Shown here one piece after another: positions 1-48,237 of a stretch of 48,237 nucleotides of DNA. The first letter of the stretch is position 1, and each line of letters begins with the position of its first letter. The stretch comes from an uncultured Clostridia bacterium (GTDB lineage Bacteria; Bacillota; Clostridia; Oscillospirales; Ruminococcaceae). The notes beneath the pieces were generated by a model. It did not search any database, had not been told where the DNA came from, and was given only the letters and a program-made list of their open reading frames with translations. The stretch covers positions 1 through 48,237 of the forward strand of contig CANQUJ010000014.1 of the NCBI GenBank assembly GCA_947627005.1, written 5' to 3'. A program made the translations under genes and the position numbers.

Positions 1-663
1 GAGGTCATTCTGATGAATCCCCCTTACGGCGGGAGCGAAAAGGCGGAGGTCAAGAATCATTTCCCCGACGACCTTGCTTCGAGCGAGACCGCCGACCTTT
101 TCATGTCCGTGATTATGTATCGCCTCAAAGAAAACGGCAGGGCGGCGGTGATTTTGCCCGACGGATTTTTGTTCGGCACCGACAATGCAAAAATAAACAT
201 CAAAAAGAAACTGCTCTCGGAATTTAATCTGCACACCATTGTGCGTATGCCGGGCAGCGTGTTCTCGCCGTATACGTCGATTACTACGAATATTTTGTTC
301 TTCGATCGCACAAAGCCCACCGAGGAAACCTGGTTCTACCGCCTCGATATGCCCGAGGGCTACAAGCATTTTTCAAAGACAAAACCGATGAAGCCCGAGC
401 ATTTCGCGCCCGTGATGGAGTGGTGGGATAACCGCAGGGAGATTACCGAGGACGGCTCGGACAAGGCGAAAAAATACTCCCGCGAGCAGCTTTCGGAGGA
501 ATTCGGCTATAATTTCGACCTCTGCGGCTATCCTCACGCCGAGGAGGAGATACTCGACCCGACAGACCTGATTCAGCGTTATCAGGAGGAGCGCGCCTCG
601 CTCAACGCGGAGATCGACAGGGTGCTTTCGGACATCGCGGCGATTTTGGGAGGCGGCAAATGA
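1..663 (+). CDS. hsdM: Type I RM methyltransferase subunit HsdM, C-terminal part
   Basis: The open frame is already running at base 1, so the 5' end of the gene lies outside the window; 220 codons remain. The N6-adenine methylase motif IV, NPPY, is at the very start, followed by the usual segment RAAVILPDGFLF and then the target-side C-terminal helices. HsdM transfers methyl groups from S-adenosylmethionine to adenine, as part of an M2S complex that also forms the R2M2S nuclease. The motif I region is not in view. The stop codon overlaps the start of the next gene (ATGA at 660-663), so translation is probably coupled. The partner hsdR would be expected upstream, outside the window. Family assignment is firm; which end of the operon carries hsdR is unknown. 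Confidence 0.93.
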   Translation, partial: EVILMNPPYGGSEKAEVKNHFPDDLASSETADLFMSVIMYRLKENGRAAVILPDGFLFGTDNAKINIKKKLLSEFNLHTIVRMPGSVFSPYTSITTNILFFDRTKPTEETWFYRLDMPEGYKHFSKTKPMKPEHFAPVMEWWDNRREITEDGSDKAKKYSREQLSEEFGYNFDLCGYPHAEEEILDPTDLIQRYQEERASLNAEIDRVLSDIAAILGGGK

Positions 664-2105
664 CACCTTCGGAGCTTAAAAACAGCATTTTGCAGCTTGC
701 GATTCAGGGCAAGCTCGTCCCGCAGCTCCCCGACGAAGGCACGGGCGATGAGCTTTACCGCAAAATTCAGTCGGAAAAGCAGGCGCTCATCAAGGCGGGG
801 AAGATAAAAAAGGAGAAGCCCTTGCCCGAGATTTCTGACGACGAAAAGCCGTTTGATATTCCCGAGAGCTGGAGGTGGGTGAGGACTGAAAATGTCATTT
901 CGCTTTTATCCGGTCAAGACCTCCCTCCTACAAAGTATAATTCCGTTAATCAAGGCATTCCATATATTACAGGAGCAAGCAACTTTGCTAAAGATGATTT
1001 AATTATAAATCGGTGGACTCCGAACGCACAAGCAATAGCTCATGCTGGGGATTTGCTGCTTACATGTAAAGGCACTGTTGGAAAGACCTTTATATTAAAT
1101 ATATCGGAAGTTCATATTGCACGCCAAATAATGGCACTTACTCCTATTATAATTGATACAGATTTTTTAAAATATTTTATAGAAAGTCAAATTAAATCTC
1201 TGCAATCAATGGCAAAAAGTATGATACCCGGAATCGAACGGGCAAATATTTTAAACTTGCCGTTACCCCTCCCGCCCCTCGCCGAGCAAAAGCGAATCGT
1301 CGCAAAAATCGAGGAGCTGCTGCCGCTCGTAGACCGCTACGCCGAGGCGTGGAATCGGCTCGAAGCCCTTAACAAGCGCTTCCCCGACGACCTGAAAAAA
1401 TCCCTGTTTCAGCTCGCGATCCAGGGCAAGCTCGTCCCGCAGCTCCCCGACGAAGGCACGGGCGAGGAGCTTTACCGCAAAATTCAGTCGGAAAAGCAGG
1501 CGCTCATCAAGGCGGGGAAGATAAAAAAGGAAAAGCCCCTGCCTGAGATTGCGGACGACGAAAAGCCGTTTGATATTCCCGAGAGCTGGAGGTGGGTGAG
1601 GCTTGGAGACATTGCATTCATTCAATCAAGCAAGCGAGTATTTGAAAAAGACTATGTTTCAGACGGAATTCCATTTTTCCGTTCAAAAGAGATTGGGGAC
1701 TTATGTCGAGGAGAGCAAATAAAAACTCAGCTCTTTATAACGCGTGAACATTATGAGAGATTAAAAGAAGAATATGGGGTGCCGCAGAAAGGAGATATAC
1801 TCATAACTTCTGTTGGAACGATAGGAAACACCTGGCTTTGTGATGGTCGTGAATTTTACTATAAAGATGGAAACATAACTCAAATATGTTCCAGCAAACT
1901 ATTTTATTCTAAATATGTTCAGCTCTTTATTAACAGTCCATTGTTTTTTAGCCAAGCGAAGGCAACCGTGGCGGGGACTGCATACAGCGCATTGACAATT
2001 ATAAAGCTAAAACAAATGCTGCTCCCCCTCCCACCCCTCGCCGAGCAGAAGCGAATCGTCGCAAAGTTAGAGGAAATCCTGCCGCTGTGCGAAAGGTTGA
2101 AATGA
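660..2105 (+). CDS. hsdS: Type I RM specificity subunit HsdS
   Basis: 481 residues with two target-recognition domains (TRDs) separated by conserved helices. The motif PLPPLAEQKRIVAKIEELLP appears after TRD1 (about residues 200-220) and again, nearly identical, at the C terminus. A conserved leader (NSILQLAIQGKLVPQLP and onward, ending at PESWRWVR) occurs at residues 1-75 and is repeated at about 243-315. HsdS reads the split DNA target and anchors HsdM and HsdR. Start ATG at 660 overlaps the hsdM stop by 4 nt. The two TRDs (about 890-1260 and 1605-2010) are clearly more AT-rich than the conserved helices around them, which suggests they were swapped in by recombination between the repeated segments. 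Confidence 0.93.
   Translation: MTPSELKNSILQLAIQGKLVPQLPDEGTGDELYRKIQSEKQALIKAGKIKKEKPLPEISDDEKPFDIPESWRWVRTENVISLLSGQDLPPTKYNSVNQGIPYITGASNFAKDDLIINRWTPNAQAIAHAGDLLLTCKGTVGKTFILNISEVHIARQIMALTPIIIDTDFLKYFIESQIKSLQSMAKSMIPGIERANILNLPLPLPPLAEQKRIVAKIEELLPLVDRYAEAWNRLEALNKRFPDDLKKSLFQLAIQGKLVPQLPDEGTGEELYRKIQSEKQALIKAGKIKKEKPLPEIADDEKPFDIPESWRWVRLGDIAFIQSSKRVFEKDYVSDGIPFFRSKEIGDLCRGEQIKTQLFITREHYERLKEEYGVPQKGDILITSVGTIGNTWLCDGREFYYKDGNITQICSSKLFYSKYVQLFINSPLFFSQAKATVAGTAYSALTIIKLKQMLLPLPPLAEQKRIVAKLEEILPLCERLK
690..884 (+). repeat. Direct repeat inside hsdS, copy 1
   Basis: About 195 bp encoding the conserved helix before TRD1. It is nearly identical to 1407-1601 (offset 717 bp). Such long internal repeats allow TRD1 to be lost or swapped by homologous recombination. 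Confidence 0.85.
1407..1601 (+). repeat. Direct repeat inside hsdS, copy 2
   Basis: Second copy of the repeat at 690-884, encoding the conserved helix before TRD2. The few base differences are mostly silent or conservative at the protein level (ISDDE versus IADDE, GDELY versus GEELY). Confidence 0.85.
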
Positions 2106-2114
2106 GGTGAAAGA

Positions 2115-2345
2115 ATGACAGAGTTTGACAATCTCAAAGGCAGTTATGCCTCCGCAATTCAGTTCGGATTAGTTACTAACTTCGGCTATCAAAACTGCAA
2201 AACGGCAAATGAAATTATCCATAGGCTTTGTGAAACATATGTTGATAATAGCGACTGCTTAGATAAAGCGGCTATGAAGCAGGAATTGGCGCTTTTAAAA
2301 GAATCTTTTTCGCAGGAGATAGAAGCTTATTATCAACATAAATGA
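2115..2345 (+). CDS. Small hypothetical protein, 76 aa
   Basis: The gene starts 9 nt after the hsdS stop with a good ribosome site (GAGGTGA) before ATG 2115, so it belongs to the same operon. The product is acidic and soluble, with a predicted helical C-terminal half (KQELALLKESFSQEIEAYYQ). There is no signal peptide, membrane segment or cysteine cluster. I do not recognise a family. Its place between hsdS and the TIR-like gene suggests an accessory role in the defence operon, but nothing in the sequence proves that. Confidence 0.7.
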   Translation: MTEFDNLKGSYASAIQFGLVTNFGYQNCKTANEIIHRLCETYVDNSDCLDKAAMKQELALLKESFSQEIEAYYQHK

Positions 2346-2382
2346 TAATTTGAAAGCAAATAATGTAAAATGAGGTGATTAA

Positions 2383-3426
2383 ATGAACGAATCAGAAAAT
2401 AAGAAAAAATGCAAAATTTGCAATTCAGAGTGCAACGCTTATCCCGACTATGATAAGGATAAAGTATTTTATACCTGCCCTGTGTGCGGCAGATATGAAT
2501 TAACCTTAGAGTTTCCCAAAAGGAAAGTCAACTTAAACCATCTTGCAGCTTATCTGTGTCATAACAGGTTTGAGAGAAAGCTCGATGAGTATCGTTATAA
2601 TACTTTTTTAGATAAGGGTATTTGCGATACATATAAAGAAAAATTTAATAAGGGTGACATATCTAACGGCCTGCCTGTTCATATTGACGCTGAAATCGTC
2701 GAAAACTGGTACCCAAAGTCTTTTTCGGAAAGAGTTGATAAAATTCTTCTGTATCTGAACTCTAAAACAAAGCATGTAGGGCAGCAAGTTTTGCTGAGCT
2801 ATCGGGAAGCATTAAGCGCGTTCTTCATCGATAGAAAAGAGCTTGAAGAGCATTCTATGTATAGTCCTGATTGGAAAGAGCGTGACAGCGATGAGTGCGC
2901 GGACGAGCTTAAGTACATTTTAGATTATTTGAACGATTGCAATTATATAAAGCATATTACTTGCGTAGACGACGAAGATAGCATTTTAATTTCGCTGTTG
3001 CCTGACGGATATGCAAGGGTTGATGAACTTCAAAAGAATACAACGGTGCATGGTAAAAACGCATTTGTAGCTATGCAATTTGGAAATGAAACAGCCGTGT
3101 TGAGAGAGGCTATCCGAAAAGGAATCACTGACGCCGGGTATATTGCGATTTTTATTGACGAGGTCCAACACAATGATTTTATTACACCGGAAATATTGAA
3201 GCATATCCGTGACAGCAAATTTGTCGTTGTGGATTTAACTCAAGAAAATAGAGGTGCATATTTTGAAGAGGGCTATGCAATGGGTTTGGGAAAGACTGTC
3301 ATTCAGCTATGCAGCACAAAAACACATCTGCACTTCGATATTGCGCAAAAGAACACGATTATGTGGGAAACTGAAAATGATATACCGGAAAAGCTGAAAA
3401 ACAGAATAAAGGCTACGATAGACTGA
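2383..3426 (+). CDS. Zinc-ribbon protein with TIR-like / nucleoside deoxyribosyltransferase-like C-terminal domain
   Basis: 347 residues. The N terminus holds a four-cysteine zinc ribbon (CKIC near residue 11, CPVC near 33). A helical middle part follows. From about residue 225 the segments NAFVAMQFGNE, HNDFITPEIL, SKFVVVDLTQENRGAYFEEG and AMGLGKTVIQLC appear in order. This arrangement is typical of the TIR-like / nucleoside 2-deoxyribosyltransferase-like fold; the Glu in the ENRGAYFEEG segment sits where the catalytic acid of that fold is expected. Proteins with this fold often act on nucleotides or NAD in bacterial defence. Ribosome site GAGGTG precedes ATG 2383, 37 nt after the 76-aa gene. 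Substrate and activity are unknown; the defence role is inferred from fold and neighbourhood. Confidence 0.78.
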   Translation: MNESENKKKCKICNSECNAYPDYDKDKVFYTCPVCGRYELTLEFPKRKVNLNHLAAYLCHNRFERKLDEYRYNTFLDKGICDTYKEKFNKGDISNGLPVHIDAEIVENWYPKSFSERVDKILLYLNSKTKHVGQQVLLSYREALSAFFIDRKELEEHSMYSPDWKERDSDECADELKYILDYLNDCNYIKHITCVDDEDSILISLLPDGYARVDELQKNTTVHGKNAFVAMQFGNETAVLREAIRKGITDAGYIAIFIDEVQHNDFITPEILKHIRDSKFVVVDLTQENRGAYFEEGYAMGLGKTVIQLCSTKTHLHFDIAQKNTIMWETENDIPEKLKNRIKATID

Positions 3427-3704
3427 TATGATATTGTGTTAATTTTTTAATCTTGAGCTTTTTAAATTTAAAAAGAGGAGCACAAAGAATGAAAATCTAT
3501 ATCCTATCTTTGCGCTCTTAAGCTATGATTTTAGTGCAGACTGCTACGATTGATGAAAGTTTGAATTGTAAGCGTAGGAATGGGTTGCGGGTCTTTAAGT
3601 GTGGGGAACTCCCCCCCTTCAAGGGGAGGGGGATAAAAGGAAAAAGAGAGCCGGAAGAAAACGAGGCGCGTTCCCAACGGGACGACCGCTACCTAATAAA
3701 AAGG

Positions 3705-3730
3705 TATCTCCCTCGCAAGCGAGGGAGATA
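3705..3730. repeat. Perfect 12-bp inverted repeat
   Basis: TATCTCCCTCGC, a 2-nt AA loop, then GCGAGGGAGATA. There is no T-run on either side, so it is not a clear terminator. Confidence 0.8.
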
Positions 3731-3835
3731 TGTTTTGAGCGGCCGTACAGAGATGAGCCCGGAAAATTTCCCGGCCGCCGGCCCATAGCTTAAAGGTATA
3801 CCCGCGAACTCGCTAACCGCTCGTTCGGGGGTATG

Positions 3836-3960
3836 CTATTTTTAGTCACCCCACTCCCGCGAAGCTTCGAGCGAAAGTATAAAAAATCGCAGCCCCCGCC
3901 CCTCGAGGGGCGGGGGCGCGAGCGAAGCGAGAGGGGTGGGGAGACTAAAAATAGTATCGC
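3836..3960. repeat. MITE-like imperfect inverted repeat
   Basis: The left arm, from about 3836, reads CTATTTTTAGTCACCCCAC; the right arm, ending about 3957, is its near reverse complement (GGGGAGACTAAAAATAG). The centre holds a perfect 26-bp palindrome at 3892-3917 (arm GCCCCCGCCCCTC). No coding capacity. The whole folds into one long cruciform or RNA hairpin. Confidence 0.65.
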
Positions 3961-4439
3961 GCCCGCGCGATTCCTTTTAAGCGGGGGATTGCGGCTATGG
4001 GTGGGAACATACCATTGATTTTTATTCTAAGCATAGTTGGTAGGCTTATAAGATAGCACGAGGCGAAGCCGAGTACCTTTTAATCGGGGCGGCCGAGGGT
4101 GGGAGTTTCTGGCATTATCCTGTCTCTAAGAATATCTCTCTTTCGCCTTTTTAGGAAAAAGCCGGAAAAAGAAGCGTTGCTTTTTGCCGCTCGCACTTCG
4201 CGGGCGTATATTCTCGCCCTGCTCGTACTTGCGGAAAAGCAATCGCATCTTTGCGCGGAGCGAGTGAAGCGCGCTATCAAAGTTGTTGAACTCATGCACA
4301 GCGAAAGCTGTGCGCAGCTGCGCGATTAAAACTCTTTGAGGGCGAGTGGGCGGGCGTTTATGCCCGCGAAGCCCGAAAAGCAAGTTTTAACGCCCCGCTT
4401 GGCGCCGCAAGCGATACGAAGCTTGCGACAAATTAGGGG

Positions 4440-4463
4440 CCCCAAAACGCCAGCGTTTTGGGG
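4440..4463 (+). repeat. Family B hairpin repeat, copy 1
   Basis: Perfect stem CCCCAAAACGC / GCGTTTTGGGG with a CA loop, flanked by AATTAGGGG on the left and AAAAG on the right. The same flanks with a different but still perfectly paired stem occur at 20706-20733. Confidence 0.7.
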
Positions 4464-4538
4464 AAAAGCCGGAGCGACGGAGTGAATGAGCGGTGGCATT
4501 GAAATGCCGCCGCGAACGATACGTAGTCCGCGACGGCG

Positions 4539-4615
4539 TGGTCGAGGTGACGGGATTCGAACCCACGGCCTCCACGTCCCGAACGTGGCGCTCTACCAAA
4601 CTGAGCCACACCTCG
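4539..4615 (-). tRNA. tRNA-Pro (anticodon CGG)
   Basis: On the minus strand the acceptor CGAGGTG (from 4615) pairs with CACCTCG (4549-4543), followed by A and an encoded CCA (to 4539). The D arm begins GGCTCAG; the anticodon stem CCACG/CGTGG encloses the loop TTCGGGA, giving anticodon CGG; the T arm contains GGTTCGAATCC. It reads codon CCG, common in these GC-rich genes. Confidence 0.96.
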
Positions 4616-4646
4616 ATATTGAGCGGCAAATTTCTGCCGCCCGAAT

Positions 4647-4675
4647 ATAATATCACATTCTCGCGAAAATGTCAA
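4647..4675 (-). promoter_or_regulatory. Promoter for tRNA-Pro
   Basis: Minus-strand TTGACA (4675-4670), 17-nt spacer, TATTAT (4652-4647), about 30 nt before the tRNA 5' end. Confidence 0.75.
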
Positions 4676-4754
4676 CGCTTTCAAAAAAGATTTTTCTTAG
4701 CGTTTTCGCTTTTCGATTTTTCGGGGGGATCTTTTCCCGCCCGCAGGCGGTTTT

Positions 4755-5855
4755 TTATTTCAACGTCTCCGCGTTGTTTAAAATCAGCGTGCTGTATAAA
4801 AACAGCGTGTCCGCGCCGTCGAAGTCGACGAAAAACTTAAGGTTCGGGCTCGGAAGATACCTAATGTCTATCAGCGTGATCTTTGAATACGCCTCGGACA
4901 AAAGCGGCGCGATAGACGAGCCGAAGCTGTCGCGGAAGATTATAAGCTCTTTTTTCGTCGTCGCGTTCGGGTTGTTTAAGACCATCAGCGAGCGCGGGCC
5001 GTTTAAAAATACCTCGTATGGGTCGCTGCCCTCAAGCTTTTCAAGGTTATAAACCCCGCCGGTCGAATCCGATTCGTAGTCGTATACGCTCACGCCGGCC
5101 AAAAAGTCGCTTTCAAGATAATAAAGGCTTTCCGACGAAAGCGGCAGCGCCGACTGCCCGTAATAAACTCCGTAGAAATCCGTCCCCGAATCTATCGCGA
5201 CGTATCTCGCGCTCAATTTTGTCCCCATTCCCTCCGCGAGGGTTTTGGCGGCGTCGACTATCTTTTCCTGCCGCCAGTGGGTGTCGGTCTTGTAGTAGTC
5301 TTCAAGCCCGAGAGTCGGGAAAATGTCGATATACTCGGCAAAGTCGGCCTTTTCTTTAAGAAGCTCCACCGCCCTGCCGTAGTCGAGACTCGGGTAGCCG
5401 CCGCTCTCGGCCATAAAGTAGTTTTTGTCGGGTATGACCGAAAGATATACCTTCCCGCCCGAATCTTTAAGATAAGTCTCGTAGATATAGTCGAACCGTT
5501 TCGCGGCGGTCTCTATCGAATCTTCGTTAAGAGGGTATTCAAGCTTCGAGGCGAAGCCGTCTTTCAGATAAATTCCGTTTGAATCCTTCCGGCGGAAGAT
5601 ATAGTATTCTCCGACCGATTTAAGCCGCCTGAAGCCGTCCCGCAGGGGGAACTGGTCGGCGGAATATGTCTCGAAGGAGGACATAAAGCTTCCGCTTAAA
5701 AGCGCCTCGCCGCTTATCTTCGGCATTTGGGCGAGCTTTCGCCTCTCCGATACCGAGGTCTCGCCGTCCGGCTGAATTATTCCCCAAATCGAAAGCCCGA
5801 ATATCCACAGACCGCAGAGAAGCGCCACGACTATGTTTTTTGCTTTTTTGTTCAT
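4755..5855 (-). CDS. AlgJ/AlgX/DHHW-type SGNH-like envelope acetylation partner
   Basis: 366 residues, with one N-terminal membrane segment (about residues 7-27) acting as signal anchor and the bulk outside the cell. The segment RRKLAQMP, followed by SFETYSADQFPLRDGFR, is typical of the DHHW/AlgJ family; YKTDTHW (about residues 190-196) carries the conserved Asp/His pair, and IFRDSFGSS near the C terminus carries the block with the catalytic Ser. Members work with a membrane acyltransferase (MBOAT) to O-acetylate an exported polysaccharide. The MBOAT gene is directly upstream, 12 nt away. Ribosome site AGGAGG precedes ATG at 5855. The polymer it modifies is unknown. Confidence 0.85.
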   Translation of the reverse strand: MNKKAKNIVVALLCGLWIFGLSIWGIIQPDGETSVSERRKLAQMPKISGEALLSGSFMSSFETYSADQFPLRDGFRRLKSVGEYYIFRRKDSNGIYLKDGFASKLEYPLNEDSIETAAKRFDYIYETYLKDSGGKVYLSVIPDKNYFMAESGGYPSLDYGRAVELLKEKADFAEYIDIFPTLGLEDYYKTDTHWRQEKIVDAAKTLAEGMGTKLSARYVAIDSGTDFYGVYYGQSALPLSSESLYYLESDFLAGVSVYDYESDSTGGVYNLEKLEGSDPYEVFLNGPRSLMVLNNPNATTKKELIIFRDSFGSSIAPLLSEAYSKITLIDIRYLPSPNLKFFVDFDGADTLFLYSTLILNNAETLK

Positions 5856-5867
5856 TTCGCGCCCCTC

Positions 5868-7271
5868 CTAAAATCTGAAATACAAGAACGGGTTGAACGA
5901 GCCGTCGACGAGATAGCCCGTGCATATCGCCAAAAGAAGAACAAGCGCTATCGGCTCGGCTATGTTTAATATCCTTTCGCCGACCTTGTTTTCCGCGATC
6001 TTCAAAACCGCCGACTTTACAAGCGGCGTAGAGCCTATAAGCCCTAAAATAATCACGACCGCGTAGTTTTTAAGATTATATACCGCCTCGGCCGAAATAA
6101 GCGGCAGCCCGCCGATTCCGAACATCTCGCCGATCGTTTTTAGCCCCGCGCCGAGCGAAGCGCCGTCGAAGATGACAAAGCTTATCGCGACGAACAAAAG
6201 CTTGTATAAATGCGGCCAAATTTTAGCTTTTTCGAGATATTTCAGATACCACAGCTTTTCCGCCATAAGCAGAACCGCGAACATAAGCCCCCAGACTATA
6301 AAGTTCCAGTCGGCGCCATGCCAAAAGCCGGTCAGAAGCCAGACCGTGAGAATATTGAACAGCCACCTCGGCTTTGAAACGCGGTTGCCGCCCATCGGGA
6401 TATAGACGTAGTCCCTGAACCAGCTCCCGAGGGTCATATGCCAGCGCCGCCAAAATTCGGTCGCGCTCTTTGAGATAAACGGATAGTTGAAGTTTTCGGG
6501 GAAGTCGAAGCCGAAGATCTTACCGAGGCCGATCGCCATATCCGAATACCCCGAAAAGTCGAAGTAGATGTGTATCGAATAGGCGATAGCGTAGAGCCAG
6601 ACGAAGATAACCGACCTGTCGCCCGAAGCTTTGAATACGCTTATAAGCTCTCCGAGTCGGTTTGCTATCAAAACCTTTTTCGCAAGGCCGATTATAAACC
6701 GCCGCGCCCCGAGCGAGACCTTTTCTATCGAATGGGTCCGGTTTTCAAGCTGCTCGGCGATGTCGGAATACCGGACTATCGGCCCGGCGATAAGCTGCGG
6801 AAACATCGCGACGTATGCCCCGAGGTTTATCGGGTTTTTCTGCGCCGAGACAGTCCCCCTCGCGACGTCGATGTTATAACTCAATATCTGGAAGGTGTAA
6901 AAGCTTATGCCGATGGGCAGAACGATCTTTAAAAGGGGGATCGAAAGCCCGGTCAGCGCGTTGAAATTCTTGATGAAGAAGTCGGCGTATTTGCAGTATA
7001 CCAAAAGCCCGACGCTTATAACGCATGAGAGCGCCGTAAAAAGCGTTTTGAGCGGCTTTTTGCTTCGGAATTTTTCGGTCAAAAGCCCGAAGATATAGCC
7101 CTGGATTATCGAGATAACCATAAAAACGAGGAACTTCGGCTCGCCCCAAGCATAGAACAAAAGGCTGAAGACCAAGAGAACGGTGTTTTTAAGGCGCTTC
7201 GGCGATATGAAATAGAAAAATATCACCGCGGGCAGAAAATAATAGAGAAAGGGTATGCTTGAAAAGACCAT
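5868..7271 (-). CDS. MBOAT family O-acyltransferase (AlgI-like)
   Basis: 467 residues and about ten membrane segments. It opens with FSSIPFLYYFLPAVIFFYF and has family blocks PQLIAGPIVRYSDI, FDFSGYSDMAIGLG, EFWRRWHMTLGSWFRDYVYI and TGFWHGADWNF; the histidine in FWHGADW is the catalytic residue of AlgI/DltB proteins. It would move acyl groups across the membrane to an extracytoplasmic acceptor protein. It sits between a lipoprotein gene (40 nt upstream) and the AlgJ-like gene (12 nt downstream), all on the minus strand, so the three probably form one operon. No dlt genes are nearby, which argues against D-alanylation of teichoic acid. Confidence 0.93.
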   Translation of the reverse strand: MVFSSIPFLYYFLPAVIFFYFISPKRLKNTVLLVFSLLFYAWGEPKFLVFMVISIIQGYIFGLLTEKFRSKKPLKTLFTALSCVISVGLLVYCKYADFFIKNFNALTGLSIPLLKIVLPIGISFYTFQILSYNIDVARGTVSAQKNPINLGAYVAMFPQLIAGPIVRYSDIAEQLENRTHSIEKVSLGARRFIIGLAKKVLIANRLGELISVFKASGDRSVIFVWLYAIAYSIHIYFDFSGYSDMAIGLGKIFGFDFPENFNYPFISKSATEFWRRWHMTLGSWFRDYVYIPMGGNRVSKPRWLFNILTVWLLTGFWHGADWNFIVWGLMFAVLLMAEKLWYLKYLEKAKIWPHLYKLLFVAISFVIFDGASLGAGLKTIGEMFGIGGLPLISAEAVYNLKNYAVVIILGLIGSTPLVKSAVLKIAENKVGERILNIAEPIALVLLLAICTGYLVDGSFNPFLYFRF

Positions 7272-7310
7272 ATTTTTACCTTATTTTCCGTCGTGAAGGG
7301 CAGGGTCGCC

Positions 7311-8369
7311 TTATTGCGTATCGGCGGGGAAATGCTCGCCTATCGTTATGCGGATAACGTCCTCGTTATAATACGGAATTTCCTCGGAATAATCGCCCAT
7401 TGATATAAGTTCGTTTTTCAGCGCCTCTGCGTCTGAATCCGCCGCTATGACGATATCTATTCTCGGCAGGGTAAGGTCAAATCCGAGCTTATTTATCCCG
7501 AATTTTCCCTCATCGCGCCATCCGTCCAAAAGCTGCTCCATATCGTCAAAATAGTCTCTGAGATACTCGTTTTCGGGCGGAACCGAATCCAAAGGCAGAA
7601 GGCTTCCGCCGGGCAAATTATCTCCCTCTTCGGGCGTCTCATCAAGAAGACCGCCTATATTTGAGTCGGCAAGCGGCAAGCCGCCACTGGGAATCGCAAA
7701 GGTGTTGTCGCCGCCCGCTTCGGACATATCCTCTTCGTAAAGCTGCGCGCAGCTTTCGCCGTAGACTTCGGTGAGCGCGTCTTTAAACGCGTTGACGAGG
7801 TCGAGGTTGCCGAAGAAGCAGACGACCGTTCCGCTTCCTACGGTGTAGATATCCAGCTGCTCCGGCCAGCCGCACATATACGAGCGGTTCATAAGGCCGT
7901 CTCTAAGGTCTTTCGCGACGGTTTCGACATTGTCGGTTTGGGCGACGTCGGTCTTGACGACCTCATATGCCGAGCAGGTGAAGGAGTTGGCGTTTAACAT
8001 ATGCCGAACGCAGGCGACCTTAGAGACCATAGAGACGTCGGCCGCCGGAAGACCGAAGTTGGTGTCGAGCGACTGCGCGTCCTCCTCGGTGTCGATGCTG
8101 TGCCACCCGGGGGCGTTTTCGACCTGGTTTTCTTCGTGATAGTCCCCTCCGAAGGCCATCGGCTTGCTGTCCTCCGGCAGGGCATCCCAAATCTTTGTAA
8201 GGATATCCAGCGCGCTCTCTTGAATCTCCTCGGGGGTATCGGCGGGAGTTTCGGCGGGGTTCTCGTCGGTGACGTCGGCGGAGTTATCGCCGGGCGCGGG
8301 CTCTTCTCCGCAGGAGGCGAGAGAAAGGAGCATTATAAGCGCCAAAAGAATTGATAAAAGTTTTTTCAT
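7311..8369 (-). CDS. Secreted lipoprotein of unknown function
   Basis: About 352 residues from the ATG at 8369, chosen because GGAGAAC lies just upstream and a lipoprotein signal follows (MKKLLSILLALIMLLSLASC, lipid-modified Cys at 20). After the lipobox comes an acidic, proline-rich linker, then two regions rich in aromatic and acidic residues. The C-terminal segment (RIDIVIAADSDAEALKNELI) resembles a small alpha/beta fold. I do not recognise a Pfam family with confidence. As first gene of the MBOAT/AlgJ operon it may take part in the same surface modification, but this rests on position only. Confidence 0.8.
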   Translation of the reverse strand: MKKLLSILLALIMLLSLASCGEEPAPGDNSADVTDENPAETPADTPEEIQESALDILTKIWDALPEDSKPMAFGGDYHEENQVENAPGWHSIDTEEDAQSLDTNFGLPAADVSMVSKVACVRHMLNANSFTCSAYEVVKTDVAQTDNVETVAKDLRDGLMNRSYMCGWPEQLDIYTVGSGTVVCFFGNLDLVNAFKDALTEVYGESCAQLYEEDMSEAGGDNTFAIPSGGLPLADSNIGGLLDETPEEGDNLPGGSLLPLDSVPPENEYLRDYFDDMEQLLDGWRDEGKFGINKLGFDLTLPRIDIVIAADSDAEALKNELISMGDYSEEIPYYNEDVIRITIGEHFPADTQ

Positions 8370-8458
8370 ATTCTGTTCTCCTTTAAATAGAGTTTGCATA
8401 TATAATACGAAGCGGGGCGGCGAAATATTGCGCCGAAAAAATATTTTTATGCGAAAAG

Positions 8459-8487
8459 ATTATACAATAAAACGAACTGCTTGTCAA
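8459..8487 (-). promoter_or_regulatory. Promoter for the lipoprotein-MBOAT-AlgJ operon
   Basis: Minus-strand TTGACA (8487-8482), 17-nt spacer, TATAAT (8464-8459): a perfect consensus, about 90 nt before the lipoprotein start. Confidence 0.8.
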
Positions 8488-8527
8488 TGCGCACCATCGG
8501 CGCAAAGCAAAACCAAAAGTTTTCGAT

Positions 8528-8767
8528 CCAACCTTTTTCAAAAGGTTGGCAGGGTCGAGGGACAGAGTCCCTCGTCGCAGCCCGCAGGCTGCGAAATCTC
8601 CTTACTAAAAAAGCGCAGGAAGGGGAGCGAAAATCTGTCCGGTGGACAGTTTTCGCGTGGGGAGACCCTCGCCGGGGGTCTCCCCGAAATTCGCAGCTCC
8701 GGCAGGAGCTGCGCACCTTAACGTCAAGTCTGCGCCTCTTTAGCCCGCGGCTGCGAGAGCAGTCGCG
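8528..8767 (+). repeat. Multi-hairpin repeat family A, copy A1
   Basis: Seven hairpins in a row: S1 8528-8549 (CCAACCTTTT, TC loop), S2 8556-8574 (CGAGGGAC/GTCCCTCG), S3 8575-8594 (TCGCAGCC, CGCA loop), S4 8627-8656 (CTGTCC GGT GGACAG between GCGAAAA and TTTTCGC), S5 8659-8685 (GGGGAGACCC), S6 8692-8713 (CGCAGCTCC) and S7 8746-8767. The same order recurs at 39269-39538 and, for S1-S4, inverted at 39578-39715. No coding signature. Confidence 0.8.
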
Positions 8768-8854
8768 CACCTCAAAGTCAAGTCTGCGCCTCTTCAATCC
8801 TCGCAACATTTTCGTCTGGGCGGTCTTTCGACTCAACAGAGTGCACAAAGTGCG

Positions 8855-8870
8855 GTTAGCTCTTGCTAAC
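8855..8870. promoter_or_regulatory. Feo operator palindrome 1
   Basis: GTTAGC-TCTT-GCTAAC, about 50 bp upstream of the feoA -35 box. It has the same half-sites as 8954-8969, and resembles sites of DtxR-family metal regulators (inference). Confidence 0.72.
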
Positions 8871-8917
8871 TTATTTTGTATAAGCCGCCGAAGTTTGAAA
8901 AATCCGCCGAAAATGGG

Positions 8918-8946
8918 TTGACAAAGCCGCCGCGCGGTAATAAAAT
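8918..8946 (+). promoter_or_regulatory. Promoter of the feo operon
   Basis: TTGACA (8918-8923), 17-nt spacer, TAAAAT (8941-8946). An operator palindrome lies directly downstream over the expected transcription start. Confidence 0.85.
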
Positions 8947-8953
8947 ACTTGTA

Positions 8954-8969
8954 GTTAGCAAAAGCTAAC
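8954..8969. promoter_or_regulatory. Feo operator palindrome 2
   Basis: GTTAGC-AAAA-GCTAAC, starting 8 nt after the -10 box, where bound repressor would block transcription initiation. Likely bound by an iron- or manganese-sensing DtxR/MntR-type repressor. Confidence 0.8.
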
Positions 8970-8988
8970 CAAGAAAGGAACCGTGATT

Positions 8989-9201
8989 ATGATACCTTTG
9001 ACTTATGCCGACGTGGGCACGGAGCAGATCATACGAAAAGTAGGAGGCAGCCCCGAGGTTAAAAAGCACCTTGAAGATTTGGGCTTTGTGGTCGGGGGTT
9101 CGGTAATTCCCGTTTCCGAGATAGGCGGAAACCTTATCATAAAGGTCAAAGAGTCGCGAGTGGCGCTTAGCCGCGAGATGGCGCAAAAGATAATGGTTTA
9201 A
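8989..9201 (+). CDS. feoA: FeoA, ferrous iron transport protein A (first copy)
   Basis: 70 residues from ATG 8989; the AAAGGA site lies 9 nt upstream. A GTG at 8983 is in frame but only 3 nt from that site, so it is less likely. The SH3-like FeoA fold is suggested by LTYADVGTEQIIRKVGG, HLEDLGFVVGGSVIPVSE and GNLIIKVKESRVALSREMAQ. FeoA is a small cytoplasmic partner of the FeoB iron channel. First gene of the operon; a second feoA follows after 103 nt that carry a third operator-like palindrome. Confidence 0.92.
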   Translation: MIPLTYADVGTEQIIRKVGGSPEVKKHLEDLGFVVGGSVIPVSEIGGNLIIKVKESRVALSREMAQKIMV

Positions 9202-9256
9202 GCCGAAATTCAATTAAATTCGGGGCCGGGATCGCGGCTCCGTTTATTCGGGGATA

Positions 9257-9276
9257 GGGTTAGCAAACACTAACCC
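9257..9276. promoter_or_regulatory. Feo operator-like palindrome 3, between the two feoA genes
   Basis: GGGTTAGCAAACACTAACCC, a 20-bp palindrome with the same GTTAG..CTAAC half-sites. No clear promoter is seen next to it, so it may act as a roadblock or an RNA element. Confidence 0.65.
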
Positions 9277-9304
9277 GCCCGAAAAAGAAAAAGGGGGCAT
9301 AAAT

Positions 9305-9526
9305 TTGAAAACTTTAAGCGAGGTAAAAGTCGGCCAAACGGTAAAGGTCGTAAAGCTTCACGGCGAGGGCGCGGTCAAGCGCAGGATAATGGATATGGGA
9401 ATAACCAAGGGCGTCGAGGTATACGTCAGAAAAGTCGCGCCTTTGGGCGACCCGTTCGAGGTAAACGTTCGCGGATACGAGCTTAGCCTTAGAAAGGCCG
9501 ACGCCGAAATGATCGAAGTTGAATGA
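9305..9526 (+). CDS. feoA: FeoA, ferrous iron transport protein A (second copy)
   Basis: 73 residues starting at TTG 9305; AGGGGG is 7 nt upstream. The SH3-like fold is indicated by EVKVGQTVKVVKLHGEGAVK, RRIMDMGITKGVEVYVRKVAP and RGYELSLRKADAEMIEV. It is only distantly similar to the first copy, so it is not a recent duplicate. The stop overlaps the feoB start (ATGA at 9523-9526), consistent with coupled translation and a FeoA-FeoB complex. Confidence 0.94.
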   Translation: MKTLSEVKVGQTVKVVKLHGEGAVKRRIMDMGITKGVEVYVRKVAPLGDPFEVNVRGYELSLRKADAEMIEVE

Positions 9527-12003
9527 AAGAGGCAGAAGATATGAGTATGACGATAGCCCTTGCGGGCAACCCCAACAGCGGAAAAACAACCCTTTTTAAC
9601 GCGCTTACCGGCTCGAACCAATTCGTCGGGAACTGGCCGGGAGTAACGGTCGAGAAAAAAGAGGGCAAGCTTAAAAAACACGACGGCGTGACCGTCACCG
9701 ACCTTCCGGGAATCTATTCCCTTTCCCCCTATACGCTGGAGGAAGTGGTCGCGAGAAATTATCTCATCAAAGAGCGCCCCGACGCGATTTTAAACATCAT
9801 CGACGGCACCAACCTTGAAAGAAACCTTTATTTGACGACGCAGCTGATCGAGCTCGGTATCCCGGTCGTGGCGGCAATCAATATGATGGACGTTGTAAGA
9901 AAGAACGGCGATAAGATCGACACCGACGAGCTTGCAAAGCGGCTCGGCTGCAAAATTGTCGAGATATCCGCCCTTAAAGGCGACGGCGTTATCGAGGCGG
10001 CCGAGGCCGCGATTGAAGCCGCGACCGCCAAAAAGCTCGTCCCGCAGCACACCTTCTCGGGTGTGGTTGAGCACGCACTCGCACATATCGAAGAGGCGGC
10101 TGTTCACGGGCTTCCGGCCGAGCAGCAGCGCTGGTACGCGATAAAGATATTCGAGCGTGACGAAAAGGCGATGGAAAGCCTTAACATCGCGCCGGAGGTT
10201 CTTGCGCATATCGAAGAAGACATCGCGGCGGCCGAGCAGGAGCTTGACGACGACGCGGAATCCATCATCACAAACGAAAGATACGTCTACATAGCCGAGC
10301 TTATAAAGGGCTGCTGCCGCAAAAAAAGCGCCGGAAGCCTTACGGTTTCGGACAAAATAGACAGAATAGTGACCAACCGCTGGCTCGCCCTGCCGATTTT
10401 CGCGGTCGTTATGATAATCGTCTACTACGTTTCGGTGACGACGGTCGGAACCATCGCCACCGACTGGGCGAACGACGGCGTTTTCGGCGACGGCTGGCAC
10501 CTTTTGGGCATAGGCAGCGGGGCTTATGAAGAGGCCGCCGAGGAATACGGCGAAGCGGTAAACGCGATCGACGCTTTCGCGGGGCAATACGGAGTCGAAG
10601 CGCCCGACCTTTCGACCGCAGACAGGGCCGCGATAGACGGCTTCGCCTCGCAGTTTGAGGCCGGAGACACCGCGGTTTTAAAGATAGTCGACGAAGAGAC
10701 CCTCGCCGAAGACGAGGCGGTCTATTCCGGCGAAGACCTCGCCCTTGCCGGCGCGACCCTTGAAAAATATTCCTTTGAAGAGCCCGACCCCTCGGATTAC
10801 GGGATCTGGATACCCGGCATTCCGCCCCTTCTTGAAAGCCTGCTCGACAAAATCGGCTGCGCAGAATGGCTTAAAGGCCTGATTTTAGACGGCATAGTCG
10901 CCGGAGTCGGCGCGGTTCTGGGCTTTGTTCCCCAAATGCTGATCCTCTTTATCTTCCTCGCGTTCCTTGAGGCCTGCGGATATATGGCGCGAATCGCCTT
11001 TGTTATGGACAGAATCTTCCGCAAATTCGGCCTCTCGGGCAAGTCGTTTATCCCGATGCTGATAGGCTCGGGCTGCGGCGTTCCGGGAATTATGGCCTCG
11101 CGTACCATAGAAAACGAGCGCGACCGCAGAATGACAATAATGACCACCACATTTATCCCCTGCGGGGCAAAGCTGCCCTTTATCGCGATGATAGCCGGCG
11201 CCATCTTCGGCGGGGCTTGGTGGGTCGCCCCATTCGCCTATCTTTTGGGCGTATGCTCGATAATCGTCTCGGGAATAATACTTAAAAAGACCAAAATGTT
11301 CGCCGGCGACCCCGCGCCCTTTGTTATGGAGCTTCCCGCCTATCACTGGCCGACGGTCACAAACGTTCTCCGTTCGATGTGGGAGCGCGGCTGGAGCTTC
11401 ATCAAAAAGGCCGGAACGATAATCCTTCTCTCGACGATAGTCGTCTGGTTCACGACCTATTTCGGGTTCGTAGACGGACACTTCGGAATGTTGACCGACG
11501 AGCAGATAGACCACTCTCTTCTCGCGACGGTCGGCGGTGCGATCGCTTGGATATTCTCTCCCCTCGGCTGGGGCAACTGGCAGGCGGCGGTCGCCTCGAT
11601 AACCGGGCTTGTCGCCAAAGAAAATATAGTCGGAACAATGGGAATTCTCTACGGCGGCGACGGTTCGGCCTATGCCGCGATGGCGGCGGCCTTTACCCGC
11701 GCGAGCGGCCTTGCGTTCTTGGTGTTTAACCTTCTCTGCGCGCCCTGCTTCGCCGCGATTGGCGCCATCAAGCGCGAGATGAACAGCGCCAAGTGGACTT
11801 GGTTCGCAATCGCATATCAATGCGTTTTCGCCTATGCGATAGCCCTTATCGTCAACCAGTTCGGGCTTTTGTTCGCGGGCTCGGCGAATATAGTCGGCCT
11901 CGTGTTCGCGGTCTTGATTATCGCGGTTCTGCTCTTTATGCTCTTCAAGCCGTATAAAGAGGCCGAAAAGCTTACAAAAAACGTAAATATTACCGCGAAA
12001 TAG
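9523..12003 (+). CDS. feoB: FeoB, ferrous iron transport GTPase/permease
   Basis: 826 residues. The cytoplasmic G domain has G1 GNPNSGKT (15-22), G3 DLPG (60-63) and G4 NMMD (120-123). A helical spacer follows, then membrane segments with two Gate motifs (KSFIPMLIGSGCGVPGIM with nearby IPCGAKLPF, and GLVAKENIVGT). FeoB imports Fe2+. Between the first and second membrane segments (about residues 325-420) lies an acidic Ala/Glu/Asp-rich insertion that makes this protein longer than many FeoB proteins (roughly 650-780 residues). A second possible start is ATG 9541. It is the third gene of a four-gene operon. Confidence 0.97.
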   Translation: MKEAEDMSMTIALAGNPNSGKTTLFNALTGSNQFVGNWPGVTVEKKEGKLKKHDGVTVTDLPGIYSLSPYTLEEVVARNYLIKERPDAILNIIDGTNLERNLYLTTQLIELGIPVVAAINMMDVVRKNGDKIDTDELAKRLGCKIVEISALKGDGVIEAAEAAIEAATAKKLVPQHTFSGVVEHALAHIEEAAVHGLPAEQQRWYAIKIFERDEKAMESLNIAPEVLAHIEEDIAAAEQELDDDAESIITNERYVYIAELIKGCCRKKSAGSLTVSDKIDRIVTNRWLALPIFAVVMIIVYYVSVTTVGTIATDWANDGVFGDGWHLLGIGSGAYEEAAEEYGEAVNAIDAFAGQYGVEAPDLSTADRAAIDGFASQFEAGDTAVLKIVDEETLAEDEAVYSGEDLALAGATLEKYSFEEPDPSDYGIWIPGIPPLLESLLDKIGCAEWLKGLILDGIVAGVGAVLGFVPQMLILFIFLAFLEACGYMARIAFVMDRIFRKFGLSGKSFIPMLIGSGCGVPGIMASRTIENERDRRMTIMTTTFIPCGAKLPFIAMIAGAIFGGAWWVAPFAYLLGVCSIIVSGIILKKTKMFAGDPAPFVMELPAYHWPTVTNVLRSMWERGWSFIKKAGTIILLSTIVVWFTTYFGFVDGHFGMLTDEQIDHSLLATVGGAIAWIFSPLGWGNWQAAVASITGLVAKENIVGTMGILYGGDGSAYAAMAAAFTRASGLAFLVFNLLCAPCFAAIGAIKREMNSAKWTWFAIAYQCVFAYAIALIVNQFGLLFAGSANIVGLVFAVLIIAVLLFMLFKPYKEAEKLTKNVNITAK

Positions 12004-12012
12004 GGTGAAAAT

Positions 12013-12204
12013 ATGGAATGGCTGATTTCAAATCTCGGGACCTTGGCGGTCATAATCATTCTCGCGGCGGCGGTAGGCTGGATAGTCTTCGGACTTGTCA
12101 GAGATAAAAAGGCGGGAAAACATTCCTGCGGCGGAAACTGCGCCAACTGCGCCTGCGGCTGTTCCAACGCCGTCGGCCGAAAAAAGCCCGCCGCAAAAAA
12201 CTGA
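12013..12204 (+). CDS. FeoB-associated Cys-rich membrane protein
   Basis: 63 residues, 9 nt after feoB. One membrane segment (about 8-27) is followed by a short basic stretch and a cysteine cluster (CGGNCANCACGC). Small proteins of this form are common at the end of feo operons in Firmicutes; the cysteines may bind iron near the FeoB pore. The ribosome site GGGTGA is close to ATG 12013. Confidence 0.9.
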   Translation: MEWLISNLGTLAVIIILAAAVGWIVFGLVRDKKAGKHSCGGNCANCACGCSNAVGRKKPAAKN

Positions 12205-12238
12205 AGTCTTCGGTTTTATATACCTTTTTGATAGCATA

Positions 12239-12266
12239 GAGGGGCGAAAACCCCTCTTTTGCTTAT
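12239..12266 (+). terminator. Terminator of the feo operon
   Basis: GAGGGG-CGAAAA-CCCCTC followed by TTTTGCTTATTTTT. Confidence 0.85.
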
Positions 12267-12311
12267 TTTTCGCGCGAAAAAATTAAATTTCGCAAATTTT
12301 CCCGTTATATC

Positions 12312-12340
12312 TTGTAATCCGAAAAAAGATGGTGTATAAT
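12312..12340 (+). promoter_or_regulatory. Candidate promoter for the sigma factor operon
   Basis: TTGTAA (12312-12317), 17-nt spacer, TATAAT (12335-12340). This leaves a leader of about 160 nt before the TTG start. The 12205-12507 gap otherwise holds the feo terminator and a hairpin at 12454-12482. Confidence 0.6.
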
Positions 12341-12453
12341 AAATTCGTATGTTGTTCGTGCGGTTCGGCAATGATCGACCGGCCGCGAGGGCGAAAATTA
12401 TCGAAAATATTTTCGTATCGCTGCAACAAAAACGAAGATTTTTGACACTTACT

Positions 12454-12482
12454 ATACAGAAGCCCGAAGAGCGGCTCTGTAT
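12454..12482 (+). promoter_or_regulatory. Leader hairpin upstream of the sigma factor
   Basis: ATACAGA-A-GCC pairs with GGCTCTGTAT, with one bulged A. It ends about 12 nt before the GAGGTGAGGG ribosome site, with no T-run; a translational control role is possible but unproven. Confidence 0.4.
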
Positions 12483-12507
12483 GGCCGCGAATCGAGGTGA
12501 GGGTTAA

Positions 12508-13059
12508 TTGAAATCGGATTTTTCCGTTCTCGTCAAAAGGGCGCAGAAGGGCGACTCCGAAGCTTTCGCAGAGCTTTATTCCGCGATTTATAAAGAGCTT
12601 TATTATTACGCCCTCTGCAACCTCAACAACCCCGACGACGCGGCCGACGCCGTTCAGGACGCCGTATTGGACGCCTTTGTCGGGCTTAAAAACCTTAGAA
12701 GCGAAGAAGCCTTTAAAGGCTGGATGATACGGATCCTCACCGCGAAAATAAAGCGAAAACAGGCCGAATATGTCGCCGACCGCGAAAATCTAAGCTATAT
12801 TTCGGCCGGGTACGGCAGCGAAGACGACGAGGATTCCGAGCTGAATATCCCCTATAAAGAATCGAAATACGAAGGGATAGAGCTTTTGGACCACATCGAA
12901 AGCCTTAGCGAAAACGAAAAGATCTGCTTCTCGCTCAACGCGATCTACGGCTATACGAGCGAGGAAATTCAAAAAATAACCGGCATCAACGCCGCGACCG
13001 TCAGAACCTATCTTTCAAGAGGGAAGACAAAGCTGCGAAAGCTTTTGGACGGCGCGTAG
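12508..13059 (+). CDS. ECF-type RNA polymerase sigma factor
   Basis: 183 residues starting at TTG 12508, with GAGGTGAGG 7 nt upstream. Region 2 covers about residues 10-75 (KGDSEAFAELYSAIYKELYYYA, then DAADAVQDAVLDAFVGL); a linker of about 45 residues is very acidic; region 4 covers about 125-180 (LSENEKICFSLNAIYGYTSEEI, then TVRTYLSRGKTKLRKLL). It would direct RNA polymerase to a small regulon. The next gene, 38 nt downstream, encodes a single-pass membrane protein that is a candidate anti-sigma factor. Confidence 0.92.
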   Translation: MKSDFSVLVKRAQKGDSEAFAELYSAIYKELYYYALCNLNNPDDAADAVQDAVLDAFVGLKNLRSEEAFKGWMIRILTAKIKRKQAEYVADRENLSYISAGYGSEDDEDSELNIPYKESKYEGIELLDHIESLSENEKICFSLNAIYGYTSEEIQKITGINAATVRTYLSRGKTKLRKLLDGA

Positions 13060-13097
13060 AGATACAAATAAAAGCAATTTCGGAAGGAGGAATAATC

Positions 13098-15173
13098 GTG
13101 GCGAACAAGGTAAGCAACCCCTATATCGAACTTTTTGAGCAGCTTCCCATTCCCGAGCGCCTTGAACCCGAGAATATCGCCGCGATGCTTAAAGAGCGCG
13201 CAGCATTGGGCGCAGCCCCCGAAAAGCTTGAAAAAATCAAACCCGCAAAGGCCGAAAAGCCGGCCGCGGAAAGAAATATAACCGTATCGAGCAGCAAGAG
13301 AAAAACGACCGTCGCATACCGCTCAATCGCCTCCATAGCGGCGTGCGCGGCGCTTGCTCTCGGAATAGTCGGATACCTCAACGTCGGGAACTCCGAGATT
13401 CCCTCCGAGGTCGTTCCCGATTCGGGCGACTACGCCTCGGACTACGGCGACGTTCACAAAAAATTTGAAAAGTTTTACATCGACAACGCGGACAGGACCA
13501 CCCTTGATTCCGCGATAGAAGACATCGAGCGCTCTTATAACGACGCGCAGAACGAAAGCTCTGTCGGCGGGCAGATCAGCGACGACGACCCGATCGTCAC
13601 CGCCGACGACAAAAACGACGAAGTTATCCCCCCGATAGCCGACGACAATCCGCCGCCGGTATCCGAACCGGACGACGAGCCTCTTCCCCCGGTTGAGAAT
13701 ACCGAGACCGTCGACGACGGCATCCCCCTCCCCGAAAACGAGGCGGAGAGCGACAATTCGGATATAGCCTTCGGCGAAGGATTTATCCTTATCCGCGACT
13801 CCAATATGATCAGAGTTATCAACAACTTCAACGGCGCGCTGACTTACAGCGACAATATCTTCCCGCAGTTTGAAGAGATGACCACAAAGACCCTCGCCGG
13901 CTTCTATGCCGACGGAACCAAAGCCGTCGCGGTATACAGCGTAGTCTACGGGGATTCCTCTTCTAACCGCAGCGCGGTAGAGGTCTGCGTATACGACATC
14001 TTCGACGGAAAGGCGCAGCAGCTGTCTGTGACCGTTCAGGACGGCAGCCTTATAGATATGAACTTTGCGAACGGCGCGCTCTATCTCGTGACCGTATACA
14101 ACGACTACCGCGTGGCGCCCATCATCGGGGTCGAAGACCTTGAAAGCTATGTGCCGAGCTATACTTTAAACGGCGTGAAGTGTTATGTTCAGCCCTCGGA
14201 TATAATGATACCCGACTACCTTACCACCACCGACTATACCGTCATCTCCGGAATAAGAACCGACGGCGCGGTATCCGTCAAGGCCGTCCTCGGATATGAG
14301 GGCAGGGTTTTGGTGAGAAACGGCGCGGTATACCTCTTCGGCTATGACGACGACGCCGGAAGCGCCGGAAAGACCTACGTCAGAGTGTTCAGCCTTTCGG
14401 GCGGAAACGTTTTATACGCCGGCCGCGCGGATATAGACGGCATCGCCCTTGGCGGCGACGGAATATCGACATTCGGCTCGGCGATCGCAGTCGCCACCGT
14501 TAAAAACACCGAAGACGGCTATGTCACCGTCCTCGGGGTATACGACGGAACGATGAACCCCATTTCGATGACAAAGATCCCCGGGGCGCTGACCACCGCC
14601 AAGCGCAGCGGAGACTGCATATACTTCACCGAAGCGAAAGAGAGCTGCGGGATAGATTTGAGCGACCCGGCAAAGCCCGCGATAGTAGAGTCCGCGCCGG
14701 CGAAAGACCCGGCAAAGGGGCTTGTAGAGTTCAACGGCGGGTATGTCACGCTTACCAAAGCCGCGGACGGAAGCCTTCAGCTTGCGAAACTTATCAAAAA
14801 CGAAGCGGGGGCGCTTGAGCTTATCGGCAAGACGGTCATATCGACCGAAAGCGGGGTCGTCTCTAAGGCGCTTGAAAACAACGGCCTGCTTCTTATAAGC
14901 GGCGATATAGTCGGCCTGCCCTACGGCTATTACGACGGCCTCGACTACTGCTACCGCTACGCGCTTTACCGCGAGACCGACGGCTCGTTCGCCGAGATCG
15001 GCAGCATAGAATGTCACGAGACCGACCCGATTTTTGAGAACGAAAAGGCGATTTTAAACAACGGAGTTTTATATATCTTCTCGAAGGGAAGAGTATATTC
15101 GACCGTGGTCGGAAGCTCGCTGTCGGTGGTCTCGAAGGCGGATATAGTAGAAAGCTCGTACAGCGGGCATTGA
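13098..15173 (+). CDS. Membrane-anchored beta-propeller protein, candidate anti-sigma factor
   Basis: 691 residues. About 72 cytoplasmic residues (PYIELFEQLPIPERLEPENI, then a KPAKAEKPAAE linker) precede one membrane segment at about 76-97. Outside are an acidic, Pro-rich linker and a long beta-rich domain (about 230-690) with repeated blade-like segments such as GFILIRDSNMIRVINNFNG, matching the secreted beta-propeller family seen in Firmicutes. A cytoplasmic tail before a membrane segment, directly after an ECF sigma gene, is the usual anti-sigma plan; the propeller would be the sensor. No classical zinc anti-sigma motif is seen, so this role is inferred. AAGGAGG precedes the GTG start. Confidence 0.82.
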   Translation: MANKVSNPYIELFEQLPIPERLEPENIAAMLKERAALGAAPEKLEKIKPAKAEKPAAERNITVSSSKRKTTVAYRSIASIAACAALALGIVGYLNVGNSEIPSEVVPDSGDYASDYGDVHKKFEKFYIDNADRTTLDSAIEDIERSYNDAQNESSVGGQISDDDPIVTADDKNDEVIPPIADDNPPPVSEPDDEPLPPVENTETVDDGIPLPENEAESDNSDIAFGEGFILIRDSNMIRVINNFNGALTYSDNIFPQFEEMTTKTLAGFYADGTKAVAVYSVVYGDSSSNRSAVEVCVYDIFDGKAQQLSVTVQDGSLIDMNFANGALYLVTVYNDYRVAPIIGVEDLESYVPSYTLNGVKCYVQPSDIMIPDYLTTTDYTVISGIRTDGAVSVKAVLGYEGRVLVRNGAVYLFGYDDDAGSAGKTYVRVFSLSGGNVLYAGRADIDGIALGGDGISTFGSAIAVATVKNTEDGYVTVLGVYDGTMNPISMTKIPGALTTAKRSGDCIYFTEAKESCGIDLSDPAKPAIVESAPAKDPAKGLVEFNGGYVTLTKAADGSLQLAKLIKNEAGALELIGKTVISTESGVVSKALENNGLLLISGDIVGLPYGYYDGLDYCYRYALYRETDGSFAEIGSIECHETDPIFENEKAILNNGVLYIFSKGRVYSTVVGSSLSVVSKADIVESSYSGH

Positions 15174-15185
15174 ATGAGAGTGAAG

Positions 15186-15213
15186 GCGGGGAAGTAAGCT
15201 TCCCCGCTTTTTT
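15186..15213 (+). terminator. Terminator after the sigma/propeller operon
   Basis: GCGGGGAA-GTAAGC-TTCCCCGC followed by TTTTTT. Confidence 0.9.
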
Positions 15214-15254
15214 ATGTAAAATCCGCGTTTGCTTTAACTTTTCGCCGGTGTTTA

Positions 15255-15283
15255 TTGACTTTTTTGCAAAGCGGCGCTATACT
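15255..15283 (+). promoter_or_regulatory. Promoter of the nucleotidyltransferase gene
   Basis: TTGACT (15255-15260), 17-nt spacer, TATACT (15278-15283), 33 nt before the ATG. Confidence 0.8.
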
Positions 15284-15316
15284 TATTGTGACAACTTTGT
15301 TTTTAGGAGGATTTAT

Positions 15317-16198
15317 ATGAAAGCGACTTTACTTGTTCTTGCGGCCGGCCTCGGTTCGCGGTTCGGCGGGGATAAACAGATCTCACACGTCGGCCCGAAC
15401 GGCGAGTTTTTGATGGAGTATTCGATTCACGACGCCCTTAAAGCGGGCTTTAACAAGGTCGTATTTATTCTTAAAAAAGAGATGGTTGAGACCGTCAAAC
15501 GCGAAGTCGGGGACAAGATAGCCGATAGGGCGGAGGTCTGCTACGCGGTTCAGGACTATTCGAGCCTGCCGGATTGGTATGATCTGCCGAAAGAAAGGGT
15601 CAAGCCCTTTGGGACGACCCACGCGGTTCTTTGCGCGAAGGAATATCTTACCGAGCCTTTTGTGACCGTGAATGCCGACGACTATTACGGCGCGGAATGT
15701 TTTGAGATTATGCGCGGAATGCTCGAAAAGATGAACGAGCACTGCGGCGCTATGGTGCCCTATATTCTTAAAAACACCGTCAGCGAAAACGGCGGGGTTA
15801 CAAGGGGCGTCTGCAAGATCGAGGGCGGAAAGCTTATCAGCGTCACCGAGACCGGCGGGATAATCCCGAAGGACGGCAAGATACTCTCCGAAGTCGGCGA
15901 AGTCGACCCGGAGGCCGAGGTTTCGATGAACTTCTGGGGATTCAGCGACAAGACCCTACCCGCGATGCAAAAATATTTTGAAGACTTCTTGAGGGCGCTC
16001 ACCCCCGAACAGATCAAGGCCGAATGTCTTTTGCCGGTTATGGTCAACGACATGCTCGCCGACGGAAGCTTAGAGATCCTCGCAAAAGCTTCTAAAGACA
16101 AGTGGTTCGGCATCACCTATAAAGAGGACAAGGCCGACACCGAGCAAAAGCTCCGCGACCTTCACGCCGCCGGGGCCTATCCCGCAAAAGTTTTGTGA
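15317..16198 (+). CDS. Sugar-nucleotidyltransferase-like protein
   Basis: 293 residues from ATG 15317, with AGGAGG upstream; the open frame extends further 5' but crosses the terminator and promoter. The GT-A/NTP-transferase fold is shown by LVLAAGLGSRFGGDKQI at the N terminus, GTTHAVLCAKEYL for substrate binding and VNADDYYG with metal-binding acids. This group usually makes NDP-sugars from sugar-1-phosphates, but the sugar cannot be read from the sequence. It is transcribed alone between two terminators. Confidence 0.88.
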   Translation: MKATLLVLAAGLGSRFGGDKQISHVGPNGEFLMEYSIHDALKAGFNKVVFILKKEMVETVKREVGDKIADRAEVCYAVQDYSSLPDWYDLPKERVKPFGTTHAVLCAKEYLTEPFVTVNADDYYGAECFEIMRGMLEKMNEHCGAMVPYILKNTVSENGGVTRGVCKIEGGKLISVTETGGIIPKDGKILSEVGEVDPEAEVSMNFWGFSDKTLPAMQKYFEDFLRALTPEQIKAECLLPVMVNDMLADGSLEILAKASKDKWFGITYKEDKADTEQKLRDLHAAGAYPAKVL

Positions 16199-16212
16199 TT
16201 TTTTAAAAAAAC

Positions 16213-16243
16213 GGCGCCCCTGCCAAAAAGCGGGGGCGTTTTC
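16213..16243. terminator. Terminator after the nucleotidyltransferase
   Basis: CGCCCCTGC, loop CAAAAA, GCGGGGGCG, then TTTTC. On the minus strand it is preceded by A-rich sequence and followed by TTTTTTT, so it may also end the collagen-like gene. Confidence 0.8.
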
Positions 16244-16247
16244 GTCT

Positions 16248-16366
16248 GCCGACTGCGCATAGTCGGCGGAATTTTTTTCGCGCCTTGGTGGGGCGACCTT
16301 TATCCCGCGAAGCGGGCCCCCGCGCGCCTGCGGCGCGCGGGGGGCGGCGAACCGCAGGTTCGCCGC
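16248..16366. repeat. Cluster of four hairpins downstream of the collagen-like gene
   Basis: GCCGACT..AGTCGGC (16248-16267, followed by a T-run), CCCGC-GAA-GCGGG (16304-16316), a perfect 12-bp stem with TGC loop (16317-16343, arm CCCCCGCGCGCC) and a 10-bp stem with GCA loop (16344-16366, arm GCGGCGAACC). Similar in style to family A (back-to-back stems with short loops) but with different stems. Confidence 0.65.
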
Positions 16367-16391
16367 GAAAGGCCGCCTCTGCGCGCGGCGT

Positions 16392-16818
16392 TTAAGCGTC
16401 GCCGAGCCGCTGGATATAGAGCGAAGCGTTCGGCTCTCCGGCGGTGGTTGCGGGAAGGGTAGCCGCCCCGGCGCCGGTGTTGACCAAGGTGACGGTGTCG
16501 CCCGCCGCCGCGTTGACAATAACCGCGCCCGAAGCGGTGTTGCCGGTGTTGGCAAGTGCCCCTCCGGCCGCCGGCGCGCCGTTTTGATATACCGCAAATT
16601 GCCCTGCTGCGTCGGGGGTCACGGCCGGCATAACGAGGTAGTTCCCCGCCTCGGTGATAGTGGCCGCGCTTCCGCCCGGGGTAAAGGTAACGCCCTGCGT
16701 AGTTCCGGCGGTATCAAAGGTCACCGGCGAGGCCGCCGCAACCGTCTGCGCGCCGGTGTTGTATATTTGAGCGTAGGCCGTCGTCGGCGTAACGCCGTCC
16801 GCCCCGGTAGAGCCCTCA
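16392..16818 (-). pseudogene. Collagen-like spore-surface type protein, C-terminal fragment
   Basis: On the minus strand the frame is open from the element boundary (16,818) to the stop at 16,392. It reads EGSTGADGVTPTTAYAQIYN, then a beta-rich Gly/Ala/Thr domain ending NASLYIQRLGDA. This matches the C-terminal trimerising (C1q/TNF-like) domain of BclA-type collagen-like proteins. No start codon or ribosome site fits, because the N-terminal part is now at 30,522-31,301, on the far side of the inserted element. Joining at the AT core keeps the reading frame. Unless the element is excised this part is probably not made. Confidence 0.9.
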
Positions 16819-16832
16819 ATTTATGCACAACC
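16819..16832. other. Left attachment site, core and element arm
   Basis: Core AT at 16819-16820, then element arm TTATGCACAACC. The chromosomal arm (GAGCCCTCA on the plus strand) lies to the left. The arm is the near-perfect inverse of the right-end arm (11 of 12). Confidence 0.82.
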
Positions 16833-16837
16833 TGCTG

Positions 16838-18517
16838 TTATACAGCAGGCTTAAATTCTTTACTTACGGAGAGCGGCTTATTATTCTCAACAAACTCCGC
16901 CGCCCTTTGAAATTCATCTGCAAAATTAAAGTCAATCGTTATCTCTCCACCCTCATGAACCCAAATCGCGTCCACAAGCTCAACCAGAATCCCACGGTTC
17001 AGCGAAGTAATGTTTTGATACTTCAAAAACGCGGTCAGATACGGGTCATCGGCGCCAAGACTGCCCGATTTTTGGATTTGCTCCCGAAGATAGGCTGTAT
17101 TTTCCGTCTGCTTTTTGATCTGCTCTGCCAGTTTTGACTTTAATCGCCTATATTCCTCGGCAGAAATTTCTCCGCCTTTCCAATCAATATAAAGACTGTC
17201 CGAAGCGTCAGTCAGCGTTTTAAGCTGCTTTTCCGCTTGATTCAAAGCGATTTCAAGTCGCTTATTTTCACGGTTTACGGACGGCGCGTTCGTTATTTTT
17301 TCAATCTCCGCCGAAAGATTGTCAACAAGAGCGATCTGCACCTGCAAAGCCGCCAAAACTGCGCTTTCGAGCTTATCCTCACGAATCGTGTGCTTCGTGC
17401 AGGTCTTTTTGTCGGAATAGGTTCGGCAGGAGTAATACGCAAGGCCTTTAGCCGTCTTTCGGTGCATAGCCTTTTGACAGTCGGCACACCTTATCAATCC
17501 CGAAAACAGGTAAACCTCGCTTTTTTCGGGAGCGACCCGCGTATCCCGTCGGTGAAGCGCCTGAGCCTTGTCAAAAGTTTTACGGTCGATGATAGCCTCA
17601 TGCGCGTCGGGAACACGAAACCATTCATTTTCGGGAACGGCGACCTGCTTATGTACCTTATAGCTTATTACTTTGTTTCGCCCCTGCACCATAGTTCCGA
17701 CATAAACCTCATTCTGCAAAATCCGCGAGACGGTGCAGGCTGACCACAAGCCGTCGTTTTTTCGGGAGTTGGGATTCTGATAATTAAGCCCCAGCTTTTT
17801 CTTGTAGGCTTCGGGATTCGGCTCGCCTTGCAGATTGAGCTTTTGGGCGATTCCCCGCTTGCTCATGCCGCCAATAAACCATTTAAAAATGCACTTGACG
17901 ACTTCCGCCGCATTTTCATCGACAATAAGGCGGTTTTTGTTTTCGGGGTCTTTTTTGTATCCGTATGGCGCAAACGCCCCGATAAACTCTCCGCGCTCTC
18001 GCTTCATCTTAAATGTCTTGCGAATTTCCTCTGAAGTCGTCGCGGCAAATTGCTCGTTGAACATTCCGCGAATCGGAATCTCAAGTCCGCCTGACGAACG
18101 AGGGTCGCGGTAAGTGTCGATAAACGGCGTTCCCGTGCAGATGAACCGAGCGCCGTTTATCGGGATAAACTCCTCTAAAAATTTTTGCTGATCTGCAAGG
18201 TTGCGGAAACCTCTCGCAAGCGATTTTACAATCATGCAGTTGACCTCACGGCTTATAATGCAGTCCGTAATTCGCTTAAATCCGGGACGCGACGTATCGG
18301 TGCCGCTCAATCCGTCGTCCGAAAAAACGCCGACGATTTCATAGCTGCCCGGTTCAAAATAGTTCGCAACAAAATCTCTCAGAATTTTCTCCTGATTGAT
18401 AACACTTTCGCTGTCGCCTTCGTTTTCGTCCTCGCGCGAAAGCCTGATGTAAAGCCCTATTTTCCAGAATGGCTCGACGGGGCGCCTTGCCGATTCCGTT
18501 TTTCTTATTCGGGGCAT
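16838..18517 (-). CDS. Large serine recombinase (site-specific integrase/excisionase)
   Basis: 559 residues. The resolvase domain begins at about residue 19 (IGLYIRLSRED), with the nucleophile Ser at 27; DDGLSGTDTSRPGFKRI and the helix containing VKSLARGFRN follow. The recombinase domain includes GAFAPYGYKKDP and SRILQNEVYVGTMVQGRNK. A zinc ribbon (CADCQKAMHRK, then CRTYSDKKTC) sits near 345-375 and a coiled coil at about 395-445. Length and order match the TnpX/TndX group of clostridial elements. It cuts and joins attP and attB through 2-nt staggered ends. The gene ends 17 bp from the left end of the element; AGGAGGT precedes ATG 18517. Confidence 0.97.
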   Translation of the reverse strand: MPRIRKTESARRPVEPFWKIGLYIRLSREDENEGDSESVINQEKILRDFVANYFEPGSYEIVGVFSDDGLSGTDTSRPGFKRITDCIISREVNCMIVKSLARGFRNLADQQKFLEEFIPINGARFICTGTPFIDTYRDPRSSGGLEIPIRGMFNEQFAATTSEEIRKTFKMKRERGEFIGAFAPYGYKKDPENKNRLIVDENAAEVVKCIFKWFIGGMSKRGIAQKLNLQGEPNPEAYKKKLGLNYQNPNSRKNDGLWSACTVSRILQNEVYVGTMVQGRNKVISYKVHKQVAVPENEWFRVPDAHEAIIDRKTFDKAQALHRRDTRVAPEKSEVYLFSGLIRCADCQKAMHRKTAKGLAYYSCRTYSDKKTCTKHTIREDKLESAVLAALQVQIALVDNLSAEIEKITNAPSVNRENKRLEIALNQAEKQLKTLTDASDSLYIDWKGGEISAEEYRRLKSKLAEQIKKQTENTAYLREQIQKSGSLGADDPYLTAFLKYQNITSLNRGILVELVDAIWVHEGGEITIDFNFADEFQRAAEFVENNKPLSVSKEFKPAV

Positions 18518-18548
18518 GATACCTCCTTTCCCTTATAATCACGGTCGC

Positions 18549-18577
18549 ATTATAACATATTACTTTGTAAATTTCAA
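18549..18577 (-). promoter_or_regulatory. Promoter of the serine recombinase
   Basis: Minus-strand TTGAAA (18577-18572), 17-nt spacer, TATAAT (18554-18549). Confidence 0.78.
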
Positions 18578-18601
18578 TGTATATCGCTAAAGTAGAGCAA
18601 A

Positions 18602-18856
18602 TTATTTCAGTCCGACAAAATAATCGGAGAGCATATTTTTCAAATCTCGCCCCTGCGGTTTAAATCGGATTTTCATCGGCACGTCTCCTACCAAAAAGCA
18701 GTACGGATTTTTAACATCGCCAATAAATTGTGCAATCTTCTCATCAGCAGGAAGTTCTTCGTCAATCTTGATTTCTCGAATATCCGCAAGCCGAGTACGG
18801 TCAATCGACGTAATATCGGCGCTCGCAAGAGATTTAAGAGTTGTCAGATCAATCAT
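18602..18856 (-). CDS. DUF6870-like small protein of mobile elements
   Basis: 84 residues from ATG 18856, chosen because GGAGGGG lies upstream; the longer frame has no ribosome site. Pattern: SADITSIDRTRLADIREIKI, LPADEKIAQFI, VKNPYCFLVGDVPMKIRF. Small proteins of this form are frequent near recombinases and relaxases in clostridial integrative elements. Role unknown; as a small protein next to the recombinase it is one candidate for a directionality factor, though there is no direct evidence. Confidence 0.68.
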   Translation of the reverse strand: MIDLTTLKSLASADITSIDRTRLADIREIKIDEELPADEKIAQFIGDVKNPYCFLVGDVPMKIRFKPQGRDLKNMLSDYFVGLK

Positions 18857-18908
18857 CGCAGCCCCTCCGAAACGGTTTTTGTAAAGGGTATGCGAAATAG
18901 CTTGGGAG

Positions 18909-19784
18909 TTATTCATGCGACTTGTTTTTGTCATGTGATTTTATTTTCTCCTGATTGTTGTGCAAAGTTTTAGATATGTTATCTACAATAGTTTGCAGCC
19001 GCTTGACTTCACAGCGCTTTTCTTTCAATTCCGCATACAGTTCATTCTGCTGTGATGTCAGCCGTTCAACCTCTGACTGCAAAGTCTTATAGCTCGGGAT
19101 TTTTGTGATACCATGCTCTTTGAAATATTTCTGGGCAGACTTCATAATGATAAACTCGCTTTCATGCTGCTTTCGGAATTTCTCCCTTGCTCGGTCAGAC
19201 TTTAACGTCAGATATTCGTCCCGAATTGACCTTGTATTCGTATACTCAAGCACTTGTTTTTGAAGTTCCTTTTTGTCACGGAGTTCGGATTCAACGCCCT
19301 TGAGCTTTTCTCGGTACTCGCTTTCCTTGACCCTTGCGCCTGTAAGCGCAATCTGTAAATCTTCAAGCGACTTAAAACCATACCTTTCAAGTTCTGCAAG
19401 GCTCTTGGCAGACTGTTTCAAGTTGAACACTTTTGCCCAATGCTCAAAACCCGCGCCCTTGTCGTGCGTTACATCGACCATTCGCGAAATACTGTCGTGA
19501 TATGTGTTGATTTTTGAGGTTTTTGCCGCCTGTAAGAGTTCCAAAATGCTTGGGAGGGAAGATATACCCTGCTCTCCGTTTTGCGCCAACTGTCGCGATT
19601 TCTGCTCGAAAACGGCACTTATTGCAGTGAGGTCGAAGCCGTCGCCCAAACGTCGAGCGGTGATAGGTTTGGCGCGGTCTGACGTTAGATAACTTAACCG
19701 ACCTCGGCTTTGCATGATACCCTCTCTGAAACTCTTCAAAATCTCCGCTATTCGTGTGCAACAACTGATACTCCATTTTCCCAA
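18909..19784 (-). pseudogene. Relaxase (mobilisation nuclease), C-terminal fragment
   Basis: The frame encodes the typical C-terminal half of relaxases from clostridial mobilisable elements: SRGRLSYLTSDRAKPITARR, then GAGFEHWAKVFNLKQSAKSL, then a coiled-coil tail with REKFRKQHESEFIIMKSAQK and KIPSYKTLQSEVERL. The catalytic N-terminal domain, with its HxH metal site and Tyr, is absent: upstream sequence runs straight into the XRE gene promoter on the other strand. The listed 5' end is only the end of the open frame; no convincing start or ribosome site is seen. Autonomous mobilisation by this protein should be impossible. Confidence 0.82.
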
Positions 19785-19816
19785 CCACCGGTTTAGTCAA
19801 TTCGCCGAATAGTTTG

Positions 19817-19845
19817 TTGACTTTCCGTGAAAAATGCTCTAAAAT
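19817..19845 (+). promoter_or_regulatory. Promoter of the XRE regulator
   Basis: TTGACT (19817-19822), 17-nt spacer, TAAAAT (19840-19845), starting just beyond the truncated relaxase. Confidence 0.75.
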
Positions 19846-19886
19846 GACAGCAGAAGATCTTCAAAATGTCAAAAAGGAGTAAATCT

Positions 19887-20639
19887 ATGGAAAAAACTAT
19901 CTCACAAAAAATTATCGAGCTTCGCAAGGCGGCGGGGCTGACGCAGGAGCAACTCGGCGAGAAGCTGGGAATTTCAGGTCAGGCTGTTTCGAAATGGGAG
20001 CGTGGCGAGGCGATGCCGGACATCTTAATTCTGCCCGACCTGTGCGATGTGCTCGGCACAACGCTTGACTCGCTTCTGGGCGGAAAGCGCGCCGAAAGCC
20101 CTGAAAGTCCGCAGATCATAGGCGATTTCTGTGAATTTGCGATGAAAAACGGCCGCGCAGAAACGGTTCGGCAGGCGATTTCGCGAATGATGAATCAAGA
20201 TGTCGTTGTGTCAGGGAATGACGAGCTCAGTATCTGCCTCGAAAACGGCGAAAACATCCTTGTTTCCAATCCGCTCGGCATGGGTTTTGTGATGTCGGGG
20301 ACCGATTTTGCAGACTATTGTATGAAGATGGACAGAACACGAATCAATAATCTGATTAGTCTTTTTACAGATGAGACTGTGTTTGCCGTCGTCAAAATCA
20401 TCGCGAAAAATACGGCTACAGTTGACGAAATCTGCACAGAAACAGGATTAGAAAAATCAGAAATTCAGGAGATCCTTTTAGAGCTTTCAAACTTTGAGGT
20501 GATAGCATACGGCCGCGATAAAAACGGCAATCTCGGCTACTGCCCCGCGTCGGGCATGGCCGCCGTGTGGATGGTGCTTGCGGGGTGCAGCCTGTTTGAC
20601 ATTGGGGGCGTCCGCGGAAGCTCGTGGGTGACGGTGTGA
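19887..20639 (+). CDS. XRE-family transcriptional regulator with C-terminal sensor-like region
   Basis: 250 residues from ATG 19887 (AAGGAG upstream). The helix-turn-helix spans about residues 6-62 (ELRKAAGLTQEQLGEKLGIS, then GQAVSKWERGEAMPDILILP). The rest is unlike phage CI: a middle region with no known motif and a winged-helix-like stretch (KNTATVDEICTETGLEKSEI, then QEILLELSNFEVIAYG). Such double-HTH proteins are common lone regulators in Clostridia. It may control element genes or be a passenger. It replaced, or was inserted next to, the missing relaxase half. Confidence 0.87.
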   Translation: MEKTISQKIIELRKAAGLTQEQLGEKLGISGQAVSKWERGEAMPDILILPDLCDVLGTTLDSLLGGKRAESPESPQIIGDFCEFAMKNGRAETVRQAISRMMNQDVVVSGNDELSICLENGENILVSNPLGMGFVMSGTDFADYCMKMDRTRINNLISLFTDETVFAVVKIIAKNTATVDEICTETGLEKSEIQEILLELSNFEVIAYGRDKNGNLGYCPASGMAAVWMVLAGCSLFDIGGVRGSSWVTV

Positions 20640-20665
20640 TGCGGCAGGAATGTATTATAAAAAAT

Positions 20666-20696
20666 CGTCAATGCGGGCTATGGCATTGGCGTTTTT
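20666..20696 (+). terminator. Terminator after the XRE regulator
   Basis: CGTCAATGC, loop GGGCTATG, GCATTGGCG, then TTTTT; one G-T pair. Confidence 0.8.
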
Positions 20697-21147
20697 AATT
20701 AGGGGCCCCACAAAGTCCCAAGACTTTGTGGGGAAAAGGAGGAAAAAGAAGCGTTACTTCTTGCCGCTCGACTTCCCTCGGCAAACAAAGCGTTAAAACT
20801 TCCTTTTCGCCTTTCCTCGGCGGCAACGATTGCCTCGGTCGGCTCAAAGAGTTTTAATCGCGTTGTTTAACGACAGCCTCGGTCGTCTTGCGGAGAAGTA
20901 ATCGCGTCTTTGCGCGGAGCGAGCGAGTTTTCACCATTAGGGGGAAACGAGCGATATGGAGCTTGCGACGCCGCGCAGGGTTTGGGGAAGGCTACTCCCC
21001 AACAAGATTCCGTGCAGGCAAATTTGCGCTTAGAGTCAAATTTGGTCCCGCGGTAGAATCTTGCTCTAAGAAATCTTCATGTAGCTAAACTCTGCATTTT
21101 GAAAATTAGCTTCCTTTGATAACATCATTTAATTGTTCTTTTGCATA
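20697..21147. other. Non-coding repeat-bearing spacer inside the element
   Basis: About 450 bp with no convincing gene. It starts with a family B hairpin and continues with text shared with 4160-4260 (GGAAAAAGAAGCGTT, and TTTGCGCGGAGCGAG). It lies between the XRE terminator and the RM operon promoter. Confidence 0.65.
20706..20733 (+). repeat. Family B hairpin repeat, copy 2
   Basis: Stem CCCCACAAAGTC / GACTTTGTGGGG with a CCAA loop, between AATTAGGGG and AAAAG as at 4440-4463. Stem sequence differs between copies while pairing stays perfect. Confidence 0.72.
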
Positions 21148-21176
21148 TTGCCAACCCGCAGAATATGTGGTATAAT
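21148..21176 (+). promoter_or_regulatory. Candidate promoter of the element RM operon
   Basis: TTGCCA (21148-21153), 17-nt spacer, TATAAT (21171-21176). A second TATAAT near 21230 without a clear -35 box is also possible. Confidence 0.6.
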
Positions 21177-21260
21177 AACAATATATCTTAATTTGGATAA
21201 GTCCGTACTTTTGGACAGTTGGTATGTTATAATATATAATAACTTTGCGGGAGGCTCAAT

Positions 21261-23021
21261 ATGTCTAACGAAAAAATTGCGGTGGTCGGGACAAATATCG
21301 CGGAAAAGGCGACGATGATTTGGAACGTGGCGGATATGCTGCGCGGACCGTTCAAGCCGCATGAATATGGGCTTGTAATACTTCCGATGACGGTCGTGAA
21401 GCGGTTTCACGATTGCCTTTTGCCGACTCACGGCGCGGTTCTGGAGCAGTATGAAAAGGTCAAAAATCTCGCGGTCATTGACGGCTTTCTGACGCGCGCT
21501 TCGGGCTGTCAGTTTTACAACATCAGCAAATTTACCTTCGATACGCTTCTTGCCGATCCCGACAACATCGAGATAAATTTCCGCGACTATCTTGCGGGAT
21601 TTTCGGGGAATGTTCAGGACGTACTTTCAAAATTCGACTTCGACAGCATAATCAAGCGAATGGTCGAGAGCAACACGCTTTATCTCGTTATCAAAGAGTT
21701 CAACTCGCATAAAGGCTACTTAGGACCCGACAAAATCAGCGCGGTGGACTGCGGATATATTTTCGAGGATCTCGTCCGCCGCTTCTCCGAATCATTCGGC
21801 GAGGAGGCAGGAGCGCATTTCACAAGCAGGGATATAATTTATCTCATGACCGACCTGCTTCTGACCGACGCGAAGCTCGACGATGACTCTAACATCACCG
21901 TCTACGACATGACGATGGGTACAAGTCAGATGCTTTCCTGCATGGAGGAGCGGATACACGAGCTTAACGAGGACATCACCGTCACCTGTTTCGGGCAGGA
22001 GTTCAATCCCTCGACATTTGCTATCGCCAAGGCTGACATGATGATAAGAAACGGCGATCCGAACAACATGCGATTCGGCGACACGCTTTCGGACGACCAG
22101 TTTAAGGGATTCACGTTCAAATACTGCATAAGCAACCCGCCGTTCGGTATCGACTGGAAGCGCGAACAAAAGGCAGTCGAAGCAGAAGCCGCGCTCGGAG
22201 AGCTTGGGAGATTTGCCCCGGGGCTGCCGAAGATCAGCGACGGTCAGCAGCTTTTTGTGCTGAACGGTCTTTCAAAGCTCGCGCCCGACGGAAGAATGGC
22301 TATCATTCAGAACGGCTCGCCGCTGTTTTCGGGCGACGCGGGCAGCGGGCCGAGCAACATCAGGCAATACATACTCGAAAACGACTGGCTCGACGCTATC
22401 GTTCAGCTTTCGACCGACCAGTTCATGAACACCGGCATATCCACCTATATCTGGGTAATTTCAAAGGACAAGCCCGCATACCGAGCGGGAAAAGTCCAGC
22501 TCATCGACGCTTCGCACTGCTATGAACAGCGCAGAAAATCAATCGGCACAAAGAGAAACGACATCACCGACCTTTGCCGAAATCTCATCGTCACAGCATA
22601 CGGCGAATTCAAAAACAACGCCGTCTACGGCGACGAAAACAGCGTTTACTGCGAGAGCAAAATTTTTGATTCCGAGGAATTCGGTTATCGGAAAATCACC
22701 GTCGAAAGACCGCTTCGGGACGAAAACGGTGAGATCGTCACGAAAAAGGGTAAGCCTGTCGCAGACGCGGCTCTTAGGGACAGCGAGAACGTGCCGCTGA
22801 AAGAGGACATCGACGAATATTTCAGGCGGGAGGTTCTGCCCTACGCGCCCGACGCGTGGATAGACAGGAGCAAGACGAAAATCGGGTATGAGATACCGAT
22901 GACGAGGTATTTTTACAGGTATCAGCCGCCCGAGCGGTCGGAGGATATAACAAAGCGGCTGCATATTTTGGAGAGCGAGATCTCGCAGTCGCTTGAGCAG
23001 TTGTTTGGGGAGGAAAACTAA
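21261..23021 (+). CDS. hsdM: Type I RM methyltransferase subunit HsdM
   Basis: 586 residues. The N-terminal helical domain (NVADMLRGPFKPHEYGLVIL) is followed by the methylase domain: a HFTSRDIIYLMTDLL entry, motif I as VYDMTMGTSQML, motif IV as NPPFG (about residue 294). Motif I departs from the usual DPxxGSGGML, with Met-Thr-Met-Gly replacing Pro-x-x-Gly; the Asp and Gly are kept, so S-adenosylmethionine binding may be intact. A charged insert (RDENGEIVTKKGKPVADAAL) lies before the C terminus. GGGAGG precedes ATG 21261. Its stop overlaps the next ATG by one base (TAATG). It is unrelated in detail to the hsdM at the window start, so there are two separate systems. Confidence 0.94.
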   Translation: MSNEKIAVVGTNIAEKATMIWNVADMLRGPFKPHEYGLVILPMTVVKRFHDCLLPTHGAVLEQYEKVKNLAVIDGFLTRASGCQFYNISKFTFDTLLADPDNIEINFRDYLAGFSGNVQDVLSKFDFDSIIKRMVESNTLYLVIKEFNSHKGYLGPDKISAVDCGYIFEDLVRRFSESFGEEAGAHFTSRDIIYLMTDLLLTDAKLDDDSNITVYDMTMGTSQMLSCMEERIHELNEDITVTCFGQEFNPSTFAIAKADMMIRNGDPNNMRFGDTLSDDQFKGFTFKYCISNPPFGIDWKREQKAVEAEAALGELGRFAPGLPKISDGQQLFVLNGLSKLAPDGRMAIIQNGSPLFSGDAGSGPSNIRQYILENDWLDAIVQLSTDQFMNTGISTYIWVISKDKPAYRAGKVQLIDASHCYEQRRKSIGTKRNDITDLCRNLIVTAYGEFKNNAVYGDENSVYCESKIFDSEEFGYRKITVERPLRDENGEIVTKKGKPVADAALRDSENVPLKEDIDEYFRREVLPYAPDAWIDRSKTKIGYEIPMTRYFYRYQPPERSEDITKRLHILESEISQSLEQLFGEEN

Positions 23022-23347
23022 TGTACGGCTTTATATATAAACTTTTGATAAGTCCGTTAGGTCTTCCGGTAAATGCCCTTTTGGAGTGGATAATTTTGCT
23101 TATCATTGAAAAAATTGCATTTAAGATAGCGTGGGAGGCTTCTCACGGAGGATTTTGGGGTTCCGAGATTCACTGGACTGTCCGCACAATTTCATTTTTT
23201 GTGATATGGGCAATTACATACGCGGTGATTTGGACAGTCAAATTTGTAATCGCAAACTGGGTGATTTTCGTCTGCCTCGGTATTATTGCGGTGACAGCCG
23301 TGATAGTTGTTGCACTCGAAAGGCTTAGGAGGAAGAACGATGCGTGA
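23021..23347 (+). CDS. Small membrane protein inside the RM operon
   Basis: 108 residues with three likely membrane segments (about 8-33, 53-75 and 78-98) and a basic tail ending RLRRKNDA. Start ATG 23021 overlaps the hsdM stop (TAATG) and the gene runs 8 nt into hsdS, so the three genes are tightly coupled. I do not recognise the family. A membrane protein between hsdM and hsdS is not part of a normal type I system; it may be an accessory defence factor or a passenger. Confidence 0.75.
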   Translation: MYGFIYKLLISPLGLPVNALLEWIILLIIEKIAFKIAWEASHGGFWGSEIHWTVRTISFFVIWAITYAVIWTVKFVIANWVIFVCLGIIAVTAVIVVALERLRRKNDA

Positions 23348-24578
23348 AATGAAAGACAGCGGTATTGAGTGGATTGGGGAGATACCGAGGGGGTGGGAAA
23401 TTTCAAAAGCAAAATATTTTATAAAAATTCAAAACGGTTCTGACCCGACAACTGATGGAAATATTCCAGTTTATGGCAGTGGCTCTGAAAGTTTTAAAAC
23501 GTGTGGCGAATATAAAGAAGGACCGACAGTGCTTATCGGAAGGAAAGGAACTATAAATATTCCACGATATATAGAAGGCAAATATTGGAATGTGGATACC
23601 GCTTTTGACGTTCATTCGCTGGGAAAATTTAATTTGAAATATTACTTTTATTGCGCGGTCAGTTTTGATTATAAGTTTTACATTTCGCAAACCACCTTGC
23701 CAAGTATGACGCAAACTAATTATGAAAACATTTTTTTGCCTATACCTAACAGTGACGAGCAGCACCGTATCGCCGACTTTTTAGACCGCAAATGCGCGGA
23801 AATCGACGCGGTTATCGAAAAGACAAAGGCGGCTGTCGAGGAATACAAAAAGCTGAAGCAGTCGGTGATAACCGAGGCGGTGACAAAAGGCGTCCGAGGT
23901 CCGCGCCCGATGAAGCCCAGCGGCGTGGAGTGGATAGGAGATGTGCCGGAGGGGTGGGAAGCCGATAAAGTCAAGCACCTGTTTACAAACGGAAAAGGTT
24001 TGTCAATTACTAAGGAAAACCTTGTAGAAACGGGATTGCCTGTAATCAGCTACGGTCAAATACACTCAAAGAATAATAGCGGAACCGAAATAACAGACGA
24101 TTTATTGAGATATGTAGATTTTCAATATCAAACCGATTTTCCGCAATGCGAAGTTTTTCAATATGATTTTGTTTTTGCAGATACGTCGGAAGATTACGAC
24201 GGCTGCGGAAATTGTGCATACAAGCAAGACTCATCAATTCTTTTTGGCGGCTATCACACTATTATTTTACATTCTAACAGTAAAAAAGATAACAAGTATT
24301 TTGCTTACCTGTTTAAAACCGATTCGTGGAGAAAGCAACTTCGGGAAGTTGCGACAGGAGTTAAGCTGTTCACAATAGCGCAGAAAACTCTGATGAATAG
24401 TTCTGTTATAATTCCACCTGAAAGCGAGCAGCAGGAAATCTCCGACTACCTCGACCGCAAATGCGCGGGGATAGATAACATTTTAGCCAAAAAACAGCAG
24501 TTTATAAAGGAATTGGAAGCCTATAAAAAATCACTCATCTATGAATATGTAACAGGAAAAAAGGAGGTCAAATCATGA
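23340..24578 (+). CDS. hsdS: Type I RM specificity subunit HsdS
   Basis: 412 residues from ATG 23340; AGGAGG upstream supports this start over the longer frame. There are two TRDs, each opened by a conserved phrase: KDSGIEWIGEIPRGWE near residue 4 and KPSGVEWIGDVPEGWE near 193. Each is closed by a helix after PNSDEQHRIADFLDRKCAEI and PPESEQQEISDYLDRKCAGI. Both TRDs (about 23400-23750 and 23970-24420) are AT-rich relative to the helices and to hsdM. The stop overlaps the hsdR start by 4 nt (ATGA). Confidence 0.94.
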   Translation: MREMKDSGIEWIGEIPRGWEISKAKYFIKIQNGSDPTTDGNIPVYGSGSESFKTCGEYKEGPTVLIGRKGTINIPRYIEGKYWNVDTAFDVHSLGKFNLKYYFYCAVSFDYKFYISQTTLPSMTQTNYENIFLPIPNSDEQHRIADFLDRKCAEIDAVIEKTKAAVEEYKKLKQSVITEAVTKGVRGPRPMKPSGVEWIGDVPEGWEADKVKHLFTNGKGLSITKENLVETGLPVISYGQIHSKNNSGTEITDDLLRYVDFQYQTDFPQCEVFQYDFVFADTSEDYDGCGNCAYKQDSSILFGGYHTIILHSNSKKDNKYFAYLFKTDSWRKQLREVATGVKLFTIAQKTLMNSSVIIPPESEQQEISDYLDRKCAGIDNILAKKQQFIKELEAYKKSLIYEYVTGKKEVKS

Positions 24579-27500
24579 TTGCAACAGAAAAAGTTTATGA
24601 GGAAAACATCGAGGCAGGCTTTACCTCTCCCGCGGGAGGCTATACGAAAGGCGCGGATACATACGACGCTAAGCGCGGACTTTTCGTCAACACCTTTATA
24701 GATTTTGTAATGCGCACCCAGCCGAAAGAGTGGGCGCGGTTCGAGAATATGACACAGTACGACCCCGTGGGGAAATTCTGCGCGGCGTTTGATTCGGCAT
24801 GCGAAACCGACGGCATTTTACATGTTCTCCGCCATGGCTTCAAGCATCGCGGGATAACTTTCCACGTCTGCTACTTCAAACCCGAATCCACCCTCAACCA
24901 GACCGCAATGTCGCTTTGGGCGCATAATAAAGCCGAGTGTTACCGCCAGTGGCACTACTCCGCAGATTCAAACAAGAGCGTTGATATGGTACTTGCCCTC
25001 AACGGCATACCTGTTTTCGCCTTTGAGCTTAAAAATCAGTACACCGGGCAGAACATCAACGACGCCAAGGAGCAGTGGATGCACGACCGCGACCCGCGTG
25101 AGATCTGCTTCCAGTTCAACCGCCGTGTTCTTGCTTTTTTCTGCGTGGATCAGCTTGACGTATGCATGACGACCAAGCTCGACGGCAAGAAAACGCGTTT
25201 TCTGCCGTTCAACCAAGGCTCAAACGGCGCAGGACGTTCGGGCGGTGCGGGCAATCCCCCTAACCCCGACGGCTATCCGACGGCGTATCTCTGGGAAAAT
25301 GTTTTCCAAAAAGACAGCATGATGGATATACTGCAAAAGTTTTTGCATTTGCAGGTCAAAGAGGAAAAGAAAACTCTGCCCGACGGCAGCGAGAAGATAG
25401 TAAAGAAAAAGACGCTTATTTTCCCGCGTTATCATCAGCTTGACGTTGTAAGAAAGCTGATAAACGACGTCAAGGAAAACGGCGCGGGGCATAATTATCT
25501 CATTCAGCACAGCGCGGGCAGCGGCAAGTCTAATTCTATCGCGTGGACGGCATATCGCCTTGCTTCGCTTTTTGATGAGCATGACAAACCCGTCTTTTCA
25601 AGCGTTATCGTAGTCACCGATAGAACGGTTCTTGACGCGCAGCTGTAGGAAACCATCTCGCAATTTGAACACGTCGAGGGTGCTATCGAAACGATAGGCG
25701 AAAATAAAAATTCCAAAGATTTGCGCGACGCTATTAACAGCGGAATCAGAATTATTGTCACGACCTTGCAGAAATTCCCTGTTATCTATCAGGAGGTTGA
25801 CAGCACTGCTGGACGCAATTTTGCAATTATAGTTGATGAAGCGCACTCCTCCCAGACCGGAAGCTCGGCGTTAAAGCTGAAAGCCGCCCTTGCCGACACC
25901 GAGGACGCTCTGCGGGAGTATGCCGAAATCGAGGGCAAGACCGAGGAGGAGCTTGACCCCGACGACAGGCTGATGAACGAGATGATAGTTCACGGCAAGC
26001 ATAAAAACCTGTCTTTCTTCGCATTCACCGCCACTCCGAAAGACAAAACCCTTGAGCTTTTCGGCACCGAATACCCCGACGGCACTTTCCACCCGTTCCA
26101 TATTTACAGCATGAAGCAGGCAATCGAGGAGGGCTTTATACTCAACGTCCTGCAAAATTACATGACCTACGACACCTGTTTCAAAATCGCAAAAACGACT
26201 TCCGAGAATCCCGATGTTCCGTCGAGCAGAGCCGCCAAGGTGATACGCAGGTATCAGGAGCTGCACCCGTATAACATTTCCCAGAAGTCGCAGATAATAG
26301 TCGAAACATTCAGAGAAACGACCCGCCACAAAATCGGCGGCAAGGGCAAGATGATGGTAATAACCTCGTCACGCCTTGCTGCGGTCAGATACTGCCACGA
26401 GGTCAGAAGATATATCGAAGAACAGCACTATGACGATATAAAAATCCTCACCGCCTTTTCGGGCAGCGTCACCGACGGCGATATTGAATATACCGAGCCG
26501 AAACTGAACACAAGAGCTGACGGCAGCCACATTTCCGAAGCTCAGACAAAGGCAGAATTTCACGATAATTTCAACGTGCTTATCGTCGCCGAAAAGTATC
26601 AGACAGGCTTTGATGAGCCGCTTTTGCATACGATGATAGTCGATAAAAAGCTGAAAGGCGTAAAGGCTGTTCAGACCCTTTCCCGCCTTAACAGAATTTG
26701 CGAGGGAAAAATCGACACTTTTATTCTTGATTTCGTAAACAAAAAAGAGGACATTTCGGACGCTTTCCAACCGTTCTATCAGGAAACTTTATTAGGCGAG
26801 GAAGTCAACACCGACCTGATTTACAAGACCCAAAAGGAGCTTCGCGGCTATGCGATTTATACCGACGAGGACGTCGAAACTTTTGCAAATGAATATTTCG
26901 GCAAACCTCGTCAGGGCGATAAAGGCATCAGCAAAATGACGAGCATTTTAATGCCCGCCGCCACAAGATATAACCAAAAAACTCCCGACGAGAGATACCA
27001 GTTCCGCAGACTTCTCCGCAACCTGATAAAGTGGTACGGCTATATCTCGCAGGTCGTTCGCATGTTTGACCGAGCCTTGCACAAGGAATATATTTTTTGC
27101 TCATATTTTCTGGGACTTCTGCCCGAGGAAACCGTGCGAATGGTAGACCTTGAGGGCAAGCTGAAATTGGAGTATTACAAGCTCCAAAAGACCTTTGCGG
27201 GCGAGATTGAGCTTCAAGACGGAATTACTGTTTATGAATCCCGAAAAAAGTTAGGTGCAAAGGGTCAGGACGAAAAAACGCCGCTCGATGAAGTCATAGA
27301 GAAGATTAACGAGAGGTTCAAAGGCAGCTTTACCGACGCGGATAAGGTGCTTCTGTCCGCGCTTCACGCAAGGCTTATGTCCGACAAAAAACTTGCCAAA
27401 ATGGCGCGTTCCTCCGACCCGCAGGTTTTCACCGAGAGCATCTTCCCGAAAGCCTTCGGCGACGCCGCACAGGATAGTTATGTCGAGTCGCAGGACACCT

Positions 27501-27586
27501 ATACCTCGCTTTTTGAGGATAAGGGTAAGTATAACGCGATTATGAGCGCACTGGCGGAGATTGTTTATAGGGAGATGAGGAAGTAG
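24575..27586 (+). pseudogene. hsdR: Type I restriction subunit HsdR, broken by an in-frame amber codon
   Basis: The single frame encodes 1003 residues if the TAG at 25646-25648 is read through. N-terminal nuclease domain: FELKNQ with the E-x-K pair near 151-153. Helicase: Walker A HSAGSGKSNS near 312-321, DEAH near 420, FAFTATPKDKTLELFG, later YQTGFDEPLLHTMIVDKKL and LSRLNRIC. The TAG falls at residue 358, between Walker A and DEAH, in TVLDAQ-L-stop-ETISQFEHVEG; a C-to-T change of CAG (Gln) would explain it. Sequence on both sides is otherwise intact and in one frame, so the mutation is recent, or a sequencing or strain variant. If real, restriction is off while methylation by HsdM/HsdS can continue. 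Confidence 0.92.
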
Positions 27587-27694
27587 GATTAACATGCATT
27601 TTTATTATATGGTCAAATATGTTCAAGAAAGCTCGTGAATGTTTGTAAAGAAATTTCGCAAATAATTTATTTTTAATTTTTTTTTGGAAAACTC

Positions 27695-27723
27695 TTGACA
27701 TTTATGTTTGCTTTGAGTATAAT
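27695..27723 (+). promoter_or_regulatory. Promoter of the AT-rich XRE gene
   Basis: TTGACA (27695-27700), 17-nt spacer, TATAAT (27718-27723): perfect consensus, 21 nt before the ATG. Confidence 0.88.
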
Positions 27724-27744
27724 AATATCAGAGGAGAGATTGTT

Positions 27745-28785
27745 ATGCCAAAAATTGTCGTCACACCAGAATTAGCCAGTACGATAAAACACCTCCGACT
27801 CCAGCAAAGCATTGCGTCAAAGGATGTTGCAGCGCAAATTAACAAGAGCCCATCGTATGTCTCGCGTTTAGAAAGCGGGAATATTCGCACTGTCGAGGTT
27901 CAAACCCTTAGTGAAGTTTTAGGGTTCTTGAGCGGCGGCGATATCGAATCCGAAGAAACGATTTCAAAGCTGTATGATACTTTAACCTTACAGTTTTCCA
28001 AAGATGAAATAGAAAAGCAGATTTGGTTTGCTAACTATGACACAGTAGGTCGTAAAATCCCTATTCCGGACAGTTTAATTGAAGATATTTTATCACGGAT
28101 GAGTGCCCATCAAATTTCTCGTTCTTATTTACTTCAGCGAATCAACGCGAATGAGGCGCTATCGGAAAGTGAGAGAAATGACAAGTCCATAGAATATAAT
28201 GTGTGGTACGCAAAAGGAAGTAGCGGAATGCACAGCATAAAAATGTTATTGTCCGTTCAAATTCTTGACGGCATTTTAGACCGCAAAATCACATCTGCAC
28301 CATATGTTATAATGCAGAGCATTGTGTTTTATATTTTGAAGATCTCAAAACATTCTGACGTAGCAGAAATTAACGACTTTGAAAATAACGAGTTGATGCG
28401 CGCTTCTGTCGATTTGTTAAACTCGCATCGATTCTATTCGATATTTGAAAAAAATAAACTTTTGAACTCAGTGCGGTCTATAGATGAAATTGAGCAGATC
28501 TTTAGTAGTTACGAGGTCGATAATATCAGCACAATACAGTCTATTATTAAAAAGATACTTCAAGCTGCTGATGTCGATTTAAGCACAGTATCTGGTCGCT
28601 TGAAAGAATTTGACAATAATCTTGCTTGCGACGTTTGGTTTATGCTCAAAATAATTAGCCTGAAATATTGTGATTTGTCAAGCTTGAGTACTACCAAGAA
28701 AAAAGACTTTATTGCCGAGACAGAGGCACTTATTGAAAAATTCGGTTCCATGCCGGAGGACCAAAAAGCAGTGGAAATATATTAA
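27745..28785 (+). CDS. XRE-family regulator with large unknown C-terminal domain
   Basis: 346 residues, AT-rich. The helix-turn-helix is at about 8-62 (TIKHLRLQQSIASKDVAAQI, then NKSPSYVSRLESGN). The remaining 280 residues are helical, with no motif I can name; a KQIWFANYDTVGRKIPIPDS stretch is next to the HTH. The overall plan (short HTH plus long helical sensor) recalls peptide- or phage-responsive regulators, but TPR repeats are not obvious. AGAGGAGAG precedes the ATG. A short convergent transcription unit lies just beyond its 3' end (28826-28935). Confidence 0.84.
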   Translation: MPKIVVTPELASTIKHLRLQQSIASKDVAAQINKSPSYVSRLESGNIRTVEVQTLSEVLGFLSGGDIESEETISKLYDTLTLQFSKDEIEKQIWFANYDTVGRKIPIPDSLIEDILSRMSAHQISRSYLLQRINANEALSESERNDKSIEYNVWYAKGSSGMHSIKMLLSVQILDGILDRKITSAPYVIMQSIVFYILKISKHSDVAEINDFENNELMRASVDLLNSHRFYSIFEKNKLLNSVRSIDEIEQIFSSYEVDNISTIQSIIKKILQAADVDLSTVSGRLKEFDNNLACDVWFMLKIISLKYCDLSSLSTTKKKDFIAETEALIEKFGSMPEDQKAVEIY

Positions 28786-28825
28786 CTCATACATATCTCG
28801 TGAACAATAAATCACAGGAAAACAT

Positions 28826-28865
28826 AAAGAGAAAAGACCCGCTAAATCTGCAAATTTAACGAGTC
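28826..28865 (-). terminator. Minus-strand terminator of a short hidden transcript
   Basis: On the minus strand GACTCGTTAAAT pairs with ATTTAGCGGGTC (12 bp, two G-U pairs), loop TTGCAG, then TTTTCTCTTT. On the plus strand the G-U pairs become C-A mismatches and no T-run follows, so it is directional. Confidence 0.72.
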
Positions 28866-28889
28866 TGTCAGGAAAATATGACAATACAT
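28842..28889 (-). CDS. Possible 15-aa peptide (or the body of a small RNA)
   Basis: ATG at 28889 opens MYCHIFLTDSLNLQI and stops with TAG at 28844-28842, inside the terminator stem. GGAG lies 7 nt upstream of the ATG, right at the predicted transcription start. The unit is bounded by a perfect promoter and a directional terminator, giving a transcript of about 75 nt. Whether the product is the peptide or the RNA cannot be decided from sequence. It is convergent with the XRE regulator gene, whose stop is 41 nt beyond the terminator end. Confidence 0.38.
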   Translation of the reverse strand: MYCHIFLTDSLNLQI

Positions 28890-28906
28890 ATTTTGTCTCC
28901 ACATGT

Positions 28907-28935
28907 ATTATAGCAAAAAAATACGTGATTGTCAA
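28907..28935 (-). promoter_or_regulatory. Perfect minus-strand promoter with no annotated gene
   Basis: TTGACA (28935-28930), 17-nt spacer, TATAAT (28912-28907). It drives the short unit ending at the 28826-28865 terminator. Confidence 0.8.
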
Positions 28936-29056
28936 CATATCCGACCAAAAAAGACCGAGAAGGAAGTGAAAATCATAGGTTCTCTCCGAATGTTTCCCTT
29001 TTATATAAAACAAGAACAAGCAGAGTTTTAAAGTGACATTTAAAGGAGACTTCCGT

Positions 29057-29266
29057 ATGAAAAATTATATTATTAACAAGAGCAAAGACAATCACAATTG
29101 TAATGAAGTTCACACGTCAACGTGCTATCGGGCACAAAATATCAAGGAGTATGAAAAACTGGGGATTTTCAACAATGAAAATGAAGCCGTCGCATATGCT
29201 AAAAAGCATGGGTATCCCAATGCTGATGGATGCTTTTACTGTTGCCCCAATGCTCATACGAAATGA
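29057..29266 (+). CDS. Small Cys/His-rich protein, Ada-like metal-binding shape
   Basis: 69 residues from ATG 29057 (AAAGGAG upstream). Residue order: VHTSTCYRAQ, then FNNENEAVAYAKKHGYPNAD, GCFYCCPNAH. The His, the Cys pair and the final CxxCCPxxH cluster, with a repeated Gly-Tyr-Pro before them, resemble the small metal-binding domain found at the start of Ada proteins and in short phage or plasmid proteins. Role unknown; a zinc-binding structural role is likely. Confidence 0.68.
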   Translation: MKNYIINKSKDNHNCNEVHTSTCYRAQNIKEYEKLGIFNNENEAVAYAKKHGYPNADGCFYCCPNAHTK

Positions 29267-29335
29267 TTTGTTGGCAAACCTGTAGAGAGTTCTAATTATC
29301 CACAGCTCTTTACCGCAAACTCTTTTGCGCATCTC

Positions 29336-29364
29336 GCGTCACCGTATCATTGATACGGTGACGC
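29336..29364. repeat. Perfect 14-bp inverted repeat with one-base centre
   Basis: GCGTCACCGTATCA, T, TGATACGGTGACGC. It lies between the Cys-rich gene and dinD; there is no strong T-run on either side, so an operator is as likely as a terminator. Confidence 0.75.
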
Positions 29365-29477
29365 TTGCATGGTTTTATATAAATAAAATCTCACATAGGT
29401 TTTGCAAACGATGATATGATTAAATTGATAAATACAATTTAAAATAAACAAATAGCTCAATAATAGAGGAGGCCAAT

Positions 29478-30335
29478 ATGGATAAACATCGAGTTGAGGC
29501 GATTAAAGAACAATTTGATCTTGTAATACATACCGAAACAGATTATAATATTGAATTTTGGTATGCTCGGGAAATAATGCCGTTGCTTGGATATGAACGA
29601 TGGGAAAACTTTGAAAATGCCATTGCGCGTGCAATTGAATCGTGCCGTACAAGCGATATTGAGGTATCGGATCATTTTCGTGAGGTCACGAAAATGATAT
29701 CGGTGGGGAAAGGCGCACAAAGATATATTAGAGATTATATGCTGACTCGTTATGCTTGTTACCTTATTGCTCAGAACGGAGATCCTAAAAAAGAAGAAAT
29801 TGCCTTTGCGCAAGGCTATTTTGCTGTGCAGACACGAAAACAGGAACTCATTGAAGAGCGCATTGCTTATATAGAAAGAACAGAAGCAAGAGATAGACTG
29901 CGTGAATCCGAAAAACGTCTTTCTCAAAATATTTATGAACGCGGAGTAGATGACGCCGGCTTTGGGCGAATTCGTTCTAAAGGAGACAAGGCTCTTTTTG
30001 GAGGATATACAACTCAAGAAATGAAGGCACGACTGGATGTAAAAGACAATCGACCACTTGCAGATTTTTTGCCGACTGTAACCATTGCAGCAAAGAATTT
30101 GGCAACAGAAATTACCAACTATAATGTAGAAGAAAAAGATTTGCAGGGAGAAACGGCAATTATCGGAGAACATATTCAAAACAATCTTTCGGTTAGGGAT
30201 CTGCTTGGACAGCGTGGTATTACTCCCGAGGACTTACCTCCATCAGAAGATATAAAGAAATTAGAACGACGGGTAAAGTCGCAAGAAAAGAAACTGGCGA
30301 CCCAATCTGGTAAATTACCGAACAAAAGCAAATAA
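29478..30335 (+). CDS. dinD: DNA damage-inducible protein D (DinD-like)
   Basis: 285 residues. The N-terminal BRO-like half (YNIEFWYAREIMPLLGYERW, ENFENAIARAIESC) is followed by the DinD core: VGKGAQRYIRDYMLTRYACY, LIAQNGDPKKEEIAFAQGYF, AVQTRKQELIEERI and SKGDKALFGGYTTQEMK. E. coli DinD is SOS-induced and inhibits RecA-DNA complexes. In mobile elements it is a common cargo gene. GAGGAGG precedes ATG 29478. No clear LexA box is visible upstream. It is the last gene before the right end of the element. Confidence 0.92.
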   Translation: MDKHRVEAIKEQFDLVIHTETDYNIEFWYAREIMPLLGYERWENFENAIARAIESCRTSDIEVSDHFREVTKMISVGKGAQRYIRDYMLTRYACYLIAQNGDPKKEEIAFAQGYFAVQTRKQELIEERIAYIERTEARDRLRESEKRLSQNIYERGVDDAGFGRIRSKGDKALFGGYTTQEMKARLDVKDNRPLADFLPTVTIAAKNLATEITNYNVEEKDLQGETAIIGEHIQNNLSVRDLLGQRGITPEDLPPSEDIKKLERRVKSQEKKLATQSGKLPNKSK

Positions 30336-30419
30336 ACAAGCTATAGTTACTGTATGAGAACTTCATCGAAGCTGTATAATTAAGCGAAAGCATGATGCTC
30401 TATTTCAGAAATAATTAAC

Positions 30420-30466
30420 AGCCCCATCATGTTCAAGATTTATTAGCTTGACACGATGGGGCTTTT
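30420..30466 (+). terminator. Terminator after dinD
   Basis: AGCCCCATC pairs with GATGGGGCT, extended through CATGTTCAAG and GCTTGACACG with a bulge, followed by TTTTG. It protects the element end and may work against antisense reading of the collagen-like gene. Confidence 0.82.
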
Positions 30467-30507
30467 GTGATTATAAGGATATAAATATTTTTTACTTTCT
30501 GATTTTC

Positions 30508-30521
30508 GGTTGTGCATATAT
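30508..30521. other. Right attachment site, element arm and core
   Basis: Element arm GGTTGTGCATAT (30508-30519) and core AT (30520-30521). The chromosomal arm to the right begins AGACGGCGC. Joined to the left end, the arms would form a symmetric attP. Confidence 0.82.
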
Positions 30522-31301
30522 AGACGGCGCAGTCGGGCCGGTTGCCCCGGTGGCGCCTGTTGCTCCAACCGCCCCCGCTACTCCGGCAGGACCTTGAGGG
30601 CCGGTAGCGCCTGTCGCACCGACTGCCCCCGCGATTCCTGCGGGACCCTGCGGGCCGGTCGCACCTGTTGCCCCAGTCGGGCCGGTAGCGCCTGTTGCGC
30701 CGGTCGCCCCGACCGCACCCGCTATTCCGGCAGGGCCCTGTGGGCCGGTTGCACCTGTCGCGCCGGTAGCTCCGACTGCCCCCGCGATTCCTGCGGGACC
30801 CTGCGGGCCGGTCGCACCTGTTGCCCCAGTCGGGCCGGTAGCGCCTGTTGCGCCGGTCGCCCCGACCGCACCCGCTATTCCGGCAGGGCCCTGTGGGCCG
30901 GTTGCGCCTGTCGCTCCTGTTGCTCCAACTGCACCCGCTATTCCTGCAGGGCCCTGTGGGCCGGTCGCGCCTGTCGCTCCTGTTGCGCCGGTCGCCCCGA
31001 CCGCACCCGCTATTCCTGCGGGACCCTGCGGGCCTGTTGCCCCTGTCGCTCCTGTCGCCCCGGCGGGGCCGGTAACGCCGGTCGCCCCGGTCGCGCCGAC
31101 TGCTCCCGCAACTCCGGCAGGGCCCTGCGGGCCTGTTGCCCCGGTTGCTCCTGTCGCTCCGGCGGGGCCGGTAACGCCGGTCGGGCCGATGACCAGCCCG
31201 CCGCCGCAGGTTCCTCCGCAGCCGAAGTTGTATACGTTCGTGCCGTTGGGATAGCAGCCGCCCGTTGCGCCGCAGCCGCAGCCGTTGTTAATATTTGCCA
31301 T
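30522..31301 (-). pseudogene. Collagen-like spore-surface type protein, N-terminal fragment
   Basis: The minus-strand frame starts at ATG 31301 (GGAGG 8 nt upstream) and encodes [15 protein letters not shown], a Cys/Gly-rich leader, then about 220 residues of G-x-y collagen repeats ([16 protein letters not shown]). At residue 260 it meets the element; beyond that the frame reads only IYAQPKIRK and stops at 30492, inside the element. BclA-type proteins form glycosylated filaments on spores of Bacillus and Clostridia. Its own promoter and ribosome site remain, so a truncated stalk lacking the C-terminal trimerisation domain could still be made. The glycosyltransferase gene lies 50 nt upstream. 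Confidence 0.92.
30525..31199 (-). repeat. Collagen-coding tandem repeats
   Basis: Repeat blocks coding [20 protein letters not shown] with small length variants, from 30,525 to about 31,199. Near-identical DNA blocks (for example around 30600-30680 and 30780-30860) would favour slippage and unequal recombination. Confidence 0.88.
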
Positions 31302-31351
31302 TTGGTTTCCTCCTATATGATTTTTCCCGAATCGGGTTGAAATAGCTCGGT

Positions 31352-32422
31352 TTAAACGTCTTTTCTGCGAAGATTTTCAAAATATTTCCGATTGTAAACG
31401 ACCTCCGCGCCGTTCGGCCTAATTTTTTCGGCGAGGCGATTGTAATTTTCCGCCTCTTCGGTTTGGCCGAGCCTGTCGCAGATCGCGCAAAGCTGCAAAT
31501 AGGGGATATATCCCCCGAAGTCGGCGAAAACAAACCCGCCCTGCGGCGCGTTGAACCGCTTCGGCGCAAGCTCATACCAGAATTTCGCCGACTCAAGGTC
31601 GCCCCTCTCGAAAAACCTTCTGCCCATCTCGCAGCAAAGGTCGGCTCTCGGCGCGCCGAGGCCGAGCGCCGAAAGAAGCGCCGAATCCGATTCCTCGAAA
31701 AGATTTTGAGACCAAAGAAGCTGCGAAAGCTCGAAATAGGCCGAAATCCTGTTTTCCGCCCAGGCGTTCGGGTTTTTCGCGCAGCTTCGGTATCTCTCCT
31801 TCGCTTCCGATAGCCTCCCCGCGGCAAAAAGCTCCCGCGCGAAGTAATATTCCTCCCGCGGAGAAAGCTCCTTTCCCTCGGCCAAAAGCTTCTCGAAGAT
31901 CCTAAGGTTCCGCCCGGGCTCGTTTTCTTTCGTCTTTCGGTGGGATATCGCCGCCGCGCCGCGAATTATCCTCCCGCTCGGGGGGATCGCCTCGTGGATC
32001 GCGCCGACAAACCTGAGCCCCGCGCGGACTATCCTTTCGCGGTCGTATGAGAGCGCGACGCCGCCGTTTTCGTCGAAGGCGACGTTATAGGGCAGCATCA
32101 CCATATCCGGCTTCAAAGCCCCGAGAGAGGCGATAAGCCCCTTTAAAAGCGCCCTGTTTTCGCCCTCGATGACGTCGTCCGCGTCGAGCCACATATTATA
32201 TTCGCCCGAGGCTTTTGAAAAGGCGAAGTTTCTTGCGGCCGAAAAGTCGTCGACCCAATTGAAGTCGTAAACCTTGTCGGTGTATTTCCTGCAAAGCTCC
32301 TTCGTCGAGTCCTTCGAGCCGGTGTCCGCGATGACGATCTCGTCGAAAAGCCCCTCGGCGCTTTTTAGGCATCTTTCGATAACCTCTTCCTCGTCGCGAA
32401 CTATCATGCAAAGACTAATCAT
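31352..32422 (-). CDS. Family 2 glycosyltransferase with TPR-like C-terminal half
   Basis: 356 residues from ATG 32422. The GT-A domain shows [20 protein letters not shown], the metal-binding region with [12 protein letters not shown] (DxD-like), and a receptor loop ending [11 protein letters not shown]. The second half (about 185-350) has helix-turn-helix repeats like TPRs ([20 protein letters not shown]). This type is often paired with collagen-like or other surface glycoproteins and puts sugars on Thr or Ser residues. It is 50 nt upstream of the collagen-like gene, same strand, so the collagen-like protein is its likely substrate (inference). Confidence 0.88.
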
Positions 32423-32547
32423 CAAAATCCGCCCTTTATAAAATTCGGTCGCGCCTCGGTTTATACTATGCCGCGCCGCCCGAATTTGTTAAAATTGCTT
32501 TCGCGGGCGAAATCTGCCGCCTCCAAAATTGTCGCTTTTTACAAGCC

Positions 32548-32606
32548 GGGGGGGGGTAACGTTGTTAAATGTGCGCATTGAAAAGAAAAGCTGTTTATGT
32601 TATAAT
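32548..32606 (+). promoter_or_regulatory. G9 box and promoter of the first binding-protein gene
   Basis: Nine G (32548-32556), then GTAACGTTGTTAAATGTG, which runs into TTGAAA (32578-32583), 17-nt spacer and TATAAT (32601-32606). A closely matching block is found before the second paralogue. Confidence 0.78.
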
Positions 32607-32672
32607 GAATCTATCGTATCGCTTTGTGCGCATACGCGGAACCCCTGTTATTATTACGAAAGGCGTGAAATC

Positions 32673-34133
32673 ATGAAAAAAATATTATCACTGGCTCTTG
32701 TTCTGCTGATGATAGTCGCCCTCGTCGGGTGCGGAGGAAGAAAGCGCAAGCCGATCCAGCTTACCCTTAATTCCGAAGACTCCGCCGCGATCCTGGCCGC
32801 AGCCGGAATCCAGCTTCCCGACCCGGAGACGGTAGTCGGCGCGAACACCACCCTTAAATGGTTCTCTTGGTTCGACTCTTTCCACAACTACAACAAAGAG
32901 GAAGTCCTCGCGACCGGTTACTGGACCTTCCAGCAGAAATACGGCGGGGATGTCGAATACGTCGAAACCGTATACGCCGAAAGGCATGATAAGCTCGCGG
33001 CGCTCCTCCTCTCTAACGAAGCGCCCGACTTTACCCCTTGCGGAGTATCCAACAACGCGATGTACCCGATCGACTGCTTAAAAGGGATGTACCAGGCCGT
33101 CGACCCGTATATCGACATCACCGACCCTTTGTGGGAAGGCGTTATGGGCGGTCTTGACTACTTCACCCTCGGCGACCAGCACTTCGCCCTTGTAACCCAC
33201 ATCGGCTATAAAGACGTCTGCCCTTATAACCGCAGAGTTTTGGACGACTGGGGCTTTGAAGACCCCGCCGAGCTCTATGCCAACGACGAATGGACCTGGA
33301 GCAAATTCCTCGATATGTGCCTCGAATTTAACGACCCGGATTCCGACCGCTTCGCAGTCGACGGCTATTATATCGCAAGCAGCTTCGCCGAGCAGTCTAC
33401 CGGCCACTACATAATCGACCGCGACGAGAACGGCAACTTTATCGCCAACCTTGACGACCCCGTCATCGAAGAGGGCGAAAATATAGTCTACGAGCTCGCA
33501 AGAAACGACTGCATGTATCGCATAGGGAACGACTACTGGGGCCTTAACTCATACGGCGGGACCCCGGGAATGAGAGTTAAAGACGGCCTCTGCCTCTTCT
33601 GGCTCAACTCAAGATACGGCTTCGCCAAGGTTCCGGAAGAAATGGCCCAGACCTACGGCGATATGTCCCAAAACGAAGTAATGTTCGCCCCTCTGCCGAG
33701 GAACGACAACGGCGACGGTATCTACTACCTCAGCGCCGTTCTTGACGGCTACTCGATAGTCAGAGGCGCGCAGAACCCCGAAGGCGTAGCCCTTCTCGCT
33801 CTCTGCGACCGCTTCAAAGACGTCGACCCGACCGTCATCTCGGTCGACGAGCGCCAGCTTATGGAGAAATATTACTGGACCGAAGAAATGATGGCGATGA
33901 ACGAAGAGTGCAACAGAATCGCGCAGTCTAACGTTAAAACCTTCTATACCGGCAACCTCTCCTCCGGGCTTCAGAGCGCATACGACAGCCTTGACTTCGG
34001 CATAATCCGCACCGGCGGCAAGAACTCTTGGGCCCAGCTTAAAGAGCAATACGCCGAGAATATGAGCTACTACTGCGACGAAATGAACGCCGCGATGAAC
34101 ACATATCTCACCACCGGCGAATATATGACCTAA
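32673..34133 (+). CDS. Extracellular solute-binding lipoprotein, paralogue 1
   Basis: 486 residues from ATG 32673, chosen because the lipoprotein signal follows (MKKILSLALVLLMIVALVGC, Cys at 20). The mature protein resembles family 1 sugar-type binding proteins, with WSWF-like aromatic segments and DWGFEDPAELYANDEWTWSK (hinge region, likely ligand side). No permease or ATPase genes are nearby, so it must use a distant transporter or serve as a sensor or surface binder. It is about half identical by eye to the next gene; the stretch RKRKPIQLTLNSEDSAAILA after the lipobox is exact. Confidence 0.9.
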   Translation: MKKILSLALVLLMIVALVGCGGRKRKPIQLTLNSEDSAAILAAAGIQLPDPETVVGANTTLKWFSWFDSFHNYNKEEVLATGYWTFQQKYGGDVEYVETVYAERHDKLAALLLSNEAPDFTPCGVSNNAMYPIDCLKGMYQAVDPYIDITDPLWEGVMGGLDYFTLGDQHFALVTHIGYKDVCPYNRRVLDDWGFEDPAELYANDEWTWSKFLDMCLEFNDPDSDRFAVDGYYIASSFAEQSTGHYIIDRDENGNFIANLDDPVIEEGENIVYELARNDCMYRIGNDYWGLNSYGGTPGMRVKDGLCLFWLNSRYGFAKVPEEMAQTYGDMSQNEVMFAPLPRNDNGDGIYYLSAVLDGYSIVRGAQNPEGVALLALCDRFKDVDPTVISVDERQLMEKYYWTEEMMAMNEECNRIAQSNVKTFYTGNLSSGLQSAYDSLDFGIIRTGGKNSWAQLKEQYAENMSYYCDEMNAAMNTYLTTGEYMT

Positions 34134-34158
34134 TGCCTTAAAATTACAGCTAAATTTC

Positions 34159-34187
34159 CCCCGCCCGGCAATTCGGGCGGGGTTTTT
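34159..34187 (+). terminator. Terminator after the first binding protein
   Basis: CCCCGCCCG, loop GCAATT, CGGGCGGGG, then TTTTT. Confidence 0.9.
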
Positions 34188-34240
34188 CTTTCCTAAAATA
34201 TATAAACATTCGCCCCCTCGATTGTGCAATTTTAACAGGC

Positions 34241-34299
34241 GGGGGGGGGTAAAGCTGTTTAATGTGACAATTGTATGAAAGCTTAAAATGTGTTACAAT
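34241..34299 (+). promoter_or_regulatory. G9 box and promoter of the second binding-protein gene
   Basis: Nine G (34241-34249), then GTAAAGCTGTTTAATGTG, TTGTAT (34271-34276), 17-nt spacer and TACAAT (34294-34299). The box is at the same distance from the -35 element as before the first paralogue. Confidence 0.75.
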
Positions 34300-34346
34300 T
34301 AAATAGTAGCAATAAAACTTATGCTTATAAAGAAAGGAAGGAATAT

Positions 34347-35816
34347 ATGAAAAGAATTTTAGCGCTTATTCTCGTTTTGGTGCTTACTGTCGCCTGCGTG
34401 GGCTGCTCCGGAAGAAAGCGCAAGCCCATTCAGCTTACCCTTAATTCCGAAGACTCCGCCGCGATTTTGGCCGCCGCCGGAGTAAAGCTGCCCGACCTTG
34501 AAGAGGCCAAGGGCGCCAATTCGGTAGTTAAATGGTACTACTGGGAGAATATTTTTGAAAACTACGACGAAGGCGAGATCGTAAACACCGGATACTGGAC
34601 CTTCCAGGAAAAATACGGCGGAAGCATTACGTTCGTAGAGACTACATACGACGAAAGGAACACCAAGCTCGCAAACCTTCTTCTTTCGGGCGATTCGCCG
34701 GATCTTTACACCGCCGGAACCTCTAACTTCGCTATGTATCCCTCTAACTGCCTTAAGAATATGTTCCAGCCGATAGACGACTATATCGACTATGAGAACG
34801 ACCCGCTATGGAAGGGCGTCGCCGACGTAGCCGACTACTACCTCTTAAAAGGCCGCCACTACGCGATAGTCACCGAAGTTATCTTTAAAGACGTTATCCC
34901 CTATAACCGCAGAGTTATAGTCGACGACTGGGGCTTCGACGACCCCGCCGAGCTCTATGCCAACGACGAATGGACTTGGGGGAACTTCCTCGATATGTGC
35001 CTCGAATTTAACGACCCGGATTCGGACAGATACGCCGTCAACGGCTGGTATGTCGTAAACGGCATCGCCGAGGTCTCGACCGGCCGCTATATAATCTCTC
35101 GCGATGAAAACGGCAAGTTCTACTCAAATCTTGACGACCCGTTCATCGAAGCCGGTGAGAATATAATCTACGAGCTCTGCAAGAACGACTGCTTCTACCA
35201 CAACGGAAACGACTACTGGGCGCTTTGGGATTTAGACACCGGCCAGGGCGTTCGCGAAGGAAAATACCTCTTCTGGCCCGCCGGAATCGACCAGTGGGGC
35301 GAGACCGTTGAAGAATACGCTGCGACCTACGGCGACCCTCGCGAAGACGAGCTTATGTTCGTCCCCTATCCGAGAAACGAGAACGGCGACGGTATCTACT
35401 ATCTCGCCTCAAATATCTCCGGCTTCTCGCTCGTAAGGGGCGCGACGAACGTAGACGGCGCGCTTCTGCTCGCCTCCTGCGTAAGATTCAAGATCATGGA
35501 CCCGGTAGTACAGGCCATCGACCGCAAACAGCGCCAGGATAAGCTCTTCTGGAGCGACGAGATGCTCGATATGTACGACCACTGCCAGGATCTTGCCGCC
35601 GCCAACTTCAGGGCTTTCTACACCGGAAACCTCAATCAAGGCGCGCAGGATACCTACGACAAGTTTGAGTGGGGAATGTGCAGAACCGCGAACCCGAAGT
35701 CTTGGGCCCAGCTTAAAGAGGAAAACAAAGAGCAGCTTCAATACTACTTAGACGAGCTTAACGCCGAGATCGACGCCTACGAGTATTCGCCCGACGGCGA
35801 AACGCCTCTCGAATAA
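34347..35816 (+). CDS. Extracellular solute-binding lipoprotein, paralogue 2
   Basis: 489 residues from ATG 34347 with AAAGGAAGG upstream and a lipoprotein signal (MKRILALILVLVLTVACVGC, Cys at 20). Same architecture as the first, including DWGFDDPAELYANDEWTW, CLEFNDPDSDRYAVNGW and YTGNLNQGAQDTYDKFEWG. It is a tandem duplicate with its own promoter and terminator, so the two can be expressed separately. Differences concentrate around the presumed ligand cleft, which suggests different ligands; no ligand can be named. Confidence 0.9.
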   Translation: MKRILALILVLVLTVACVGCSGRKRKPIQLTLNSEDSAAILAAAGVKLPDLEEAKGANSVVKWYYWENIFENYDEGEIVNTGYWTFQEKYGGSITFVETTYDERNTKLANLLLSGDSPDLYTAGTSNFAMYPSNCLKNMFQPIDDYIDYENDPLWKGVADVADYYLLKGRHYAIVTEVIFKDVIPYNRRVIVDDWGFDDPAELYANDEWTWGNFLDMCLEFNDPDSDRYAVNGWYVVNGIAEVSTGRYIISRDENGKFYSNLDDPFIEAGENIIYELCKNDCFYHNGNDYWALWDLDTGQGVREGKYLFWPAGIDQWGETVEEYAATYGDPREDELMFVPYPRNENGDGIYYLASNISGFSLVRGATNVDGALLLASCVRFKIMDPVVQAIDRKQRQDKLFWSDEMLDMYDHCQDLAAANFRAFYTGNLNQGAQDTYDKFEWGMCRTANPKSWAQLKEENKEQLQYYLDELNAEIDAYEYSPDGETPLE

Positions 35817-35837
35817 AAATCGTCTCTAATAATTTAA

Positions 35838-35865
35838 CCGTCGACTGAAAAGTCGGCGGTTTTTT
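35838..35865 (+). terminator. Terminator after the second binding protein
   Basis: CCGTCGACT, loop GAAA, AGTCGGCGG, then TTTTTT. It overlaps the last bases of the convergent pilin-like gene. Confidence 0.88.
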
Positions 35866-38479
35866 ATGTGTAATACTGCGTTATATCGAAGCTTATCGCC
35901 GAGCTTAGGCCGAGATATTCAAGCCTCGCGGTGATAGATATCGCCCGCCTGCCGCCGAAGAAAAATTCCGCCGTAACTCGGTCGAAATAATAGCCGTCAA
36001 AGGCTTCGTAAAAGGCGTATCCGCCCGATTCGCCGGCGTATGACACCGAGCTTGCGGGCGCGGCGTTAAAGCTCCACGATTCGCCGAGAAGCCCCGCAGC
36101 GCCGCTCTCGCAGAAGACATAAAGCTTTATCTCGCCGTCGAACATTCCCCCGGGCGCAAGCCCCGCAAAGCCATCGGCCGCGCTCTCCGCCGTGATATAC
36201 CCCTTTTCCGGCTCGCCGCCGCCGGGGCTGCATATGCAGTAGAAATATTCGTAATACGGCCCGACCTCTACCGGCAAAAACGTCGTCGGATCGAGGGTTA
36301 TCCCTCCGCCCCGATAGATTATCCCCAGCGCGCCGACTGTCGGTTCCGCCGGCTCGGGCGCTTCGGGCTCTTTTGTAGGCTCGATTTCCGCCTCTTTAAC
36401 GACAGAGCCGAACCTTAGCGCTGCCAAATCGCCCGCGCCGTCGGCCTTAATTTCGCGGCAGATATACCGCCCGGCCGCTTCTTCTTCGCAAAGATTAGAG
36501 CCGCCCGCGAAGGAAATTTCCCAGCCAAAAGTTCCGCCCCTCGGCTCCGCGAGGGCGCTCCTAAAAAAATAAAGCCGCTCCTCGCCTTCCCCCGCGCTCT
36601 CCCATTCTATTTCGGGATAAAAGCGCGGCTCGTTTCCGTAGGCGTCGAAGCAGCAAATCGTCTCGTATTCAAATTTTCCGGCGGAATATCTCGCTTTGAC
36701 TATCCCGATAAGCCCTCGCGGCTCTATCGGCCCTCCCGAAGAAAAAGCCCGGTAAATCCCGCCGACTTTTACCGATTCCGGGAATCCTCGCCCTCCGCTC
36801 TCGATATTTTCCGTCTTTCCGAACCCCTCAAGGCTTAAAGTTTCAAGGCCGTCCGCGTTGATCTCTCCGTCGCTGTCAAGCGCGAGCCAGGAATTTTCCG
36901 CAAGAAAAAAACAGTTTTCCGCCCTCGCCCCTTCCCCGGCGACTCCGAAAAAATCCGCGCCGCCGAGATATTTTGTCCAAACCGTCGAGTAGCAGTTTTT
37001 GATTTTTCCTCCGCCGTCCGCCGAAATTCCGGCCGCGGCTTTTCCTCCGCTAAGCTCTATGCTCCCCGTCGAGTGGGAATATTCAGCCTCGCCGCAAAGC
37101 AAACCGAAAAGCCCTCCGGCAAAGACCTCGCCTTCCGCCGAAGAGCTTATTTTCGCAGCCGCCGAGCAGCTTGAAATTTTCCCTCGGGCCTCTCCCGCAA
37201 GCCCGCCTATATAAAGCCTTTCGGCCGATTCGCCGCAGTCGATTTCCGCGCCCGAGACCGAGCAGTTGTAAAGCTCTCCGCCCTCTGTAAGCCGCCCGCA
37301 TATCCCGCCGACCGCCGCCGAGCCGGTCTCATAAAGCCTCTCGCCGCAGATGTGAAGATTCTTTACTTTTCCGCCGATCTCTTCAAACAGCCCGAAGCTT
37401 TCGCCGCCCGACTCAAAATTGACGTTTTTTATCATATTGCCCCGGCCGTCAAAGCTTCCGCAAAAAATCGGCAGGGGCGAAATGTCGCCTCTCCCGCCGA
37501 AGTCTATGTCCTCCGTCTGGACTACGCTTTTCCCGAGGCCGCCGTCTTCAAGCAGCCGAAGATTGTTCAAATGCCGCAGGTTGGATATCTCAACTTCGTT
37601 CCCCTTTTGAGAGGCGAAAATCGGGCTGAAGACCGCTTTTGCGCGCTCCGCCGCCGAAAGAGATGTCTTCTCGGTAAGCTCCCCGATCTGTTCGCAGATA
37701 TAAACTTTCGCGGTGATCTCGTCAAGCCCGAGGTATTTGCCGTAATTCTGCGCGTATAAAGACCCGCCGCTTTCGATCTCGTCTATCTTAAAGTCCGCGA
37801 AAAGCCGGTCGCCGACTATGCTCGGCAGCGTTTCCGGCTCTGCGCGAAGGGTTTCCTCTCCGTTTGATAAAAACAGATACACCGAATACCCAGCGCTGCT
37901 CGCGTTCTCAACCTCACATTCCACAAAAAGCCGCAGCTCTTCGCCGTTATCAACGGTTATTATCGGCGCAAGATATTCCTCTCTCGGCTTGATGGATTCT
38001 CCTCCGCCCGGCAAAATCGAGCGGTCGTCGCTTCCGTAATAGCCTATCCCGAGGGAAGAAAGCCGCTCCTCGCCGCTAAGCGAGAGGCATTTTTCTGCGA
38101 GTTCGTCTTTTGAAAGGCTTTCGGAATAATACGCGCCCAAAATGTCCCCGCGCGAAAGGTCGTATTCCAAAAGCGCGCTCTTTCCGCCGACGTCGAAAAC
38201 AAGGCGCTCAAGCTCGGTTCCGTTCGGGTCGGCCGAAAGGGCGGAATAGTCCCTCTCCGGAAAAGAGGCGCCGCCCGCCGCTCCCGAAAGCTTTTGGGCG
38301 TAAAGGCGGTTCTGGGCAAATAAAAACAGCTCCTCCGCCGCGGAATTAAGCCGCTTTTCAGCCAAGGAAGCCGTGTATGAAGATATCGAAGCGAAAGCTA
38401 TCGAAAGAAGCAGCGCTAAAATAAGCGTTGCGACAAGGAGCTCGGAAGTAGTGAATCCCTTCCTCTCGCGGTCGACCAT
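35864..38479 (-). CDS. Giant pilin-like protein with GLUG-type repeats
   Basis: 871 residues. The N terminus is a type IV prepilin leader: MVDRERKG, then FTTSELLVATLILALLLSIA with Glu at +5 after the predicted cleavage at Gly8. A long coiled or helical stalk part follows, then beta-helical repeats of GLUG type (about 270-540: FCGSFDGRGNMIKNVNFE, GLFEEIGGKVKNLHICG, GGLAGEARGKISSCSAAAKI). The C-terminal third is Glu/Pro/Gly-rich and beta-like. Typical pilins have 130-200 residues, so this is a surface adhesin carried on a pilin anchor, or a tip subunit. No prepilin peptidase or pilus ATPase gene is nearby. Confidence 0.85.
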   Translation of the reverse strand: MVDRERKGFTTSELLVATLILALLLSIAFASISSYTASLAEKRLNSAAEELFLFAQNRLYAQKLSGAAGGASFPERDYSALSADPNGTELERLVFDVGGKSALLEYDLSRGDILGAYYSESLSKDELAEKCLSLSGEERLSSLGIGYYGSDDRSILPGGGESIKPREEYLAPIITVDNGEELRLFVECEVENASSAGYSVYLFLSNGEETLRAEPETLPSIVGDRLFADFKIDEIESGGSLYAQNYGKYLGLDEITAKVYICEQIGELTEKTSLSAAERAKAVFSPIFASQKGNEVEISNLRHLNNLRLLEDGGLGKSVVQTEDIDFGGRGDISPLPIFCGSFDGRGNMIKNVNFESGGESFGLFEEIGGKVKNLHICGERLYETGSAAVGGICGRLTEGGELYNCSVSGAEIDCGESAERLYIGGLAGEARGKISSCSAAAKISSSAEGEVFAGGLFGLLCGEAEYSHSTGSIELSGGKAAAGISADGGGKIKNCYSTVWTKYLGGADFFGVAGEGARAENCFFLAENSWLALDSDGEINADGLETLSLEGFGKTENIESGGRGFPESVKVGGIYRAFSSGGPIEPRGLIGIVKARYSAGKFEYETICCFDAYGNEPRFYPEIEWESAGEGEERLYFFRSALAEPRGGTFGWEISFAGGSNLCEEEAAGRYICREIKADGAGDLAALRFGSVVKEAEIEPTKEPEAPEPAEPTVGALGIIYRGGGITLDPTTFLPVEVGPYYEYFYCICSPGGGEPEKGYITAESAADGFAGLAPGGMFDGEIKLYVFCESGAAGLLGESWSFNAAPASSVSYAGESGGYAFYEAFDGYYFDRVTAEFFFGGRRAISITARLEYLGLSSAISFDITQYYT

Positions 38480-38516
38480 GCCGCATACCCCTTTCTTTCG
38501 TATAGTTTACGACGTC

Positions 38517-38545
38517 ATTTTACCACAGGAATTGACAAAAGTCAA
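38517..38545 (-). promoter_or_regulatory. Promoter of the pilin-like gene
   Basis: Minus-strand TTGACT (38545-38540), 17-nt spacer, TAAAAT (38522-38517). A TTGAC..GTCAA inverted pair lies within it. Confidence 0.72.
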
Positions 38546-38570
38546 CAGTTTTTTACAATTTTCGGCAAAA

Positions 38571-39116
38571 TTATTTCTCCCTCTTTTTCTTGATATACCT
38601 CTCCTCCTCCGAAAAAACGCAGCCGCAGTATTTTTGCATATAAAGCCCAAGCTCGCGGGCGCGCGCCTGCCCCTCTCTGAATCTCGGCCTGAAGTCGCGG
38701 TATAAAAACTCGACTCCGTATTCCCGCGCAGCGGCCTCGGCGGTCTCCGCCAAAAGCTCGTGATTCTGATACGGGCTGACGAGAAGGGTGGTGCAAAAGC
38801 TTTCAAAGCCGTTTTCCGCCGCGAACCGCGCAGCCTCGAACATTCTAAGCCGATAGCAGACCCCGCAGCGGTTTTCGAGCTCGGGGTAGATCGCCCGAAC
38901 GAACTCTCTAAGTCCGTAGTCGTCGCGAAGCCTAAGCTCAAGGCCGATATCCTTCGCGTATTGAACGAGAGTGTCCCTGCGCGAGCGGTATTCGGTGACC
39001 GGGTGGATGTTCGGGTTATACCAATACCCGACAGGCTCGATCCCCTCGCTTCTAAGCGTGTCTATGCAGGTTATCGAGCAGGGCGCGCAGCAGATATGAA
39101 GCAGCGTTTTCGGCAT
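38571..39116 (-). CDS. queH: Epoxyqueuosine reductase QueH
   Basis: 181 residues. The diagnostic cysteine motifs are HICCAPCSITC (residues 7-17), NRCGVCYRLRM (about 105) and YMQKYCGCVFSEEER near the C terminus; the spacing is that of QueH (former DUF208). It reduces epoxyqueuosine in tRNA to queuosine, using an iron-sulfur cluster, as an alternative to QueG. No other queuosine gene is in the window. GGGG precedes ATG 39116. Confidence 0.96.
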   Translation of the reverse strand: MPKTLLHICCAPCSITCIDTLRSEGIEPVGYWYNPNIHPVTEYRSRRDTLVQYAKDIGLELRLRDDYGLREFVRAIYPELENRCGVCYRLRMFEAARFAAENGFESFCTTLLVSPYQNHELLAETAEAAAREYGVEFLYRDFRPRFREGQARARELGLYMQKYCGCVFSEEERYIKKKREK

Positions 39117-39142
39117 AAAAATTCCCCTTTCTTTTCGATTAG

Positions 39143-39171
39143 ATTCTAACCCCGCCGCGCGAAAAAGTCAA
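39143..39171 (-). promoter_or_regulatory. Promoter of queH
   Basis: Minus-strand TTGACT (39171-39166), 17-nt spacer, TAGAAT (39148-39143). Confidence 0.7.
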
Positions 39172-39268
39172 GCGCCGCGAGGAACAAAGTCCGCCCGTTT
39201 CGTCGACTAAACGTTGCGCGTTTCTTTTCGACAGCAACCCCCGCAACGTCAAATCAAAAGTTTTCGCT

Positions 39269-39538
39269 CAAGCCTTTTTCAAAAGGCTTGCAGGGGTCAA
39301 GGGGGCGGAGCCCCTTGTCGCAGCCCGCAGGCTGCGAAATCCCCCTGCGAAGCGAAACGCAGGACGGGGAGCGAAAACAATTCGGTGAATTGTTTTCGCG
39401 CGGGGAGACCCTCGTCGGGGGTCTCCCCGATTTTCGAGCGCAAGCGAGAAAATATTAAGATTCGCAGCTCCTGTCGGAGCCGCGGATTAAAGAGACGAAA
39501 CCCCGACGTTTAGGTGCGCGACTGCTGTCGCAGTCGCG
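39269..39538 (+). repeat. Multi-hairpin repeat family A, copy A2
   Basis: S1 39269-39290 (CAAGCCTTTT, TC loop), S2 39298-39317, S3 39318-39337 (TCGCAGCC, CGCA loop, identical to A1), S4 39371-39399 (GCGAAAACAATTC, loop GGT), S5 39402-39428 (GGGGAGACCC), S6 39463-39483, S7 39517-39538 (CGCGACTGC, loop TGTC). Same order and spacing as A1 at 8528-8767. Confidence 0.82.
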
Positions 39539-39577
39539 AATTAAAAGGGAAAGCCCTCTCTTGCAGGACTTTCCCTC

Positions 39578-39715
39578 TTGAAAAAACAGTCCGCCGGACT
39601 GTTTTTTCAATTCACCCATTTCGGAGCGCCTTCGTTTTGGAGATTTCGCGCTCTGCGGAGCGCGACCAAAGGCTTCTCGCCTTTGGAATCTCGCAAGCCT
39701 TTTGAAAAAGGCTTG
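39578..39715 (-). repeat. Multi-hairpin repeat family A, copy A3 (inverted)
   Basis: Read on the minus strand: S1 39715-39694 (CAAGCCTTTT), S2 39686-39666 (CCAAAGGC/GCCTTTGG), S3 39665-39646 (TCGCGCTC, CGCA loop, GAGCGCGA), S4 39610-39578 (TTGAAAAAACAGTCC, loop GGC). Same module order as A1 and A2, but different S2, S3 and S4 stems. Confidence 0.78.
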
Positions 39716-39732
39716 AGCGAAAACTTTAAATT

Positions 39733-39821
39733 TCTGATTTCCGCCCTCTTTCCTCCGCCCTCTGATTTCTGTCCTCTGCCCTCTGTTTTCTGTCTTCTGC
39801 CCTCTATCTTCTACCCTCTTT
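39733..39821. repeat. Degenerate polypyrimidine tandem repeat
   Basis: Repeats of CCTCTGCCCTCT and TTTTCTGTCTTCT type over about 90 bp, almost purely pyrimidine on the plus strand. It lies just upstream of the degV promoters. Confidence 0.7.
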
Positions 39822-39823
39822 TC

Positions 39824-39852
39824 TTGACATTCCCGCCCCGCGATGATATAAT
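39824..39852 (+). promoter_or_regulatory. First promoter of the degV gene
   Basis: TTGACA (39824-39829), 17-nt spacer, TATAAT (39847-39852): perfect consensus. Confidence 0.82.
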
Positions 39853-39876
39853 TTTTCTTAAGAAGCGAATTTATGC

Positions 39877-39905
39877 TTGACAAGCCGTATCTAATATGCT
39901 ATATT
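39877..39905 (+). promoter_or_regulatory. Second promoter of the degV gene
   Basis: TTGACA (39877-39882), 17-nt spacer, TATATT (39900-39905), overlapped by an operator palindrome. Confidence 0.78.
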
Positions 39906-39910
39906 AGATA
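39888..39910. promoter_or_regulatory. Operator palindrome over the second degV promoter
   Basis: TATCTAATAT, GCT centre, ATATTAGATA: perfect 10-bp arms covering the end of the spacer and the -10 box. A bound repressor would close promoter 2 and block elongation from promoter 1. TetR/MarR-sized site; the regulator is unknown. Confidence 0.72.
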
Positions 39911-39966
39911 TAGTGATTTCGATTGCGACATCATCTGATTTAAATCTACAAAAAGGAGCGATCCAA

Positions 39967-40833
39967 ATGGGCGAATACGTCATCTATACCGATTCCGGCG
40001 CGGATATAAGCACTCAAAATCTCGAAAAATGGGGAGTCAGACTCTGCCCCCTGACTTTCAGCTTCGACGGCGAAGAAAAGGTCTATACCGGCGAAGAGAT
40101 CCCGGTAAAACTCTTCTACGACGGTATGAGAGCGGGCGGAATCGCCCGAACCTCCGCCGTCAATATCGCAACCCTTAAAGACCGCTTTTCCTCCGAACTT
40201 AAAAACGGCCTCGACGTCTTCTATCTCGCGTTCAGCTCGGGGCTAAGCTCTACCTACTCCTCCTCTTGCGCCGCCGCCAAAGACCTTGAAGAGGAATACC
40301 CCGGAAGAAGGGTCGTCGTCGTCGATTCTCTCGCCGCCTCGGCCGGGCAGGGGCTTTTGCTCTGGCTCGCCGTAAAGAAAAAGCGCGAGGGCCTCTCTAT
40401 CGACGAACTGAAGGCTTATTGCGAGGGTATCCGCCTTAATATCTGCCACTGGTTCACCGTCGACGACCTCGTCTACCTAAAGCGCGGCGGAAGGATCAGC
40501 GCGACCGCCGCGATCGCCGGCGCCGTACTCGGAATCAAGCCGCTTTTGCATGTAGACGACGAGGGCCATCTCATCAACATGGCCAAAATTCGCGGCAGAA
40601 AGGCTTCGATAAAAGCTATCGTCGATAAATTCGGCGAACTTAAAAAGCCGGGCGCAGACTCCGAGATCTTCATCTCTCACGGCGACTGCGAGGCCGACGC
40701 AAAGCTTCTTGCCGACATGCTCAAAGAGCGTTTCGGGGTTAAAACGACCCTTATAACCGATATCGGGCCGGTCATCGGCGCACATTCCGGCCCGGGAACA
40801 CTCGCGCTGTTTTTCGTCGGGGAACACAGATAG
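39967..40833 (+). CDS. DegV-family fatty-acid-binding protein
   Basis: 288 residues from ATG 39967 (AAGGAG upstream); an in-frame GTG at 39913 overlaps promoter 2 and is unlikely. Family blocks: YTDSGADISTQNLEKWGV, RTSAVNIATLKDRFSSELKN, YLAFSSGLSSTYSSSCAA, DSLAASAGQGLLLW, YLKRGGRISATAAIAGAVLG and GPVIGAHSGPGTLALFFVG. DegV/FakB-type proteins bind a single fatty acid and present it to FakA kinase; FakA is not in the window. The start region combines two promoters and a perfect operator, so expression is tightly controlled. Confidence 0.92.
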   Translation: MGEYVIYTDSGADISTQNLEKWGVRLCPLTFSFDGEEKVYTGEEIPVKLFYDGMRAGGIARTSAVNIATLKDRFSSELKNGLDVFYLAFSSGLSSTYSSSCAAAKDLEEEYPGRRVVVVDSLAASAGQGLLLWLAVKKKREGLSIDELKAYCEGIRLNICHWFTVDDLVYLKRGGRISATAAIAGAVLGIKPLLHVDDEGHLINMAKIRGRKASIKAIVDKFGELKKPGADSEIFISHGDCEADAKLLADMLKERFGVKTTLITDIGPVIGAHSGPGTLALFFVGEHR

Positions 40834-40852
40834 CCCCTCGGAGGTCTTAAAA

Positions 40853-41455
40853 ATGCCCGAAAACGAAACCGCCGCCAATCTCGGCGAAAATAAAGCCCAA
40901 AAGAAGCCGGAGAGCCAAAAAAAGCAGCAGCAGGCGCTGTTGGTTTTGTTGATCGTCGTCGCCGTCGGCGTCGCGATAATTCTCTATAACAACGGCGTCT
41001 TGGGCGGGGGTTCAAGCCGCCGCCCGGTCGAGCAATACCTAAACGCCATCGCCTCCCGCGATTTCGATTCCTACATCGAATCAATGCCCCCGCGCATGGC
41101 CGAGGATTATTCCGCCGAGCTTTCGGAGCGCGGCCTTTCAAAAGAAGACTATATGCGCGAGCTTTATTCCGACTATTTCGAGGAATTCGGCGAAAATATG
41201 ACCGTCACCCTCGAATTTACCGACCGCTCCCGCCCCGACGCCGAATATGTCGACGGCTTCAGGAATTCCTATCAGCGGATTTACGGCGAAGAGATACGCT
41301 TTAACTCCGTCTTCGAGATAGACGTTACCGCCCGCTTCTCGGGTGAAAATTCCGCCGACGGCATCAACCTCGAGTGTTACGTCGTAAAATCCGGCGGAAA
41401 GTGGTATATCGTCGGCTGCGACTACGAAACGGTCGCCGCCGAAGAGACCGAATAA
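40853..41455 (+). CDS. Membrane-anchored protein with extracytoplasmic domain
   Basis: 200 residues. A charged, Lys/Gln-rich N terminus of about 24 residues precedes one membrane segment (about 28-48, QALLVLLIVVAVGVAIIL). The outer part (about 60-195) starts RRPVEQYLNAIASRDFDSYI and ends CYVVKSGGKWYIVGCDYETV, a cystatin/NTF2-like layout found in many small surface proteins. Exact family unknown. It follows the degV gene by 19 nt, with GGAGG upstream, so the two are probably co-transcribed. Confidence 0.78.
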   Translation: MPENETAANLGENKAQKKPESQKKQQQALLVLLIVVAVGVAIILYNNGVLGGGSSRRPVEQYLNAIASRDFDSYIESMPPRMAEDYSAELSERGLSKEDYMRELYSDYFEEFGENMTVTLEFTDRSRPDAEYVDGFRNSYQRIYGEEIRFNSVFEIDVTARFSGENSADGINLECYVVKSGGKWYIVGCDYETVAAEETE

Positions 41456-41462
41456 AATTTAA

Positions 41463-41491
41463 ATCGGGGAGGATATCTCCCCGATTTTTTT
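41463..41491 (+). terminator. Terminator after the degV operon
   Basis: ATCGGGGA, loop GGATATC, TCCCCGAT, then a run of T. It borders the convergent lysozyme gene and may serve both directions. Confidence 0.88.
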
Positions 41492-42158
41492 ACATTCGAT
41501 TAAGACCCGCTTTTTTGATTATTTTCGCGTAATCTTTATAAGCGACGTCCTCGTCTAACTTGCCGGAATAAACCCCCGGCAAAACAAGCGACGACTGTTT
41601 CTGCCAGATCCCGATGTTCCCGGAATAAAGCTCGTCGCGGCGCTTTTCGTCGGTATAGCAGGCCAGCCAGACGTCGAAGTGTTTAAGCCGCTCGGCGTTA
41701 AGCTTTCGCCTGAACCAATCCGCCGAGGCGTAGATCATCGTATAATACCCCTCTTTTTCGACCTTTTCGAGAAAGCTCAGCGCTATATCCGTTCTTTCGT
41801 CGACTGTCAGCTTCTTCTGCGATTTATCCTCGATGTCGAACGCCACCGGGTATTCAAGCTTTTTCCCGCTTATCCATCTCAAAAAACATTCGGCCTCCCG
41901 CCTCGCCTCGGCCTGCGTTGTGGCGTAGCTGTAAATATACGCCCCTCGAAAGACCCCCGCCTTTCCGGCGGCGGAATAGTGGTTTTCAAATTCCGCGTCC
42001 TTCTGCGAGTCGTACATTCCGTATCCCGCGCGGAGCATCGCGAATTTTAAACCCGCCCTTTTCAGCGCGAAATAGTCTATCTTTTCAGCCTTTTGATATC
42101 TCGAAACGTCGATGCCCGAAATCTGCGTAAAAACTCTCCTTTCGTCATTTAAGCCCAA
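41490..42158 (-). CDS. GH25 lysozyme (endolysin-type)
   Basis: The conserved GH25 barrel starts at ISGIDVSRYQ, with LRAGYG and FDIED (catalytic acids) further on, and ends with WQKQSSLVLPGVYSGKLDED. It cleaves between N-acetylmuramic acid and N-acetylglucosamine in peptidoglycan. No signal peptide: it needs a holin, whose gene is directly upstream. The only canonical start is TTG 42158, inside the holin gene. The strong ribosome site AGGAGAGTTTTT is followed by ACG at 42128, where an ATG would be expected; the start has probably mutated from ATG to ACG. Confidence 0.9.
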   Translation of the reverse strand: MGLNDERRVFTQISGIDVSRYQKAEKIDYFALKRAGLKFAMLRAGYGMYDSQKDAEFENHYSAAGKAGVFRGAYIYSYATTQAEARREAECFLRWISGKKLEYPVAFDIEDKSQKKLTVDERTDIALSFLEKVEKEGYYTMIYASADWFRRKLNAERLKHFDVWLACYTDEKRRDELYSGNIGIWQKQSSLVLPGVYSGKLDEDVAYKDYAKIIKKAGLNRM

Positions 42159-42438
42159 GGCCGTAAAGCTCGGCCTCGACTATTTTTTCCAGGCTTTCCC
42201 GGTCGACCCCAAAGCCCTTGGATTCCAAAAAATCGAGGACGTAGCCGAGCTTTTCTTCGCCCCTGCCCGCTCCCTCGTAAAGCTTTTCCGCGGCTGCGGC
42301 CGCTGCCCTCGCCCAGGTTTTTATCTTCAAAAGCTTTTCCTCTCCGCATTTTTCCCTAAGCCAAGGCACCAAAACCGAGGTTATTACCGCCGCGAAAAGT
42401 GTTATAAGCGCCTCGAAAAGCGGCGTTAAATCGGTCAT
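42145..42438 (-). CDS. Phage-type holin (LLH-like)
   Basis: 97 residues from ATG 42438 (AAAGGAGAG upstream). One strong membrane segment at about 8-30 (ALITLFAAVITSVLVPWL) is followed by a charged helix (EEKLLKIKTWARAAAAAAEK) and an acidic tail. This form fits phage holins that let an endolysin pass the membrane. It lies directly before the GH25 gene, same strand, overlapping it by 14 nt if TTG 42158 is the lysozyme start. Confidence 0.85.
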   Translation of the reverse strand: MTDLTPLFEALITLFAAVITSVLVPWLREKCGEEKLLKIKTWARAAAAAAEKLYEGAGRGEEKLGYVLDFLESKGFGVDRESLEKIVEAELYGLGLK

Positions 42439-42451
42439 AAAATCTCTCCTT

Positions 42452-42724
42452 TCAATTTTTGTGAGCCTGCTCGATGATATATCTGTCGAGCTTTTCCTTT
42501 TCTGTCGATACCGAGTGGTTCGCGCCGAGCTGTTTAAGCCCGTCAAGACAGGCCGAAAGCGCCGAAACGATCATCATATTCTCTTTTTTGAGGCTTTTGA
42601 TGTCCTCGTCCTGCTTCGCCTGCCTTTCAAACCACCTGACCGCCGCGGCGACGCTTCCGCAAAGGGCCGCGCAAGCCGCGCAGGCGGCCGAAATCGCGGT
42701 TATTTCGGATAAAATCTCGCTCAA
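42452..42724 (-). CDS. Phage lysis-module accessory protein (first gene of the cassette)
   Basis: About 90 residues if TTG 42724 is the start. A longer frame to 42844 runs across the promoter at 42797-42825, so it is rejected. One membrane segment rich in Ala/Cys (ISAACAACAALCGSVAAAV) is followed by KQDEDIKSLKKENMMIVSAL, then SACLDGLKQLGANHSV. Small proteins of this pattern sit next to holins in Clostridia phages. The start codon is uncertain; no strong ribosome site is visible. Precise role unknown. Confidence 0.7.
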   Translation of the reverse strand: MSEILSEITAISAACAACAALCGSVAAAVRWFERQAKQDEDIKSLKKENMMIVSALSACLDGLKQLGANHSVSTEKEKLDRYIIEQAHKN

Positions 42725-42796
42725 TCCGCTTCCCCGCCCTCTCTTTTCTTTAAAACCGTTTGAATCATCCTTTCGATAAAAATCCCCTCGTATATT

Positions 42797-42825
42797 ATTA
42801 TATTCGCGAAACGTTTGTTCGTCAA
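42797..42825 (-). promoter_or_regulatory. Promoter of the lysis cassette
   Basis: Minus-strand TTGACG (42825-42820), 17-nt spacer, TATAAT (42802-42797). Confidence 0.82.
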
Positions 42826-42829
42826 TTCT

Positions 42830-42855
42830 CCGGAGTCCGTACAATCGGACTCCGG
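42830..42855. promoter_or_regulatory. Hairpin between divergent promoters
   Basis: CCGGAGTCCG, loop TACAAT, CGGACTCCGG, 5 nt from the -35 box of the lysis cassette promoter; possible operator. Confidence 0.5.
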
Positions 42856-42883
42856 GAAGACTTTTTAAAATTTCTCCCGGGTA

Positions 42884-42912
42884 TTGAAATTTTCGCGCGG
42901 TTGTGACATACT
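42884..42912 (+). promoter_or_regulatory. Promoter of the gtrA-fliB operon
   Basis: TTGAAA (42884-42889), 17-nt spacer, CATACT (42907-42912). Confidence 0.65.
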
Positions 42913-42934
42913 AAACAAAAAGGGGGGCGACGGC

Positions 42935-43363
42935 TTGAACAAAATCAAAGACTCGATAAAAAAGCTTTTTTCCGCGCAGTCGGTAAGATATTTCGCCTCG
43001 TCCTGCGCCGCTTTCGCCGCAGACTACGCCCTGCTGCTCGTTTTGGATAAGCTTTTGGGCGGGGCCTCGGTCTTTTCGATGGAAATTTCCGCGATCATTG
43101 CTTTTGCGATAAGCTCGCAGATAAATTTCTGGATAAACCGACTCTGGGTCTTCCGCTCTAAAAAATCCCCGTTGCCCGAGCTCGGGGGCTACTATTCCCT
43201 CGCGCTCGTAAGTTTTTCGATAAAAACCTTCGTCCTGCTCGAGCTTTTCGTAAGGGTTATCGGCCTGCCTCTCGCGATTTCAAAGCCTGCGGCCGAGGCG
43301 ATAATGTTCGCCGTAAACTATTTCGTTCAGAAAAAAATTATTTTTAGGGTGAAAAAGCGATGA
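42935..43363 (+). CDS. GtrA-family membrane protein
   Basis: 142 residues from TTG 42935, with AGGGGGG 7 nt upstream; the in-frame TTG at 42884 lies in the promoter. Four membrane segments: YFASSCAAFAADYALLLVLD, SMEISAIIAFAISSQINFWI, YYSLALVSFSIKTFVLLELF and the last around VNYFVQKKIIF. The NFWINRLWVF motif is typical of GtrA, which moves lipid-linked sugars across the membrane for surface glycosylation. Its stop overlaps the next start (ATGA at 43360-43363). Confidence 0.88.
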   Translation: MNKIKDSIKKLFSAQSVRYFASSCAAFAADYALLLVLDKLLGGASVFSMEISAIIAFAISSQINFWINRLWVFRSKKSPLPELGGYYSLALVSFSIKTFVLLELFVRVIGLPLAISKPAAEAIMFAVNYFVQKKIIFRVKKR

Positions 43364-44286
43364 ATTTTTCGGTCCCCGAATATTTCAAGGGTTTTCGCTG
43401 CCTCGCCGGCGACTGCAAAGAAAGCTGCTGCCGCGCCGGGTGGGAGATTCCGCTCGACCCCGAAACCTTTGAATTTTACAAAAAAAGCGGAGTCGAAATC
43501 GAGAAAAATACATATTCCGACCCCGACGGCGACATCGTTTTTAAGCTTAGAGAAGACCTTTCCTGCCCCTATCTTCAAGAAGACGGCCTTTGCGGGCTTT
43601 ATATAAAAACCGGCGGCCGCCTTTGCGAAATCTGCGACAAATACCCCCGCTTTTTCGAGGAATACGAGGGCTTTGCCGAGGCCGGGCTTTCGCCCTCATG
43701 CCCCGAGGCGAGAAGGCTTATCTTTCAAAGCTCGCCCGAAAGTTATCGCGACATCTCACATTCTTCGCCCGACCCGCTTTTGCGGCTTCTGATTTCGGGC
43801 AGAAAGGCCGCTTTTAAAATAATCTCGGCCGAGCCGACCCCGGAGGATGCGCTAAAAAATATCCTCGGCCTTTGCATAGAGCTCGACGATATCGCAAGCC
43901 GCGGCGATGAGGAGCCCGCAAAAGAGTTCGCGTTCTCTCCGGCCGACCCTTTGGACGCCGAGGAAATGCGCCGCCTGCGCGGGTTTATCTTGGAAAATAC
44001 CGAGATTCTTACCCCGCGCTGGAAAGAGCTTTTGGCCTCTTCACCGAAAAAAACTTCCGGGAAAGAGAGCGAGCGCCGGGGGTATCTTTGCTATCTCGTA
44101 TACAGGTATTTTTTAAAGGCGATAAATTCCGAGAGCGCCCTTGCGGCGGGGCTGTTCATCAGCGCGCTTTACGAGCTTTCGGCCTCGATAAGCGAAGACT
44201 TTTCCGAGTCGGTCGGCCTCGTATCGAAAGAGATCGAACACAATTCGGGCAACGTCGAAAGGCTTTTCGCCGCGCTCGCGCAATAA
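43360..44286 (+). CDS. fliB: FliB-family lysine N-methylase-like protein
   Basis: 308 residues. Cysteine clusters in the FliB pattern: FRCLAGDCKESCCRAGWEIP near residue 12, LSCPYLQEDGLCGLY near 65, RLCEICDKYPRFFEEYEG near 86, then SCPEARRL. These likely bind iron-sulfur or zinc. FliB methylates lysines of flagellin in Salmonella; here no flagellin or flagellar gene is in view, so the substrate could be another surface protein such as the pilin-like protein. It overlaps GtrA by 4 nt. Confidence 0.88.
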   Translation: MNFSVPEYFKGFRCLAGDCKESCCRAGWEIPLDPETFEFYKKSGVEIEKNTYSDPDGDIVFKLREDLSCPYLQEDGLCGLYIKTGGRLCEICDKYPRFFEEYEGFAEAGLSPSCPEARRLIFQSSPESYRDISHSSPDPLLRLLISGRKAAFKIISAEPTPEDALKNILGLCIELDDIASRGDEEPAKEFAFSPADPLDAEEMRRLRGFILENTEILTPRWKELLASSPKKTSGKESERRGYLCYLVYRYFLKAINSESALAAGLFISALYELSASISEDFSESVGLVSKEIEHNSGNVERLFAALAQ

Positions 44287-44312
44287 AAGAGAAGATAAAG
44301 GGGCGCTTCGCC

Positions 44313-44340
44313 TTGACATTTCTCAAAAAAAGGTTATAAT
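44313..44340 (+). promoter_or_regulatory. Promoter of metG
   Basis: TTGACA (44313-44318), 16-nt spacer, TATAAT (44335-44340). Confidence 0.8.
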
Positions 44341-44386
44341 AAAAAGGCGCAGTTTGGCTGCGATTAAACGAAAGGAATTAAACGTT

Positions 44387-46351
44387 ATGGAAAAAAAGCC
44401 CTATCTGATCACAACCGCGATCGCATACGCCTCTAAGCTTCCTCATATCGGCAATCTCTACGACCACGTCTGCGCCGACGCTATCGCGAGGGCCAAACGA
44501 ATGCAGGGCTTCGATGTTTTCTTCCTTACCGGCACCGACGAGCACGGCCAGAAGATCGAAGAAGAAGCCGTCAAACAGGGGATAACCCCGCAGCAGCACG
44601 TCGACAGGATCTCCGGCGAGATCCGCTCGGAGCTCGACTCGCTTTATATCAGCTACAATAAGTTTATCCGCACCACCGACCCGGAGCACGAAAGGGCGGT
44701 CCAGCGCGCTTTCGACAAGCTTTATAAACAGGGCGACATCTACGAGAGCGAATACGAGGGGTGGTATTGCCTTCCCTGCGAAAGCTTCTTCACCGAAGTC
44801 CAGCTTAAAGACGGCCGCTGCCCCGACTGCGGAGCGGAAGTCAGAAAGACCAAAGAAAAGGCGTATTTCTTCAAACTTTCAAAATATCAGAAGCAGCTGG
44901 AAGAATTTTTCGAGCAAAACCCCTCGTTTATCCAGCCCGAAAGCCGCAAAAACGAGATGATCAACAACTTCATCAAGCCCGGGCTCCAGGATTTCTGCAT
45001 AACCCGCTCCTCCTTCAAGTGGGGCATCCCGGTCGACTTCGACCCGCAGCATATAATCTACGTCTGGATCGACGCGCTTAACAACTACATCACCGCCCTC
45101 GGGTACGACCCGGAAACCCCAAGCGAAAACTATAAAAAATACTGGGAAAACTGCGTCCACGTCATCGGGAAGGACATTTTGCGGTTCCATTCCGTCTACT
45201 GGGTCGCCTGGCTTATGGCGCTCGGCGCAAAGCTTCCGAAACAGATTTTCGCCCACCCCTGGCTTTTGTTCGGCGAAGACAAAATGTCCAAATCAAAGGG
45301 CAACGTGATCTACGCGGGAGAGATGGTAAAGCGCTTCGGCGCAGACGCCACCCGCTACTATATGCTCTCAGAAATGCCCTTTGCGGCCGACGGCTCGATC
45401 AGCTACGAGGCTTTTATCGACCGCTATAACACCGACCTCGCCAACACCCTCGGGAACCTCGTAAACCGCACCGTCGCGATGGTGAACCGCTATTTCGGCG
45501 GGACGGTATACGCCCCCGGCGACAAAAACGAGACCGACCTCGACCTCGAGCGCAAATGTATCGAAGCCGTCGAGAAAACGCAGGCCCACCTCGATTCCTA
45601 CCGAATCGCCGACGCGGTCGACGACGTTATGTCTTTGGCGCGCAGGGCTAATAAATACATCGACGAGACCTCGCCTTGGGTCCTCGCGAAAGAAGAAGCC
45701 TCTTTGCCGAGGCTTAAGACCGTTTTGTACGAGCTTATAGAGGCGATAAGGTTCATCGGCGCGCTCGCCTCGCCCTTTATACCCGACACCGCCGAGAAGA
45801 TTTTCTCTCAAATAGGCTTCAAGGCCGAAAGCTTTGAAGACCTTGCCGAGTTCGGGAAATACCCGGCCGGCAACAAAGTCGGCGAGGCTAAGCCCCTTTT
45901 CGCAAGGATCGACCCGAAGACCCTTGACGAGCTCGTCGCCGAGATGGAGGCATTAAAGGCCAAGGCAGCGGCGGAGGCCGTCGCGAAAGAGGCCGCCGAG
46001 AGCGCGGATATCCCCGCGATAGCCGAAGAAATAACCATCGACGATTTCGCAAAGGCGGACCTTAGAGCCGGTAAGATAATCTCCTGCGAAAAGGTCGAAA
46101 AATCCAAAAAGCTTTTGAGATTAAAGCTTGAAGACGGCTTCGGAACGAGGCAGATACTTTCCGGCATCGCGAAATGGTATTCGCCCGAAGACCTTGTCGG
46201 CAGGACGGTTATGTTTGTCGCCAACCTTAAGCCCGCAAAGCTTTGCGGCGAAATGAGCGAGGGAATGATCTGCGCCGCGGATATGCCGGACGGCTCGGCA
46301 AAGGTCTGCTTCCTCGACGAAAGCGTTCCCGCAGGGGCGAAAATCCGCTGA
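44387..46351 (+). CDS. metG: Methionyl-tRNA synthetase
   Basis: 654 residues from ATG 44387 (AAAGGAA upstream). The class I signature HIGN is at 20-23 and KMSKS at 299-303. The zinc knuckle has the cysteines CLPCESF and CPDCGAE near residues 127-148. After the anticodon-binding domain comes an Ala/Glu-rich linker (about 520-550) and a C-terminal tRNA-binding domain (about 555-654, DFAKADLRAGKIISCEKVEK, then GEMSEGMICAA). It charges tRNA-Met. Full length and complete. Confidence 0.98.
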   Translation: MEKKPYLITTAIAYASKLPHIGNLYDHVCADAIARAKRMQGFDVFFLTGTDEHGQKIEEEAVKQGITPQQHVDRISGEIRSELDSLYISYNKFIRTTDPEHERAVQRAFDKLYKQGDIYESEYEGWYCLPCESFFTEVQLKDGRCPDCGAEVRKTKEKAYFFKLSKYQKQLEEFFEQNPSFIQPESRKNEMINNFIKPGLQDFCITRSSFKWGIPVDFDPQHIIYVWIDALNNYITALGYDPETPSENYKKYWENCVHVIGKDILRFHSVYWVAWLMALGAKLPKQIFAHPWLLFGEDKMSKSKGNVIYAGEMVKRFGADATRYYMLSEMPFAADGSISYEAFIDRYNTDLANTLGNLVNRTVAMVNRYFGGTVYAPGDKNETDLDLERKCIEAVEKTQAHLDSYRIADAVDDVMSLARRANKYIDETSPWVLAKEEASLPRLKTVLYELIEAIRFIGALASPFIPDTAEKIFSQIGFKAESFEDLAEFGKYPAGNKVGEAKPLFARIDPKTLDELVAEMEALKAKAAAEAVAKEAAESADIPAIAEEITIDDFAKADLRAGKIISCEKVEKSKKLLRLKLEDGFGTRQILSGIAKWYSPEDLVGRTVMFVANLKPAKLCGEMSEGMICAADMPDGSAKVCFLDESVPAGAKIR

Positions 46352-46375
46352 TAACGCGACGATATTGAGGGGAAA

Positions 46376-47512
46376 ATGTCTAAAAAGAAAAAAATAATGC
46401 TGCCGCCGGAATGTGAGATATTTGTCGACGAATACGGCCGCGCGCTTAAGCTTATTCATAAAGACGGCAATATAAAGTCGGGCGATATTTGCGATGCGGA
46501 GGAGCTCGTCAAGCGGACCTCGGCGGAATTTGAAAAGCGCCTTAAGGGCGACGAGAAAGACTCTCCCCGGGTCCTCGTCTCGAGATACGCCGACGGCACC
46601 GTCGACTATGCAATTCGAATCCTCGAGTTAAACAATATCTACGACGAAGCGGTCGCTTTAAGAGAGGTCGAGCTGAAATATCTTACCAAGGTGAACGAGG
46701 GCGGATATTTGGACTGCAGCATAGTCAACGACGCCGCGATGATCGGAAACAACATGATTTTAAGAACGGCGGGCGGCGACACTCCCTATCCGTTTTCATA
46801 CCTCGGCAAGCTTTTCGACCGCCTATATAAAGCCGACAGAATCTACTGCAACGGCTCGCTCGGCGGGTTTATCAAAAATCTGATAATCCTCGCCGCAGTC
46901 GTCGGGCTTCTTTGCGCGATCTGGCTTATCGAGCCGGTCTCGGCGCTCTTTTCGCATAACATCTTCGGCATCCTCTCGGTTTTGACGGCGGGGGCTTTGG
47001 GCGTTTTCGTATGGAAAAAATATCAGGATTACCTCGGATATTTCAGCGGCTGCCTCGGCTATATTCTTGCCGGCGCCCTCGGAATGGTCACGATTTTGAT
47101 TCTGCTCGACGACGAGGTCTCTAAGGCGGAGGCCTGTTCCGCCGCGACGGTTCTTGCGATAACCGCCGTCGCCGCGATTATGATGATTTCATACTGGATA
47201 CCCTCTTTCTTCGGGAATTTGAGATATATGCTCCATATCGCCACCGCGAAAGAAAAATTTTTTGCCGCCAAGGGCGCGGTCAACGATTATTTGGGGGAGA
47301 TTCGCGGGGCCGTTAAAACGGCGAAAAAGCTTATATCGAGCGACAGCCCGGGCTTTGCGAACGTCTACGGATATGTCACGCGGCACTTCTCGGTAGTCAA
47401 CGAAAACGGCGAAAAGGCCGCGGACGAGGTCGTCTGGGATTCGTTCATCAAGCGGTTTGAAGCGGCGGAGAAATATTATGATAAGGCCGCCGGGATAGCC
47501 GAGCATTATTGA
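46376..47512 (+). CDS. Membrane protein of unknown function
   Basis: 378 residues. A soluble N-terminal part (about 1-165) contains RVLVSRYADGTVDYAIRILE; then three or four membrane segments (about 165-275, NLIILAAVVGLLCAIWLIEP onward); then a helical cytoplasmic tail. No family recognised. It starts 24 nt after metG with GAGGGG upstream, so it may be read through from metG. Confidence 0.78.
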   Translation: MSKKKKIMLPPECEIFVDEYGRALKLIHKDGNIKSGDICDAEELVKRTSAEFEKRLKGDEKDSPRVLVSRYADGTVDYAIRILELNNIYDEAVALREVELKYLTKVNEGGYLDCSIVNDAAMIGNNMILRTAGGDTPYPFSYLGKLFDRLYKADRIYCNGSLGGFIKNLIILAAVVGLLCAIWLIEPVSALFSHNIFGILSVLTAGALGVFVWKKYQDYLGYFSGCLGYILAGALGMVTILILLDDEVSKAEACSAATVLAITAVAAIMMISYWIPSFFGNLRYMLHIATAKEKFFAAKGAVNDYLGEIRGAVKTAKKLISSDSPGFANVYGYVTRHFSVVNENGEKAADEVVWDSFIKRFEAAEKYYDKAAGIAEHY

Positions 47513-47631
47513 GATTTTTGACGGAGGATATTTTGAAGCTCGTTGTTATAATCGGCTGAGGGGCGGCTCGTCAAAGAAAAATTCGGACTGTAAATCAATA
47601 CGACTTGTAGTATTTAATAGGAAATTGACAT

Positions 47632-48156
47632 ATGGTATATTATTCTGACGGCAAAATAACCGTCCGAGACTTGGCGGAGAGCGACCCGAAAGTCTTTGCC
47701 GAGGGCGAACGCGCCCAAGGCTGGGAGGCCGACGAGTCGAAGCTCGAAAAACGCCTCGCGGAAAGAGAAGAGGGCAGGGCGATTTGCCTTGCGGCCGACT
47801 GGTGCGGCGAGCCCGCGGGTTATGTCAGCGTCTACCCGAAATATGAGCACGGCGCTTTCACGGGGCGGCTGCCGATGATCGTCGACTTTGCGGTTCTTGA
47901 AAAATTTCGCAGAAGAGGAGTCGGCGGGAAGCTTATGGACGTCGCGGAAGAAATCGCGGGGAGATTCTCGGACGAGGTCGGCCTCGGCGTGGGGCTGAAC
48001 TCGGGCTATGGCAGCGCGCAGCGAATGTATTGCAAGCGCGGGTATCTGCCCGACGGCAGCGGCGTTTGGTATCGCGACAGGGTCTGCGGCGAGTATGAAG
48101 ATTGCCGCAACGACGACGATTTGGTGCTGTATTTTTCTAAAAAACTCCGGCTTTGA
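47632..48156 (+). CDS. GNAT-family N-acetyltransferase
   Basis: 174 residues. It shows the acetyl-CoA binding pattern VLEKFRRRGVGGKLMDVAEE (R/Q-x-x-G-x-G/A) near residue 90, preceded by MIVDFAVLEKF, and the C-terminal VGLGVGLNSGYGSAQRMYCK with RGYLPDGSGVWYRDR. The substrate is unknown. It stands alone upstream of a tRNA gene. Confidence 0.92.
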   Translation: MVYYSDGKITVRDLAESDPKVFAEGERAQGWEADESKLEKRLAEREEGRAICLAADWCGEPAGYVSVYPKYEHGAFTGRLPMIVDFAVLEKFRRRGVGGKLMDVAEEIAGRFSDEVGLGVGLNSGYGSAQRMYCKRGYLPDGSGVWYRDRVCGEYEDCRNDDDLVLYFSKKLRL

Positions 48157-48167
48157 CCGAAGCATAA

Positions 48168-48237
48168 CTGTCCGTAGCTCAGTGGATAGAGCAATGCGCT
48201 CCGACCGCATGCGCGCAGGTTCGATTCCTGTCGGACA
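48168..48237 (+). tRNA. tRNA-Arg (anticodon CCG), 3' end cut by the window
   Basis: Acceptor CTGTCCG (48168-48174) pairs with CGGACA at the last bases of the window; one more paired base plus the 3' end lie outside. D arm GCTC/GAGC, anticodon stem ATGCG/CGCAT with loop CTCCGAC (anticodon CCG), T arm GCAGG-TTCGATT-CCTGT. It reads CGG. Confidence 0.93.

Follow-up and report, generated by a model that had tools for sequence, protein, structure and literature searches.

Within a 48,237-nucleotide stretch of DNA from an uncultured Clostridia bacterium (hereafter the window), a BclA-like collagen gene is interrupted by an integrative element that carries a large serine recombinase and no recognised phage genes. 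We favour, with modest confidence, excision of this element in the mother cell over plain mobility. The attachment site is DNA coding for G-X-T collagen repeats, and the gene, probably coding for a spore-surface protein, would stay interrupted in growing cells. A small DUF6870 protein, the putative directionality factor, would be made only in the mother cell from a sigma-E-like promoter and, together with an ever-present recombinase expressed from a sigma-A-like promoter, would remove the element there. The mother cell would then make whole collagen for the spore surface, and the forespore would keep the element.

Ends of the element and the rejoined gene

The original prediction, a collagen-like surface gene split by a serine-recombinase element of about 13.7 kb, was confirmed: both gene halves share strand and frame and are separated by 13,725 bp, and the recombinase is encoded at the element end. 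The features of the junctions are the following.

16392..16806, minus strand: C-terminal half of the gene, with a BclA C-terminal domain (Pfam BclA_C 9.9e-11, 16395-16806; stop codon 16392-16394)
16807..16808, minus strand: core dinucleotide AC at the recombinase end (GT on the plus strand)
16807..30533, no strand: the inserted element from one core to the other, a unit of 13,725 bp (arms and cores common to 21 related elements)
16809..16832, minus strand: element arm GGTTGTGCATAAATTGAGGGCTCT, kept in relatives
30492..30533, minus strand: element-encoded tail and stop codon closing the truncated N-terminal half, like tails in other AC elements
30508..30531, plus strand: element arm GGTTGTGCATATATAGACGGCGCA, adjoining the core at 30532-30533
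30532-30533: core dinucleotide at the far end, GT on the plus strand
30534..31301, minus strand: N-terminal half of the gene, Cys-rich leader and G-X-T repeats (Pfam Collagen 2.8e-34; whole homologues in the genus)

The two 24-bp arms of the window are equal at 19 of 24 positions, and the C-terminal half has a 76% identical homologue in another genome, G019. The joint had been placed at an AT dinucleotide (16819/30520), and this was rejected, because the ends of related elements place the crossover at AC. Where both ends could be read, in 22 elements, the conserved end extends ten bases beyond AT, to a dinucleotide identical at both ends, which is AC in 18 elements and GT in 4. Joining at AT yields 402 aa, reads PTAPSIEGSTGADG and breaks the G-X-Y register; the AC joint predicts a gene of 394 aa with the collagen register unbroken. 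Restoration of the frame was thus correctly foreseen, and the length of about 402 residues was not. The peptides of the AT joint, APSI and IEGS, are present in none of 15 genus homologues outside a run of N in L062. All 17 further AC elements that were read close the truncated half with a similar tail (T[AE][PR][SF]IYAQ, 9-28 aa). The rule of an arm followed by an identical dinucleotide holds with non-collagen targets too (L011 and L030). In draft genomes the two ends are often on separate contigs, and they were paired through the right-end motif, of which each genome has a single copy. Judged from these sequences, the recurrence of arms, cores and target in other insertions is more than chance.

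The window thus shows a recombinase and paired att sites in a protein-coding gene, with a reading frame predicted to be restored on excision, as in sporulation-gene intervening elements. In-frame rejoining is automatic for conservative site-specific insertion and alone is no evidence of development, so that a developmental argument built on it alone is weak.

Gene content of the element

16838..18517, minus strand: large serine recombinase, 559 aa (Pfam Resolvase, Recombinase, Zn_ribbon_recom)
18549..18577, minus strand: recombinase promoter, sigma-A-like, TTGAAA-N17-TATAAT (11/12 consensus bases)
18602..18856, minus strand: DUF6870 protein, 84 aa, a candidate for the recombination directionality factor (RDF) (Pfam 1.4e-23 on a longer ORF)
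18885..18912, minus strand: promoter of the DUF6870 gene, sigma-E-like, ATA-N17-CATACCCT
18909..19784, minus strand: probable remnant of a relaxase, its C-terminal part (matched by tblastn in 11 relatives)
19866..20639, plus strand: XRE-type regulator (Pfam HTH_3)
21261..23021, plus strand: type I modification subunit HsdM (PADLOC MTase_I 4.1e-221)
23307..24578, plus strand: type I specificity subunit HsdS (PADLOC Specificity_I 1.6e-84)
24575..25648, plus strand: HsdR, first part of a split gene (NCBIfam hsdR, profile 100-315, below cut-off)
25721..27586, plus strand: HsdR, second part (NCBIfam hsdR, profile 346-672, below cut-off)
27745..28785, plus strand: XRE-type regulator (Pfam HTH_3)
29478..30335, plus strand: DinD / Bro-N protein (NCBIfam DinD 2.6e-109)

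No phage structural or replication gene was found among the element proteins with Pfam, NCBIfam or PADLOC. The ORF at 18909..19784, like the roughly 445-aa ORFs of some relatives, is what we take to be relaxase-like, a name given by no library; where an integrative mobilizable element has an intact relaxase, the window holds the C-terminal remnant only. The DUF6870 gene adjoins the recombinase gene in 36 of 45 relatives. Its product has a predicted structure of mean pLDDT 82.4, with three helices (of at least 4 residues) and two strands.

Targets of related elements

At least five consecutive G-X-Y triplets were present no more than 330 bp from the end that carries the recombinase in 31 of 42 relatives, against 77 of 3462 random windows (of the 45 loci, L028 and L047 are partial, L039 ends at the recombinase, and these three were left out). 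As in the original prediction, a spore-surface collagen is a plausible class of target. Of the 22 elements read at both ends, 20 rejoin to G-X-T-G, the empty site reading GGNNNNACNGG, for a background of 2.95% of AC dinucleotides. All 24 sense-oriented collagen C-halves listed are open to a stop; outside this list stand L011 and L030, whose targets are not collagen, and L016 and L017, with little or no collagen. The target of L014 looks phage-like, and in L033 two elements lie end to end around one collagen stretch. Farther out, in a family-wide sample of recombinases at 42-53% identity, about half end at non-collagen sequences. Collagen targeting is not one clean clade of the recombinase tree, where it requires 12 changes, with target labels set by hand for L008, L021, L026, L038 and L097, and a "short collagen" label that is a chance run of 3 in L025, L030 and L101.

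A viral origin was also considered, and rejected: the viral contigs scanned held no recombinase relative, and the relatives found in 16 records of a phage collection were all below 60% identity. Two of these records (43% and 38%, both linear) had no collagen in the stretch examined after the recombinase.

Promoters of the DUF6870 and recombinase genes

Of 29 clusters, 19 have the core ATA-N14-17-CATA ahead of the DUF6870 gene, whereas only 5 of 294 starts of other genes have it; the motif was recognised post hoc and in relatives that are not independent. It preceded the recombinase gene in 1 of 18 clusters; shuffles gave a mean of 0.5 and a maximum of 3. As positive control, spoIIID had this looser core in 12 of 22 clusters. 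With the strict sigma-E pattern, clustered counts were 16/29 for DUF6870, 2/294 for other genes and 6/22 for spoIIID (7 of 24 spoIIID upstreams). The control spoIIID was taken in place of spoIVA, which failed (0/20 upstreams), apparently owing to a preceding gene that ends close to its start. Start codons of DUF6870 were chosen by ribosome-binding site; that of L024 is misplaced, and its visible motif was counted as absent. Upstream of the recombinase, a sigma-A-like pattern was present in 20 of 40 cases.

Within these clusters the sigma-E-like motif went with the target: 17 of 21 that target collagen had it, versus 1 of 6 others (p 0.008, or 0.0097 without the L033 row, which is a second element). 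A wider, class-wide comparison gave 18/22 versus 3/23 (p 4e-6), a figure that is flattered, since in 11 of the 17 class loci the recombinase seems to be followed by another one and the element end was unread. This finding slightly lowered our confidence in mother-cell excision and raised that in plain mobility. In that comparison the collagen column was set by hand, and loci with an unreadable far flank were left out, namely L039 and L109 of the 29 clusters, and L192 (with motif), L199, L202, L207, L208 and L211 of 24 loci.

Host and collagen gene

SpoIVA is present in 30 of 31 members of the genus. Of 30 tested genomes that bear the element, 28 match SpoIIID, though in some the match is partial or split. 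Both genes gave matches over cut-off in G000. Cultured carriers include Diplocloster modestus ASD4241 and Flavonifractor sp. An82. The homologous collagen gene was found in 16 relatives, where, as had been anticipated, it is mostly intact (13 whole, 1 interrupted too, 2 unreadable); the whole homologues adjoin the same kind of gene. The collagen gene of the window starts 50 bp after a glycosyltransferase gene, and its sole promoter match is sigma-K-like, overlapping the ribosome-binding site. Such a motif lies upstream of 8 of 24 target or homologous genes versus 36 of 674, and the sigma-E-like pattern upstream of 0 of 24 (no start was found for L010, L012 and L022, and that of L035 is inside repeats).

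Mother-cell excision or plain mobility

The predicted developmental excision gained from the sporulation genes of the host, from the sigma-E-like promoter at the putative RDF gene, from the preference of relatives for collagen, from the sigma-K-like motif at some target or homologous genes and from the open C-halves, and lost from the search for the excised form. The circular junction was seen in 0 of 33 assembled genomes, in a search with exact arms that would miss variants and in assemblies, which rarely show rare circles; it was likewise absent from the viral contigs and plasmids searched with exact arms. These searches suit a plain mobile element, for which collagen-like repeats are an abundant and dispensable place to land; it would excise for transfer only, and carriers would simply have a broken gene. 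Relaxase-like genes or remnants and a cargo that varies among related elements point the same way. Distribution, a point against mother-cell excision, is patchy in the genus, with recombinase relatives at 92-96% in 2 of 30 other members (one partial) and at 52% in a third. In G020 the recombinase is identical at 535 of 559 positions, versus 202 of 340 for the flanking host protein, and the homologous collagen gene is interrupted at different points in G000 and G020. Five hosts share an identical recombinase although the targets differ, which means that the family moves often, and open C-halves may then only reflect recent arrival. This frequent movement, the non-collagen targets, the post hoc nature of the motif, the non-independence of the relatives, the lack of a sigma-E-like pattern before the target or homologous genes and the single sigma-K-like match at the window's own gene all count against mother-cell excision, and we regard plain mobility as a serious possibility, if on the doubtful side. 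It leaves unexplained, however, the sigma-E-like promoter of the gene next to the recombinase, seen in 19 of 29 clusters and for the most part in those that target collagen.

A switch in which growing cells now and then lose the element, so that only part of the population makes the collagen protein, would agree with the sigma-A-like promoter of the recombinase and with the exact rejoining. We think such a surface switch improbable, given the lack of a circular form in the 33 assembled genomes and of any sign that the collagen protein acts on growing cells. An assembly artefact, or a chance resemblance of two gene pieces, might be suspected in a genome of 48 contigs with repeats that are hard to assemble. 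It is hardly credible, as the same arms, cores and target occur in 21 other elements, L012 and L031 being in records titled complete chromosomes, and as whole homologues adjoin the same kind of gene. Mother-cell excision thus remains our preferred reading. There is perhaps an even chance that a mobile branch across several Clostridia families has taken a collagen-repeat codon pattern as attachment site and placed its excision factor under the mother-cell sigma-E; its loss would then be confined to the dying mother cell, and the gene damage would be hidden.

Comparison with known systems

SCC elements have a fixed site in rlmH. Like them, with their Ccr recombinases, the window element is a cargo island with a large serine recombinase (its CcrB match is weak, far below cut-off), but it lies in a collagen-like gene and not in rlmH. 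Clusters of large serine recombinases sharing one target gene cluster are known (PMC10083194); the word collagen is absent from the main text of that paper.

Further parallels come from sporulation genes. The gin element, in gerE of Bacillus cereus ATCC10987, is described as a non-phage element with recombinase and directionality factor (PMC5595907). The window element is likewise non-phage and interrupts a gene of putative sporulation role, with one recombinase under a sigma-A-like promoter where gin has three recombinase genes, girC being expressed in sporulation. In Clostridium botulinum, the yin element interrupts the sporulation gene yabG and has a recombinase and a putative RDF (PMC10747680); it is prophage-like, reported as unique to one strain, and its excision was measured, whereas the window element is known from its sequence. 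SPbeta interrupts spsM of Bacillus subtilis, which serves spore-envelope maturation (PMC4191935), and is reported to combine a constitutive recombinase with an RDF under a sporulation sigma factor (PMC5595907). Unlike this active phage with one site, the window element has no recognised phage genes and its site is a repeat motif. In skinCd, which interrupts sigK in Clostridioides difficile, the recombinase is described as constitutive with a sigma-A promoter and the RDF as under sigma-E (PMC5025042). The window element resembles it in its large serine recombinase with sigma-A-like promoter, its small candidate RDF with sigma-E-like promoter, and a gene predicted to be rejoined on excision. It differs in a structural collagen-like target instead of sigK, in not being prophage-like, in the variation of target and cargo, and in an excision that is here a prediction.

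By analogy, a mobile family would probably be applying the regulatory logic of skinCd and SPbeta to a new class of target gene. In the papers considered here, developmental excision is described for single genes such as sigK, spsM, gerE, spoVFB and yabG. The present family, by contrast, has many hosts and a landing site, coded by repeats, that is available in every bacterium possessing a G-X-T collagen gene. It bears on how selfish elements turn into tolerated parts of sporulation, DUF6870 is a predicted regulator open to direct testing, and the family is a source of integrases with a coding-repeat target.

The element and the gene it interrupts

The window, part of a 2.07-Mb genome in 48 contigs, has a collagen-like gene on its minus strand, made up of a leader, G-X-T repeats and a BclA C-terminal domain, which is split by 13,725 bp. 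The element holds, numbered from its left end:

Gene 1: large serine recombinase, 559 aa
Gene 2: DUF6870 protein, 84 aa, a candidate recombination directionality factor (RDF)
18912-18885: sigma-E-like ATA-N17-CATA of the DUF6870 gene
Gene 3: apparent relaxase tail
Gene 4: regulator
Gene 5: type I restriction system, with hsdR split into two reading frames (24575-27586)
Gene 6: second regulator
Gene 7: DinD-like gene

No phage genes were recognised among the element proteins in Pfam, NCBIfam and PADLOC searches.

The C-terminal domain was matched in 17 of 31 genomes of the genus. An intact gene in related genomes, as the original prediction implied, is indeed found: 13 of the 17 homologues are uninterrupted. 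Two are interrupted, in the window genome and in genome G020; one of the remaining two is truncated at the start of a contig, and the other includes a stretch of N. Outside the two interrupted loci, 12 of the 15 homologues have a glycosyltransferase gene similar to the window's beside them, once in the opposite direction. In G020 the interrupted homologue has the same two neighbouring genes as in the window, and the element sits in a different repeat; its ends are on two contigs, and the cargo next to its right end differs from that of the window. Because the two recombinases are identical at 535 of 559 positions and the flanking glycosyltransferases at 202 of 340, separate, recent arrivals are likelier than common descent. 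A third genus member has a partial recombinase relative (G021:C75:855-1796, 92% over residues 49-364) and a whole collagen gene.

Ends, core and rejoined gene

Relatives of the recombinase were found at 45 loci when the genome collection was scanned. Both ends could be read in 22 elements; in draft genomes they were paired on the ground that each genome holds a single copy of the right-end motif. All 22 have an identical core at both ends (AC in 18, GT in 4), and the window arms are equal at 19 of 24 positions. The pattern of the empty site, GGNNNNACNGG, fits 20 of the 22, the exceptions being L011 and L030. The crossover had been placed at an AT dinucleotide, which would give 402 aa with a broken repeat; this has to be abandoned, as the conserved end of the relatives runs 10 bases beyond AT, reaching AC or GT. 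Joined at AC, the window gene encodes 394 aa with the repeat unbroken. The four GT-core elements whose two ends were read are antisense and at Thr codons; a further one, L020:10297-10653, differs in lying in sense orientation at a Val codon (G-A-V).

Collagen-like genes as targets

At least five consecutive G-X-Y triplets were present within 330 bp of the recombinase end in 31 of 42 relatives, against 77 of 3462 random windows (p = 5×10−40). All ten C-terminal halves scanned matched Pfam Collagen and seven matched BclA_C, only two of these over the curated cut-off. L069, from an earlier search, has a G-X-Y run of six. A family-wide recombinase sample, drawn without the same peptides, gave 14 additional matches: collagen lay at the element end in L097 (just two triplets), L098, L099, L103, L108 and L110, seven had none, and L109 had no flank. 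The habit is thus strong near the window recombinase and weaker with distance; on the recombinase tree, collagen targeting requires 12 changes.

Some arrangements were more complex. In L097, 18 bp separate one element end from another, as though two elements had gone into adjacent G-X-T repeats. At L033:7638-11893, two elements, each with its own DUF6870 gene and recombinase, stand end to end facing one short collagen stretch. At L023:8491-9534, a whole collagen-like ORF is cargo of a 3.5-kb relative that itself lies inside an interrupted collagen gene.

Promoters and sporulation genes

The recombinase promoter is sigma-A-like by sequence match. A class-wide sample of 391 genomes yielded 24 additional DUF6870 places, of which L191, L192, L195 and L200 showed the motif pattern, only L200 having collagen behind the recombinase. 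The motif tests were post hoc and the sequences are related, so that the following p values flatter: 19 of the 29 DUF6870 clusters have ATA-N14-17-CATA upstream, as do 5 of 294 other genes (p = 3×10−19), and within those 29 clusters the motif accompanied collagen targets in 17 of 21 cases versus 1 of 6 non-collagen ones (p = 0.008); with 18 readable class-wide places added, the link stood at 18/22 versus 3/23 (p = 4×10−6), where true element ends are unseen in 11 of 17 class-wide places, an apparent second recombinase lying behind the first. In many relatives the spacer of the sigma-E-like promoter (18885-18912 in the window) carries ACAA or ACAG shortly behind the ATA, which may resemble a SpoIIID box. 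A sigma-K-like motif precedes 8 of 24 target or homologous genes, against 36 of 674.

Sporulation genes are present in the genus. SpoIIID was matched in 28 of 30 carrier genomes tested, the gene being split in some; adding G019 and G025, neither of them known to be a carrier, brings the set to 32 genomes, of which 19 scored above the curated cut-off. In the same hosts the ATA-N14-17-CATA core precedes spoIIID in 12 of 22 clusters; the C. difficile spoIIID promoter fits the sigma-E consensus, according to PMC5025042.

The gene appears split in the genomes of L009 (Clostridium fessum), L015 (Flavonifractor An82) and L016 (Mediterraneibacter catenae), at L212 (G035:C22:153600-161600), L213-L214 (G041:C23) and L215 (G042:C16). 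Beside the C-half in the L009 and L015 genomes stands a serine recombinase of 516 aa that shares about 25% identity with the one in the window; the N-half was read in that of L016. These genomes may harbour a family of spoIIID-intervening elements.

Developmental excision or plain mobility

The exact rejoining is no proof of developmental excision. Three other points weigh on this question: the sporulation genes of the hosts, the sigma-A-like promoter of the recombinase, and the ATA-N14-17-CATA motif ahead of DUF6870. A plain mobile element is a possible reading, which we hold somewhat improbable, and several observations speak against excision in the mother cell: no excised form was found with the exact arms in the genomes and viral contigs searched, the spread is patchy, the element is mobile and some targets are exceptional. 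No paper among the matches listed describes collagen-like genes as a site of such elements, subscription papers and preprints lying outside the search, and this negative is no proof of novelty.

We nevertheless lean slightly towards mother-cell excision. Just this arrangement of recombinase and RDF promoters is described for skinCd, which interrupts sigK of C. difficile, in PMC5025042, and SPbeta, in spsM of B. subtilis, has an arrangement similar to that of the element (PMC5595907).
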